A stretch of DNA of 64,000 nt from Ostrinia nubilalis (taxonomy: Eukaryota; Arthropoda; Insecta; Lepidoptera; Crambidae), in the NCBI RefSeq assembly GCF_963855985.1, contig NC_087095.1, positions 11,790,001 to 11,854,000 of the forward strand, given 5' to 3'. The translations under genes were made by a program, and so were the position numbers. The notes under the pieces are model-generated. The model was not told where the DNA came from. It saw only the letters and a list, made by a program, of their open reading frames with translations, and made no database searches. Shown here one piece after another: positions 1 to 64,000 of the stretch (position 1 is the first letter of the stretch; the number at the start of each line of letters is the position of its first letter).

Positions 1-1152
1 TATTATCAAAAGGGTGGTTTCATGCGAATTTGAAGAAAATATTTCACCCCCAAGGGTAGAACTTTTTTAATTTTTAGTTTTTTTTTTGTGTTCACGCATT
101 TGAAGTCGGTTTTATTTTTTTTAAAAGTTAATTATGGTATAAAATCTAAATTGCACCTCCAAATCAAAAAAACATTCTATCTTTTCACGCCAAAAATGCG
201 CCCCATTGTCTAAAAGGGGATAAAAAAATTATGAGAAACCCATAATTTATTACTTTCGGGATATTAATATTCATATTTTGTGCCCTCTTGAATAAAAACG
301 TAAGAATATCAAAAGATTTTTAACGATAAGTTTTGGGACCTACTCCAGGTATAAATAGGTATACTTGACATTTAGAAACCGGGGTATTTGACGTGTATCA
401 ATGGGGTATTTTCGGCACCCTGAGTAATTTAGTTTACCTGATTAAATATTAGTTCTAAACATTGATTTACAAACCAGTTGACACAATTAATTTCAGACAA
501 TGTACATACATACACAGAGCTGTTGGCAAGTATTGGTTTATGACCCTAAGCAAGGTTCGAATATAAATAGATCAATATTTATTTATAAATGATACGAATG
601 TAACACTTCACAAAGTAAAGTTCAACATTTCTTACCAAAGTAGAAATGAAATATACATAAAATTAAATGTCACAAAACAAAAAAGACTTAATTTTTGTTA
701 TAAGTACTCGTATTAATAGTACTTTTTCCGAGTCTTAATATCTACAGCGTTATTAATATTAGTAACTAGCGGCCGCCCGCGACTTTGAACGCGTGGATCC
801 CGTTTTATCCTCTTAGGGGTGGAGTTTCGTAAAATCCGTTCTTAGTGAGCACCTACGTTCTAAAAGGAAACCCCATGCAAACTTGAGACTCCTAGCACTT
901 GTACTTGTTTTTTACTTAATTCATTTTTACAGCTTCTTGAAAAATATTGTCTAGAAACGACTGACGCATATTTTGTGATAATAACAGCCTTATTTCATAT
1001 TAAAATTTCTTCTCGTTTAATATTATGCCTGTTACGAACGGCTCATCTGTACACCTGTCTGCAAGACTCCCCCTGACCCGAAGCCAGCACATTATGAACC
1101 ACCACGTCACGTCACAAAGTTAAATGAACTTTTAACTCTTTTGGTAGCCCAC
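1..1152. other. AT-rich non-coding stretch with an old dispersed-repeat fragment
   Basis: No reading frame here resembles a protein I know. The stretch at about 765-905 (GC-rich start near a NotI-like site, then a text about a G/C-rich 'gcgactt..cgcgtgga' core followed by 'aaaatccgttcttagtg') resembles the widespread lepidopteran repeat that also occurs at 37440-37690. The rest is low-complexity AT-rich DNA in which I see nothing definite. Confidence 0.5.
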
Positions 1153-1238
1153 CTTAAGGCCGGTCGTATCAATCTCTCCCGCTTTCTCTCTCTTTTCTTG
1201 ATATTCATATTCTATCATTGTTGAGAGAGAGGGAGAGA
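1153..1238 (+). mobile_element. 3' internal end of a BEL/Pao element (polypurine tract side)
   Basis: This matches the sequence just upstream of the LTRs at 3596 and 7113: the 'aaggccggtcgtatcaat' start, a pyrimidine-rich segment, then a polypurine run of GA repeats directly before the LTR. The LTR that follows is therefore the 3' LTR of an element whose body has been lost. No coding sequence of that element remains upstream. Confidence 0.7.
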
Positions 1239-1433
1239 TGTTACGAACGGCCTCTTTTGATAGCGTTTATGGTTTATATTTTTATATTTTTTCTATATGT
1301 CACTTGTCATCTTTCTGTCTCTTCTTTACCCTGTAATCCTGTATCTTCCTTTATTCCTCTTTTTTATTATATCGCTTTCCCTTCCTTGAGCCTGGGTATC
1401 ATTTTTATCCCTTTTCTATCCCAATTCCTAACA
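1239..1433 (+). repeat. BEL/Pao LTR copy 1 (195 bp)
   Basis: It starts TGTTACGAACGG and ends TTCCTAACA, so it has the TG..CA ends expected of an LTR. It follows a polypurine tract and shares its length and most of its sequence with the LTRs at 3596 and 7113. Its 5' third (the part with 'gatagcgtttatgg') differs from those two by several indels and instead matches the inverted fragment at 3790-3929. No primer-binding site is recognisable downstream; truncated pol sequence follows at once. Confidence 0.85.
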
Positions 1434-1439
1434 TTTTGT

Positions 1440-1628
1440 TTGCCAATTCCTCGGCAAAGCAAGCTGAAAAAGCTTCATGTGGTCCTTGGGGAGGACGGCC
1501 TACTGAGACTCTCAGGGCGTGTGGGAGCAATTACCGGCGTGCCAGATGCAATGAATTTTCCTATTATCTTGGATGGAACTCATCAAGCCGTGCGACTACT
1601 AATTGAGCACGAGCACCGTCGACTGGCC
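1440..1628 (+). pseudogene. Displaced BEL/Pao integrase N-terminal fragment
   Basis: This segment repeats the part of the pol frame found at about 5746-5936 (linker to integrase zinc-binding region, up to the 'HEHRRLA' codons) with no difference that I can see. It is then joined directly to sequence matching 5145 onwards, which lies upstream in the intact frame. The order of the two blocks is therefore wrong, and the fragment cannot encode a normal Pol. This is a rearrangement product, not a gene. Confidence 0.8.
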
Positions 1629-3473
1629 CAACTCAAAGAATGTTCTTGCTTGGCTACGAAGTGACGCGCGGTCATATCTTCCTTTTGTTGCGCACCGCCT
1701 GGCAGATATTTTGGAGCTTTCCACCATTGATGAGTGGCGTTGGGTTCCAACTGTGTTGAATGTCGCTGACGATGCCACCCGTCCTAACTCAAATACTCCC
1801 CTTCCTAACAGTAGATGGATTGAAGGTCCAGAGTTCTTGAAAGCCCCGTCTAGTGACTGGCCTGTTGAAATTTCTACCAGTGGGCACTTTAACACTGACG
1901 AGCTAAAACCAAGCGCTAGAATTAACCTCATTAACGTAGGTCATATTTCAACCACATCCATTATTCCATCTGTCATACCTTTGTGTGCGGATCCGTTCCG
2001 CTTCAGCCAATGGCTGCGTTTGCTCCGCTCTACAGCGCGCGCGCATTTGTACATCAGGAGCTTGAAAGGTAGAGCTAGTGTGTGCGCCTCAACCTCCCAC
2101 GCTCCTGGCTCTGTTAGCTCTACTAAACTTATGCCGCTGTCTGCCGATGATATGTACATCGCCCGGTCTTTCTCCAGGCCCAAGTGGACTCCTTTCAAGA
2201 AGAAATGGCTGCTATACGCCAAGGTTTGCCAATTCCTCGGCAAAGCAAGCTGCAAAAGCTTCATGTGGTCCTTGGGGAGGACGGCCTACTGAGACTCTCA
2301 GGGCGTGTGGGAGTAATTACCGGCGTGCCAGATGCAATGAATTTTCCTATTATCTTGGATGGAACTCATCAAGCCGTGCGACTACTAATTGAGCACGAGC
2401 ACCGTCGACTAGCCCATGGCAATAATGAAACCGTCGTGAACGAGCTACGCCAGGAGTTTTTCATCTTAAACCTTAGAAGCACCGTCAGATCTGTGGGGCA
2501 CAGGTGTCAATTTTGCCGTATCAGGAAAGCAACCGCTGTGATTCCTCCTATGGGAAATCTACCTGCTTCCCGTCTAACCCACCATTGTCGTCCTTTCACG
2601 TGTGTTGGACTAGATTACTTCGGCCCCGTCCAGGTGACGATTGGCAGGCGGCACGAAAAACGGTATGTCGCCTTGTTTACGTGCCTGACGACCCGGGCAG
2701 TTCATTTGGAAGTTGTGCACGATCTGTCAACTGACGCCGCGATAATGGCTTTACGTCGGTTTGTAGCCCGTCGAGGCACGCCTAAGGAGATCTGGTCGGA
2801 TAATGGAACTAGCTTTGTTGGAGCGACGAAATTCCTTCGCGAGCTCTATGGTCCAAAATTGAACGACTTCACTGTCAACAACGGAATAGAATGGCGTTTC
2901 ATACCGCCTTCGGCGCCTTCAATGGGCGGAGCTTGGGAGCGCTTAGTGCGTTCCGTTAAAACGGCCCTTAAAGTGATCCTCAAGGACAGAGCCCCTAAAG
3001 AACCGATATTCACCACCCTTCTCGTTGAGGCGGAGGCAATCGTGAATTCAAGACCACTAACGCACGTTCCGGTTGGACAAGAAGGTGACGAAGCTCTCAC
3101 ACCATTTCATTTTCTGATCGGGACTTCCTCAACGGGAAACCATCATGTCGGCGCCGTCCCTCAAGACTTGTATGGTAGAACCGCTTGGAGGAAGACTGTG
3201 AGACTGGCGGATCTCTTTTGGCAGAGGTGGCTGAAAGAATACCTTCCAACCCTCGTTCCTCGGCGCAGCGGCAGCGAGGTTGAAGGAACCCCTCTCAGTG
3301 TGGGTGACCTCGTCCTTATTGTTGACGGGAATTTGCCGCGGGGAACTTGGCCCAGAGGTCGAGTAAAGAAACTGTTTCCGGGTGGAGATAACGTTGTTAG
3401 AGTGGCCGAGGTCTCCACAGCGGGAGGGGTGTTACGAAGACCGTTAAGAAAACTTGTTCGGTTGCCTGTCTGA
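1629..3473 (+). pseudogene. BEL/Pao pol fragment, RNase H end to integrase C-terminus (frameshifted)
   Basis: Collinear with 5145-6994 of the longer copy. A 7-bp deletion near 2168, between short direct TCT repeats, shifts the frame, so RNase H-linker codons (frame from 1603) and the integrase (2184-3473, 429 codons) are in different frames. The integrase part keeps its zinc-binding region (HEHRRLAH and CQFC), the core with YFGP and SDNGTSF, and the GGAWERLVRS glutamate motif. About ten base differences separate it from the longer copy over the integrase part. Reverse transcriptase, protease and gag are absent. Confidence 0.85.
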
Positions 3474-3595
3474 AGGCCGTTGTATATACATACTGTGTAT
3501 ATCCCATTTTAAAAGGCCGGTCGTATCAATCTCTCCCGCTCTCACTCTTGTCCTTTGATACTCGTATTATATCATTGTTGAGAGAGAGGGAGAGA
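3474..3595 (+). other. BEL/Pao 3' untranslated region with polypurine tract
   Basis: A short segment follows the integrase stop. It holds a pyrimidine-rich stretch and the GA-rich polypurine tract (about 3577-3595) that abuts the LTR and would prime plus-strand synthesis. The 'aggccggtcgta' segment near 3513 is an imperfect inverted match to the PPT/LTR junction. Confidence 0.7.
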
Positions 3596-3787
3596 TGTTA
3601 CGAACGGCCTCCTTTTAATAGTCTGTTTTTATAATTTTATTTTTTGTCTATGATTGTCTTCTTGTCATCTGTCTCTTCTTTACCCTGTAATCCTGTATCT
3701 TCCTTTATTCCTCTTTTTTATTATATCGCTTTCCCTTCCTTGAGCCTGGGTATCATTTTTATCCCTTTTCTATCCCAATTCCTAACA
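3596..3787 (+). repeat. BEL/Pao LTR copy 2 (192 bp)
   Basis: TGTTACGAACGG start, CCTAACA end, preceded by a polypurine tract. Its 3' half is nearly identical to the other LTRs, but its 5' third has several small indels against LTR copies 1 and 3. It ends directly against an inverted LTR fragment, so it serves as the 3' LTR of the pseudo-element at 1440-3473. Confidence 0.85.
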
Positions 3788-3789
3788 TT

Positions 3790-3929
3790 TTTAGGAATTG
3801 GGATAGAAAAGGGATAAAGGAAGATACAGGATTACAGGGTAAAGAAGAGACAGAAAGATGACAAGTGACATATAGAAAAAATATAAAAATATAAACCATA
3901 AACGCTATCAAAAGAGGCCGTTCGTAACA
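3790..3929 (-). repeat. Inverted BEL/Pao LTR fragment with internal deletion
   Basis: Reverse complement of LTR copy 1, running from 'ttaggaattggg' to 'ccgttcgtaaca', with about 55 bp missing in the middle. Where present it matches copy 1 rather than copies 2 and 3. Head-to-head with copy 2 it forms a palindrome-like junction. It replaces the normal 5' LTR, leader, gag and protease of the pol copy that follows. Confidence 0.8.
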
Positions 3930-3931
3930 TC

Positions 3932-6900
3932 ATGACCACTGACTCTTCAAGGGAGTGGTACCTTCCCCATTTCGGAGTCGTGAACCCTAATAAGCCCGGT
4001 AAGTTACGGGTTGTCCATGATGCTGCTGCCTGTGTCCAGGGAACTAGTCTTAATTCCCTTTTATTGAGTGGTCCTGATCTATTGTCGTCGCTCATTGATA
4101 TAATTTACCGGTTTCGAGAAGATGAGGTTGCCATGACAGCTGATATCAGGGAGATGTTTCCTCAAATTAAGATTAGATCCCAGGACAGGGATGCACAGCG
4201 TTTCTTGTGGCGTGATTCTCCCAATTTGCCGATCTCAATATTTCGCATGTATTCTATGATCTTCGGCGCTGCATCCAGCCCGTTTACAGCACTTTATATT
4301 AAAAACAAAAATGCAGAGGAGAATCGAAATTCATTCCCTGAAGCCGCTCATGCTATCGTCCACGACACTTATATGGACGATTATATAGGTAGTGTAGACC
4401 AAGTTGAAAAAGCGGCTCACTTAGCAAAAGATATCGTGGATGTACAAAAGCGAGCTCATTTTGAAGTTCGTGGTTGGGTATCGAATAAACCTGAGGCTCT
4501 CGCTCTTGTGCCTTCCGAACTTAAGCTTGTAAATAATACTTCTGTAGATATTAGTAATCATCAGCAAAGCGTGCGTACACTTGGCCTTATTTGGTACCCC
4601 ATATCTGATCAGCTCGGTTTTAATACCGCTGCTTTAAAACCTTTCGCTTTGCCATCTAAGATCACTAAACGCAACGCGCTTTCCGTACTAATGCGTGTAT
4701 TTGACCCACTTGGTATGCTTGCTCCAATCACTATTAGAGGTCGCATCATTTTCCAAGTATTGTGGCGTAGGAAAGTAGAATGGGACGAAGCTCTGCCTCA
4801 GGATTTGCTTTCTCAGTGGATGGCTTGGCTTTCATTAATGTCATCGGCTGTTGAGCTTCGTATTCCTCGTTGGCATTCCAGGGTAGCTAACTTGCTAGAG
4901 CGCGAATTGCATGTATTTTGTGATGCCAGTGAGCATGCTTATGTTGCGGTAGCTTATTGGCGCCTACTTTTTGCTGATAATCAAATTCAGCTCTCATTCA
5001 TATGTAGCAAATCAAAAGTTTCACCGTTAGCCCCTACAACGATTTCTCGCTTAGAATTACAAGCTGCTATGGTTGCTGCTCGCTTAGCTTCATCAATATG
5101 TGAAGCTCACAAGTACAAGCCAGTGCGCAGGTTTTTTTGGACGGACTCAAAGAATGTTCTTGCTTGGCTACGAAGTGACGCGCGGTCATATCTTCCTTTT
5201 GTTGCGCACCGCCTGGCAGATATTTTGGAGCTTTCCACCATTGATGAGTGGCGTTGGGTTCCAACTGTGTTGAATGTCGCTGACGATGCCACCCGTCCTA
5301 ACTCAAATACTCCCCTTCCTAACAGTAGATGGATTGAAGGTCCAGAGTTCTTGAAAGCCCCGTCTAGTGACTGGCCTGTTGAAATTTCTACCAGTGGGCA
5401 CTTTAACACTGACGAGCTAAAACCAAGCGCTAGAATTAACCTCATTAACGTAGGTCATATTTCAACCACATCCATTATTCCATCTGTCATACCTTTGTGT
5501 GCGGATCCGTTCCGCTTCAGCCAATGGCTGCGTTTGCTCCGCTCTACAGCGCGCGCGCATTTGTACATCAGGAGCTTGAAAGGTAGAGCTAGTGTGTGCG
5601 CCTCAACCTCCCACGCTCCTGGCTCTGTTAGCTCTACTAAACTTATGCCGCTGTCTGCCGATGATATGTACATCGCCCGGTCTCACATCTTTCTCCAGGC
5701 CCAAGTGGACTCCTTTCAAGAAGAAATGGCTGCTATACGCCAAGGTTTGCCAATTCCTCGGCAAAGCAAGCTGAAAAAGCTTCATGTGGTCCTTGGGGAG
5801 GACGGCCTACTGAGACTCTCAGGGCGTGTGGGAGCAATTACCGGCGTGCCAGATGCAATGAATTTTCCTATTATCTTGGATGGAACTCATCAAGCCGTGC
5901 GACTACTAATTGAGCACGAGCACCGTCGACTGGCCCATGGCAATAATGAAACCGTCGTGAACGAGCTACGCCAGGAGTTTTTCATCTTAAACCTTAGAAG
6001 CACCGTCAGATCTGTGGGGCACAGGTGTCAATTTTGCCGTATCAGGAAAGCAACCGCTGTGATTCCTCCTATGGGAAATCTACCTGCTTCCCGTCTAACC
6101 CACCATTGTCGTCCTTTCACGTGTGTTGGACTAGATTACTTCGGCCCCGTCCAGGTGACGATTGGCAGGCGGCACGAAAAACGGTATGTCGCCTTGTTTA
6201 CGTGCCTGACGACCCGGGCAGTTCATTTGGAAGTTGTGCACGATCTGTCAACTGACGCCGCGATAATGGCTTTACGTCGGTTTGTAGCCCGTCGAGGCAC
6301 GCCTAAGGAGATCTGGTCGGATAATGGAACTAGCTTTGTTGGAGCGACGAAATTCCTTCGCGAGCTCTACGGTCCAAAATTGAACGACTTCACTGTGAAC
6401 AACGGAATAGAATGGCGTTTCATACCGCCTTCGGCGCCCTCAATGGGCGGAGCTTGGGAGCGCTTAGTGCGTTCCGTTAAAACGGCCCTTAAAGTGATCC
6501 TCAAGGACAGAGCCCCTAAAGAACCGATATTCACCACCCTTCTCGTTGAGGCGGAGGCAATCGTGAATTCAAGGCCACTAACGCACGTTTCGGTTGGACA
6601 AGAAGGTAACGAAGCTCTCACACCATTTCATTTTCTGATCGGGACTTCCTCAACGGGAAACCATCATGTTGGCGCCGTCCCTCAAGACTTGTATGGTAGA
6701 ACCGCTTGGAGGAAGACTGTGAGACTGGCGGATCTCTTTTGGCAGAGGTGGCTGAAAGAATACCTTCCAACCCTCGTTCCTCGGCGCAGCGGCAGCGAGG
6801 TTGAAGGAACCCCTCTCAGTGTGGGTGACCTCGTCCTTATTGTTGACGGGAATTTGCCGCGGGGAACTTGGCCCAGAGGTCGAGTAAAGAAACTGTTTCC

Positions 6901-6994
6901 GGGTGGAGATAACGTTGTTAGAGTGGCCGAGGTCTCCACAGCGGGAGGGGTGTTACGAAGACCGTTAAGAAAACTTGTTCGGTTGCCTGTCTGA
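3932..6994 (+). CDS. BEL/Pao Pol polyprotein, partial (reverse transcriptase, RNase H, integrase)
   Basis: An open frame of 1020 codons encodes the 3' two thirds of a BEL/Pao Pol. In order: reverse transcriptase starting at the WYLPHFGVVNPNKPGK segment (residues 9-24), first catalytic Asp in ADIREMF (about 71), the YMDD box at 147-150; an RNase H region with FCDASEHAYVAVAY at about 328; then integrase with an HEHRRLAH / CQFC zinc site, YFGP near 737, SDNGTSF near 795 and GGAWERLV near 838 (DDE). Gag and the aspartic protease are missing and the frame simply opens at an ATG just inside the inverted LTR fragment, so this start is probably not natural. Known for the family: Pol copies the RNA in the particle and inserts the cDNA. 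Inferred: without gag, protease or a proper 5' LTR the copy is not autonomous. Confidence 0.93.
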   Translation: MTTDSSREWYLPHFGVVNPNKPGKLRVVHDAAACVQGTSLNSLLLSGPDLLSSLIDIIYRFREDEVAMTADIREMFPQIKIRSQDRDAQRFLWRDSPNLPISIFRMYSMIFGAASSPFTALYIKNKNAEENRNSFPEAAHAIVHDTYMDDYIGSVDQVEKAAHLAKDIVDVQKRAHFEVRGWVSNKPEALALVPSELKLVNNTSVDISNHQQSVRTLGLIWYPISDQLGFNTAALKPFALPSKITKRNALSVLMRVFDPLGMLAPITIRGRIIFQVLWRRKVEWDEALPQDLLSQWMAWLSLMSSAVELRIPRWHSRVANLLERELHVFCDASEHAYVAVAYWRLLFADNQIQLSFICSKSKVSPLAPTTISRLELQAAMVAARLASSICEAHKYKPVRRFFWTDSKNVLAWLRSDARSYLPFVAHRLADILELSTIDEWRWVPTVLNVADDATRPNSNTPLPNSRWIEGPEFLKAPSSDWPVEISTSGHFNTDELKPSARINLINVGHISTTSIIPSVIPLCADPFRFSQWLRLLRSTARAHLYIRSLKGRASVCASTSHAPGSVSSTKLMPLSADDMYIARSHIFLQAQVDSFQEEMAAIRQGLPIPRQSKLKKLHVVLGEDGLLRLSGRVGAITGVPDAMNFPIILDGTHQAVRLLIEHEHRRLAHGNNETVVNELRQEFFILNLRSTVRSVGHRCQFCRIRKATAVIPPMGNLPASRLTHHCRPFTCVGLDYFGPVQVTIGRRHEKRYVALFTCLTTRAVHLEVVHDLSTDAAIMALRRFVARRGTPKEIWSDNGTSFVGATKFLRELYGPKLNDFTVNNGIEWRFIPPSAPSMGGAWERLVRSVKTALKVILKDRAPKEPIFTTLLVEAEAIVNSRPLTHVSVGQEGNEALTPFHFLIGTSSTGNHHVGAVPQDLYGRTAWRKTVRLADLFWQRWLKEYLPTLVPRRSGSEVEGTPLSVGDLVLIVDGNLPRGTWPRGRVKKLFPGGDNVVRVAEVSTAGGVLRRPLRKLVRLPV

Positions 6995-7112
6995 AGGCCG
7001 TTGTATATACATTATGTACATCCCATTTTAAGGCCGGTCGTATCAATCTCTCCCGCTCTCACTCCTTTCCTTTGATACTCGTATTCTATCATTGTTGAGA
7101 GAGAGGGAGAGA
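6995..7112 (+). other. BEL/Pao 3' untranslated region with polypurine tract
   Basis: Same organisation as 3474-3595: 'ggccggtcgtatcaatctc' segment, pyrimidine-rich middle and a GA-rich polypurine tract (about 7093-7112) touching the LTR. Confidence 0.7.
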
Positions 7113-7310
7113 TGTTACGAACGGCCTCCTTTTAAGTCTATGTTTTTATAATTTTATTTTTTTCTATGGTTTGTCTTCTTGTCATCTGTCGCTGTCTCTT
7201 CTTTACCCTGTAATCCTGTATCTTCCTTTATTCCTCTTTTTTATTATATCGCTTTCCCTTCCTTGAGCCTGGGTATCATTTTTATCCCTTTTCTATCCCA
7301 ATTCCTAACA
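7113..7310 (+). repeat. BEL/Pao LTR copy 3 (198 bp), right end of the cluster
   Basis: TGTTACGAACGG to TTCCTAACA. This is the 3' LTR of the longer pol copy. Sequence after 7310 is unrelated, so this is the right boundary of the retroelement cluster. No matching target duplication was found on the left, as expected given the rearrangements. Confidence 0.87.
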
Positions 7311-7839
7311 ATGCCTATAGAGGAAAATGTATCTAAAAATAGACCGATGAAAAGTTTATCGTTCCTATTTACATGTCAACGGCTCATGTCGTGAGTAGGT
7401 AGGAACAATATTATGCTTTCGTCCCTTACAATGACACCGTAAGCACTTGTCAATAAAGTTAACTGTTTGTTATCCGTCTTTTTCATGTTTCAATAGATCC
7501 GTCAGGATGTAGCGTTATAACGGTGTGTATAGAGAAGGTTCACGGTACATGTAACGGATCATGCGACATTTTCTGTGCGTGTAGGACGCAATGGTTAGGA
7601 TCAGAATGTGTTTCAATATGGTGCGCAAACTTTTATAATTCTTGCAACTCACGAAGACGAGTAAGCTTTACTTACGAGTATGTGTGTACGTGTACATGCA
7701 CATAACGATAGTGTAATGTCTGTCAAAACTTTTGAAAAACGAACAGTAGTGAGCCACCACACATGTAAAGCTCACTCGCCTTCGTCAATTGCAACAACTA
7801 TTACAAGCCTGGAGACTAAGTAGTTAATGAACTCATAAA
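7311..7839. other. Unannotated AT-rich DNA
   Basis: Short open frames only, none with recognisable protein features. I see no RNA gene or clear repeat. Confidence 0.4.
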
Positions 7840-7985
7840 AATTCATAAAACTCATTTATTTTTGCAAATAGGCTTTTAAAAAGCACTTTTACACGTCCCA
7901 ATATTAACCCTACCACTGCTTCGGGACAATAAATGGGCCAGTGCTGAGAAGAAGCAGCGCAAGAAACTCAGTCACGATTAGTAAC
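7840..7985 (-). repeat. Dispersed retroelement tail, family seen also at 56755 and 60030
   Basis: Read on the minus strand it has a 'ctgagtttcttgcgctgctt' core, then 'cttctcagcact', 'agtggtagggtta', 'gggacgtgtaaa' and an AT-rich 3' end. The same core, in the same order, is at 56755-56870 and 60035-60110. A 3' tail of a non-LTR or SINE family is the best reading; the exact clade is unknown. Confidence 0.65.
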
Positions 7986-10252
7986 TACCTTTGAATCTAT
8001 AAGTAGATACCATTCATGGACTGCAGATAGAGAATTAATAAAGATCATCATAGGATGAAGTGAACTAACAAGCTTAAGCTACCAAGAAGAGACGTGGGTG
8101 GAGGATAAAATGAGAACATAAGTAGGTAACTACAACTAACACTGATCGATTTTATTCTGCACAAAGAATGAAGTTCTAACCACTGAAATTGAAAACCAGG
8201 ATCCAACAGCTTAGATTATGAAGTTTACGTAGTCTTGGAGATTACTTAGGAAAGTCTCGATTTTCAATATAAAAAATAGAAGAGTTTGAAGTAAAGTCAA
8301 TAGAGTAGCGAATAATAAATCCACTGTATTTTACCACACTGTGTAGGAATTGTTTGTGCCTACGTCAAACGCACCGCCGCGTGGGCGCAACGTGCGCGAC
8401 GGGCGACGAGTAAAACGAATAGTTTCTATTTACATCATGCCTTAATATCACACTAATATTATTGAAAAATTACATTGAACTGTATTTAACATTAATCCTA
8501 TAGACACCACTTCTTCAAAGCGTCCGCAAATTCAAACTAGTGAAATGCAAGAAATCGCTTTAATTACGTAGAGCTAATAGTGATAGACATGGGAGTAATT
8601 AATTATCATTATAATCCCAATCCGTGACACAGTAAGAATTTCACATGATTCTCTAATAAATGTTGTGAAATTAAATACTGAAATACATTATTCACTTTTT
8701 TTTTAATTTAAATTATTTAAATGAGTTTGTTGATAATAACTAGCTTATAGGCCCATGATCGCCACTGCGCCCGATCCGAGTACAACTGCTAGCAACTTTA
8801 CGTATACAAGGCAAGTTTTTCTGTTTCACAAATAATCCTTTAGAAAAAAGAGAAAAAATACTATAAGTGCAATTGACCGCCAATCCTAAGTGAATCAACT
8901 TCGTTGTCTCTAGCAACATGTTATAAACTCAAATTCCACAGGAATAGAAAATGAATCGTCGAAGGAAAGGCCTGAGGCTGTTTGTGACAGCATCGCAGTC
9001 AATACTATTGAGACCGCAGATCCATCACGCTCCGCAATAGCTAGAGAAACAATTGAAGAGACAACTCATGAAAAAGCAGCAGCCATTCACAACAATTGCG
9101 AATGCAATAGCGTCAGTGCGCTGTGACATTGGAGTAATTGGTATAGAAAACACATACGTGCGAGACTGGCGACGCGAACTTAGATTGTTACTGGATATGA
9201 CTTGACTGACTGAAAGTCGAGAAACTACTTAATAGAGACCACTAACAGTACCTACTAACTGAATTTAATAATGTAGGTAGGTATTTATTATTATATGTGA
9301 TAGAAATCATAAAACGAACTCATGAATTTAGGACTGCGTTTTATTTCGCCTGCTTTAAAAAAGTTTTAGTACCTAGGTATATTTCAAAATATTTTACTAT
9401 GCGAGTCTTTGTGAATTTGTGATCATTGCCAGCTTAACTAGGTATGTCGTTTCTAGACTTCTATGACGTGCACACCCGGTGCAACCACAAGCTTTCTATC
9501 TGCGGGACACGGCCCTCGTTATCGCCGCAGCAAGCGCTCTGATAATATTAGGCCAGCAACGGAATCTCTATTTTGGCGAATATTGGCATGAACAGCGAAA
9601 GATTGACCTGAAAATACATATTTTCTTAGATCATTAGCTCCCTAGAGATTTACTTTACTCGAATTAAAACAGATGCTTTAACACTAAATACGAGTACCTT
9701 ACGGATGTATATGGTTGGAGTCTGCTAAGTTATCCTACTTGAATTATAAAAGTGTGACGAATTGTTTTGTTTTAAAACTCATACTTGTGTGCTATGTTTA
9801 AGTGATACGCCCCCGTTTCATATCTGTTTCCTTCTATGATCTGAGGGTGTTTCGTTCAAAAAATATTTCAATTTTATTACGTGACACGCTGCACAGTTTC
9901 TGGCCCAAGATTAAGACGGTCTGATACATTTTACGTTTTTTAATTAACGCGCGACATTTTGGAGATAACGCAATAAATTAGAAGAACAACTTCCAAAACA
10001 AGTAACAATAAAAAATAAGATAAACTCCTTGAAAAATGTCGGCCTGGAGTAATTCCGTTTGCTAACTTTGTAAATAATTTGAAGTGTCTCAGAATTTATC
10101 ATAACTTGACAGAACAAGTATCATTCCGAGTATTATTAATAGTTTATTTAAATCTTTAGTATGCTGCAACACGAACATTGCAATGAATTTCATTTATGAG
10201 TACTTATTGTGCCATTACGAAATTGTCTGTCCACTGAACCGAATTGGTATAC
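7986..10252. other. Non-coding DNA, no gene recognised
   Basis: AT-rich with small GC-richer islands near 8350-8410 and 9460-9560 that are not obviously repeats. No exon with splice signals and recognisable protein content was found. Confidence 0.4.
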
Positions 10253-10255
10253 TTA

Positions 10256-10373
10256 GGCTGGGTTGCACCATCTTACTTTGACAGTAACAAACGTCAAAAA
10301 CCTGTCAAACTCCATACGAAAATCGCCGGTTTTCGTTATAGTCACGGTCAAAGTTTGGTAGTGCAACTCAGCC
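10256..10373. mobile_element. MITE with TTA target duplication (GGCTGGGTTGCACC ends)
   Basis: Starts GGCTGGGTTGCACC and ends GGTAGTGCAACTCAGCC, flanked by TTA at 10253-10255 and 10374-10376. Short length, GGC ends and a 3-bp TTA duplication fit a non-autonomous PIF/Harbinger-type element. Related copies are at 19153 and 27122. Confidence 0.75.
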
Positions 10374-10376
10374 TTA

Positions 10377-13300
10377 GTGTTATGCTGTTAGTAAGTATAG
10401 ATTTGTTCTTCTTGTATACTTAATGGTAATCAAACTTTTGAGGTAGGGTAGTTTTTATTTCGGTTTTTGAAAGGGTTTCGATTTTCAAAATTCATTCATG
10501 ACGATGTCAATTGTTTTCATATAAAAATGTAATTCTGATAAGAGAAGAGTGCATAATCGGGTGCATCCCAGGCGTCGCGTCACCGGCGTTAAACAGCTTT
10601 AGTGCCTCGTCCACTCGGCCCGGACGCATAATTCGTCTATAAAACAGTTTTTACTGCCGGACAACCAACCCTTCTGACGGCAAGTTTACAAACGACACGC
10701 GTACTGTTAAATTTTATTCTGCCAGACTAATCTGACGGTGCAAGGTCGTTGGCTTAACATTGGATTTGAAAATCATCAAAAACACGTTCAGCAAGTGGTC
10801 TTTCAAGTTACGTCACATTTCGCTGAGTAACTATAATATGTTTATAGAAACACAGGTAGCTACACAGAAAGTTCTACGTTAATTCTTAAAATAGTAAAAA
10901 CACCAAGATATGCATTTAGCATATCGTTACGAAAATTCAATAGGCTCCATTTAATTTGCGTCAAGGGACAGTCGCTGAGATGACAGGTTTGATATCAAAT
11001 TACATTTTCCGGCAAGAATTTAATTTCGCTTCTGGCTGTAGGTCACTTTCAATGTCTCAAACGAAAATGTCAAAAATGTGCGATTTCCAAAGCTGATATT
11101 AATTATTATCTGTATGTTTTAATAATTCTCAAAAAATCATGGCCTACTTGCATCGAATTAATAAAAATTGTTCCTGAAATAGTAAAAGCTGTAAGAAAAG
11201 TGTTTCTTATTTAATTTACAGTAAAAAGGAAGCAGGTAATAGACCAACTTAAACAAGTTTTAATACATAAGTAAGTATCCGCAATCTTGCTACGAGCCGT
11301 AGTACGCGTTTAATGTCAATTGCTACGGGCTACGGCGTAGCTGTGTAGCGCCATAGACTTTGTTCGGAGCAAAGCGCGGCGCTCAAATAGAGGTTCATTT
11401 TGTAAATGAGACCTGAGCGCCTGAGGCCGAGTCCCCAACGATCGAGGGCCAACTCGGATGCTCCACTACATTTGCTGAACTGGTTTTAAGTAAATATCAA
11501 AATAATCTTTCAACTTCAAACATCCTTCGTCTTCTTTAATATAAAAATAAAGTCGACATTTGTAAAGTATAGCTTGGTATTGTTCAGAAACGTGAGTGAG
11601 AGCTACTTACATATTATATACCTTAATTTTAATGTCACAGGCGTTCAGGGTCGAACTTTAAATTACTCTATGCTTCATACTCAACCGATCCAGTCTGTGG
11701 TAAGTCATAAGGCCTCATTTACAATCCACACGATATAGAACTACAAGAGGGTAGGATAGAGCCCTTGCAAGTCAGAACTAAAACTGCAGAGATCCGTTAG
11801 AGCACTGTTTGTTCGTAGGAGCGCTGTAATCCGAGGCCGCCGGAAGCCGCAAACGTTTGGAACTCATTGATGGACGTTTTAATCTGATTTGAGCGAGCGC
11901 GATACCGAGTCACTCGACGGAGTGCAATTCGATGATCGATAGAAAGTTCTTAATCCATGCACAAGTTTGCACTTGCCCCACATGTAATCTATCAATGACT
12001 TGCAGTCTCTTAGCTTAATTATTTGCACAACTATTAATATTGTCACTCAGATTTTGAAAAATTATTGAAAAAACTCTTGCCTTTGATAGCTCATACGATT
12101 CATCATTGGTTTTTCATTGTGACAAATGACTTCCTAACTTGACTGCCTAGATAAATGTTCCTTACACAACGCGTCTTTCGTCTGGACAGCTAACCTAGAG
12201 CTTTGTGATAAATTCGAGTTACTCCATCAATTTAGTTTTTCAGAAAATTCCCTGTGACAGTTGAACAATCAGTATTCTTAAGGATTCCATTTGCTTCTTG
12301 CATGTTAAATAAACTCCATTTCACAAAAGACAGTAGTCTTAAGTCAAATGTTTTTTTTGTTTTTGTAAAACAAATAGAAATAAGGCACTTGTACATCATT
12401 TGCTTTGTAAATATTTATAGGCTTATATTTTCATAGCCAACATTTTTAATACCGAATTTTTAATACTGTCTACTGTACAACACCCGTATTCACAAACATT
12501 ATTATGAGGTCTCACAGTACGATGTATCATTAGAAAACCATCATATCTCTCAATGACCCTATCACCCCGGCAATGCGCCGCGAAACTCGCTCCACAATAA
12601 ACGCGGCCGCAACTTCAAATGCGCTTGAGTAAGTAAGTAGTTGTTCCGGACTCCACCGCGCATTCCATATCAGCTGTTGTTAAGATGATCACTGATATTA
12701 CCACAAGGGGTGAATGCAGTGAATACTAAGGCATCAAAACGCATTTAGAAGTATTAAGTAGACACTTAGTGAAAACGAATACAATGAGTTTAAGTAAGAT
12801 AACAAGAGAAGGAAGAGAAGCGTGGCTTTAGTCAATATGAATGATACATTATTAATTATTATTCGTGTATTTTTCTGAATTCATAATATCCACCTCTAAA
12901 GAGATCAGTCAAACTGGTGTAGGTTGTGAGTTTTGGATTTGTTAATCAAACACTTTGATCCTCTTTTTAAACCACAATCTCTGTGCCATTTCACTGAATC
13001 AATTAATACGTGCACATCAATATCTACCAATGCCTAAAATATTTGTTAGCTCACCGATAGGGTTTAGACATGAATCAATATGTACCAAGTTGGGAAGCCG
13101 CGAAAATTGCGTGACCGGTGTTTTCAAAATAACCTGTAATACGAAACGTGACGAGCATCATGACTTTCTCAGATTTGATTTTTAAATGGCTTTTGACTTT
13201 TGAATAGGCAATTACTATTAAATACTTTAATCTTTAATCCGTTTGTATAAATGACTTTTCAAATGGAATATTCATCAATAATAATAATGGCGTCAAACTT

Positions 13301-15059
13301 AAACGAAATAAGTTTCCATTTTAATATTATATTGTAGTTTCCAGTAGGTATCTCTAGATGCACTTTCTCAATTTTTAACGGAACCAAAAAAGTGCAAATG
13401 AACAAATTCTTCCAAGATAGTTTAGAAGGATCAAGACTTATCACAGCCTAGACAGCGCGTTCCAGGAATAAAATGGCGATTACTATGACAATCTTTGGAT
13501 TTACCCTATCTGGGGGTAACGGGCCGCGAAGGCCCAAGTAAACACCGACAACTATTTCTATTCTAATTCGAGTTGGCGTTCGCCCGCACCCAACGCGCGA
13601 TCCCTGCTTAGAGCGAACTTTTTGCTGATGCCGAGGTCGTACGTTTTTGTAGCGCCAAATTTGGCTTCTAATGACGTATAAAGCCTAAGAGGTAGAGCTT
13701 AAGCCTGTTAAGCAGCTCATAATGTTTTATGCTGTGGTTTCTGGGCTTTAGGGAGGACATAGGCTTGCAATACTGTTTTCTAGTTACAAAAAGGTTGACA
13801 GAACACGGCAAGTAATAGTGCGACATCTTAAATGGAATGATTTGCCTTATGAATTTCGCAAACTACTAAATAAAAACAATTAAACTATGTTACTACAATG
13901 ATATTAGATTTTGGAAAATGTCATGGTACCAGGCGTATCAACTGTGATGTTTCTAGTTTGTATTATGAATGAGCACAAAAAATAATAAAATATTGTCTGT
14001 AAAAAATGCACTAACAAATATTGTTTGTGTAGTCGCAAAAATGAACAGAAATAAAATATCCTATTATTTTCATTGCATCAGTTGAGCAACACATGTTCCC
14101 GACAGTTTGTTGTTTTCAAATATCAATTTATATGGGAACGTTCCATGATTTTATTATGACTAATTACTGTGAAATGTCAATGGGTTATTTGACCTTTCTG
14201 GATTATTTCCACAGAGTTTAATAGTATAGATATCGGTATTGTTATTACATGTTCCAGAAAATATATTATGGTTATGTGTTGTAACTTTCAACAAAAAGGT
14301 AAGGTCCTTACTTTTTACTACGATTTTATTATCGTCCTAAACCCACCGAACCATAAAATATCTAAATTGATAACATCTCTCAGTTATCTTTATTCATTTG
14401 TTTTCCTTTGTACGTTTCTACAACTATAGATATAAACAAGGAGGAATGTCATTCGTTGTTTAAGTTAAGTTATTAGAGATTTGTGTTACTTAATCCGTTG
14501 AAATTGGAAAATAATCCTGCAGCAACCAGACAGTTCGAAGTTGAGAAATAGTTCCGGATTCATAGATCCAGAAAATATGACTCCACCAGACGCATTCTAT
14601 GTATATTATTATTCTTCGTATATTATTATAGCTACGACGGCCTAAGTCTAAGGCCGTACTGAGGCCTATGAAGACAGGGAATGAACATAAAAATTAATAT
14701 GAAATTGCAGTCATAAGTCAAGAAATTTTGTTAAACTAACTGCATAAGTAGTAGGTATACTTGACAGAGAAGAAATAAAATATATTTGAGCAGGCTTTGT
14801 CCAGCAGTGGATGTCACAGAACTGAGCTGAGATTATAAAAAGAAAAAAATACATCTTGAATAGATGGTATTTAAACAAAAGACGTGAAAATATGATGTTT
14901 CATCTGTTTGCAATCTAAAGCAACATTATTTGAAGAAATAACACTTGTTTTGCAGAGATAATTGTTACTTCTTCCTTTTGTTGTCTACGAATATTGCAGT
15001 GCAATTATTTAGTTTAGAGATGCTACACTAAGCTTGTTTAGAGACAAAATATCAATGTG
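10377..15059. other. Long non-coding stretch, single-copy looking
   Basis: No supported coding exon. GC-richer blocks occur at about 10560-10760, 11280-11470, 11800-11950, 12550-12680 and 13440-13650 in an AT-rich background. They do not match the repeats seen elsewhere in the window and may be regulatory, but that is only a guess from composition. A LINE-tail-like phrase ('gcaggctttgtccagcagtgg') sits at about 14790-14812. Confidence 0.4.
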
Positions 15060-15734
15060 TAAGTCAGACGGCGCTCGGCAAATACTTATTGGACGCCCCG
15101 CGGGCCATGGGTGCCCTCTCAGACGCATAACATTTTTCATCATAATTTAGTTTGGCATAACAGTATTTGCATAAAGTTTTTTCGCATACACTTTGATATG
15201 CATAGTTTTCTAAATGCATAATGGTTTCTTAGGCATAATAATAACTTTCTCTAATTTTCAATACCATAATTTAAATAATCATAAAAGTAAAGAACATAAT
15301 TTTTATATTCCTAAAGTTTGTTTTGAATAAAATACAATAAACATAATTTAATTATGTATAACATTTAAAGTCATAAATATTGTCTATAAGAACAACCAAT
15401 ATTGAAGAGTAAATAATTATGTATTTGTGATGTTGCGAACGATCCTCCTTCCACCTTTAATACTCTTTCGGCCTATAGATTTGTAAAAACTAAATTCTCT
15501 GTGTCATTGTCATTTTTGTTCTTAATTTTTGACCTGTCTCTTAGAAAACTTAAGCTCGTGAAAATACATTCTGTTTGATCTCGAATCCCTCTTATCTATT
15601 ATAACGCACATATACAGTCGACATTTCTTTTACAACATTAAGCTTGCCTGGTCTGGAATAATGTAGATCCCGACTGGCCGTGGTCTCTTCCACGTGGTAC
15701 TAGTCTGCCCTATACTAGAGTGTAATTTAAAAGC

Positions 15735-15890
15735 CGGAGGCGCGGAGGGAGTGCGGTCCTCGCTCGCTGTAACATATATCCGGCAGCCGTGCGAGCTGGA
15801 GCGGCTGAAGCTGCGGAAGCGAGCATGGCATGCCGGGTATATGTTACGCCAGAGCGGAAGGACCGCACTTCCCGCAGCGCCGGAGATAAG
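15735..15890. repeat. GC-rich imperfect inverted repeat
   Basis: 'gtgcggtcctcgctcg..gtaacatat' near 15750-15778 is mirrored by 'atatgttacgccagagcggaaggaccgcac' near 15838-15870. The arms would fold on themselves. Probably a small fold-back insertion inside the larger element. Confidence 0.55.
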
Positions 15891-15898
15891 GCAATCCT

Positions 15899-16192
15899 AA
15901 TGCTTGCTTGCATGCTTGCTTGCTTGCATCCTTGCTTGCATGCATGCTTCCTTGCTGCTTGCTTGCTGCTTGCTTGCATGCTTGCGTGCTTGCTGCTTGA
16001 TTGTATGCTTGCTGCTTGCTTGCATGCTTCCTTGCTGCTTGCTTGCTGCTTGCTTGCATGCTTGCGTGCTTGCTGCTTGATTGCATGCTTGCTGCTTGCT
16101 TGCATGCTTGCTTGCATGCTTGCTTGCTGCTTGCTTACATGCTTGCAGCTTGCTTGCATGTTTGCGTGCTTGCTGTTTGATTGCATGCTTGT
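15899..16192. repeat. TGCTTGC-rich minisatellite with 80-bp higher-order period
   Basis: Built from TGCT, TGCA and TTGC words. A block beginning GCATGCTTCCTTGCTGC at about 15942 recurs at 16022, giving an 80-bp higher-order unit. Long open frames across it (Gln/Ala/Ser/Lys-rich or Leu/Cys/Ala-rich) are a by-product of a repeat lacking stop codons and are not called as genes. Confidence 0.85.
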
Positions 16193-16600
16193 TTGTCTAT
16201 TTATATTAATTGTTAACTTATATTTTATATGTATAACATTTTTATATTTCATATTTTGTTAACATTATGGTATTTTGTATATTATGAACATTGAAGTAAT
16301 ATTACTACGTAGTACATTATAACTCAATGATTATGAATGGAAATATTTATGACATTGGTTTAGATGCCAAAAAATGTTATGCCTAGAAATCGTTATTAAA
16401 AAAACAAGAATACAGAAAAAATATATACCAAAATATTATTATAATAAAAGTGGTTATGGCAAAAAAATATATGCCTTATGATTTATTCTGTATGAGCGTT
16501 ATGCGAAATGATGAGTATGCCAAAAAACTTTATGCACTCTTAAATTATGACAATATTTTTTATGCAACCGAATATGGACCCCGGGCCATTGCGCTTCGAT

Positions 16601-17702
16601 TTGAACGCAACCTGACAATACTTTCCGATCAAATGGTATTATTTGAGTGGTTTGTCATGGTCATTATTTTAAAAATAATCCAGAGTAGTAAGAAGAGTTA
16701 TCTTACTGGAGACAAAAGGTAAATAAACATGCACACATCACAGAGCTTCATTCACAAATGAAAGTAGTTTCTAAATAAGTAAGTACCTAGTTAATTACGT
16801 TGTGTTCGGAGAAAAAAATATAATATAATGAATTTCAATTGCATACGTCTACGCGTTCCTGAAAAAAAAGTCCGTGATAGCCAAACTCAAAACAAAGAGT
16901 TCGTTTTTTATTTTCAGTTACAGAACTCTAGAAAACTTTGTAACATTAGAGTTACTTATTCAGTTCTTACACATCTTTAAAATAAAGGTAAATATTCAAA
17001 GGTGCATTTCATTTCCTCGCCTCAACCAATATTTCTCAAAACGTTATTTTTTCATGAAGTGTGTCCACCTGTTAGATTTACACCGATGTTACAGCTATAA
17101 TTCACGCCGGACTCTGAGCAGTCCGGGAGCTTTGCGGTCTGTCTGTCCAACCGGAAGGCTGCGGGGAGCCGCCAAAGCCTTCTAACAATGTTTCGGATTT
17201 CCGCTTCGATGCAACTCTGATTGTTATCCTAGATGACTGAATAGGAAAATGGAATTTAGCCATTTAATGTTGAACTATCTAGTTTAAAGGTTATGCACTT
17301 GTTGATTATTTAAACCAAAGCAAATTAAATTAATTGTTTGGATGAGTAATTAATTTTGAAGTGTCATATCTTCTTTTATTTTAACAGTGTACTCTAATCT
17401 ATCACCTTACTAGTAAATTTTTAGTCGAGATTGAGTTTTTCAATCACTTTGAATATTACTGTCCTTATTTGTAGTGATTTTTGTATAATTTTTGATATAA
17501 ATATCCTAATCCCATCCCAGTAAGATCATGATGAAGGATGTTAGTTATTAGGGTTTCCGTATCCATCAAAGTGGGACACTGGGACATATTGGGACACTGG
17601 GATGACCAACGACGGCAATGAAAGCAATTGCCCTCCACTCTTGCCGTCCCGACCCCTATTTATGATTGCCCACAATTTCTTATTAGCCACATCTGTAACT
17701 AA
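16601..17702. other. Non-coding DNA
   Basis: AT-rich with a GC-richer block at about 17090-17190. No supported gene. Confidence 0.4.
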
Positions 17703-17704
17703 TA

Positions 17705-18239
17705 CACTGGTCATCACAAAAATCGACCCACCTACGTTTTACAGAAAAACTCGTTTCTACTGACACAATCATGGTGCCCCAACAATATTGGTGTTATTTG
17801 AAAGCCCAATAAATATCCTTAAAGAAAAACACATAATTTCCTAATAAACGATTAACATATACAATAAATGTGACTTGAAAAACTTGAAAAAAGACCTCAC
17901 TTTGGGCTCACCTCTGGGATCAATTAGACCAATTTTTATGGTTATAAAACCAAATAATGATCTCACGTGTCCTCTTTAACAGATGGATAGCGATTAATCC
18001 CAACTTAACAGTTTTATAGCCATAAAAGTTGGTTCAAGCGTAACTACCTATTTTTTGAAGAAGTGACTCTGGATTCTTCTACAGACACATTTTTGGGGTA
18101 AAAACCTTTCCTTTAATGAAATGAAGTTAAGAACTAGGCTTTTAAATGGTAATATAGTATATTAATATTGGTGGGAAGTGGGGATGCATACGTTTGAAAG
18201 TGCTTGTCGCGGGTGGGTCGATTGTTATGATGACCAGTG
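17705..18239. mobile_element. 535-bp MITE with TA target duplication (CACTGGTCATCA ends)
   Basis: CACTGGTCATCACAAAAATC at the left and its inverse ending TGATGACCAGTG at the right form TIRs of about 28 bp, with a TA on each side. This fits a non-autonomous Tc1/mariner-type element. No transposase frame inside. Confidence 0.75.
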
Positions 18240-19152
18240 TATAATATGTAGGAGGAATAAATACTATTTTAGCCCCAAGCAAAGTTTCTATGACTTATAG
18301 GTAATCAAGTTCTTTTGTATTAGCTTTCTATTCTTTCAGTTAGCGAAGTTTGAAGATTCTTTTCAACTGAAAGGAGTGACGCATTTCAAGAACTTATTTA
18401 TAATACTGGTAGTACAACTTGAAGTCAATGAAATCTTACTTACCTGCTTAGCCTATTAAATACCTAATAGTCAACTTATTCTTCTGTTGTTATGAAAATG
18501 TAACGGGTGTAACGTAAATCATTTTAATTCTAATTTTATTGTTCAATTCATTCTAAATATTTCTGAACAAAAATACATTTCTCTCTCTAAGAATACTAAC
18601 TACTCAGTAACGTCCTTAAATTACATGATGAAATTTTCTAAATGCAGGAAAAATACAACTCGTAAGTTGGCCAAGTTAAACAAAATTTGTTGTTTCTCTG
18701 TGAGTGAGACTCAAGAAGTTCTTTACGATTTTATCAGCGTACAAGTTTTCTTTCTGAATTGGATACACGGATCAGTGTTTGCAAGTAAATTATTTTCTTT
18801 GTCCTACACCTGTTTACTTTATGATCACTTACAATGACAACCCACGATATTTGTAACGGAAACAAGCATTCTGACCTCTATTATTGAGCTATAAACAAAA
18901 CCAAACGACACTCAAAGAATCGGGGGAAGTTCGCAAGAGTCGCTTATTAGGTCCTTGGACGAAAAATCACTATCATTACGTCCCTATTCACGCGTTATGT
19001 CACTGTTCCGCTAGTGATTTTAGCATTACACGAGAAGGAAATAGTTTTTTATGGCTATCTGTGTCGGTGACACAAAATAATATTACTGAAAGCTCATCGC
19101 ATTTAACAATAATGCCTCCAGGGTCTAATGGTTAAATAGTTTGACTGTCTAA
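18240..19152. other. Non-coding DNA
   Basis: No recognisable gene. Contains a GC-richer block at about 18910-19050 without visible repeat structure. Confidence 0.35.
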
Positions 19153-19259
19153 TGCTGAGTTGCACCACCTTATTTTAACCGTAACATTAACAATAACCGT
19201 TGCTTTTTGTATGGAGTTTGACAGATTTTTTAAGTAAAGTAAGATGAAGCAACTCAGCC
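19153..19259. mobile_element. MITE, same family as 10256, TAA duplication
   Basis: TGCTGAGTTGCACCACC at the left, GCAACTCAGCC at the right, flanked by TAA at 19150-19152 and 19260-19262. Same family as the element at 10256. Confidence 0.7.
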
Positions 19260-19262
19260 TAA

Positions 19263-21889
19263 TCTTCGGGCCATTCTCAGATGTGATACACGAAATTGAA
19301 AAAATATTTGTATAATTTTAACTATTCCTGATTGGTTAGAACATACTTACTACTCGTAAAATAGTCTGAAACAAAGCGTGATTGCGTGCCTAAAAGCCGA
19401 CGCGTCGCGGCGTCGGTTTGTTTGAGCCTTCGAAACACTTTACACATTTTCAGGAATGATACATTCATCAAACATAATGCACATCAATCAATTAAGAAAT
19501 CTATACTTATAATAAAACATTTAATAACTATTCTTTTTAAGTTATTAATAACATTTAATTTATAGATGTTCGATCAAGAGAATGTTAAATATCATTAAAT
19601 TTACCCTTTGTTACTATAGTCGTAGTGAAATCAAGCTTTTAATAAAAAATAGACCTTGCAATGAACTTCTTAATCAAAATAAATATCAAGCAGGAAGTAT
19701 CTAGGTTTCTAAACTGTGTAATTGGATAGGCTTTCACTAAAGCATTATTTAGCTCGACCAGGGGTCGCTGGGTGTAATGGCTGTAACACAAGCCTCTCCC
19801 GGCACACCTATATTGCCGCGGTCAAGCTACGAAAATGAGAAATAAAAGAACAATAGCGCGTACTTTTCAGAATTGACCGCCTCAAATGCATCGACAGTAA
19901 ATGTAACTTTTAAAAACTACGGTGCGTTTTACCTATAAAATATTTTTGATCAGATTTTTACAAAAGTAAGATTTGTTAAGAAAACGACTATAGAATTCGA
20001 CGGTTATAAAATTATCTTGACTCTACACTCCAACAAGAACATGTTGACTGAGGATTAGACTCAGTGGTGTACATTGGTGTAATTTTTATTAATTTCTCCT
20101 TTTAAATGCCACTTTTCCTTCTTATTTATTGGTATAAATTTCAGCCTGGATTTTAAGTATTATGGATTTGCCCATTTGTTACATTTATTGCTACGGAAAG
20201 TAAAATACTATTTTTTAACACAATACGAATTACCTAGGTTTAAAAATTTAGAAATTTACCGTAGGGTCATAATTCTAAGAGCCCAAAATTAGCGCAAGGC
20301 GCTTGTCCCATAAATTTCTCTGAATTACGCGCAATGAAGATCTACGAATAACTGTAATAATGATGTATGTGTTAAACCCCTCTTAGCTAAAGCACCGAGA
20401 TTATCTAAGATTGCAGAGGTTGGACTAAATCTTTTTCTTTTTATTTGAATAATTTTCATGAAAATTAAATGCTGCGTTGGTGGCAGTTACAAGTGAACGG
20501 CTTGATGAATTCGACTTTAATTGTAAATATTTTTATTTTAAACATGACTTTTGAAATAATACAAAATTTTACATCTTTGTGAAATAACTTTAAACCACTT
20601 TTAGCTGTTGACTGTATTCTTAAATTAACGACGTTAAAGTGCGACAACGTTTTAATTCACTTTGCCAAAATATAAATACGAGTATACTTTTCCAAAAGAT
20701 TATCTGACTCTACAAAAAAAATATTAATTTTACAAGAATTCACACTTCACCTTAGAAAAATATTTTAACAGGAAAGTAACTTACTTTTTGGAGAGCTTTT
20801 AAAGGAAATGTCAAATGATAACCTCTTGACTTTTTAAACTAAAAGTTAGTACACTTTCCTAAATCCTTCTTTGATATGTTATTAATTAATTTAACGATAT
20901 AAACAGGAAGTAGGTAAGTAACTTACTTTTTTGAGAGCTTTTAAAGGACATTTTAAATGACAACCTCTTGACTTTTTTAAATAATAATTAAGTGAACACT
21001 TTCCTGTAACCTTCTTTAATATGTTAATTAATTTAATGATTTCATAAAAATCTTTGCGTACTTTTAATTGAGTTACTTAGCTCTAGTTATAGTTTGACGA
21101 GAAACGCATTTTCACGCTGAAACAACACTTTTATTTTACATTGTTAATTACTTCACCTGCCACCACTACAAACTTTATCTGCTCAACATCAGAATTTTGT
21201 CTCATCCTAGGACCACTTGTTTTGCTTTAATTAAAGTATGAATTAAGGTGCGCAGGTAAATTTATTGTAAAGCAGTAATCAGGCTTTGGTCGTAACCACT
21301 TTAAAGTATAAACCTTCGTCTGTTTATCGACACCGGATTTACATGATTTATATAGATTATGCCTTTCACTTACAGGATTCGGACAGCCTCTTAAAAGCTT
21401 TACAAATTGTTTTACAATACCTTCATTAATTGTTTTGAAGATAAAGATTATGCCATTATTGGAGCTTTACTAAGTGTTTTTTTATTAAAATATAAGACTT
21501 GATTTGTGCAATCACTATAGAAAGTTTAATTTGTAGAAACAGTTACTCATGAAATATTTTCCTAGTAAAAGTTTTACAATTACAAGTATTACTCAAATAA
21601 TAATTATTTTGATAACTAATACGGTTTTATAATTTTGTTGGTTGTCGGGTTTTATAATTTTTTCGAACTTTTTAGAACACATTGGGAACATTAATCACAC
21701 GAAATATTCGAGATCCCGTTTAAAAAATCTTGGGAAAGTTGTAACATTACACGTATTAGGAATTTATTATTTTGATAAAATTACTTTGACTCGTATTATT
21801 TTTCGAACTTTTTAAACACATTAAGAAGAAGTTAATCACACGAAGTATTTGGAAATGTGAAAACTGGGTATAACTTTCAGCGGACTCAC
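19263..21889. other. Non-coding DNA with two local tandem duplications
   Basis: A unit containing 'gtaacttact', 'gagagcttttaaagga' and 'aacctcttgac' occurs at about 20766-20900 and again at 20905-21040. A second diverged pair ('ttcgaacttttt..aatcacacgaa') lies at about 21660-21710 and 21800-21848. No coding exon recognised. Confidence 0.5.
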
Positions 21890-21965
21890 CTGAGCTGGGA
21901 GCGAAGCGAGTGAAGTCACTTGGGTCACTAGTGGTGTCACGTCGAATGATCGCGCGCATTCAATA
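21890..21965 (-). other. Candidate first exon of an unknown minus-strand gene
   Basis: On the minus strand a TATA box (21991-21998) is followed by about 70-100 bp of moderately GC-rich sequence ending in CTCAG/GTGAGTCC, a near-consensus 5' splice site (exon end 21890). The transcription start is not fixed; about 30 bp downstream of the TATA box is expected. An ATG codon inside (MRAIIRRD..) could open a frame up to the donor, but I do not recognise the peptide and a 5' UTR exon is as likely. No downstream exon could be identified to the left. Confidence 0.35.
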
Positions 21966-21990
21966 ACAAAGTTTTGAGCCATGCAAAAGC

Positions 21991-22036
21991 TTATATAGAG
22001 CGCCGCCCCGCCCACCGCCGGGGCGGACCGCCCTAC
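21991..22036 (-). promoter_or_regulatory. Candidate core promoter: TATA box with upstream GC boxes
   Basis: Read on the minus strand: GGCGGTGGGCGGGGCGGC (GC-box-like, about 22001-22020), then CTCTATATAAGC. The local GC content is far above the surrounding DNA. The order GC boxes, TATA, short exon, GTGAGT donor is what a Pol II promoter would show. No transcript evidence is available from the sequence. Confidence 0.4.
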
Positions 22037-23011
22037 AGCCTCCGCGTAAGCTCGCTTCAACAAGTTCACAATTTTTACCAAAACTTACACTTTTTACGGA
22101 TGCAACCAACTTTTGTTCAGCTTTTGGTATCTAAGACGCGTTAAGGAAGTGGAAATTGAAAACAAACTTACTTTTTGTGGTTACTGAAACTTTTTTCAGG
22201 AAAACCAATTGATTTAATTAAGTCAAGATTATTCAGATAATTGTATGATACAATGTGAAGTGTTTATTATGCATTATATTTAAATGTAATGAGAATATTC
22301 TTTATGAATAATGAATATGCCATAAGAAAAATGCTTTTGATTGAGACTTTAATTTTTATTATTGAGTTTGTGAATTACAAGAATTATATTACCAGTTATA
22401 TCCAAAAACATTTATTCTAAAACTAAACAATTTATTACGTTGAACCAGACATTCCGAACTTTACTAACATAATGATTCCTTTCAAATGTATATTACAAAC
22501 GTTTCAATTATTTTAAGCAATACAGACATCATATACCTAGTATCATCCTATAAGCGTTATTGATGAGATTTTAATTCCTCACTGTAAACCATTAGAATTA
22601 TGAATAATTCAAACTTTGAAAAGTTATAGATTTTTATTTCATCACTTTTAAAATATCATGTAATTTTTCCAATTATTTTTTAAATGCCATCCCATTTCGT
22701 TTTTAGAAGCTTTGTCCTATTACGATATGCGTCATACACCCTAATCAATCAGTGCCCGAACACTCCAGCGATTCTACAAATATTAACTCAGACAGTAATT
22801 AAAAAACGATTTCTGTACTTAATAATAATAATATGTAAAGCACACAAAATAACAAAGCCCGTTTTGTGAATATTCATGAATCTGATGGACACATGTCGAT
22901 AATAATAATAAAATAACGTTTTAAAGATACCTATTTGCGGTGTAGGAATTGTGTCACAATAATCAAAGGAAGAATACATTATTGTGTTTAGTAAGTAAAT
23001 TATACCCACCT
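22037..23011. other. AT-rich non-coding DNA
   Basis: No gene, RNA or clear repeat recognised. Confidence 0.35.
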
Positions 23012-24971
23012 CCCAAGTAACATTTTACTCCATTTAAGAGTTCAATAGTCGTTCACATGTACTCCACAAGCTGTGTATGTCAGCTGTATACGAGCTGTAT
23101 AGCTTGCTATAATGCTTTTATAGAACCAGTTTGGGCACAAATTAGACAGCTTTAAGTTCACTATGGCTGTACATTAGCAGTATAATAGCATTATAATAGC
23201 AGTTTAAGTAGTAACATCGTACTTAAGGCTGACTTACGGCACTATATGGGACGCAGTGTGAACCATACAACGTACGTGAGGACAATAAAGAGTAACAAGT
23301 GGCTAAATGCACAGCTTTCAAAGTTATAAAGTCCGACAAAAGTACTCCAATGCTACCTAAAGTTCACGTGTGTCTTAAATTATTTCCACATTTTAATATT
23401 AGTTTGGTATTTGTACGTGAGTGCCAAGAGGGAAACAACTCGGGCGGATAATCATTTATGCAAATAATAACACGGGTTTTAAATACTTAATAATGTTAAT
23501 GCCATTGGGAATGCAACTTTATCGTGAAATGTATACATATTTACCTACAGCTAAAATATTTACGCGCCTCTGTAAAAACGCGATATTCATTTTAAAATAT
23601 TTAAAACTGGCTGAGAGGAAATCTACAATTTTCAGTTTTTGATATTGGATTGGCATTATAATTATATTACGGTAATTAATTATAACATGAAACCAAAACT
23701 CAATCGCTCTATCTGCGAATTTTGTGATAAATCTGCATTAATTTTGGAGATTTATTTGGTAAATATTTTAGGTTATGTAGAACAAAATGGTGGAAATGAA
23801 ATACGGCTATGTGAACTGTTATAACTCCAATTTAATGCGGTGAGCGTATATTAGGTTCACATGTGTTCTGTTAGAATGCTGTTATCTATATGAAGTTCCA
23901 CATTTGTACCACTACAGCGCTAATGTCTATAAATTTATTCTAATGTGAACTTATGTACAGCTTTAAGATGTACCTAGTTCAGGTCAATTGTGTATCTTTA
24001 ATTCTTTCAAATACTGAAATTTTAGAGATCCGCAATAAAAATTATTAATGTCCGTTAAATCGCCTAGCCCAGGTACTAATAGTCAAGTATGAATACCTAA
24101 AGCATCAAACGGTAGTGTTCCCGGTTTAAATTCGTTTATTATGCTTGACAATTTATTCAAAGCGGAATGAGGAATACGATTTTCAATAGCCCATGTTCTT
24201 ATTTTTTTTTGCGAAAGGTTAAATAATTGTCCAAATCAAAATGGTATTCACTATCACAAGAACTGCAATCATCACACTCTGATATCTGGTATATTTTGAA
24301 GGGAAATTTCAGGTTCAGGCATAATATTTTCCTCTGCATCATGTACAGAACCACCATGAACAACTAAAAACAGGCTTGGGGAAATGTGTAATAGAATATC
24401 ACATTCACATTCGTGTTCAGCTTAAAGCAAATAAGAGTAGTACTTGTGCACAAATAAACTGCTATTGATGTTAATGGACAACACATATAGTCCTTTTAAC
24501 AGCCTACAGTGTACATGCGAACCATTGAAACACTTTTGTACAGATAGTAAAAAAAGGTTATTTTAATTATCACAAACAAGTCCTACTACAGCTACTAGCT
24601 GTATAACAGTCTAAAACAAGTAAACATAACAGCCTTTGGCTTTATAAATGACCACGTGTGTTCTATTAAAATGCTAGCTCTATAACATCGTACAAGTAGG
24701 CCGTTAAACAGCGGTTGCCGTATCTCTACCCTCCTATAATGCTCTTAGTCAGATGGCTGACTAAAGGATAGTTGTTAGAGTATTATAACACCAACAATCG
24801 TATAAAAGTGTAACTCTACACTAGTCTACACTCCTATAAGTCCCTTAGACAGGTATAGGTGTAATTAATTGCAATAATACAGCTTATACATCACGAGTGA
24901 ACTGTACTAATGCTTTAAGTACACATTGGAACTAAATGTGAACTCTTAAATGGAGTAAAATGTTACTTGGG
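23012..24971. mobile_element. 1.96-kb TIR element with CCCAAGTAACATTTTA ends
   Basis: The first 33 bp (CCCAAGTAACATTTTACTCC..) are repeated exactly in inverse orientation at the right end (..GGAGTAAAATGTTACTTGGG). After this the two ends diverge but both hold many GCTGTA, TATAATGC and AGCAGT words, that is subterminal repeats. A 2-bp CT on each side may be the target duplication. Inside, the only protein-like trace is a short minus-strand segment at 24100-24208. Superfamily not assigned. Confidence 0.75.
24100..24208 (-). pseudogene. Short coding relic inside the 1.96-kb TIR element
   Basis: The minus strand reads about 36 codons containing TWAIENRIPHSALNKL, resembling a segment (W-A-x-x-x-N-I-x-H-x-A-L-x-x-L-L) that I associate with proteins of insect DNA transposons, followed by a 'LPFDA' stretch. 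The frame is open only locally. This is recollection of a pattern, not a family assignment. Confidence 0.35.
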
Positions 24972-25434
24972 CTTGAAGTGCTAAGGAAAAATTACCACGC
25001 TAATTCTGATTCCTGGAACATATCGTACGCGTAAAGGAATCTTTATTATCTTAGAAATTGTTCACTCACACGACATTCCCACGTTAAGTTAACGTAAAAG
25101 CTTATTAATCAACCTTTGTGCTAAAATTAGGAGTTAATAAAGGAGATACTTCCTGAACATAACTAAAATAACTTGGTTATATAACTAAACGAAAATTGAT
25201 TAGGGTAGGTACTTACAAACTTGAGGATCCTTGAGAGGCGATGAGAAAAATATTTGAAATGACAACACATTGATTGTGCTGTGACCTGGAAATATATGTG
25301 AAGCCACACCACATTACCATTACGTAGGTAACATTAAGTGAAATAAAAACCATATCAAGTAAAAGGTGTGATGTTATCGAAAAAACATATCATCGGTTAA
25401 AGTAGTAATAACCTACTCATATCTATCATCATAT
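24972..25434. other. Non-coding DNA
   Basis: Nothing recognised. Confidence 0.35.
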
Positions 25435-25690
25435 CACCCACGATAGCCAAACGGTGAAGGGGTTGGACTAACTTTCTTGTTTGAAACTTATAAAATTACC
25501 CAAAATTATTGAAAAACAATGTAGTTATGTACCATGTGCTTTCTGTCGTGTTCAATCTAAGAATCAAATCCGGAACCTCTGAGTGAGTAGAGCCTAACTC
25601 TCTAACCAGCCATGTTACTATGGTCCATTTCTATAAGGCTAGAACTACAAAACTAACTGTAGATACTACAGGACCACCTATGGACAGTAA
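25435..25690. repeat. tRNA-derived SINE remnant
   Basis: 'gatagccaaacggtgaagg' near 25441 resembles a tRNA-type A box; 'gaatcaaatccggaacctctg' near 25560 followed by 'ctctctaaccagccatgttac' resembles the inverse of a B-box region of lepidopteran tRNA-derived repeats. Degenerate; boundaries approximate. Confidence 0.4.
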
Positions 25691-27121
25691 ATTGAATCGA
25701 ATCGAAGTTATTACTTAACGTGGTGTAAATGTAACTCCTACACAGGTGTGTATCCCAGCTCTATTTAAACTTATTCAGCTGATAAACCCTAATCGAGCCA
25801 GTTGTTTACAATCGGAGCTTAAACTTTCAATTATTATCTAAAATGTCAGACGTAAATTGATAACAAGTACGCGTTCAGAATAATGTAATTGAACATTTAT
25901 ACCGCTCATTTGCCTACCAGCTGAATCTTAAAATCAATTCTCTCTGGCTAAGTTACAGACAATATTCAATCTTCGTCCTTGAGTATAAGACTGGCTTTTC
26001 ATTTTCCCTTTCCGGCTTACGTGCTTACTTATCTCTGTTAACAGATGAATGGGTCGCTATGATATGAGAAATACAGACAATTTTTCCCTCCTCTGAAGAT
26101 GCTCTAGAAGAAATGCATGTTATATGATATCTGGTTTTCTCTAAGACGTTTTAAGATAAGTATTGTAATTTTTCCATTTGACTAGACATTCTAGTTTGTG
26201 TGGTGACCTAAAACATCCTACAATGAACTAAGTAAAGCTTCTTTATTAACATGGGTTCGTGGACTTGATTCATACAATATGAAAAGCTAATAGTATTTAT
26301 ACTTTTCTCAACATCCATCATCATTATCTTCTTTTTATACCAAAATAAATAAGTTAACAAGTCATTAATGTATCATTTCCATCGAGTTCAAAATATAGAC
26401 ATACGTACATTTTGGTATTATCCTAATGCTCACCTGACTAATAAGCCCATAAACAATCACCTTTAATGGACACATTTGCCCGTAATCGTAAAACCTCTCA
26501 AAGAATATTACTTACTTTTTGAGGGCGAAGAAAGCTGGAGGCAAAGCTTACATCGCTGGCTGGCACACTTTCCTTAATCAAATGTTGCTTTGTTAACCAT
26601 CAATGTACGTGTTTATAATGTCTATTATTGTTAAAATATAGGTGTTTTTGTGATCCTTATATGCGGGTTCGGCAACAAATCATTATACACGTCGTAAATA
26701 TCACAGCGTGAGGGACTAAAATCCTAATGCCTCCATTTCAGTATAATAACATTTGGCGTATGAAATTGCGCAAACAAAATGTGCCGTGAGAAAAAAAATC
26801 ACTCAATATTGCGATAATAATACAATTTTCTAAAATGGAGCGAGTCTTCGGTGACATTGAAAAAATATTCAATGATTTGGCTTTCTCACCTGTAACTTTT
26901 TGTCGGAGTCCTAAGTTTGTGTGAAAACACTGAAAAATCTAAAAAAAATTAGAAAAAAACTCCTCGGCATCAATAAGTACTTAACTATTCAATGAATTAA
27001 CAGTTTTTTCTTGCAAGTGTACGTATTAATCATGCTACATGATTTTAATAAATCGATCTTGCTTAATAAATCGATTACTAATTTTCAGCTACATTGGAAT
27101 ATTACTTCCTGTTCTGACTAA
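25691..27121. other. Non-coding DNA
   Basis: AT-rich; no supported gene or repeat. Confidence 0.35.
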
Positions 27122-27194
27122 GGCTGAGTTGCATCATCTAACATTAAGCGTAACTAGAATAATAACTTCTGTCTGGAATTTGACAGATTTTTTA
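27122..27194. mobile_element. Truncated MITE of the 10256 family
   Basis: GGCTGAGTTGCATCATCTAA start and 'ggaatttgacagatttttt' interior match the family at 19153; the right end is missing. Confidence 0.55.
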
Positions 27195-28113
27195 CTTTTG
27201 TTTTTGCACAAGTTTTCTGCAATTTTACCAATTTATTTAAACCATGCAGCTCGTCATGGAGTTACAATACTTTTTTACTGTTCGCCGTACTTACTACATA
27301 TGTGCCCACTAGATGCAGATGAGTTCGCAGCCACAATCCAATTCATTAGTTATGACTAACGAGCTCAGAACAACTAGGAATATTTCAGAGAACCAATTTA
27401 AAATTCTCGCTGATTCGCGAACACATTGCTTACACGCAGATTTATTATGCTGAAACTGCTGAAAGTGAGTACTTTGAAATATTTTTATTGTAGTCAGTGG
27501 TTGCACTCGTGGAGAAAAACTCAAGAGCGAGTTACAGTAGGTACTCGCGTGCAAAAGGGTTAATTATATTATCATCGTATGCTATTATACTAGTACTAAA
27601 ATAAAAATCCAGTTTATAATAATAATTATACAGTATCGTACTTAAGTCATTATTTTTTTAATCCAGGAATATTATAGGAAAATATTAGAAGTGTCTTATA
27701 CTCGTTCTGTTGTGAAAATAATTAGACCATTACTTAGTATAGTTTTCTCTATAATTTTCTCTGCAATGATCTTATACATATAAGAATCCTACGGTACAAA
27801 AATTATTCAAACCTAGATTCTTCGTGAAGTATTTTATACATAAATCTATCTCATAGCTGCGTCAACTTCGTAAGACAGTAATATTCATTCATCCCATCGT
27901 TTTTAGTGCCCTTTCCCGGACTACAAAGCCAAAGGTCCCGGGTTCGAACTCCGCAAAAAGTAAGTAATGTTTTTGTGTGATGACCACGCAAGATAATTCT
28001 TGTTCATAATCATAATCGCATGGGGGTTAAGAAACGTGAGATTCATAGTCTTGTGAGTAGAGGGTTGTATTAGACAGACATTAGACTGTATTAATTATAT
28101 TGCTATTTACCTA
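27195..28113. other. Non-coding DNA with a SINE-like B box
   Basis: A phrase with GGTTCGAACTCC at about 27940 ('aaaggtcccgggttcgaactcc') fits a tRNA-derived SINE fragment (about 27905-28000). The rest is AT-rich and unassigned. Confidence 0.4.
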
Positions 28114-28274
28114 CATCAGAGGTGCAATTATGTAAAGCAATCGTACTTATTCATTTGACAGTTCAAAACGTACGATAAAATCTGTTTAACAGAATATAGC
28201 GTACCTACGTTTTGAACTGTCAAATGAATACGAATGCTTTACAGTGTAAAGTTTACACAATTGCACCTCTGATG
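28114..28274. mobile_element. 161-bp fold-back MITE (CATCAGAGGTGCAATT ends)
   Basis: CATCAGAGGTGCAATT at the left is exactly inverted at the right. Inner parts are also mirrored ('attcatttgacagttcaaaacgta' and its inverse), so most of the element folds into a hairpin. Confidence 0.75.
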
Positions 28275-28550
28275 AAGGATTGTGTCATATATGATATTAG
28301 GTAGACCCAATTTAACACCTTATCACAACAGTCTTCCCTTGATCCAGTCCCCTCCCGCACTCTTACGCTTTTAAAGTGCGTGGGAATCAAACGCACCTCG
28401 CCCACACTAAGAAGTACTTCGCTTTGCACCTAAAAAAAGTTTGGCAAAAAATAATGTAAGAACTCAAAGGAACAAAAAGTTCAAGTAAAAAATATTTTTT
28501 GTATTAAATTGGTAGGTACTTTACCGGTTTCATGATCATAATTTTACGCA

Positions 28551-28584
28551 CTTTTAGATATTAGGTAACCCTAATATCTAAAAG
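28551..28584. repeat. Perfect 15-bp hairpin
   Basis: CTTTTAGATATTAGG, a 4-nt loop TAAC, then the exact inverse. Not part of any repeat I recognise; function unknown. Confidence 0.6.
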
Positions 28585-28954
28585 TTTTATTTAATTAATT
28601 AAATTAACAGAAATGGTGAAAAGTCTTGAATCTTTTCATAAAATATTCATGTTCGGATATTGAGATAAAATATTTTCCTTATGTTATTACTTTTTAACTT
28701 TCAATTTTAATATAAATTATTTTATTTTTTTATTATTTCATCATGCAATTTTATAACGAAGAGACCACCTTCATACAAATTATTACGCTTGACAAGGTTT
28801 TAAGTAACCTTATTATCCTTCCTTACCTTATTACTGTCCCCATGCTTGACTTGCAAGTCAATACTTTCCACACGTAACTAAATTAGCCCCCACACCATGT
28901 TAGGGTAATTTAATAACGTAGTTTTGCATTTAATAAGGAACCGAATTAAGGACG

Positions 28955-29107
28955 AAGCACACTTATCAACCAGGAAACATCAAGTCAGTGTTCTTTGTAT
29001 GAAACTCCGTACTGCAACGCACACTTATCCGCACCGTAACGTAAACGCCTCGCATCGCGGTTGATAGTGTACGAAAGGCGATCCCTTTCCGGGTTGATAA
29101 GTGTGAC
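28955..29107. mobile_element. MITE with CACACTTATCAACC ends
   Basis: CACACTTATCAACCAGG at about 28958 is mirrored by CCGGGTTGATAAGTGTG ending about 29105. Roughly 150 bp, GC-richer than its surroundings, no coding content. Confidence 0.65.
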
Positions 29108-30386
29108 CTTCAGCAGTTTTCCTTAGTTAGTTACAAAGTAAGGACTTTTTGGACCCTTAAAGGTATCATAGTCATATCAAGTTGCAAGAGGCAAATAAAA
29201 ACAAGATCACTGGGTCCTAGGGGACTGCATTCAACTCTCAATTTGTTACTCTCAAATAGTGTAGACAAAAAGTAAGTGCGCAACGTCTTTGTTAGAATAA
29301 TTGGAAAAAGGTTGTGCTGTCATCTTTTTGGCCACTTTGAGTGTCACAATCTATTTGAGGCTGACTATACATAAGTTCATTTAATAGGTCTTCCTCCAGT
29401 GACCAAGAACCAAGGTCTTAATAACCCCGGGTATCAAACTACATATACTTACCGCCACACTTAGTAATCTTACAGCACATTCACCCATAGACATGAAATC
29501 CTATTTATTATTAGGAAATAAGTGAAATTTGAGCCCCAGGAGTAACAAAAAAGTTGGAAGTTTTAAGCCCTTCTTCCCAGAAATCCTTTGAATAAAAAGA
29601 ACTTACTACCTACCTAGTTACTTGTTCAGAAAACTCTTAGGAAAAAATACGTAGGTGTCACCAAAGTTCCAAGTAAGGTATTTCAGATAAGTGCGTGTAC
29701 GTATTCGATTTAACCTTTCGTCAATAGGTAGGTACTTAGTTGGTGGAAACAAACATTAGGTATTATTAATTTTATTAACTATAATACAGTCTCCATGGTA
29801 GCTATTTTCAGTGACTTGCTTTTTCTTTTCCTTAAACAGATGATAACAGAAAGGATGTCACGTGTCTATGCATTCTGTTTTACATATTATTTTTCACGTT
29901 TAAATTTTCTATGAAACGCCTTTTCATTCTCAATTCTTCCATCACCACCTCCGCACATGCCATCTCGGTAAGTGCCCATATTATCAGATCGATGCAAATG
30001 TATAAGACGGGGCTAATAATAGGCGGGTGCAGCGAAGCGCGCGGACTGTCGCCGACGGCCCACCTTACACCGGTCGGCCTCGTGGCGAACTTGGAGGGGG
30101 TTAAGGCATTAGCGGAGAGGCGATGGAAAATTTATATACCTTATATTAGTTAGAGGTAAGATAGCCAGTTCCTCCGTGGTTGAGGATTCCGGGTGAAGCT
30201 CGCTTCCACCTTTGGCCTGATCGTCACTTACCATCAGGGGAGATACAGGCCAAGTAGGGCTTACAGGTAAGTAGTACAATGGAATAAATAAATATCTCCT
30301 AATTTTTACCCTTAGATGTTCTGCTGCACAAAGCCGTGTGAAATAGTGGTGTTCTTTGTATTCCCAGAAACAGACCGTCAGACTTA
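29108..30386. other. Non-coding DNA with MITE and LINE-tail fragments
   Basis: At about 29258-29372 lies a relative of the 57779 MITE ('cgtctttgtta..tttttggccacttt'). About 30160-30275 holds a LINE 3' tail phrase ('tttggcctgatcgtcacttaccatcagggg') common in moths. A GC-rich block at 30005-30110 has no assigned identity. Confidence 0.45.
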
Positions 30387-31594
30387 CGGCCGAATACTGA
30401 AACGCCATTTAAATATTTGACGGCTTCTCAAATAGTTAAGCAGCTCCTAAACTTACATTTCGCATACTCAAAACAATATCTAAGCAGTTCTCAATTTTTA
30501 AGCACCTCTCAAATTAAGTTGCACTCAAACGCCACTCAAATGAATTTTCGCATACTGAAACGCCATTCAACGCTAAGCATTACTCAAACAACTGTCAAAT
30601 CGTCTTAAGCAGCTGTTAAATTTGAGAGTGCTTGCGCGGTATCTTAAATCCTATTCTTATACCTAAATCGACCTAAATAGTGGTAAATAATGTGTGTCAT
30701 CGTTATCATTTCTTTCGAGCCTCGAGGAAATACCTAGATCTAATCGCAGGAACGCAATAAGGTTGAACGCTATTGAAAAATATTATTATAATGACATGCA
30801 ATTCCGAGCGAGGTTCCGCGTCTCTAAAGAAACGGTGTTGTTTCTGGATTCATAATTTGGAAGCTCTTTGAAACCCCTCACCAAACGCCATACAACCAGT
30901 GGACCAAATACTTATTATAACCCTACTGTTCTACGCAACGGGAAGTTATGAACGTGTACTAGGTGATATCTTCCACATCGAACAGCCAACTGTGCATCGT
31001 ATAGTGCACAAAGTAACAACCAAAATAGCTGCTATGAAATCGCTTTACATAAAACATGCTTATTTCTGAGGAGGAATATGGGGACATCGCATAGCATTTC
31101 CAAGAGTTGTTGATTTGTCAATTTGATGCTCTGTCAACAATGATAAATGTCAATTGAGGTTACGTTTCGGTCCACGATCGCCACTTAATAGATTTCAACA
31201 ATAAAAAGTATCACCTTTAAAATTATTCTTTTAATTAAATAAAAATGCAAGCATTAATTTTTTTATATAATAAAACGATATTTATGTATAATAGAAACTA
31301 AAAATAAACTGTTCTATGTTAAGTTGATTGAGTATATTTCCATAAAAGACAATACATAACCAAACGATGCTGCGTGTAATGGATAAAAAACGTAAAGTCA
31401 TCATTTGTGTAAATGAAAACATACTTTTTTTGGTAAATGTTGCCATTATGTAAACATTTGAGAGCTGCTTAGCTGATCACGGCTTCAAATCCGTTGAGTA
31501 GCGTTTGAGAATACCATTTAAAATTGAAGGATACTTAAATTTAGGAGCCCGTCAGCTGAGTGACAGATTTGAGTAGTGTTTCAGTATTCGGCCG
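30387..31594 (+). mobile_element. PIF/Harbinger-family element I, decayed, TTA duplication
   Basis: CGGCCGAATACTGAAACGCC at the left and GTTTCAGTATTCGGCCG at the right are TIRs; TTA at 30384-30386 and 31595-31597 is the target duplication. The left 250 bp hold repeated CACTCAAA/CTCTCAAA words, possible transposase-binding sites. The middle (about 30790-31075) is a transposase relic: FRARFRVSKETVLFLDS, then GDIFHIEQPTVHRIVHKV in another frame, as in HARBI1-like proteins. Stops and frame breaks make it inactive. Confidence 0.85.
30790..31075 (+). pseudogene. Harbinger transposase relic in element I
   Basis: Conceptual pieces FRARFRVSKETVLFLDS, LLFYATGSYERVLGD-like and IFHIEQPTVHRIVHKVT are in order but split over frames with stop codons. 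Known for HARBI1-like proteins: the H-V/I-E-Q-x-T-V-x-R-I-V-x-R-V segment lies in the N-terminal helix-turn-helix-like part. The catalytic DDE region is not present. Confidence 0.7.
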
Positions 31595-32063
31595 TTAATT
31601 CTGTATCTCGGTAGTGGAAGAACAACTGAAAAATGCAGCCAAAAAATTATTTTAATGACTCTCTCGGCCGAATACTGAAACACTACTCAAATCTGTCACT
31701 CAGCTGACGGGCTCCTAAATTTAAGTATCCTTCAATTTTAAATGGTATTCTCAAACGCCACTCAACGGATTTGAAGCCGTGATCAGCTAAGCAGCTCTCA
31801 AATGTTTACATACTTAATGGCAACATTTACCAAAAAAAGTATGTTTTCATTTACACAAATGATGACTTTACGTTTTTTATCCATTACACGCAGCATCGTT
31901 TGGTTATTGTATTGTCTTTTATGGAAATATACTCAATCAACTTAACATAGAATAGTTTATTTTTAGTTTCTATTATATATAAATCTTGTTTTATTATATA
32001 AAAAAGTATATAAAAAATTAATGCTTGCATTTTTATTTAATTAAATAAATAATTTTAAAGGTA

Positions 32064-33044
32064 TAGCCTGACCAGGAACATAAAAACCCTCGCCATGTTG
32101 CGGAAAACTAATGGTACTAATTTCTTTTAATGGCAACAGTAACTGAAAACTTCATTGACATGTCACCTTGCATGTCAGTCTATTGCTGTCAAAGTGTAAA
32201 CAAACTTTATTTTAAATGTGCGCTATTGATTTTGTGAATTAAATTGCTAAAATCTTTTTATAGTCGTGAAAGAAAAGTGGTTCACAATGTGTTAAAGTAT
32301 TTGTCGAAGAGAAATACTAAGGGTTCGGACAATATTTTCATTGAATAATGTTTCCGACAAAGGTTGTCAAATTGACTGACATGTTTATCGTATAGTACAG
32401 TCCACTATGAAAATTAGCTGTGGTTTGTTTCAACTACCTATTTTAATTTTTTTTTGTCACTTTCTAAGTGTTGAATTTTATGGAATTGGGAATGAAGTAC
32501 CGAGTTTGAAGCGTTCATGAGCAGACATTGCATTTTAATATTCAAGTTCTGAATTTGATTATTGATGAATAATAAAATAAATCCTACTAGCTCGATTGAT
32601 GGTTTCATTTAATTTATTTAAACCAGGTTACCTATAATAATATTTTTTCGTTAATTTTTTTTTTTTTTTTTTTTATGCATAACAAGGCAGGTATTTGACC
32701 ACAATCGCACCTGATGTTAAGTGGGATGCGGTCTAGGATGGTACATATCTGCCCTGTAAGTGCCTATTCACTCTCGCCTTGAAAAGGCCCGGATTATAGT
32801 TTTCGGGAAAGACAGCAGCAGGCAACGAATTCCAGTCCCTAGCTGTTCGCATTATAAAAGAGTCATCGAAACGCTTAGTGCGAGGTAATTATTTATGAAA
32901 ATATCAAATTAGCCCGTAATACTAAATCCTGATACATAAAGTTAGCCTATTAATTTAACACAGGTACGACTGTACTCAGTGTTGCACTATCAAATGCAAT
33001 TGACGCGCCTCTATGCCAGGGTTTTTATGTTCCTGGTCAGGCTA
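32064..33044. mobile_element. 981-bp TIR element inside Harbinger II, TA duplication
   Basis: TAGCCTGACCAGGAACATAA at the left and TTATGTTCCTGGTCAGGCTA at the right (TIR about 27 bp), with TA on both sides. Element III and element I show the uninterrupted host sequence (AAAGGTGATACTTTTT). No transposase frame; superfamily suggested only by the TA duplication. It contains a LINE tail. Confidence 0.8.
32652..32887 (-). repeat. LINE 3' tail inside the 981-bp TIR element
   Basis: Starts with a T-run (poly-A on the minus strand), then 'aaggcaggtatttgaccac', 'cacctgatgttaagtggga' and 'tcggtgcg'-type text common to moth LINE tails. Truncated at its 5' side. Confidence 0.6.
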
Positions 33045-33049
33045 TAATA

Positions 33050-33312
33050 CTTTTTATTGTTGAAATCTAATAAGTGGCGATCGTGGACCGAAACGTAACC
33101 ATAATTGACATTTATCATTGTTGACAGAGCATCAAATTGACAAATCAACAACTCTTGGAAATGCTGCTATACTCGTAGCTTAAACCCATTTGCGATGTCC
33201 CCATATTCCTCAGAAATAGGCATGTTTACGTAAAGCGATTTCATAGCAGCTATTTTGGCTGTTACTTGGTGCACTATACGATGCATAGTTGGCTGTTCGA
33301 TGTGGAAGATAT
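33050..33312 (-). pseudogene. Harbinger transposase relic in element II (right-hand part)
   Basis: On the minus strand LGDIFHIEQPTMHRIVHQVT, KIAAMKSLYVNMP and SEEYGDIA are in one frame (part of an 84-codon frame at 33167-33421). The frame runs on across 33313-33320 into the P-like element, so its first 34 or so codons are not transposase. Confidence 0.75.
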
Positions 33313-33477
33313 CACCTAGTCTCAGAATACGGAACAAACCAGAAACCGTCAACGGGCGTAAATGTGTATTCATATAAAGTACTCCAAATCGCACTACTTT
33401 GACTTTAAAGCAATCAGTCAATGGCCGGCGCGCGCATTGTTTACATATCCGTCAGATTGACACTTTATAATTAAATT

Positions 33478-33554
33478 ATGCCGTCTTGTGCCGTTCCAAC
33501 ATGTAAGAATGCTACTGGAATTACGAAGAAAGTGCATGGGATCATGTTTTATCC
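33478..33554 (+). CDS. THAP zinc-finger first exon (P-like transposase N-terminus)
   Basis: ATG opens MPSCAVPTCKNATG, then HGIMFYP, and a GTAAGTAG donor follows at 33555. The C-x4-C pair, the asparagine after the second cysteine and the aromatic-Pro end (H-x-x-x-F-Y-P) match the start of the THAP domain, a C2CH zinc finger that binds DNA in P-element transposases and in host THAP proteins. A promoter-like AT-rich stretch precedes it inside the element. The remaining C-H ligands should be in a following exon; only a short, unconvincing one is found at 34073. Confidence 0.65.
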
Positions 33555-33835
33555 GTAAGTAGCACATTTCCAATTCATTTTAATTAAATAATAATTTTCA
33601 AAAAAAATCACGGTTGTATTTTGTAAGTGTTGCCACAGGTCAACGGAATATTTTACCCTACTTTTTTATATTGAATTACATTTGTCTACTTATAAAAAAT
33701 TCACGCGTTAATTTTGTTAGCGTTACCACAGAATAATGGAATATTTTCCCCATCCTTTTTGTTTTAATTAGTTTTTAGTGTAATTTCATCCATGACATGA
33801 CAACCTGATTAATTAAATTATAAGTGCCACTTGTG

Positions 33836-33882
33836 GTCTAAACTGAATAAATATTTTTGATTTTGATTTGATTTCAATATAT
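33836..33882 (+). repeat. Retroelement tail (ATTTTGATTTGATTT)
   Basis: 'ctgaataaatatttttgatt' plus TTTTGATTTGATTT is the usual 3' end of moth SINE/LINE copies. Lies in the intron-like part of the P-like element. Confidence 0.45.
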
Positions 33883-34072
33883 TGAATTAATTTATAATAT
33901 TACTCCCTAATAATGAGGAGATAATAAATTACTATCGTGAATTTCATACTTTCCCATTTATTCAAAAGTAAGGCATTGGTATCAACAGATCAGCAGCAGC
34001 AATATTTGTATATTTAATAATAATTTTAAGTAATTAATTATTGCTTACATACTTACTCTGATTTTTTTTCAG

Positions 34073-34118
34073 GATACACAGCCAGAGTTGCCTCGCAATC
34101 AAATTTAAGTATTGGTGA
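34073..34118 (+). pseudogene. Possible second exon of the THAP relic
   Basis: A TTTTTTTTCAG acceptor precedes it. Joined in phase to 33554 it gives about 15 codons (PIHSQSCLAIKF..) then a TGA stop. It does not supply the rest of a THAP domain, so the original exon 2 is probably deleted. A poly-A signal AATAAAG lies downstream (about 34217). Confidence 0.3.
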
Positions 34119-35042
34119 TGTTTTTGATTTGGATTCTGTTTTTCACTCCAAGAAAAGTTAAACTAAAAGCACTACTGCGCCGTAAACAAATGTTTTGTTG
34201 TCGATATGTTTACATAATAAAGAACCTTAAGTTTCTTTTTTGTTTTACTTGGCATTCTAAAATTTATATTCGACTTTTGTAATTGACTTTTAAATAACAT
34301 ATTATACCTACATAAAATATAGTACATATATTACACTATTTAATAGAAATAAATAATCATCTTACACTTAGTTACTTCGGAGTAAAAATTAAATTCATAG
34401 GTAGGTAGGTACTATCTATGCCTATGGCCAGTCATGTCGTCTCGTTCTATCGCAAAGAATCACCATTTGATAAGAGCGAGAGCAAAAACGGAAATGGATA
34501 GTTAACACTGGCCGTGTGTACTTATTTCACTTACTTATTTTTTACTTGTTTAACATCTCTTTAAAAAATTACATACATTTTACCCCAAAAATGGGGGTGT
34601 CACACGGCGCTAGTAACACTAAAGGGGGTAGAGGGGCGCGGGAGGGGAAGTATTTTGGACACAAGTTGCCGCGTAGAAATGTTATCGAACACTCCTTCTG
34701 GTTTGTTCTGTATTCTGAGCACCTAGTACACGTTCATAACTTCTCGTTGCGTAGAACCGTAGGGTTATAATAAGTATTTGGTCCACTGGATGTATGGCGT
34801 TTGGTGAGGGGTTTCAAAGAGCTTCCAAATTATGAATCCAGAAACAACACCGTGTCTTTTGAGACGCGGAACCTCGCTCGGAATTGCATGTCATTATAAT
34901 AATATTTTTCAATAGCGTTCAGCCTTATTGCGTTCCTGCGATTAGATCTAGGTATTTCCTCGAGGCTCGAAAGAAATGATAACGATGACACAGACATTAT
35001 TTACCACTATTTAGGTCGATTTAGGTATAAGAATAGGATTTA

Positions 35043-36394
35043 CGGCCGAATACTGAAACGCTACTCAAATCTTTCACTCAGCTGACGGGCTCCTAAATTT
35101 AAGTATCCTTCAATTTTAAATGGTATTCTCAAACGCCACTCAACGGATTTGAAGCCGTGATCAGCTAAGAAGTGGGTCTAGACAAAGTGCAAATTATGAT
35201 CGCAAACCAGTCGAAAAGTGGTCGAAAAGCCCCTTTTTTGTATGGAGTTTTGACAGATTCGATTTTCGATTCGATCAAAAAGTGCGTTTTGTCTAGGGGG
35301 GCAGCTCTCAAATGTTTACATAATGGCAACATTTACCAAAAAAAGTATGTTTTCATTTACACAAATGATAACTTTGCGTTTTTTATCCATTACACGCAGC
35401 ATCGTTTGTTTATGTATTGTCTTTTATGGAAATATACTCAATCAACTTAACATAGAACAGTTTATTTTTAGTTTCTATTATATATAAATCTCGTTTTGTC
35501 ATATAAAAAAATTAATGCTTGCATTTTTATTTAATTAAAAAAATAATTTTAAAGGTGATACTTTTTATTGTTGAAATCTATTAAGTGGCGATCGTGGACC
35601 GAAACGTAACCACAATTGACATTTATCATTGTTGACAGAGCATCAAATTGACAAATCAACAACTCTTGGAAATGCTGCTACTTATGCGATGTCCCCTTAT
35701 TCCTCAGAAATAGGCATGTTTATGTATTGCGGTTTCATAGCAGCTATTTTGGTTGTTACTTCGTGCACTATATGATGCACAGTTGGTTGTTAGATGTGGA
35801 AGATATCACCTAGTACACGTTCATAACTTCCCGTTGCGTAAAACAGTAGGGTTATAACGGTTATAATAAGTATTTGGTCCACTGGTTGTATGGCGTTTGG
35901 TGACGGGTTTCAAAGAGCTTCCAAATTATGAATCCAGAAACAACACCGTTTCTTTAGAGACGCGGAACCTCGCTCGGAATTGCATGTCATTATAATAATA
36001 TTTTTCAATAGCGTTCAGCCTTATTGCGTTCCTGCGATTAGATCTAGGTATTTCCTCAAGGCTCGAAAGAAATGATAACGATGACACACATTATTTACCA
36101 CTATTTAGGTCGATTTAGGTATAAGAATAGGATTTAAGATACCGGGCAAGCACTCTCAAATTTAACAGCTGCTTAAGACGATTTGACAGTTGTTTGAGTA
36201 ATGCTTAGCGTTGAATGGCGTTTCAGTATGCGAAAATTCATTTGAGTGGCGTTTAAGTGCAACTTAATTTGAGAGGTGCTTACAAATTGAGAACTGCTCA
36301 GATATTGTTTTGAGTATGCGAAATGTAAGTTTAGGAGCTGCTTAACTATTTGAGAAGCCGTCAAATATTTAAATGGCGTTTCAGTATTCGGCCG
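35043..36394 (-). mobile_element. PIF/Harbinger-family element III, nested in II, TTA duplication
   Basis: TIRs CGGCCGAATACTG / CAGTATTCGGCCG with TTA at 35040-35042 and 36395-36397. It split element II at 'aggattTA/agatacc', a site intact in element I. Holds the same subterminal repeats and a degenerate transposase relic (about 35690-35960, minus strand). A 130-bp insertion lies at 35169-35301. Confidence 0.85.
35169..35301. mobile_element. Small MITE inside element III
   Basis: Interrupts the text 'tcagctaa/gcagctctc' that is continuous in elements I and II. Ends show GTCTAGACAAAGTGC and GCGTTTTGTCTAG, weak inverted repeats. Confidence 0.6.
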
Positions 36395-36658
36395 TTAAGA
36401 TACCGCGCAAGCACTCTCAAATTTAACGGCTGCTCAAGACGATTTGACAGTTGTTTGAGTAATGCTTAGCGTTGAATGGCGTTTCAGTATTCGAAAATTC
36501 ATTTAAGTGGCGTTTGAGTGCAACTTAATTTGAGAGGTGCTTAAAAATTGAGAACTGCTCAGATATTGTTTTGAGTATGCGAAATGTAAGTTTAGGAGCT
36601 GCTTAACTATTTGAGAAGCCGTCAAATATTTAAATGGCGTTTCAGTATTCGGCCGTCT

Positions 36659-37439
36659 CAGTCACTCATCTGAATAATGGCATTTCTGAGACAGACGAAT
36701 GATTCAGCAATCATTTTACATGCTTCGATCATTTATGTACAGTAGGTATTGATGAAGACTCTTTTCAATATTTCAAGATCCTCAAAAAATCCTTTCGGCC
36801 TTGAGTATGTCGCTTTCCGCTCTCTTCTCTGTGCTCTACCCTCAATGAGAGTCTTCGGTTCACTATTAGCGAATAATTTAATTTGAGACACCCTTGCTTG
36901 GTGCAGCAGCTAAGTCGCCGTGTCAGGAGCAGCGTCTCAGTGACACCTTGTGGAGACATGCGAAAATTAAGACGGTTTTAGACTATAATTCTTACCTAGA
37001 ACTACACCAGACAGATCGCTAGTCTGTAATAATTTTCTAAAGCCAATCATAATAAGTATGACGACGACAACAAATGTGAAAGGCATTCAAATATCGCAAC
37101 AAAATAACGTGTAACGCTGCGTTTGTACTATTATTTCTCGGCCACACGTTGGGCGCCACTACGAGTATAATAGCTATAGCTGGTCTCGGGGTCGTGTAAA
37201 TAAAGTTCAAGGCACGATTCAATCAGTAAATAAGTCTTGTATACGAGATACGAGTATCATTCATGGGATGACATAAATTAAAAACGCAAGTAACCTATGA
37301 TATTCGTGATAATGCGAGGTAATACCGACATAAATGGAGGCGTCACAAATGGTGCCAAATGTCGCCAGCTTTATAGGCCTCACATTGCGCTTTACCAAGG
37401 ATTCTCGACGGATTTTACTTCTGTAATATAAAATCACTA
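36659..37439. other. Non-coding DNA
   Basis: No supported gene. Short open frames only. Confidence 0.35.
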
Positions 37440-37692
37440 ATGTCGTTTATTCATAACTCGCTTTCTGCCCGCGGCTTCGCCCGCGTGGAATTTTGTCTGT
37501 CACAGCACAGAAAACATTTATCGCGCGCGTCCTTGTTTCAAAAACCGGGATAAAACTATCCCCTATGTCCTTTCCCGGGACTCAAACTATCTCTATGCCA
37601 AATTTCATTAAAATCGGTTCAATGGTTTCGGCGTGAAAGCAAGACAGACAGAGTTACTTTCGCATTTATAATATTAGTATAGATATTAGTAT
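37440..37692 (+). repeat. Moth-type retroelement 3' end (CCCGCGGCTTCGCCCGCG family)
   Basis: Contains CCCGCGGCTTCGCCCGCGTGG, 'aaatttcattaaaatcggtt', 'gcgtgaaagcaagacagac' and a tail of TTATAATATTAGTATAGAT, a very common dispersed unit in lepidopteran genomes. The TATTAGTATAGA tail is doubled. Non-autonomous retroelement end; clade not certain. Confidence 0.75.
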
Positions 37693-38846
37693 AGATTAAG
37701 TCTGTAATACCTGGTTACTAAAAACTTATTTTATAAGAACTGATAGTCTTTACCTTAATTAAACGAATTAAGACACTTAGATGTGGATATAATTTAAAGT
37801 TGGTGGCCTTCAGCGATTATCCACCTACGTCTACTAAGTTAATGAAGGTCGATGTCATTCTGTGTAATTGTCAAAATCCTTGTCTCATTAGCTTTCATTA
37901 GTCAGAGCAGCTTTATCGTCGCAAAGCACGGAAGCTTTCTCATCAAAATGTTGAATTCACTCACTATATTTTACATGTGTAACCTACTTACTATGAAGTT
38001 TTCCCAATCCTCCATTTGCTCTAGTAAATTAAAGAGGGTAACTTGCTCCTAGACTAAATGACAATAATGATGATGTTAACTTTTTATTGTTTTTCACACG
38101 ATAACAAATCGACTGCTTGAGATGAGACTCGAACTCACGATTTTCGCTTGCCAGACGACAAAATAGACAATAGAACCTGGCTAAATTTCCAATATTACGC
38201 TGTGAACCAGAGCCGTTTCTTCAAGTAACCCTGTCTTTTAAAAAGGCCAATTGTTATTTTTGTGCAAACCTATAATTTTTCTTATGACATTTCCAAGTGA
38301 AAATTCAAAACAACACTGTGTTTCATCTCCCTACCTTGCTCCACCTGGGCGTCGAACCCATTTAAAAACCCAAGTCACTCACTACTAGAGCACAGAGGTG
38401 AATAGTAGGGGACGTAAATGTGGATGTGACACACGGATGTGTTACATATTGAGCACGCGTGCCCACGCGATACATTTCACCCAAGTAATAGGCTGCATGC
38501 GTTACACACGAGTTTCGTATTCCACACACAAAACGCATCGTCCACTACTCAACATGTGGCTGTGATGATTGTCTGCTTAAGGGTAAAAACAACATTTTTA
38601 GGTAACACTTACTACTTATATTATGCTGTGTCAAATATGTAGGTTATAATGAATTTAAAATTAATTAAGTAGTATTTGTAACATCAAATAGAATCATCAA
38701 ATGTTTCAGTGATTTTAACATTATTTCACTTTATATTTTATATCTATTGCCTAAATACATTTTAGTCTATTGTCCAGGATTACTAATTTCTAGTTGATTA
38801 GAGTTCAGTTTTGCACATGCGATATAATTGTGTATAAACTAATATA
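37693..38846. other. Non-coding DNA with weak tRNA-like SINE traces
   Basis: Near 38340 'cgtcgaacccatt' could be an inverse B box, and near 38125 'agactcgaactcacg' another. Both degenerate. No gene recognised. Confidence 0.35.
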
Positions 38847-39317
38847 CAGGGTGGAATTTTGTAATGCCACCTGGAGGGAAAGTACCCTTAATACTGTCTA
38901 AGATAAAAAAAATTACTCAAAGAAAACATTCCTTTATTTTTGAAAAGAAAAAGAACTGCATTCATAGATTATCGATATATTTTTTAAATTTACTCTCATA
39001 CCATACAATTTTCTGTAAATATGTAATTACAATAATTTAAGATTTCATGGTTTTCCTTTCATTTGATTTATCAAGTTTTTTTGAGAGATTTTATCCTTAT
39101 ACTTAACCCTAACGATCGATGCAATAAAAATACAGGGTGTAATTTTTAACATATTTTAGTTGGTTCGATTCCCGGGTGTAGCAGCAAATTTTTAGAAATC
39201 TATGAACGCAGTTCTATTTCTTTTCAAAAATAAAGGAATGTTTTCTTTTAGTAAAATTTTCTATCTACAGTATTAAGAGAACTTTCCCTTCAGGTGGCAT
39301 TACAAAATTCCACCCTG
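38847..39317. mobile_element. MITE with CAGGGTGGAATTTTGTAATG ends, copy 1
   Basis: CAGGGTGGAATTTTGTAATG at the left, exact inverse at the right, TA on each side. 471 bp, TIRs extend imperfectly over about 100 bp. Internal 'ggttcgattcccgggtgt' resembles a tRNA-type B box. A second copy is at 40573. Confidence 0.85.
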
Positions 39318-39848
39318 TATATACCTACCTACTTACTGGTTCCCTGTAATCATATTTAATTTCACTGTAGTGAATTTTCATGTTAGAGGGAGCCGCTTCC
39401 TTTGGTCTGGAGATTGGACTGTGCCAACAAAATTTACTTTATCTAATTAGATTCATTGTTTTAATTGGAATTCTGTCCAGGGCGAAGAGGAGCTATTAAA
39501 TTTAAAAATTACTATGCTAGGTAACAGATTGATAGTGACAAGCAGGAAAACTTACAAGTGGCATGAAATCGAATTGAGGACATATTGGTATCATTAATCG
39601 TTTGCTCGGAAGTTGAAACTTGTGTCTTACAAATTATAAAATTTAAGTAGGTAGCGAGAATTTTCCGGGAAAAATCACTAGATGCATGCAAAAAACTTCA
39701 CCGTTGTGCATTGTATTTTCAATGATTCATCAATACTTCCCATCAGGTGACATGCATGCCAAGAGTTTTCTCGTGGTTAAAAAATAGTCTATAGGCGTAG
39801 AGCACTTATTAAAACAGATCCGCAACGTCAGCGCTGCGGCAGGGCCCT
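39318..39848. other. Non-coding DNA
   Basis: Nothing recognised. Confidence 0.3.
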
Positions 39849-40455
39849 TGTACACGCTGCCACTCAACCGGCTCGATTGCCAATTTAGCACCCCTGCTCT
39901 GCCGGCAACCTAGTATGAAATCATAGTCAAAATTCCAGAGGGCGAGAGATAAACAAAAAATAAGGACTCGTAATTTTCTTAGACGAAAACCAAGTCGTGT
40001 ATCTCGATTGTTCCAGATCGACTACCTATAGTAATATTTGTTATTAACATATAAAATATTTAACTTTTTTTTTCTTGTACACACTGCCACTCAGCCGGCT
40101 CGATTGCCAATTTAGCACCCCTGCTCTGTCGGTAACCCGGCAGTATGAAATCTGTTGGGAAAATTCCAGAGGGCGATAGATAAAGAAAAAAATATTTTCT
40201 TGAATAGAAATACCTACAATGTATCGCGATTGCTGTAGACCATTCGAACCTATCTTTATTTATTAACATAACCTACATATAACTGCTCTGCGAGCAAGGT
40301 TATGCCTATACGGATATCATAGTGAAAATTGCAGATGGAGATAGACGATAGATAAAGAAAAATTACGTATTCGTAGTTTTCTTGAAAGGAAATCAAGTTA
40401 CACCTCATTTGTTGCAGACAATCGACTATACTTATAATATTTACTAAGTAACTTA
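39849..40455. repeat. Three diverged tandem units of about 200 bp
   Basis: Units start near 39849, 40073 and 40269. Shared landmarks: 'ctgccactca.ccggctcgat', 'caatttagcacccctgctct', 'aaaattccagagggcga', 'gatagataaagaaaa' and 'cgattg..cagac'. The third unit has lost its start. Not similar to other repeats in the window. Confidence 0.75.
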
Positions 40456-40572
40456 TTGACCAACGCCCCAACCCTGTGCAGTGTAGGTATACTTATTGGC
40501 ATACTTACCTAAGTAAATACTTTTAAGACAAGTTGTTATGTGTTTTTTTTTTTGTATAAGTATGTATAAGTA

Positions 40573-41035
40573 CAGGGTGGAATTTTGTAATGCCACCTGG
40601 AGGGAAAGTACTCTTAATACTGCAGATAGAAAATTTTACTGAAAGAAAACATTCCTTTATTTTTGAAAAGAAAGAGATTCGAAAATTTTTCCAAAATTCA
40701 CTAGCATACCATACAATTTTTTGTACATTATTAAAATAATTTAAGATTTTATGGATTTCCTTTCATTTGATTTATCAAATTTGTTAGAGAGGTTTCATCC
40801 TTATACTTGACCCTAACGATCGAGGCAAAACAATACAGGGTGTAATTTTTAACAGATTTTAGTTGGTTCGATTCCCGGGTGTGGCAAGCAAATTTTTGAA
40901 AATCTTTGAATGCAGTTTTATTTCTTTTCAAAAATAAAGGAATGTTTTCTTTGAGTATTTTTTTCTATCTAGCTACAATATTAAGAGTAAGAGTAGGTAC
41001 TTTCCCTCCAGGTGGCATTACAAAATTCCACCCTG
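40573..41035. mobile_element. MITE with CAGGGTGGAATTTTGTAATG ends, copy 2
   Basis: 463 bp, same ends and TA flanks as the copy at 38847, same B-box-like phrase inside. Diverged internally by small indels. Confidence 0.85.
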
Positions 41036-41545
41036 TATATAAAACTCAATTGTGATTTCAAACTTTAGGTCAGTAGGTTACGATTACGAGGCAAGGATGG
41101 AATAGTTTGTAAATATTATGTATGTAATATAAGGTAATATATTGTTTTGTTTTAATTAACCAACTAAACATTGTGTATAATTATCACATTTGGGTCTAGG
41201 TAGAGTTGCAAACCGGCTCGAACATCTGTTTCAATAGGAAAGCATAACAATGGTTACCCAAATAGTGCGTAACGTAATGAGATATCTAAAGTTGAGCTGA
41301 GTACTTAGTAGCTTGGCTGAAATTTTTTAAACTATACAAATTCAATGTATGACATGACCAATGATTTGCTTTGTAGCACCGCCAAATAATTTTTTTGCTT
41401 AGCCCGAAGGTAAACTGGCAGAGAATGCCTTTATGGCGTTAAGTTCGCCTTATGTACCAATTATAATTATGGCTATGTGTTTTAGCATTAAGTCCGCAAT
41501 ATGTGAAAACTTTACGTGCAAAATGATACTTTAAATAAATAAAAT
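41036..41545. other. Non-coding DNA
   Basis: Nothing recognised. Confidence 0.3.
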
Positions 41546-42256
41546 GTCAAAAAAAAACAAGTCTCGCAACTCAGTTGTTCTACGGTAAAAAGTTGTGAGA
41601 TCCATGTAATACCAAGTCCAGGCCAGGAAATCTTTAGGCCTCAGCCTCGAACTTAGCGGGCAGCGGGGCGGCGGCGGCGGCGGCGCGGGAGCGGGGCGGG
41701 TAACGCAGACCCGTTCTCGAAACCAGCGGGCAGCTCGCGCGGCGCTTTAGCGGCGAAGTGTTGTGTTCGGGGTTGTGTTGTCGAGATATTTGTTTTTATT
41801 CGCAAACGAAATGTCTGAACAACGGCGACAATTTTATTTCGATTCAAATTTATTCCTAACGCTCGATTTATTGTGGGCAAAAGAAGGAGTGCGCTCCCCG
41901 CTCGATGCCCGCTCCCTCGCCGCTGCCCGCTCGTTGCCCGCTGCCGCCCCGCTGCCGCGCCGCTGTTTTCGAGAACCGGTCCATTTGATTATACGCATAA
42001 GATCCTGCCGCTCCCGCGCCGCCGCCGCCGCCGCCCCGCTGCCCGCTAAGTTCGAGGCTGAGGCCTTAACGTTTTACATAAATTATTGACTTGGCCATCG
42101 CACAAAATAATTTAATTTACACGTGTTTTCATGCGATGGCCAAGTCAATATATTTATGTAAAACGTTAAAGATTTCCTGGCCTGGACTTGGTATTACATG
42201 GATCTCACAACTTTTTACCGTAGAACAACTGAGTTGCGAGACTTGGTTTTTTTGAC
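41546..42256. mobile_element. Fold-back module, copy 1 (interrupted)
   Basis: GTC followed by an A-run and CAAGTCTCGCAACTCAG is mirrored by CTGAGTTGCGAGACTTG and a T-run with GAC. Without the insert at 41637-42065 it is a near-perfect palindrome of about 280 bp, the same as 47981-48300. The tail at 42257-42833 follows directly. Confidence 0.8.
41637..42065. mobile_element. GC-rich PIF/Harbinger-type MITE, 58-bp TIRs, TTA duplication
   Basis: The first 58 bp (GGCCTCAGCCTCGAACTTAG..) equal the inverse of the last 58 bp, including a GGC-trinucleotide run. TTA lies at 41634-41636 and 42066-42068; the sister fold-back at 48089-48091 shows a single TTA and no insert. An ATG at 41811 opens MSEQRRQFYFDSNLFLTLDL, then runs into low-complexity TIR-derived codons. 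That start might be a relic of a transposon accessory protein, but this is weak. Confidence 0.85.
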
Positions 42257-42833
42257 TTTTTGTATTTTGTAGACAGCAGTTGTATCTAGAAAACTGGACC
42301 GAAATTGAAAAATTTTACTCGACTTGGCGGTTGCACTACCGTGCCCCCAAATCTCATTTCTTTTTGTATTTTGTAGACAGCAGTTATGTATCTAGAAAAC
42401 TGGACCGAAATTGAGAAATTTTACTCGACTTGGCGGTTGCACTACCGTGCCCCCAAATATTTTAGTTTTTCCTTGATTCATACACCAAACACTACTTATA
42501 TTCCAAATTTGAAGCTTCTAGGTCTGCTAGAAGTGCCTTAGAATTTTGATGATCGGTGAGTCAGTGATTCAGTGAGTCAGTGAGTCAGTGAGTGACAAAA
42601 TTAAGTAACTTTGACCCGTTATAATTCTTAAACTACTGGTTCAAATTGAATGAAATTTTAAATATACCGTGTCTTTACAATGCCTGCATAGCTAATGAAA
42701 ATTCAGCCTTCTAGTTTTATCCACAACGAAGTTACAGGCGGTCGAAAATGGCCTGAATTGCTTCGAGAAAAGGATGGTACGGCCGTGCCGCTTTTTTGCT
42801 CGACTTGGTGGGGGCACTGCCGTGCCCCCAGAT
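42257..42833. mobile_element. Tail module of the fold-back composite, copy 1
   Basis: Holds a doubled block of about 105 bp ('tgtattttgtagacagcag' to 'ctaccgtgcccccaaat'), a GTGAGTCA microsatellite near 42560, and a terminal hairpin GGGGGCAC-TGCC-GTGCCCCC. Same order as 48301-48785. The hairpin end and absence of terminal inverted repeats recall Helitron-like elements, but no CTRR end is present. Confidence 0.7.
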
Positions 42834-45249
42834 GTGTCATTGTAAGGTTACTTAGCCTTCTACTCTCTATGACTCATAAAACCTCCTACTCTCTATGACT
42901 CTCTCTAGAGTAATTATCTATGACTAATTTTTAACCTATCACACAATGAGTTCCAAAATTCTTATCAAAAACCAAAATACACGCAATACACACCCACAAC
43001 AGCCAGACGCTGTTCAAATACCTAGTTAAGTACAGGACAGTTTACTCAATGAATTATGGACTTTGATATTTAATTTTCCCATTAGGACCGTGGGCCGACA
43101 CTATTGCGGTCCTAAACAAACTGAAAATCAACTTTGCACAGCACTAGTCGACGTATATTCTTATAATTTAATTGAACTAAGTAGAATGGGACCGTATCCC
43201 GTGCAATATTGTTAAAATGGTTCATCTATTCCGGGAATTTAGCAAAAGGTTATTCAGTTTATTTATTACGAAATTACACCATACTTATTCATACATTTCC
43301 ATGCATAAAACCATTAGGTATTTCGCGAATTAGTATAAATAATTCGTCAAGTAGATACTTACTTATAACTCTAAAAACACGATCTATCATTATGCTCCAA
43401 ATAATATCAAACACAATAATACTTATTTTAAAAATTGGGACAACTAATTTCATTTTTATTTGGATAGATATACCTACGTACCTACTTAAGTATATTATAA
43501 TCATGTTAAATAAAGTTTCCCTCATATTTTCATAACTTTGCATAACACCAATACTGTGGTTTTTGCGGCGAATGCGATGCGGTGGAAAATGCCCGCTAAT
43601 TTAGGATTAAAACTTCATGCAAATTGGCTTCGAACAATAAGTACCTGCCAATACAATGAAATAAGGTTCAGAATGCTTCATCATCATAAAATAAACAAAA
43701 TACCTACAAAAATACTACCCTACATAATTTCAGCCATAGAACGTCCACTGCTTCAGTCAGAATGCTTACTGGTGGTTAATTTAAAAACAGCGCTGCAACC
43801 AGCTATCTAGGGAAGTAGGAAGTCGCCAAGGGCCGAAAATGGTCACATCACATCACATCAAAATTTTATCATTTCTTTTTATGACGAGCTTTTTTTTAAC
43901 TGCCTTTTTTAAAGTATTATCCTAACATACTTTTCAACGAAAGAACAGGATAAAAAATAGATGGAGTCTACTGACACTATGTGTATTGTTCTACTCGTTT
44001 CCTATGTAACGGTTATGTCGGCTCTTAGTTCCGCAAATTATCTAATGGAAATGTTTGTTTGCGTCTCTAACTATGCTTAGTTCTTGCATGCAATGCCTTT
44101 ATATTTAAAATACGGCGCGCAAATGCAAAGTCCGCGTAATCCGACGTCTATGCGAACACACAGGAAAAGTTAAAGAATTATTATCACAAGCTTTGCTGTG
44201 CTCATTTGATTTCAAGAAAAAAGGAAAATAAGTATGTACCTATTAATTTCTTTATTGGCTCTTAGATTAGAATAAGTGTCATATAAACATAATAAGCAGT
44301 AGGTATGAATACGGATTCGGCAGTGTAAATACTTAATACGAAATACCAACCTACTGAGTAGATCATCAATTTCGTTACGCAATGATTAACGCAAACCGTC
44401 ATAATTAGCTGCTATTTTATCTGATGCTAATATGTCTGCACATAAGTTTAACGCACAGTAACAAGTTTCCTAGAATATACTTAAGAAAACCACGTTACTC
44501 GTTTCGAAAATAGGATAAGCACTAAGCTTGTATTAATCCAAAGAAATACGTTTGCCAAAAGCGTCGCTAATCGCTCGCTTGATTACCCACTAACCCCTTT
44601 ATTCGAGTAGGTTCGATTCAAACACGATTATTAAGTTAACGATACGCTTGTAAATTTAAACGTCCGTAAACTGGAGACGTCTTTACGAAGGAAGACGTAA
44701 GCCATCGCTGAAAACATCGCTTTTACTGTCCGAATATAAACCCTTTATAACTATTTGATTGTAACACGTTTATACGGATTGGGTTTATGTCCAAATTTTA
44801 CATATTAATCATAGCAGTAAATTGATAATGCTCAGACATAACGCTCGGAACGGCAGACGTTTGAAGGTTACAAGGTAAAGGTTAAACACGGTGGAGAAAA
44901 CTGCAGTTTTCTTCGACTCGTTATTTACACAGAAAACTAAGCTTTTAGATCTTTAGGAATTGCCATGCATCCGTTTGTGGAGATATAACTGTGTACGTGC
45001 TACGAGTCGTGTATTTGGTTCAGTTCAACGTTCCCATAATTAGGTAATTTACGGCGTAAATATTGTGCATAACCGCTCATTCAGTATTCATGGGGTTACA
45101 GCTAAAAATAACCAGACAGCAGTATATCTATAGAGATAGATTAGAGCTAGTAGGTCAAACAGTCACATAATAATAATAACAGAATCATCCTAATAAATCT
45201 GAAAGATAAAAGGTAATAGGAGTATCTAAGAAAACAAAGCAATAATATA
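42834..45249. other. Intergenic DNA between the composite element and Vps13
   Basis: AT-rich; no supported gene or strong repeat. A short CACAT run near 43850 is a microsatellite. Confidence 0.35.
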
Positions 45250-46557
45250 ATTTATTTTATTTATTAAAAATCGATCGTACACAAGCTTGGATAATAATAA
45301 TACAAAAACGAGTCGAAATGATTAGTAAATTGTGCAATAAGCAAAAATCACAAAGGTTATATTGTAACGAACGTCTGCACAAAAGGCCTCAATAAATAAA
45401 TACGACAAAATATGTAACAAAATTTATACATCTGGTGAGTTGTGTAACTTTAGCGCTCGACGCGAAGCCCGCAACTCTGTGCAGCAACTTACATTTCGGA
45501 AATTAACAACATTTCTTACAGAATTACAACATATATTGGTGTTCCCAAGTCACGTCATAATTCACATAAGGCACTGGGACTGAACTATTCAGCTTGAAAC
45601 GTGCCCAAACCAACATAAACACTATAATAACCATTCAACGTTATGTAGAATTCACTATGTTAACATAAACAAAATTTTAAACTGCATCCATTAACAATAA
45701 CAATCTTTGTACTCTTATATTCCGTAAGTAAAATTACAGTCATTGGTTACTACAGGTTGATTTGGTGGTGGTCTTTATTTTTATATAAGTAATTACAAAA
45801 TTAACAAATCTAACATCATTATAGACCTAATTATCACGGAAACATAACAAGATTCAAACCACACATTCAGAGTTCTTTAAAATATTCGAGTATTGAATTT
45901 TTACCGATTGTGTCTCGATTGTAAAGAATGAAAATAAGTAGTAAAGTCACTATTCGGTAACGGAAGACTGAAATATTGTAAAACAACTTACAAAATATTA
46001 AAGTCTTATATAAATGCATTGCGAAATACTTCAAGAGGTACCTAAGCTCTGATGCGCTCTCAAAGCGGTCTACTGATCAAGCTATGAGATGCTTTTGTAA
46101 AAGTCGTAGAAAATAGCGCAAGGAGAAATACGAACTATTAATAATATCATACAATTAGTATAAATCGAGTCTTAATACCATGAAGGTATGGAACTTGTTT
46201 CTGTGAGGTCACTATTATAGAAAATATGCACTTATAATTAAGTCTAATGGTTACAGTTGTACAAATTACAACCATATTTCTGTAAAGGTAGTCTTGGTTT
46301 CGGGGCGTTTAAAAAATCAATTCCGTACAAATGTACTAGCTAAATTGTACATAATAGTATAATAACGAAACACAAAAAGCACGATTAAAGCTAGTCAAGA
46401 AAGTCCGTTCTTAGCACAGTCAGCGGAAGCCTTTGGGGCCGATATGGTGCAGGTTAACGTGATAGGCGAGTGTATGCAGCGCTGTGCGAAAATCGAATAT
46501 AAGTAGAAAGAATTGCTCGACTTGTTCCGCGAGCGTCATTCTTTCTACGTCCTCATG
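45250..46557 (-). other. Vps13: Probable Vps13 3' UTR and polyadenylation region
   Basis: Follows the TGA at 46558-46560 on the minus strand. AATAAA hexamers on that strand occur at about 45774-45779 and again in a cluster at about 45250-45262. Which is used cannot be told from sequence. Confidence 0.4.
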
Positions 46558-46758
46558 TCAACGCGCCGACCGCATGAGTCGCTCGCACTGGGCTAGCAAA
46601 TACTTCTTCTGCTGCTCGTCGTACAAGAAGATGAGTTTCCCGGAGCCCGACGATGGGAACATTCCCAGAACCTTCTTTTTGGCCGTGGGAATGTACACGC
46701 CCTTGTTGGCTGCTGTCGGCACGTCTGGGATCTCTGACCAGAGGTACGACCACACGAT
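46558..46758 (-). CDS. Vps13: Vps13 last coding exon
   Basis: 67 codons including the TGA. Acceptor CCATCAG before ATCGTGTGG. Encodes [47 protein letters not shown]: the end of the C-terminal PH-like domain. Confidence 0.95.
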   Translation of the reverse strand: MVWSYLWSEIPDVPTAANKGVYIPTAKKKVLGMFPSSGSGKLIFLYDEQQKKYLLAQCERLMRSAR

Positions 46759-49700
46759 CTGATGGAAAATATTACATTATTAATACTAATACTACCCAAT
46801 AATTTGACGTATGATAGTCCATAGGCGATAAACATCATTTAACAGACATGTTAACTCCTATGGATCCTCCTTTCTATGCTTTCGTTTCTACTTATCCCGA
46901 AAAAATTAAAAAGTCCACACGCTGAACTCGCGAAATTATAATAAAACGCGCTCATGTTCACATTCAAGCAATGGTTATACACCAAAATTGCTTCTGGAGC
47001 GCACCCCAAAGTGGGTAATTTCATGAAATATTTACTAGTTATTGAATACATCGAGATACGCGAGGCGACGTTTTCATATACATAAAACATGACCCGCCGA
47101 GACCAAGCGGTGTAAACAACTTTAGCCAATTATTGTATGTATGTTCCCATAAACAAACACCTATGACGTCGGCGAGGCGTTCGTAATATCGTGAAAACGG
47201 ATTGCGTGAGGCTATTGACATTATTCACGGAGCGGAGTAAAAAAACAAATGTCTACCTATATTCACACATCTTCCTTTAATATTATAGACTGGTGATAAA
47301 AAAGCTTTTAAGTAAACAACAAACGACGAGAAACAGTAAAATGATTTATTATCAAAAATTAATTTGTAACCTAGGTAGTAAAAAATATGTTTTCCTTTCA
47401 AGAATCTTTTTAGCAAATTATGTAGGGACCGTGAACGATGGATTACCGCCATGCATTACCGGTAATGTAGCGAATATTTACTTTCTCACCGAGACATGCC
47501 TCGCGACCTTGCCTATAAGTGCTCTTTACTTTTAAGAAACGTTAAAGGCCTGTAATGATTCTGTGACGCAAAAAATATATCTACATACAATACTAGGTAA
47601 TAAAATGTAGTTTCGTATTTTATATAGCGGGAAATAAAAAGTGATAACCACAGAGATGTCAGTGCCTGTAGCCAACTTAAGACTTCGAAATCTAGTCTAT
47701 GCTTACTTGAAGACGTAGAAAAATAAATCATGCAGTCAAATTCAGCCAGCAGCAGTCAACTAGTATGTTTAGTAGTAGTAGTTAGTGTAGTATTGAGAGA
47801 CATGTCCGTCTCTCTCAAAAATATCCCTTTCGCGCTTTTTTCAGCTCCGCTACGAGCTTGTGGTCGTCGGCCCATCTAGCAAGTGTGCGTCTTACACTAT
47901 ATTTAAGACGTAGTCTTCATTCTAGAACCTGTTTAAATTGCCTTTCATCTTATGTTCCTAATTTAAACATGTTAGATTGTATCCCATCAAAAACAATACT
48001 TGTCAAAAAAACCAAGTCTCGCAACTCAGTTGTTCTACGGTAAAAAGTTGTGAGATCCATGTAATACCAAGTCCAGGCCAGGAAATCTTTAACGTTTTAC
48101 ATAAATTATTGACTTGGCCATCGCACTAAATAATTTAATTTACACGTGTTTTCATGCGATGGCCAAGTCAATATATTTATGTAAAACGTTAAAGATTTCC
48201 TGGCCTGGACTTGGTATTACATGGATCTCACAACTTTTTACCGTAGAACAACTGAGTTGCGAGACTTGGTTTTTTTGACAAGTATTGTTTTTGATGGGAT
48301 CTCATTTCTTTTTGTATTTTGTAGACAGCAGTTATGTATCTAGAAAACTGGACCGAAATTGAAAAATTTTACTCGACTTGGCGGTTGCACTACCGTGCCC
48401 CCAAATATTTTAGTTTTTCCTTGATTCATACACCAAACACTACTTATATTCCAAATTTGAAGCTTCTAGGTCTGCTAGAAGTGCCTTAGAATTTTGATGA
48501 TCGGTGAGTCAGTGAGTCAGTGAGTCAGTGAGTCAGTCAGTGAGTGACAAAATTAAGTAACTTTGACCCGTTATAATTCTTAAACTACTGGTTCAAATTG
48601 AATGAAATTTTAAATATACCGTGTCTTTACAATGCCTGCATAGCTAATGAAAATTCAGCCTTCTAGTTTTATCCACAACGAAGTTACAGGCGGTCGAAAA
48701 TGGCCTGAATTGCTTCGAGAAAAGGATGGTACGGCCGTGCCGCTTTTTTGCTCGACTTGGTGGGGGCACTGCCGTGCCCCCAGATTCATACCTGCCACCC
48801 GCCGAAGACGTTATTCTTCTCCAGGTACAGAAGCCGCTTGTCCGTGCACATCACCACTTCCTTGGCAGGAATGACCCACACGTGGGCCTCGTATGTGTCC
48901 GTACTCACGAACTTGCCCTGGTGTTCATAGAATAAACATACTATAAGAATACAGATAATCCCCGCCGCCGCTCAACTATTGTGGTGAACCGACTCGTAAC
49001 ACAAGCAAATTTAAGTTAGGACGAGGGGTTAACGGGATTGTAAATACAAATTACTAATATTCTATAAAAAAAAAATACTGTAAAAACACTTATTGAGTGT
49101 AATATACACTAGGGTATCGCATACAAAATGCCATAATATTCAAACAAGATGCATAGTGATTATGCTTTAAATGAATACGAAGATGATTCGTGGTCCTAAT
49201 AATGTAGTTTTCTCACATTCAATTTTGGTCGTATTTCCTTATTAAAGTTTTTGGTAGCTGGTACAAAACTGTTACCATAGCTTTTGAATTCAAATTAAAT
49301 AGCCGAAAATGCATTATTCTACTAATGTAAATGTAAGTACATCATACGTAACAAATGCGAAACTTACCTTTTCCAGCTCGAACAACATCTTATATCCTTC
49401 GGCGTGTAGCCGAGAGTAGGGCCTTACGCCAGAATCAGCCGGCAAGTATCTCGCCGCTCGTCGCTTCGTCACCTCTTCAGACAGATCTGCCGCCCTGTTA
49501 GTTCATCGGTAATGTTAAAACGCAAATGTTTTATGTCTGCAGTTTTGGTGATATTGACGGTGGTTTAGATGAAATTATTTTAAAAGAAATGAGGACACTG
49601 TTTCATTGGTATTAACTTTCATACGTGGCGTAGTTTTAAGGACCTGGAAGATTTATGCCACATTGAAATCCTGGATGTTCCGCTTATTAGTAATGACCAA

Positions 49701-52700
49701 AAATGCACTATAATGAGAAGGACACTAAAATAATAAGTTAAGATTATAAATGGTTAAAGTTGTTATTAAAATCACTTTCTGATTTTCAAGAAATCTAAAT
49801 AGAATAAAAGCACATACTTAGAAGCTTAACTAATTGATGAGTGACCATGACATAAACACATGCGTGCAATAAACATAAAAAACTATGCCCAAGTTTACTT
49901 TTGAAAAGAAGCGACAACATATTACAGCCAAAGCAATTCACACTACTTCAAATGGGTTGAACTTCGAGTGAACTTAGCTGCCCAATACATCACCCGGTCG
50001 AGGTGAAATGTTACCGAAGTTTGTACTTAACTAATAGCTAACGTATACGTTCCGACGCCAGTTGGAATGTGTAAATTTCACTGTATGACGCGTTGTTATT
50101 AAGCCTTAAATAACTTTTAGCTTCTTGGAGATATCATTGGAGATATCATTTTTATTAAAATTGAGCGTGTTGGAAACTTATTTACTAACAGTGTGGTAGA
50201 CGAAGAAATAAAATAGTACGGATTCTCACCCGTTTATATTTATTAGACACTTGCCATTCACATGCATACATTTTGGCACATTCCGTGACAAAGAATAAAA
50301 TTTTATACAGACAATAATAACAGGCGTATACAACATTGACATAAAAATCAATTACATCCAAATAAATCAGACCAACGTCAATAGTTCTGTAGATTATTTC
50401 CTAACAACATATCTACACATACACTAAATATTTTGTCGAAGATACGAAGAAGAGTCAAGTCGTCGATTTATCACCTAATAATACCTGAGCATAAATAGAT
50501 AGAGTGCGGACGAAGTCTTCATGAGTTTCCATAAAACTAACGTAATACTTCCGTAAAATACTGTATGAATAACCTTTTAATGGATGTGAGTAGTCCAGAA
50601 GTGAAATCGACGACTCCGCCGACGGGGCGCACGATAACTCCCAGGGCCCCGCGGCCCAGCCCCTTGAAAAACCCGCCCGCACCGCTCTCTTGCGCGCCCT
50701 GTATCGGCCGCAGGACCAAGCCACACACGCCTTCCACGAAGCCCTATGTGACAATAAGAGCGCCTTCACATTATTCGATAAAGACTGACTCATTACTTTA
50801 CCGTTGGTTTGGGGCAATTTTGTAGACGTGTTGGGAAGAAGCAGCTTGACTAGCTGACTTGTCAGTCATTTTTCCGAATGTTTTAAGTTTACACTGCAAT
50901 GAACAATGCAATTGCCTAGTGCATATAAGGTTTTATCTTATAAATATTTTCAAATTGTAACTTATCAATTGAAAGTACCTTATGAACCATTGTTCTTATT
51001 CATTGAAGTACTTTTATTTATTGTATCGCCACAACACACAAGTTTAGCCGCCAACTCACCAAAAACAGACCGTTTTCAGTGCATGATCAGTACAACTATT
51101 TTCAGGCCACCAATTTCCTGACATATTGATTTCAAGCGTCAAGAGACGATTGAGGAATGGAGCTTCTACGAACACTACTGCAAGAAACCTTGACGAGTGG
51201 CTCGACTATACCACGATCCTAATATTGTTACGTATATGATTTTCGGTTGCACGTTTAATCCGCCTAATGTGAAAACGCTCTAAAACCCATCAGTCACTAA
51301 ACAATATCGATAAATAATCGGCTTACCAACCGAAATTTGTACACAGCTGTCAAATAATCTGAAAGTATTTAGAAGTCCCAATAATTTTTCGTCATATTCT
51401 CGTCCAATTAAATTTTGCCTAACATCATCACACCTTTGAACAAAACTTCGGCAACATTTCACATCACACGCGTTTGGTTACAAAACGCTTTGGTTCTTTA
51501 TACCAACACCAAATATGCCCGGAAAGTTGTAACTATGGTTATCAAATAGACGGATTCTCGAAGCATTACAATTTCGATTTTGGAATTCCAATACCATAAA
51601 GCTTCAACCACACCAACGCGTGCATATTGCCATCGCCGGCGTGATAATAGGCCAATGACAGGTCGCGCGGACTGTCATATGGGTCGCACGACCTGTCTTT
51701 GGCCTGTGATCGATCTGCACGCGTTGGTGTGGTTGTAGCATAATACGTCTCAACAAGCGTGTGAAATAAAAAAGCATGCGTCAAAGAACAAAAACATGAT
51801 GGTTTAAATGGGAACGTAGTCGAATCATCGAACCTCTTGACGGCGTCTAAGGAGCCGGAGGCAAAGTCCACGACCCCAGCGGTGGGCCTGGCGACCAGCC
51901 CCACGGCGCCCCTGCCCAGCCCCTTGAAGAACCCTTCCACGCCCTCATCCCGAGCCCCTTCGAAGGGCTTCGTGAAAACTCCGGTAACACCGTCAAACAC
52001 TCCCTGTTTTGCGATGTTAATATTATCACCCAGTCTTAATTTTAAACTTTCACAGAAGGTACAATTTTACATTGAGGATATTGAGTCAAGTTCTAGATTG
52101 TGTAGATGCAAAGGAAATTCAATATTTAAGTTTTAGGGTGGATCCACACTACGCTCGCGCACGATCTGAGCAAGCGTTACATTAATATTTACAATTTCTT
52201 GATGTATTCGCAAAAAGCGTTGTTCTAGTACTATCTAGTTGGTTTCTGAACATGTCTAAATGTAACTGTACTGTGTATATTTGTCTCTAAGGTCGAGTAT
52301 CAATCATTTCGTACACGAGCGCAGTTGTGGAACTTTAAAAAGCTCCGCTAATTAAAGAAACAAAAATTACATACCATAACAAGCCCCTTTCCGCTACGAG
52401 CAAGTCCTTCTTGCAAGTTTGCAGGTGGTTTGTTTATATTATCTCGACGACGTCTTTGGTAATCCTGTCATGAGAAAAAAAATCATAAAACGCTGCATTC
52501 TTTTCCCATCAAAAGCCTGTATCTTTAACAGATCTAAACGCGAAGCTCAAGACCAAACGCGATGGAGGACTGTTGTGGACGCCCTCTGCTCCATCTAGAG
52601 GACATAGGACCTTAAGTCATGTTTAACAGATCTGTTATCTTTGTGCAGTGACGGAACCTGTTTTAATAACCAAACATCTCAGGTACCTATACAGAAACTG

Positions 52701-54774
52701 AGAAATAATCGTGGGGGTATAAGCTAATCCTCTATTTGTCTCTGGTAAATTAGAGGGCCGTGCTCCTTCAGGCAACCAAATGATCTAATGATGATAAAAA
52801 AACTCTATTCTTAAGTACCCACGTACCTTATCCAACGACAGTGCAGCGAGCCCGTGTCCCATAGCGCCCGTGATTCGGGACACCGCGCCCGCAGCGCCGC
52901 CCACCGTATGTCCCACAAGCGACCGTACACCCAAGAAAAGGCCTTCGGCAAACTCGCCAGGCCCTTGGATAGCACCCTGAATAAAGGATAACAGTTAAAT
53001 CCAAGGACTTCTCAGTATACTACAACATAAGCCGTTCTGAGTAAAAAATTAACACAGTGCGTAGTAAAGAAAATACGCACGTCAATAATTATCGTGTTAC
53101 GGGTCTTATTTATTATCGTCGTGACGTCACATGATGTGACTGTTAGTTTGTCGATTAAAGATCAAACAAATGAATCGTTGATACTTTTCAACAGCTCAGT
53201 GAGCAAAATTTCAGCTCAGCACCAACCTAAGTCAAACCAAGATGACACATTGACAATAAAAAAACAAGAGACGTTTTGAAAGCATCAAATATTCGTCGGA
53301 TCAGACAAAAAGTCCGTTTAAGACTCAAACAAAAAAAAAACAGAACAAACCTGGAAGGGTTCGTAGAAGAGATCCTCAACGCCCTTCTTAAGGCCGATGA
53401 CCAGGCCATACGGATTTCCGATCACATCCAGTCCAAGCACCAACACATACAGCTGTTTCAACGCTTGCCCCGTATAGTGGCTCTGCGCTTGAGAGATGAG
53501 TTCTTTCTGAGAGAGGAACTCATAGTTGCGTTCATAATATGACAACCTGGGAAAGATTAAAATGGTTACTTTGTGTACTTTCATTGTTGAATATGTAAGT
53601 CTATCGATATGCTCTTGTATAGTGCTAAAATTAAAGTATTAAAATAACTTACTTGAATACTACATCGTTCATGTCGGTCAAAGTAACGCCTATACTTTGT
53701 AGCACCGTGCCTATGAAAGTAGGCAGTTGAGTCGCACCACCGAGTGAGAAGGAAACGTGAACCTAAAACAAGACATCATAAGGTTTAGATTGAATACTAC
53801 CAATTTGTTCTATTTTATACATGTGAATGACTTACCTTGAGCGGCGATAAATGCAGATTGTCGTAGAAGTTCTTCTGGTCCGAAGCAACTCCTAAAGCAG
53901 CCAGTGCTTCTAAGGGCTGTCCAGCCTTTTCTAAGTCTAGTTCGAAGGCATCCAGCTGCAACAACATTACATTATAAACACGCTAGTAAATAGAAGAAGA
54001 TAAATGCAATACGGATAATTGTTTCCATTTTGATCAGGACATTGCAGAACTGAATAGTTCGTTGTAGCCGTCAATCTAATTGCCATTGACATATTGGCAG
54101 AATAGGCAAGCAGAGGATGGATAAAAAACGGGAGATGATGTTTTTGGATACCTCCAGCTACACTGCAAATTAGCTAAAATGATAAAGCGTTCTTGACGGT
54201 TCACTAAGATTGTGATCTCAGTTGAAACAACTGTTATGGTGAGTAACGTAAACATTTTAATTTCTGTCAAATGAGGATCAGTACTGTTGTAGAAAATTCA
54301 ATAAAACTAGTATCTACGTTAATCTTTAAGACATAAGAAAGATATATCTTTTTGAATTATCCAAATCGGACCATTACTTACGAAGATATTAAGTAATAAA
54401 CATAGACCGTTTTTGCCGCTAAAAGTCAACGTACGCAGGGCCGCGTGACGTCACTATATCCGAATCGAGCGCAGCCGGCGTACTATTGGGATGGAAATTA
54501 TTTTTTTCCAGCTAAACTATCAGTTTTAGAAAAAAACTTTTAATAACATTTATTCATCAAAATAAAGTAAACTATCGACCAGTAATTTAAAAAAATAAAA
54601 ATTGTGAAAAATAAGTATCGCTATGTCCAAAAACCACATTTTCATAGGATTCGATGCAATGCGGAGACGCGGTTGGGGTGAGTGTAACTTAATGATTGTT
54701 TGTATTGAACATAATAATACATAATATGATGCTAATAATACCCAGTTTCTGGCCTGGAGGGGGGGGGGATAAGT

Positions 54775-54809
<35 letters not shown>

Positions 54810-57800
54810 ATGTAATACTCAGCTTCTGGCCGAGGGGGAGTCATACCCAGCTTCTAGGCTAAGATTAAATAGATTTCCAGGAGGGAGCAGCTGTCCGTTC
54901 CTGCAGCAGCTGGCCCGCCCATGGGAACGGCGAATAGATAAGTAGGTACGTAGGTTTAACTCAGAAAAACTAAATAACAGGTAGGTATTGCGTGTACATC
55001 GAAATGATCTTCATAGCAATGTCTTAGAGCCTAAGCAGAGTGTATCTGCCTCAGCTATACCTTATTGTTAGAAGTAAATAAATTAATACTTATACATTTT
55101 TATATTTTACTTGGAAGAAGATATGACTCTAACAACACTTATGAACACTTTATTTGAATAAATCGCCAAATATACCACCGCGGAGACCCCAATCGCGTCT
55201 CTGCGTTCCATTGAACCGTATGAGCGTATGGATTTTTTGCGTTATTTTTCACAATTTCTATTTTTAAAAATTACCTATCGATAGCTTACTTTATTCTGAT
55301 GAATAAATGTCATTACAAGTTTTTCTCTAAAACTGATAGTTTGGCTAGAAAAAAATATTTTCTATCCACGCAGTACGCCGGCAGCGTTCGGATCGGATAT
55401 AATGACGTCATCGTCCCCGCGCCGGGCGGTCAGTGAACTTTTTTAGTAATTTGGCCATAACTTCGTCAATTTTTGTCGTAGAACAAAAATTTTTGGACTG
55501 TGTATTAAGGATTTCTTAGCCCTATAAATCTGCATTCACAGCTAAAAATCGAAATGATCCTCATTGCATTATGTGATTTCTATTTTAAAATAATTATTTT
55601 GATGAGATATACGTACCGCCTCCTGTTCCGTAAGCACTCGTTGCGGGAACATTCCCATGAGTGCGTTAACAAGTCCCATGTCCACTTTCACATGGAACTC
55701 CTGAATCAGCACCTTATAGTACTTATACTGGCGCACTTTGCTGTGCTCCATTATACGCTCCACTATGGATACCTCGATGAAAGGTTTCATGCCTGTGGGG
55801 GAATGGTTTTTTAGATTCTTTGCTTAATACGCTGATGTCAGTGGCGTACGTCAGCTGAGCGTACGAACACGTTAAATGACCGCATTGTAACACAGACGCG
55901 TATAATGCCGCGTTTGTTCATGAGTTTATTTGTACGCTAGGTTGACATATGCAGCCAACGTCAGCGTATGAGAAAATCAAAGCTTAAAGTTTTAACCCAA
56001 GGCGTTATTTTTTGTAAGTCAGTTAACGGCACTGGTAAGGCCCTTGTTCTAATTAATTTGCGCACGCGCAATGTGTACCTTTAAGCTGAAAAACTGTGAT
56101 GCAAGTTTTTTTTTATATTTTTACAATCTGTATTTCATTTGCTGATATGGATAGATGTAAAAGATACGAATGCGAATAAACGGAAAATCTTGTGAAAAGC
56201 CGTTGTCTTATTAATTTTACAAACCTACACATGTATGTTATTATTATTACATTAATATGCAGTAGATTAATGAAAGGTACTTTGCATAAATATTAATTGG
56301 TTTTCTTTTTCAGGGCAGTGTAAAAGTGACTTCATAATTTGCGAAAAAGCAAGCATATTGAAAGACATAAATAAATGAATTACAGAAAAATGGTTCATTT
56401 GATTGAAACAGCCATTTGTGCGTAATGAGGTGATCTGGCAAAAGTTTAAGCTGTTAATAAATTCTTATGTCGCTTAAACTTTCCAAGCTTAGACAAAATA
56501 ATTACAAAATCATACAACATTGACATTGAGCATTGTATTTGTAATGAAGCTCATTCACCTCCAACGATATTCGGCATCCCGCGGGCTTTAAAAAAGAATA
56601 TACAATTAAATATCACACGATTATTTACTATTTCTATCGCACTTGCATGCTCACAATTTTCAAAATTATGGCGGCGATACATATTCCAGTGACTAGTATA
56701 CTTGCATACCAGTTCTTTACACGTGTCACCAACTGTCATTGTATATACGGTAACTGACTACGGGCCAAGGTGACTGAGTTTCTTCCGCCACTTCTTCTCA
56801 GCATCAGCCCATATGTTGTCCCGAAGTGGTGGTAGGGCAAGCTATATTTGGGACGTGTATAAGCGCCCTGGAAAGGACCTAAGACCTACTGATAGATCTA
56901 AAACTGGATAGATTGCAATCAAGTTACTTGCACATGCCTTTGACAAGCATGCAAGCTACTGATCCTTTCTGGCATATGTATCGCCGCCATTATTCACTAT
57001 TTCCTATTTATAACATAATTAAACTTACCGCTAGGACCTTCATTGGCTATAGACCTCGGTGGAGGCACAGGGGCCAACACAACTGGGAAGGTGGGCAAAG
57101 GTAGTTGTTGGTCTATCTGAAGCCTGTGTAGACGAGCGTGGAGACGCCTCGAATGTGCCGTAAGGCCGTAAGAAGCCCATAAGCCGGCTTGGAGGGTACG
57201 ACGAAGCAGACGTGGATTAGGTTTTACTATTCTCATCTCTTCAAAGTTCACCTGTAAAGACGTTTTGGTATAAACAAAAGCCCGCAAACGGGATGACGAA
57301 GCATATACGACGGCAGATCGAGTTAGGCTAAGAACTCACGGCGCGATTTATAACCGCGCCCACGGCGATTGCGGGCCCGCAGCTTCTGTAGAATGCAGAT
57401 ACTTATGGAAAAACTTTTGCACAACTCACGACGCGGTTTGCGCCCGCAGCGTGCGCGGTTGTATGCGGGTCCCGCGGCACCGGCGGGCAAGTAGTAGAAT
57501 CGCGCGGGCCGCGGTAACCGCAGCCTCGGCGGTTTTCGCCACTGGACCATTTTGTACCAGTGACTTAGGTAAAGAACCCACTCCGCGAGTTCTTAGCCTG
57601 ACTGCGCAAATAACCGCTCCCGTGAGTTTTGAAATAAATTCCACAACCGCAGCGGGAGCGGGTGAAAATCGCGCCGTGAGTTCTTAGCCTTATAAAGCAA
57701 ATCTAATGTTAGTAAATGCAAGTATAAAGTGCTATTTTGCAATGTATTGATTTACTTGACTGAAAAAATGAATATGTACAGTCGGCACCAAATAAATCGT

Positions 57801-60800
57801 GACACCCAAAGTAGTCAAAAAGTACACAGCACGTCTTTGTTACATTGGAATGAGATTGTGTTTTCCACTTTTTGGCCACTTTGGATGTCCAACTATTTGA
57901 CGCGGACTGTACATGCTTATGATAGTACAATTTGGAACTAATATCTGCCATCAGACCAGTAAGACTATATTAACTATTTGTGCCATTTCTAAAACATCTC
58001 ACCTCAGTCTTTTCATCAATCATCCTGCACGGTGGTATTGGTTCGTCACTGGCCATCTTGTCAATCAAATACTGCTGATAATGGTCTTCATACAGTGCCA
58101 ATTTCGCGCCGTCAATCTTTTTGTAGCGGCGTGCACCTATCTTGCATTGTTCCCAAATGATACCGGAGCTATTAGAAAAAAAAAAGAGAACAATTATAAA
58201 ACTAATAAAACTAAAAAACAGTTGTATAATTTTTGACAATAATTATATTGTAAACATCTGTCAAATGTTGATTTCTTAACAATGAAAAGAAACCCAACAC
58301 TAATTTAGTTAAAAGAGAGTATACAGGGTGTCCCAGAAGGGGTGAACCAAACTGCTATGGGAAGTAGTTTGACCTCTCACTCACCCTTAAAAATATGAAT
58401 TTTTTTTTTTGGCTATAGGGTAATTATTGAAATTCTACTTACTTGGAAATGCTAATGTAAACAATCTCCAGCAACTCAGGGTCATTGACCAGAGATAGAC
58501 CCATTCCTTGCATAGACAACACGATTTCAGTATCCACGAATTCGGCTTCGCCTATCGTGTGGGCGCCACTCGCTAGATTCGGATCGTCAGTGAACAAGAT
58601 AACCCTTTGAAGTCCGTCCAGGAAAGATACCCAGGATACCCGGTTAGTTTCGTTAATCCTAAAAACGTATCATCATTATTATATTTCCATAACAAGACGC
58701 TGTAAAAGAAAATAGCGAAAAGGTACTTTAATTATTTAAAGTAATCTACATTTATCATATGAGATATAGAGACGTCAACTAATACGCTGAGTTCGAAACT
58801 CAGTGTCGCATTAGAAATTCACACACACAAAGTAATCAAAAAATGTGCTCATTATCCACTGCGGTATTACTACTCAACGTTCGAATAATCTTTAGTACTA
58901 CGCAAGCAATGTAAACTGTTTACATTATGACGTCGCTGCTGTCATCATTGCTATTAGCGAGCAATGTGTTCTGTTTTTGGGCATATTGCTACGACACCGG
59001 CCTCGCCCCCTTGTCACATCTGCCTTTAGTTTCTGTGATCTGTGACTTTTATAGATCTCGTACTTACATGAAATCTCCGATTCCATCCTTTCTCAAGTCA
59101 TTTTCGATTTCTTTCTTCTTGTAGCCTTCAAATATAAGTGAGCGCGGTCCAGCCGGGTTGTCCCACGTGAACAACATTTTGTGCATCGATTCCAGTTTTC
59201 TGAAACAAAAACACATGGTTAAATGGCGAAGTGCACACAGCACGTCTAACTGACACTGTAGGGTCTTATTCGGTCGTAAAAGGGACTGTTTTGCAGCGAA
59301 AATGTATAGTTTGATGTGATGTAATCTATACATGGATGATGAAGTCATAAAATGGCCTTACTTTGGTTACTTAAGTTTACCTTTTTAAAACACAGTTTTG
59401 ATAACTACGCTTCTAGTTTCCATCAGCTCCGATATCTTAATCAGTTTAATTTCCAGTCCGCAATACGGAAATAACATAATAGCACTACATCCGAGCCGTG
59501 AATCGTGATAAAATCTTGTCGATTATTTTAGTCGACAAACGTATGGGCTTATCACGTAAAATCGACAAAATGGCGCGATAAAAGCTAAAGCTTGGTCCGT
59601 GAGCACGTAGAATTTTGTCCAATGACCCCAATCCACCCATCTTTATCGCTCGCGCGTAATTATATTGCTGTCGCGACTGTGCGACGGGCGCCCGCAGTGA
59701 GTGTGCGAGCGCGACAGCAACATAATTACGCGCGAGCGATAAGGGTAGCTTGGGGTCATTGGACAAAATTCTACGTGCTCATGGACCAGGCTTTAGGCTT
59801 GTACAACTCACTTGACGTTGACGGTCTCCTTCTCGTAAACAACGACGGGGAACTGCGTGAAGTTGACGAGCAGTCTAGATATTAGCACGTCACTACCTTG
59901 TTTAATATACCACGCAATCTTGTATACCCATTCTTATGATACACCATACAAGAATGCATGGTAAATTCAGTGAACTGCTCCTGAATCGAATGTACCTACT
60001 ACTACTATTTATTTATATTAACCGGCAGACAGTGGTGACTGAGTTTGTTGCGGCGCTTCTTCTCAGCACTTGCCAAATGTTGGTCTCGAAGCGCTGGTAG
60101 GGTAAAAAGATTATGAGACATGTAGAGGCTCCTTAAGAGCATATGACGATTTGTAAGAACTATTTATTAGTCTAAACAAATAAAGAAATTTTGACTTTGA
60201 GCGCCGGCGCGTGCCCGTCGCGGTACTGGCGCACCGTGATGTAAGTACCTCCTTCGCTTAGCTGCACCTCTACGTGGAGACCGCCGTACTGTAAGGGTTA
60301 ACTCGAGAACACTGCGAGACACTCACTTGACGTTGACGTTCGCCTTGATGACGTGCAGCCCGCCGCACTGTAAGGGTTAACTCGAGAACACTGCGAGACA
60401 CTCACTTGACGTTGACGTTCGCCTTGATGACGTGCAGCCCGCCGCACTGTAAGGGTTAACTCGAGAACACTCCGAGACACTCACTTGACGTTGACGTTCG
60501 CCTTGATGACGTGCAGCCCGCCGCACTGTAAGGGTTAACTCGAGAACACTCCGAGACACTCACTTGACGTTGACGTTCGCCTTGATGACGTGCAGCCCGC
60601 CGCACTGTAAGGGTTAACTCGAGAACACTCCGAGACACTCACTTGACGTTGACGTTCGGCTTGATGACGTGCAGCCCGCCGCACTGTAAGAGTAGGCGCA
60701 CACCGTTGATTTATAGTTGACCGATAGTTGTGCCCGATTTTAATTTGTATGAAGAATCGGCCAAATTGAATCGGCGTAGTGTGCGCACTCCCATACATGC

Positions 60801-63522
60801 CCAACTGCCCGACTAAACTATCGGCCGACGAAAAATCAACGGTGTGCGCCTACTCGAGAACACTCTAAGGGTTTACTCGAGAACACTAGGAGACACTCAC
60901 TTGACGTTGACGTTCTCCTTCTCGTAGACGACGACGGGGAACCGCGTGAAGTTGACGAGCAGCGCCGGCGCGTGCCCGTCGCGGTACTGGCGCACCGTGA
61001 TGTATGTACCTCCCTCGCTTAGCTGCACCTCTACGTGGAGACCGCCGTACTGTAAGGGTTAACTCGAGAACACTTCGAGACACTCACTTGACGTTGACGT
61101 TCACCGTGATGACGTGCGACGCACTATAAAGGTTAACTCGAGAACACTGCTCCACACTCACTTGACGTTGACCTTCGCCTTGATGACGTGCAGCGCGCCG
61201 CACTGTAAGGGTTAACTCGAGAACACTGCGAGACACTCACTTGACGTTGACGTTCACCGTGATGACGTGCAGCCCGCCGCACTGTAAGGGTTAACTCGAG
61301 AACACTGCTCCACACTCACTTGACGTTGACCTTCGCCTTGATGACGTGCAGCGCGCCGCACTGTAAGGGTTAACTCGAGAACACTGCGAGACACTCACTT
61401 GACGTTGACGTTCACCGTGATGACGTGCAGCCCGCCGCACTGTAAGGGTTAACTCGAGAACACTCCGAGACACTCACTTGACGTTGACCTTCGCCTTGAT
61501 GACGTGCAGCCCGCCGCACTGTAAGAGTAGGCGCACACCGTTGATTTATAGTTGACCGATAGTTGTGCCCGATTTTAATTTGTATGAAGAATCGGCCTAA
61601 TTGAATCGGCGTAGTGTGCGCACTCCCATACATGCCCAACTGCCCGACTAAACTATCGGCCGACGAAAAATCAACGGTGTGCGCCTACTCTAAGGGTTTA
61701 CTCTAGAACACTGCGAGACACTCACTTGACGTTGACGTTCTCCTTCTCGTAGACGACGACGGGGAACCGCGTGAAGTTGACGAGCAGCGCCGGCGCGTGC
61801 CCGTCGCGGTACTGGCGCACCGTGATGTATGTACCTCCCTCGCTTAGCTGCACTTCTACGTGGAGACCGCCGTACTGCAAAGGTTTTAAGGTTGATTATC
61901 ATAATCATTTCAGCCAAAAGAAGTAAAGATGAGTATAGACTAGAGGTTTTCTATGTAATGTAATGTAAGTCAATTTCTCTGAACCTAAGACTGTGTCCCG
62001 ATCGCGTGGCAGGTCACCAATGCGCTGGACCGACCAAGTGAAAGCAGCAGTGGGAGACGGCTTATGTGACTGCACCAGACAGTCTGCCAATAGAGAGAGA
62101 TGGAGGGAGATCGTGCGAAGAGTTGTATCCGCCTCTACAACCGATGTGAACAACGCCTCAACGTGACCACGACCGCTCTGCCAAGAGCGTAACGAATAAG
62201 AAGAAGAAGACTGTTTATCGAGCTAGCAACTTCGCTCTTTTGACACTCCACAGTTTGCGTGAAATTGTCAGCTTGCGAAGGGTGGATTCGACCAAACAAG
62301 AGTAAATATTAATCTCAGAAAAAATCGTCACTTATCGACATTTTGACATATTTCCCATACTGAAACTGTCAATGTGCCAGTTATACCAGGAATTATTCTC
62401 AGATAAGTTTGGTCGAATCGGACCCAACTGTCATAGGTGCAGAGAAATCGGCTTTGTGACGACTAGTCTAGACGGTCTAGGACCTTGTAACAGAAGGGAG
62501 TCTCCTCTACAATACAGGTAAAATGTACGATGTGGATCGTGAAAGGGAAAGATACACTAGAACACACCATAGAGGGGCTCGTTTTTCTGTTACAAGTAAA
62601 TGCTCTAGGTCTATACTCACCTTTAAATTAAGAGCTGTCATTGCTATTGCATCACACATAATATGTAATGAGAAAAGCGTCTATCAATAATAAAGGAAAT
62701 ACTCACGTCGTTATTCAACTTCAAGCAGACGCTGTGTTGTTCGGTATACAAGAACGGCGCAGCGTGTTCGGTTGATCCTGACACCCGCAATAACAACAGT
62801 TTGTCTTCCTTGTCTATGACTGGCCATAGAGGCGCGCTGGAGTTTTGATCCACCTACAGATTGAAAATTTAATTATTGACCTATCAAACTTATTTTTCTA
62901 AAACTTTATGAATCTCTTAAATTGGTTTCATACCTCTTTCCACGGATCCCCAGATCGGTGTAACTCTTGATATTGAATAGCAAACGGCGCTTCATTGATT
63001 ATGAGGAAGAATGGCGTAAACACGACCATTTTTGTCAAACTGTTGAATGTCAGTTGGTTTGTCACTGCCACCTAATAAATAACAATTGTTTTTAAAACCT
63101 TTACTCTTTTGTAATAGGTGAGGGCTATCGTTTTAGTTCACAAGTTGGCGCCAATGTATAGTGAAATAGTGACGCTATTGGTAACTGCTGTAGGAGGACT
63201 GTCGCATTTGCACTGACCAGCAATGTGCCTCTGTAGAGTAACTCGCCAGTGGTACCAACTGTTAAGGATAATAACGATAGTCGATAGCCCTCATTACGTC
63301 ATATGATATGTTACATACCTGGTACGTCCTACCCTCATGTTTACACAACACCAAGCCCGAGCTTCCGGGGACATCTAGCGGGAATTTGTCGGACCATTCC
63401 CCGAACTCCACGCGAATGGCTGCCTTTTTCTTGCCGAAAAAGTTTTTCGCCCGGAACGAGAACAGAATCGGCTCTTTGTATTCCTTCGGGTGGCATATCA
63501 CGTTGCCCGTCTCATCCAGGTT
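46558..63522 (-). CDS. Vps13: Vps13, C-terminal part (18 exons visible, 5' end beyond window)
   Basis: Spliced minus-strand gene. Eighteen exons join in frame to about 946 residues ending in a stop. Protein order: [13 protein letters not shown] region and following segments of the VAB (SHR-BD/DUF1162) part; then the VPS13_C region ([41 protein letters not shown]); then a C-terminal PH-like part ending in LMRSAR. Known for the family: a very long bridge protein moving lipids between membranes at organelle contacts; the VAB part binds adaptors, the C-terminal part contacts lipid droplets or mitochondria. The sequence matches the VPS13A/C type, as in the single insect Vps13. Sum of exon lengths (2841 bp) is a multiple of three, a check on all junctions. 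Two exons have alternative copies (see 50574, 51834 and 59812-61874). Confidence 0.96.
47981..48300. mobile_element. Fold-back module, copy 2 (320-bp near-perfect palindrome)
   Basis: ATCCCATCAAAAACAATACT at the left is mirrored exactly at the right. The arms are about 146 bp with a loop of about 27 bp (48108-48150 region). This is the empty-site version of 41546-42256. As part of a Vps13 intron its transcript would form a long hairpin. Confidence 0.88.
48301..48785. mobile_element. Tail module of the fold-back composite, copy 2
   Basis: Same as 42257-42833 but with a single copy of the 105-bp block. GTGAGTCA microsatellite near 48505-48545, terminal hairpin GGGGGCAC-TGCC-GTGCCCCC at 48762-48781. 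Shared sequence with copy 1 stops at about 48785, only about 5 bp from the Vps13 splice donor at 48791. Confidence 0.75.
48792..48917 (-). CDS. Vps13: Vps13 exon, PH-like region
   Basis: 42 codons, phase 0 to 0: [39 protein letters not shown]. The CTDKRLL..KN..GGWQ text is a hallmark of the VPS13 C-terminal domain. Acceptor CACCAG, donor CAG/GTATGAAT. Confidence 0.95.
49368..49494 (-). CDS. Vps13: Vps13 exon, VPS13_C to PH-like linker
   Basis: 127 bp, takes one base to finish the AG/G codon. Encodes [39 protein letters not shown]. Donor AAG/GTAAGT. The AG-ending of either upstream alternative exon gives Arg here. Confidence 0.95.
49495..50573 (-). other. Vps13 intron, nothing recognised
   Basis: About 1.1 kb AT-rich; no repeat with clear ends. 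Confidence 0.5.
50574..50743 (-). CDS. Vps13: Vps13 alternative exon B (VPS13_C region)
   Basis: 170 bp, phase 0 to 2: [51 protein letters not shown]. Acceptor TCACATAG, donor AAAAG/GTTATT. It encodes the same segment as exon A at 51834-52003, with 30 of 56 residues identical, same length and same phases. Joining A to B shifts the frame, so an mRNA should use one. B lacks the TKP of A and of most VPS13 proteins (LRP instead). Confidence 0.85.
50744..51833 (-). other. Intron between the two alternative Vps13 exons
   Basis: About 1.1 kb. Contains the fold-back MITE at 51601-51739 close to exon A. Confidence 0.7.
51601..51739. mobile_element. Fold-back MITE between the alternative exons
   Basis: CTTCAACCACACCAACGCGT at the left is mirrored by GCACGCGTTGGTGTGGTTG at the right; inner arms (GCCAATGACAGGTCGCGCG / CGCACGACCTGTCTTTGGC) are also mirrored. 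The whole unit folds into one hairpin. Confidence 0.75.
51834..52003 (-). CDS. Vps13: Vps13 alternative exon A (VPS13_C region)
   Basis: 170 bp, phase 0 to 2: [49 protein letters not shown]. This is closer to the usual VPS13 text (GVTGVxTKPxxGA..GFFKGxGKG..RPTGGVVDFAS). Acceptor AAAACAG, donor AAGAG/GTTCGA. Confidence 0.93.
52375..52464 (-). CDS. Vps13: Vps13 exon, VPS13_C region
   Basis: 30 codons, phase 0 to 0: [29 protein letters not shown]. Acceptor CATGACAG, donor ATG/GTATGT. The LARSGKG text is conserved in the family. Confidence 0.95.
52827..52976 (-). CDS. Vps13: Vps13 exon, VPS13_C region
   Basis: 50 codons, phase 0 to 0: [44 protein letters not shown]. Acceptor TTATTCAG, donor AAG/GTACGT. 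Confidence 0.96.
53351..53546 (-). CDS. Vps13: Vps13 exon, start of VPS13_C core
   Basis: 196 bp, phase 2 to 0: [60 protein letters not shown]. LGLDVxGNP and YEPFQ are family signatures. Acceptor TTTCCCAG, donor CAG/GTTTGT. Confidence 0.97.
53653..53762 (-). CDS. Vps13: Vps13 exon
   Basis: 110 bp, phase 0 to 2: [35 protein letters not shown]. Acceptor TTGTTTTAG, donor TTCAA/GTAAGT. Confidence 0.95.
53836..53955 (-). CDS. Vps13: Vps13 exon
   Basis: 40 codons, phase 0 to 0: [34 protein letters not shown]. FYDxLHLSPLK is typical. Acceptor TTGTTGCAG, donor AAG/GTAAGT. Confidence 0.95.
54400..55465. mobile_element. TIR element of about 1.07 kb with CRE-like TGACGTCA near both ends
   Basis: The left 220 bp and right 230 bp are diverged inverted copies: GCGTGACGTCACTATATCCG and its partner GGATATAATGACGTCATCG, 'aaactatcagttttaga', 'atttattcatcaaaataaag', 'attgtgaaaaataa'. 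Exact ends and target duplication not defined. No transposase frame. Confidence 0.65.
54744..54855 (+). repeat. Poly-G tract in degenerate CCCAGCTTCTGGCC repeats
   Basis: A run of 33 G (54776-54808) preceded by a run of 10-12 G at 54758-54769, between three diverged copies of ACCCAGCTTCTGGCC. The G strand is the template strand of Vps13. Length in the assembly may be unreliable. Confidence 0.8.
55617..55792 (-). CDS. Vps13: Vps13 exon
   Basis: 176 bp, phase 1 to 0: [54 protein letters not shown]. The KPF-V-S-I-V and Y-K-V-L-I-Q-E text is well conserved in VPS13 proteins. Acceptor CCCACAG, donor GCG/GTACGT. Confidence 0.96.
55793..57028 (-). other. Vps13 intron with inverted repeat and retroelement tail
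   Basis: About 1.2 kb. 56660-57000 holds an inverted pair around a retroelement tail; the rest is AT-rich. Confidence 0.6.
56660..57000. mobile_element. Inverted pair around a retroelement tail
   Basis: 'atggcggcgatacatat' near 56668 is mirrored by 'atatgtatcgccgccat' near 56972-56990, with 'cttgcatacc'/'catgcaag' text inside each arm. Between the arms lies a copy (56755-56905) of the retroelement tail found at 7840 and 60030. Confidence 0.6.
57029..57251 (-). CDS. Vps13: Vps13 exon
   Basis: 223 bp, phase 0 to 1: [69 protein letters not shown]. Matches the F-R-x-R-x-x-x-x-Q-I-D-x-Q segment of VPS13. Acceptor CTTTACAG, donor AGCG/GTAAGT. Confidence 0.93.
57326..57689. mobile_element. GC-rich PIF/Harbinger-type MITE, TTA duplication
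   Basis: GGCTAAGAACTCACGGCGCG at the left is mirrored exactly at the right; TTA at 57323-57325 and 57690-57692. 364 bp, GC-rich interior with CpG-dense blocks, in the intron between exons 57029 and 58003. Open frames inside are composition artefacts. Confidence 0.85.
57779..57909. mobile_element. MITE with CAGTCGGCACCAAATA ends, TA duplication
   Basis: CAGTCGGCACCAAATAAATC at the left, TATTTGACGCGGACTG at the right, TA on each side. 131 bp. A diverged relative lies at about 29258-29372. Confidence 0.7.
58003..58168 (-). CDS. Vps13: Vps13 exon
   Basis: 166 bp, phase 2 to 0: [48 protein letters not shown]. The 'SxGIIWE' text follows ISISN of the preceding exon as in other VPS13 proteins. Donor GAG/GTGAGA. 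Confidence 0.95.
58324..58430. repeat. Truncated CAGGGTGTCCCAGAA repeat
   Basis: Starts TACAGGGTGTCCCAGAAGGG, a start common to several insect dispersed repeats; no right end is visible before the exon at 58443. Confidence 0.45.
58443..58658 (-). CDS. Vps13: Vps13 exon
   Basis: 216 bp, phase 2 to 2: [68 protein letters not shown]-x-D-G-L-Q-R-x-I-L-F-T is a clear VPS13 signature. Acceptor GTTTTTAG, donor TCCAA/GTAAGT. Confidence 0.97.
58659..59067 (-). other. Vps13 intron, nothing recognised
   Basis: About 0.4 kb, no repeat with clear ends. Confidence 0.5.
59068..59199 (-). CDS. Vps13: Vps13 exon
   Basis: 132 bp, phase 2 to 2: [37 protein letters not shown]. Its first base completes the AA/A codon left by the [12 protein letters not shown] exon or a mini-cassette. 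Acceptor TTGTTTCAG, donor TTCAT/GTAAGT. Confidence 0.95.
59588..59794. mobile_element. Fold-back MITE in a Vps13 intron (AAAGCTTGGTCC ends)
   Basis: AAAGCTTGGTCCGTGAGCAC at the left is mirrored at the right; inner TTATCGCTCGCGCGTAATTA arms are mirrored too. About 207 bp, hairpin-forming. Confidence 0.75.
59812..60288 (-). pseudogene. Vps13: Vps13 YGGLHVEV exon, copy 3, split by a retroelement
   Basis: Two blocks, 60202-60288 (87 bp: [15 protein letters not shown] to HAPAL) and 59812-59873 (62 bp: [20 protein letters not shown]), add up to exactly 149 bp, the size of intact copies. The 328 bp between them is a retroelement tail. Acceptor CTTACAG and donor AA/GTGAGT survive. Unless the insert is removed as an intron the exon cannot be used. 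Confidence 0.85.
59874..60201 (+). mobile_element. Retroelement tail inserted in exon copy 3
   Basis: Plus-strand copy of the family at 56755 and 7840 ('gtgactgagtttgttgcggc', 'cttcttctcagcact', 'ctggtagggtaaa'), ending in 'aataaagaaattttgacttt' right at the exon text. No clear target duplication. Confidence 0.7.
60289..60689 (-). repeat. Vps13 mini-exon array, block 1 (five 79-bp units)
   Basis: Tandem 79-bp units, each reading on the minus strand: TTAACCCTTACAG acceptor, a 41-bp exon-like core, AA/GTGAGTGTC donor, then a 38-bp spacer shared with the next unit. Cores: 60327-60367, 60406-60446, 60485-60525, 60564-60604, 60643-60683. Four of the five read [13 protein letters not shown] plus AA, phase 0 to 2; the core at 60643-60683 carries one C-to-G change ('ttcggcttg' on the plus strand). 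These are the ends of the 149-bp exon with the middle removed. Confidence 0.85.
60690..60855. mobile_element. 166-bp MITE in the exon array, copy 1
   Basis: GAGTAGGCGCACACCGTTGA at the left is mirrored exactly at the right. It interrupts the array unit after CTGTAAG. The copy at 61525 differs at one or two bases and has the same position in its unit, so both come from duplication of a larger block. Confidence 0.85.
60901..61049 (-). CDS. Vps13: Vps13 YGGLHVEV exon, intact copy 2
   Basis: 149 bp, phase 0 to 2: [49 protein letters not shown] plus AA. Acceptor CTTACAG, donor AA/GTGAGTG. It differs from copy 1 by one silent base that I can see. Either copy would link NND of the previous exon to KLESM of the next in frame; both together would not. 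Confidence 0.8.
61050..61524 (-). repeat. Vps13 mini-exon array, block 2 (six units)
   Basis: Cores: 61088-61123 (36 bp, degenerate), 61162-61202, 61241-61281, 61320-61360, 61399-61439, 61478-61518 (41 bp each), all at 79-bp spacing after the first. Variants alternate: [13 protein letters not shown] in 61241 and 61399 (keeping ITV of the full exon) and CG(A/G)[10 protein letters not shown] in 61162, 61320 and 61478, so a 158-bp higher-order unit is visible. All 41-bp cores keep acceptor, donor and phase 0 to 2. Confidence 0.85.
61525..61690. mobile_element. 166-bp MITE in the exon array, copy 2
   Basis: Same element and same relative position as 60690-60855. Confidence 0.85.
61726..61874 (-). 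CDS. Vps13: Vps13 YGGLHVEV exon, intact copy 1
   Basis: 149 bp, phase 0 to 2, first of the array in the direction of transcription. Encodes the same 49 codons as copy 2. Its acceptor CCTTTGCAG differs from the CTTACAG of every other unit, which suggests that this is the ancestral exon and that the rest of the array came from a later copy. The text ([19 protein letters not shown]) fits the VAB/SHR-BD part of VPS13. Confidence 0.92.
61999..62215 (+). pseudogene. LINE ORF2 C-terminal fragment in a Vps13 intron
   Basis: The plus strand reads 55 codons to TGA at 62164: [39 protein letters not shown]-x-x-R-W-x-D-x-(I/V) followed by N-R-x-x-W-R is the usual C-terminus of insect non-LTR (RTE/Jockey-like) reverse transcriptases. 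It ends in AAGAAGAAGA, a degenerate tail. The copy is truncated at its 5' side. Confidence 0.75.
62280..62425. mobile_element. MITE with GGGTGGATTCGACCAAAC ends
   Basis: GGGTGGATTCGACCAAAC at the left, mirrored with small differences by GTTTGGTCGAATCGGACCC at the right. 146 bp, in a Vps13 intron. Confidence 0.75.
62707..62853 (-). CDS. Vps13: Vps13 exon
   Basis: 49 codons, phase 0 to 0: [48 protein letters not shown]. Joins the YGGLHVEV exon in frame. Acceptor ATCTGTAG, donor GAC/GTGAGT. Confidence 0.95.
62934..63071 (-). CDS. Vps13: Vps13 exon
   Basis: 46 codons, phase 0 to 0: [44 protein letters not shown]. Acceptor TTATTAG, donor GAG/GTATGA. Confidence 0.95.
63319..63522 (-). CDS. Vps13: Vps13 exon, first in the window
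   Basis: 68 codons, phase 0 to 0: [73 protein letters not shown]-x-L-D and G-S-S-G are diagnostic of the VAB/SHR-BD part of VPS13. Acceptor TCGTTTCAG, donor CAG/GTATGT. The upstream exons, with the chorein N-terminus, lie beyond 64000. Confidence 0.97.
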
Positions 63523-64000
63523 CTGAAACGAGGACCACGTTTAAAGTAAGATGATTGAAGCTATTTTAAATGAGCGCTCCAATTCTGTATTCTAGCTGAT
63601 ATTAATACCAACAAGAGATATTCTCAATCCGGTTTTCATAAGCAGTGTATGATTCAAAAGCAAAAATATCGCGCGCTCATTATTTGTAATCATACTCGTA
63701 GATCATAATAGATGTAAAAGAACTATTTCATACAAATTATTTGTTGGAAAAACAAGTTTAAAAAAAATCGAATACATGCATGTTAAATGCAAAATTTATA
63801 CTTAGAAGAAGTGCTTTTCATCTATATTATTTTAAATTATCATGATTGATATAATAATCTTAACTGACATTTTACCAAAAAGCAGGCAAGAGCTTTAAAA
63901 TATTTTATTGTTTTTTTATAATAAGATCATACTAGGTATATTAAACATTATAGAAAATCGTTATTACTGGCGAGGTTATATTTTGGCGAAATATTATAAT
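63523..64000 (-). other. Vps13 intron at the right edge
   Basis: AT-rich, no further exon recognised before the window ends. Confidence 0.6.

Follow-up and report, generated by a model that had tools for sequence, protein, structure and literature searches.

A tandem array of full-length and miniature copies of one VPS13 exon in Ostrinia nubilalis

Mutually exclusive exons are recognized by homology, a shared phase, a length that is not divisible by three, and linkers that are too short to splice, according to the available part of one study (PMC5740500). As far as that source describes them, clusters such as exons 4, 6, and 9 of Dscam1 and the human mutually exclusive clusters share tandem homologous exons, phase, non-triplet length, and short linkers with the array reported here (PMC5740500). 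In contrast to those clusters, most cassettes of our array are deletion products that lack the domain core, and we found neither a docking element in the flanking introns nor a synonymous excess among the miniature cassettes (i.e., minis). Minisatellites with higher-order repeats are a second relative, and they have the 79-bp unit, the 158-bp period, the near-identical neighbours, and the block duplication in common with our locus; here, however, each unit comprises an acceptor, an exon, and a donor, a complete cassette from a conserved gene. A Caenorhabditis elegans minisatellite is reported to be over-represented near regions of alternative splicing, and the available part of that report does not describe it as exon copies (PMC4039745). 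Known tandem duplications with inherited splice signals share that trait with the VPS13 array, while here the copies are many and there is no demonstrated new intron. The available part of a study of Drosophila Gr39a likewise describes the gain and loss of exon copies at a single complex locus, but those are alternative exons of a chemosensory gene whereas ours are miniatures of one internal exon (PMC2204066). No VPS13 exon array was named in the titles and abstract openings of the open-licence literature that we searched, and its novelty is not proven. We consider it likely that the array is a young, exon-derived minisatellite that is expanding locally, that the mRNA needs one full exon, and that the minis are mostly skipped or serve as decoys.

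The host gene and its exon array

The window (i.e., the whole 64,000-nt stretch analysed, positions 11790001-11854000 of contig C8 in a genome of 495,445,069 bases and 52 contigs) encodes the C-terminal part of VPS13 on its minus strand. VPS13 is a lipid-transfer gene, and its protein family is linked to human neurological disease. Our first spliced model, with 18 exons and 946 residues, matched the Pfam families VPS13_VAB (PF25036, 64.3 bits) and VPS13_C (PF25037, 92.6 bits) and the human chains VPS13C (690.3 bits) and VPS13A (649.6 bits). These matches place it in the VPS13 family and support the gene name given by the first-pass annotation; the host gene is a VPS13 of the A/C type. The best protein match, at 99% identity, was P0001, a predicted Vps13 isoform X2 of O. 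nubilalis (2764 residues, short at its N-terminus). Mapping of P0001 on the window plus a further 60 kb (124 kb joined) yielded 53 exons and 52 GT-AG introns, the shortest being 73 nt when introns of at least 40 nt were sought. P0001 includes a 27-nt micro-exon encoding ARGMPNIVG (56585-56559, minus strand) that is missing from the 18-exon model. Elsewhere in the window, a run of 33 Gs lies within a VPS13 intron (plus strand, 54776-54808), and positions 1148-7310 of the plus strand are Bel-Pao-type retrotransposon sequence, in which long open frames occur together with a 2,171-bp repeat at 98% identity.

Between the upstream neighbour E3 (62707-62853; 147 bp, phase 0-0, from the gene model matching P0001) and the downstream neighbour E5 (59068-59199; 132 bp, its first base finishing the split codon in the gene model), a pattern search recovered 14 minus-strand cassettes of one 149-bp VPS13 exon. 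These are two intact full copies, one split full copy, ten 41-bp minis, and one 36-bp mini, the inventory previously annotated. F1 (61726-61874; 149 bp, phase 0 to 2), which is also in the gene model, has the native upstream acceptor and is followed by the 41-bp minis m1 (61518-61478), m2 (61439-61399), m3 (61360-61320), m4 (61281-61241), and m5 (61202-61162) and by the degenerate 36-bp m6 (61123-61088). F2 (60901-61049; 149 bp), with an array-type acceptor, is followed by the 41-bp minis m7 (60683-60643), m8 (60604-60564), m9 (60525-60485), m10 (60446-60406), and m11 (60367-60327). The third full copy, F3, is split into a 5' part (60200-60288), placed by the cassette search and alignment, and a 3' part (59812-59873), placed by the cassette search and its sequence, with the native downstream donor context GTGAGTTGT. 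A single site of 149, exon position 21, separates F1 from F2; the difference is synonymous, and the encoded protein is the same; the score of the mapping script picked F1 over F2 for P0001.

The cassettes have AG acceptors and GTGAGT donors, and 14 of 14 end in CAA/GTGAGT, a donor that the search pattern demanded. The earlier claim of intact splice signals and one shared phase throughout holds for 12 of the 13 unsplit cassettes (phase 0 to 2 in all those of 149 and 41 bp) but fails for m6, which has an ATAG acceptor and, by the frame check, a broken frame. The spacing described between adjacent cassettes, 38 nt, was found in 10 of the 12 gaps among the unsplit cassettes, while the gaps after F1 (207 nt) and F2 (217 nt) are longer because each contains a MITE. 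Tandem Repeats Finder reported a period of 79 (scores 776 and 796) and a higher-order period of 158 bp (score 861), a repeat structure far beyond chance. The 79-bp unit is a 41-bp mini plus a 38-bp linker, and m2 to m5 alternate as the 158-bp higher-order repeat. Identical minis occur within blocks (m2 and m4, m8 and m9, m10 and m11) while the minis of the two blocks differ from each other; head-to-tail units with homogenized neighbours are the pattern of a minisatellite. When the whole genome was searched with the exon, 15 of 15 matches fell at this locus, using a tool that passes over very common words.

Genome searches revealed two kinds of transposable element in the array, both read on the minus strand. 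MITE copy 1 (61525-61690; 166 bp, terminal inverted repeats of about 40 bp) lies after F1, is flanked by TTA on both sides, and ends 3 nt ahead of the CAG of m1. MITE copy 2 (60690-60855), in the matching linker after F2, is identical to copy 1 at 165 of 166 positions and has 10 extra bases on one side compared with it. There were 319 first-look candidates for the MITE genome-wide, 40 of which were scored; three further copies were aligned, with TTA at both flanks in two and TAA plus TTA in one. F3 is split by a high-copy element (59874-60199, boundaries read from the sequence) with 1,922 first-look candidates genome-wide; the other copies that were scored (n=39) show 98-99% identity. Visual inspection of the F3-E5 intron also revealed a long inverted repeat at 59800-59600, perhaps another MITE.

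Protein content and coding constraint

The product of the full exon, 49 residues and a split codon, falls near the end of the VAB domain. Its Asn in LLVNFT aligns with LLINHT of VPS13A and sits 42 residues ahead of the Trp in RRLKW. The available parts of two reports place N2418 and W2460 of VPS13A in VAB repeat 6 (PMC10053439, PMC7999203), and since these two residues have the same spacing of 42, we infer that the exon Asn corresponds to N2418. The full exon and this Asn are kept in 120 of 120 homologues (the best 120 of 697 matches), and P0001 includes the full exon. The minis are 108 bases shorter and remove 36 of the 49 full codons, the invariant Asn included. Leaving the exon out entirely gives a frameshift to a stop.

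One rival to the minisatellite reading is a working switch, in which one mini replaces the full exon to give in-frame VPS13 from which the VAB repeat 6 core, invariant Asn included, is missing. The 38-nt linkers would exclude neighbours, and transcripts that combine the wrong cassettes would be eliminated as nonsense. In favour of the switch, the lost Asn aligns with the putative N2418, whose change weakens SNX5 binding in the available part of one report (PMC10053439), and without it VPS13 would no longer bind organelle adaptors. However, the 36 residues that would be lost are kept in 120 of 120 homologues among the matches listed, and for the same reason the minis do not offer alternatives for the same protein region as mutually exclusive exons do. 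We regard a functional switch as possible but unsupported, and on balance unlikely.

Variation among the copies bears on the same question. Among the ten 41-bp minis, with m6 left out, we counted 0 synonymous and 5 replacement variants, an outcome with a probability of 0.24 under neutrality and 0.0007 at an omega of 0.1 (expected replacement fraction 0.75). These ten minis have no synonymous excess and no sign of purifying selection, which argues against a switch. The full copies carry 5 synonymous and 2 replacement variants, with both replacements in the split F3 and two bases at its break left out; minis and full copies differ at a Fisher p of 0.028, a contrast based on 12 changes in all that are not fully independent. 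On the side of the switch, the first 18 bases of the minis differ from F2 by 3 synonymous changes and 1 replacement. This 3:1 difference suggests that the mini precursor may have been constrained, for example while it was still a full exon. Overall, the features of the array at present appear to be those of weak or no coding constraint.

We also searched for the docking sequences of Dscam-type selection. The best duplexes between one linker probe and the two flanking introns were within shuffled controls (n=60, single bases shuffled in 20-base blocks, dinucleotides not kept), and no docking sequence was found in these two introns, a further point against the switch. The Dscam-like choice of one cassette that the first-pass annotation proposed is thus not borne out, given the docking result, the lack of purifying selection among the minis, and the loss of 36 residues conserved in all homologues listed.

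Splice sites, spacing, and reading frame

Ten array acceptors score 4.54, which is the 17th percentile of the 52 acceptors of the gene and the 90th percentile of 726 decoy AGs, on a scale that tells real from decoy sites only moderately. The native acceptor of F1 scores 3.06 (8th percentile of the 52, 83rd of the decoys), that of m6 scores 2.98, and array donors score 8.35, the 35th percentile of the donors of the gene. We rejected weak acceptors as the cause of skipping; since ten array acceptors outscore the native one of F1, the strength of the splice sequence alone does not predict skipping. The other option raised by the first-pass annotation, a non-functional array that splicing must skip, is the best fit even though the splice-site scores do not themselves predict it. 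For a switch, the acceptors are of mixed value: those of 8 of the 10 minis with an open junction are within the range of the real sites of the gene, but those of m1 and m7 (0.98) are lower than any of the 52 and are located at a predicted hairpin. The predicted folds from F1 to m1 (-89.9 kcal/mol) and from F2 to m7 (-92.5 kcal/mol), computed without a shuffle control, are MITE hairpins that extend to approximately 5-6 bases ahead of the m1 and m7 exons.

The 38-nt linkers are approximately half as long as the shortest intron of the gene (73 nt). They contain TTAAC, which is branch-like by consensus, with its A 28 nt from the donor. Approximately 50 nt from donor to branch A is cited as needed in human in the available part of one source (PMC6692369), and less than 50 nt serves as a steric criterion against joint inclusion in that of another (PMC5740500). 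Neighbouring cassettes should therefore be too close to splice together, as annotated for the 38-bp gaps, while non-adjacent cassettes could be spaced widely enough. We enumerated chains of one to four of the 13 unsplit cassettes, with the split F3 left out and introns of at least 73 nt, and found open in-frame products for 12 of 13 singles, 10 of 68 pairs, 0 of 184 triples, and 115 of 276 quadruples. The phase logic behind the earlier claim that only one cassette is usable in frame is supported, but "only one" is too strong: joint inclusion of neighbours should be blocked by the linkers, yet the open pairs and quadruples remain. Among single inclusions, the E3-mini-E5 junction is open and in frame for 10 of the 11 minis, a point in favour of the switch.

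The same enumeration offers some support for a dosage element, in which the extra donors and acceptors divert part of the pre-mRNA to frameshifted multi-cassette products and the length of the array tunes the level of VPS13 via nonsense-mediated decay. When introns are required to be 73 nt or longer, 58 of 68 pairs and 184 of 184 triples lose the frame or run into a stop, and most array splice sites score on par with those of F1, but 115 quadruples stay open; we consider this reading improbable. Also unlikely is a splice array that amplifies itself and whose minis each serve as a ready in-frame "adaptor-off" exon. Any of the ten would delete the adaptor-binding Asn of VAB repeat 6 while the rest of the lipid bridge is kept, and the share of VPS13 that fails to be recruited to organelles would depend on the number of repeats.

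Elsewhere in the gene, two 170-bp exons on the minus strand, E15a (52003-51834) and E15b (50743-50574), are both of phase 0 to 2 and identical at 30 of 56 residues, and including both or neither breaks the frame. Among the homologues in the best 120 of 697 matches, one, P0018 from Spodoptera exigua, is clearly of the E15b type (44 of 57 residues identical to E15b, 37 of 57 to E15a). The acceptor of E15b has a lower score than any of the 52 gene acceptors. E15a and E15b are candidates for a conserved mutually exclusive pair and may be a better case of mutual exclusion than the array.

Origin of the array

The minisatellite reading implies a sequence of events. The exon of VAB repeat 6, with a few intron bases on each side, would have been duplicated in tandem with a 38-bp linker. 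One copy then presumably lost 108 internal bases, and its unit of exon ends plus linker, which is the observed 79-bp unit, would have been amplified. A MITE inserted in the linker behind a full exon, and the block of full exon, MITE, and minis was duplicated. We place the block duplication after the MITE insertion because the same MITE is in the corresponding linker of both blocks, and the two block copies are near-identical (1 of 166 sites between the MITEs, 1 of 149 between F1 and F2). The insertion of the high-copy element that splits F3 is probably a later event. The acceptor context is native at F1 and the donor context is native at F3, the pattern that tandem duplication predicts, which indicates that everything between them was duplicated.

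That the minis derive from the 149-bp exon, as annotated, is supported, and two routes to them fit the sequences. The ITV-type minis keep 9 exact internal bases and would reflect two in-frame deletions; the IK[A/P]-type minis resemble the 3' end of the exon (EKENVNV). Since 8 of the 10 intact minis are of the latter type, the internal ITV cited as showing derivation by deletion is better described as suggestive.

In a working mRNA, F1 or F2 would be joined once between E3 and E5, and the minis are probably skipped pseudo-exons or weak decoys despite their usable-looking splice sites. Neighbours are too near to splice to each other, the predicted MITE hairpins would cover the region of the m1 and m7 acceptors, and many multi-cassette products are frameshifted and would be removed as nonsense transcripts. 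Several features count against this reading: ten of the 11 minis keep the frame, most array acceptors score at least as well as the native one of F1, and F1 and F2 encode the same protein while no tested feature accounts for both not being included.

Tandem duplications nearby, two that overlap exons and two elsewhere, were counted in favour of the minisatellite reading. Outside the window, at C8:11875620-11876439 (L016; 85620-86439 of the joined 124 kb), the 3' part and donor of another VPS13 exon are repeated approximately 4 times with a period of approximately 220 bp, and P0001 starts inside this exon. At C8:11872583-11873252 (L015; about 82583-83252 of the joined 124 kb), a further VPS13 exon is preceded by a partial duplicate of itself, which includes the acceptor and runs into other DNA. 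The remaining two are a 261-bp tandem duplication at 97% identity (36134-36656) and one at 120418-120675 of the joined 124 kb. That the repeat was expanded during assembly is very unlikely: assemblies are known to be weak at tandem repeats, but the unit differences are ordered (m2 to m5 alternate and the minis of the two blocks differ), transposable elements of two kinds lie inside the array, and the array itself is within a 17.79-Mb contig of a 52-contig genome.

Our data suggest that this locus shows a tandem exon array caught in an intermediate state: 2 kb of a conserved gene contain full exons, deletion miniatures, transposon hits, and a block duplication. The locus is a natural setting in which to ask how splicing deals with 14 competing cassettes and whether arrays of this kind start out as neutral repeats. 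If the minis are used, they would be a natural adaptor-binding knock-out of VPS13.
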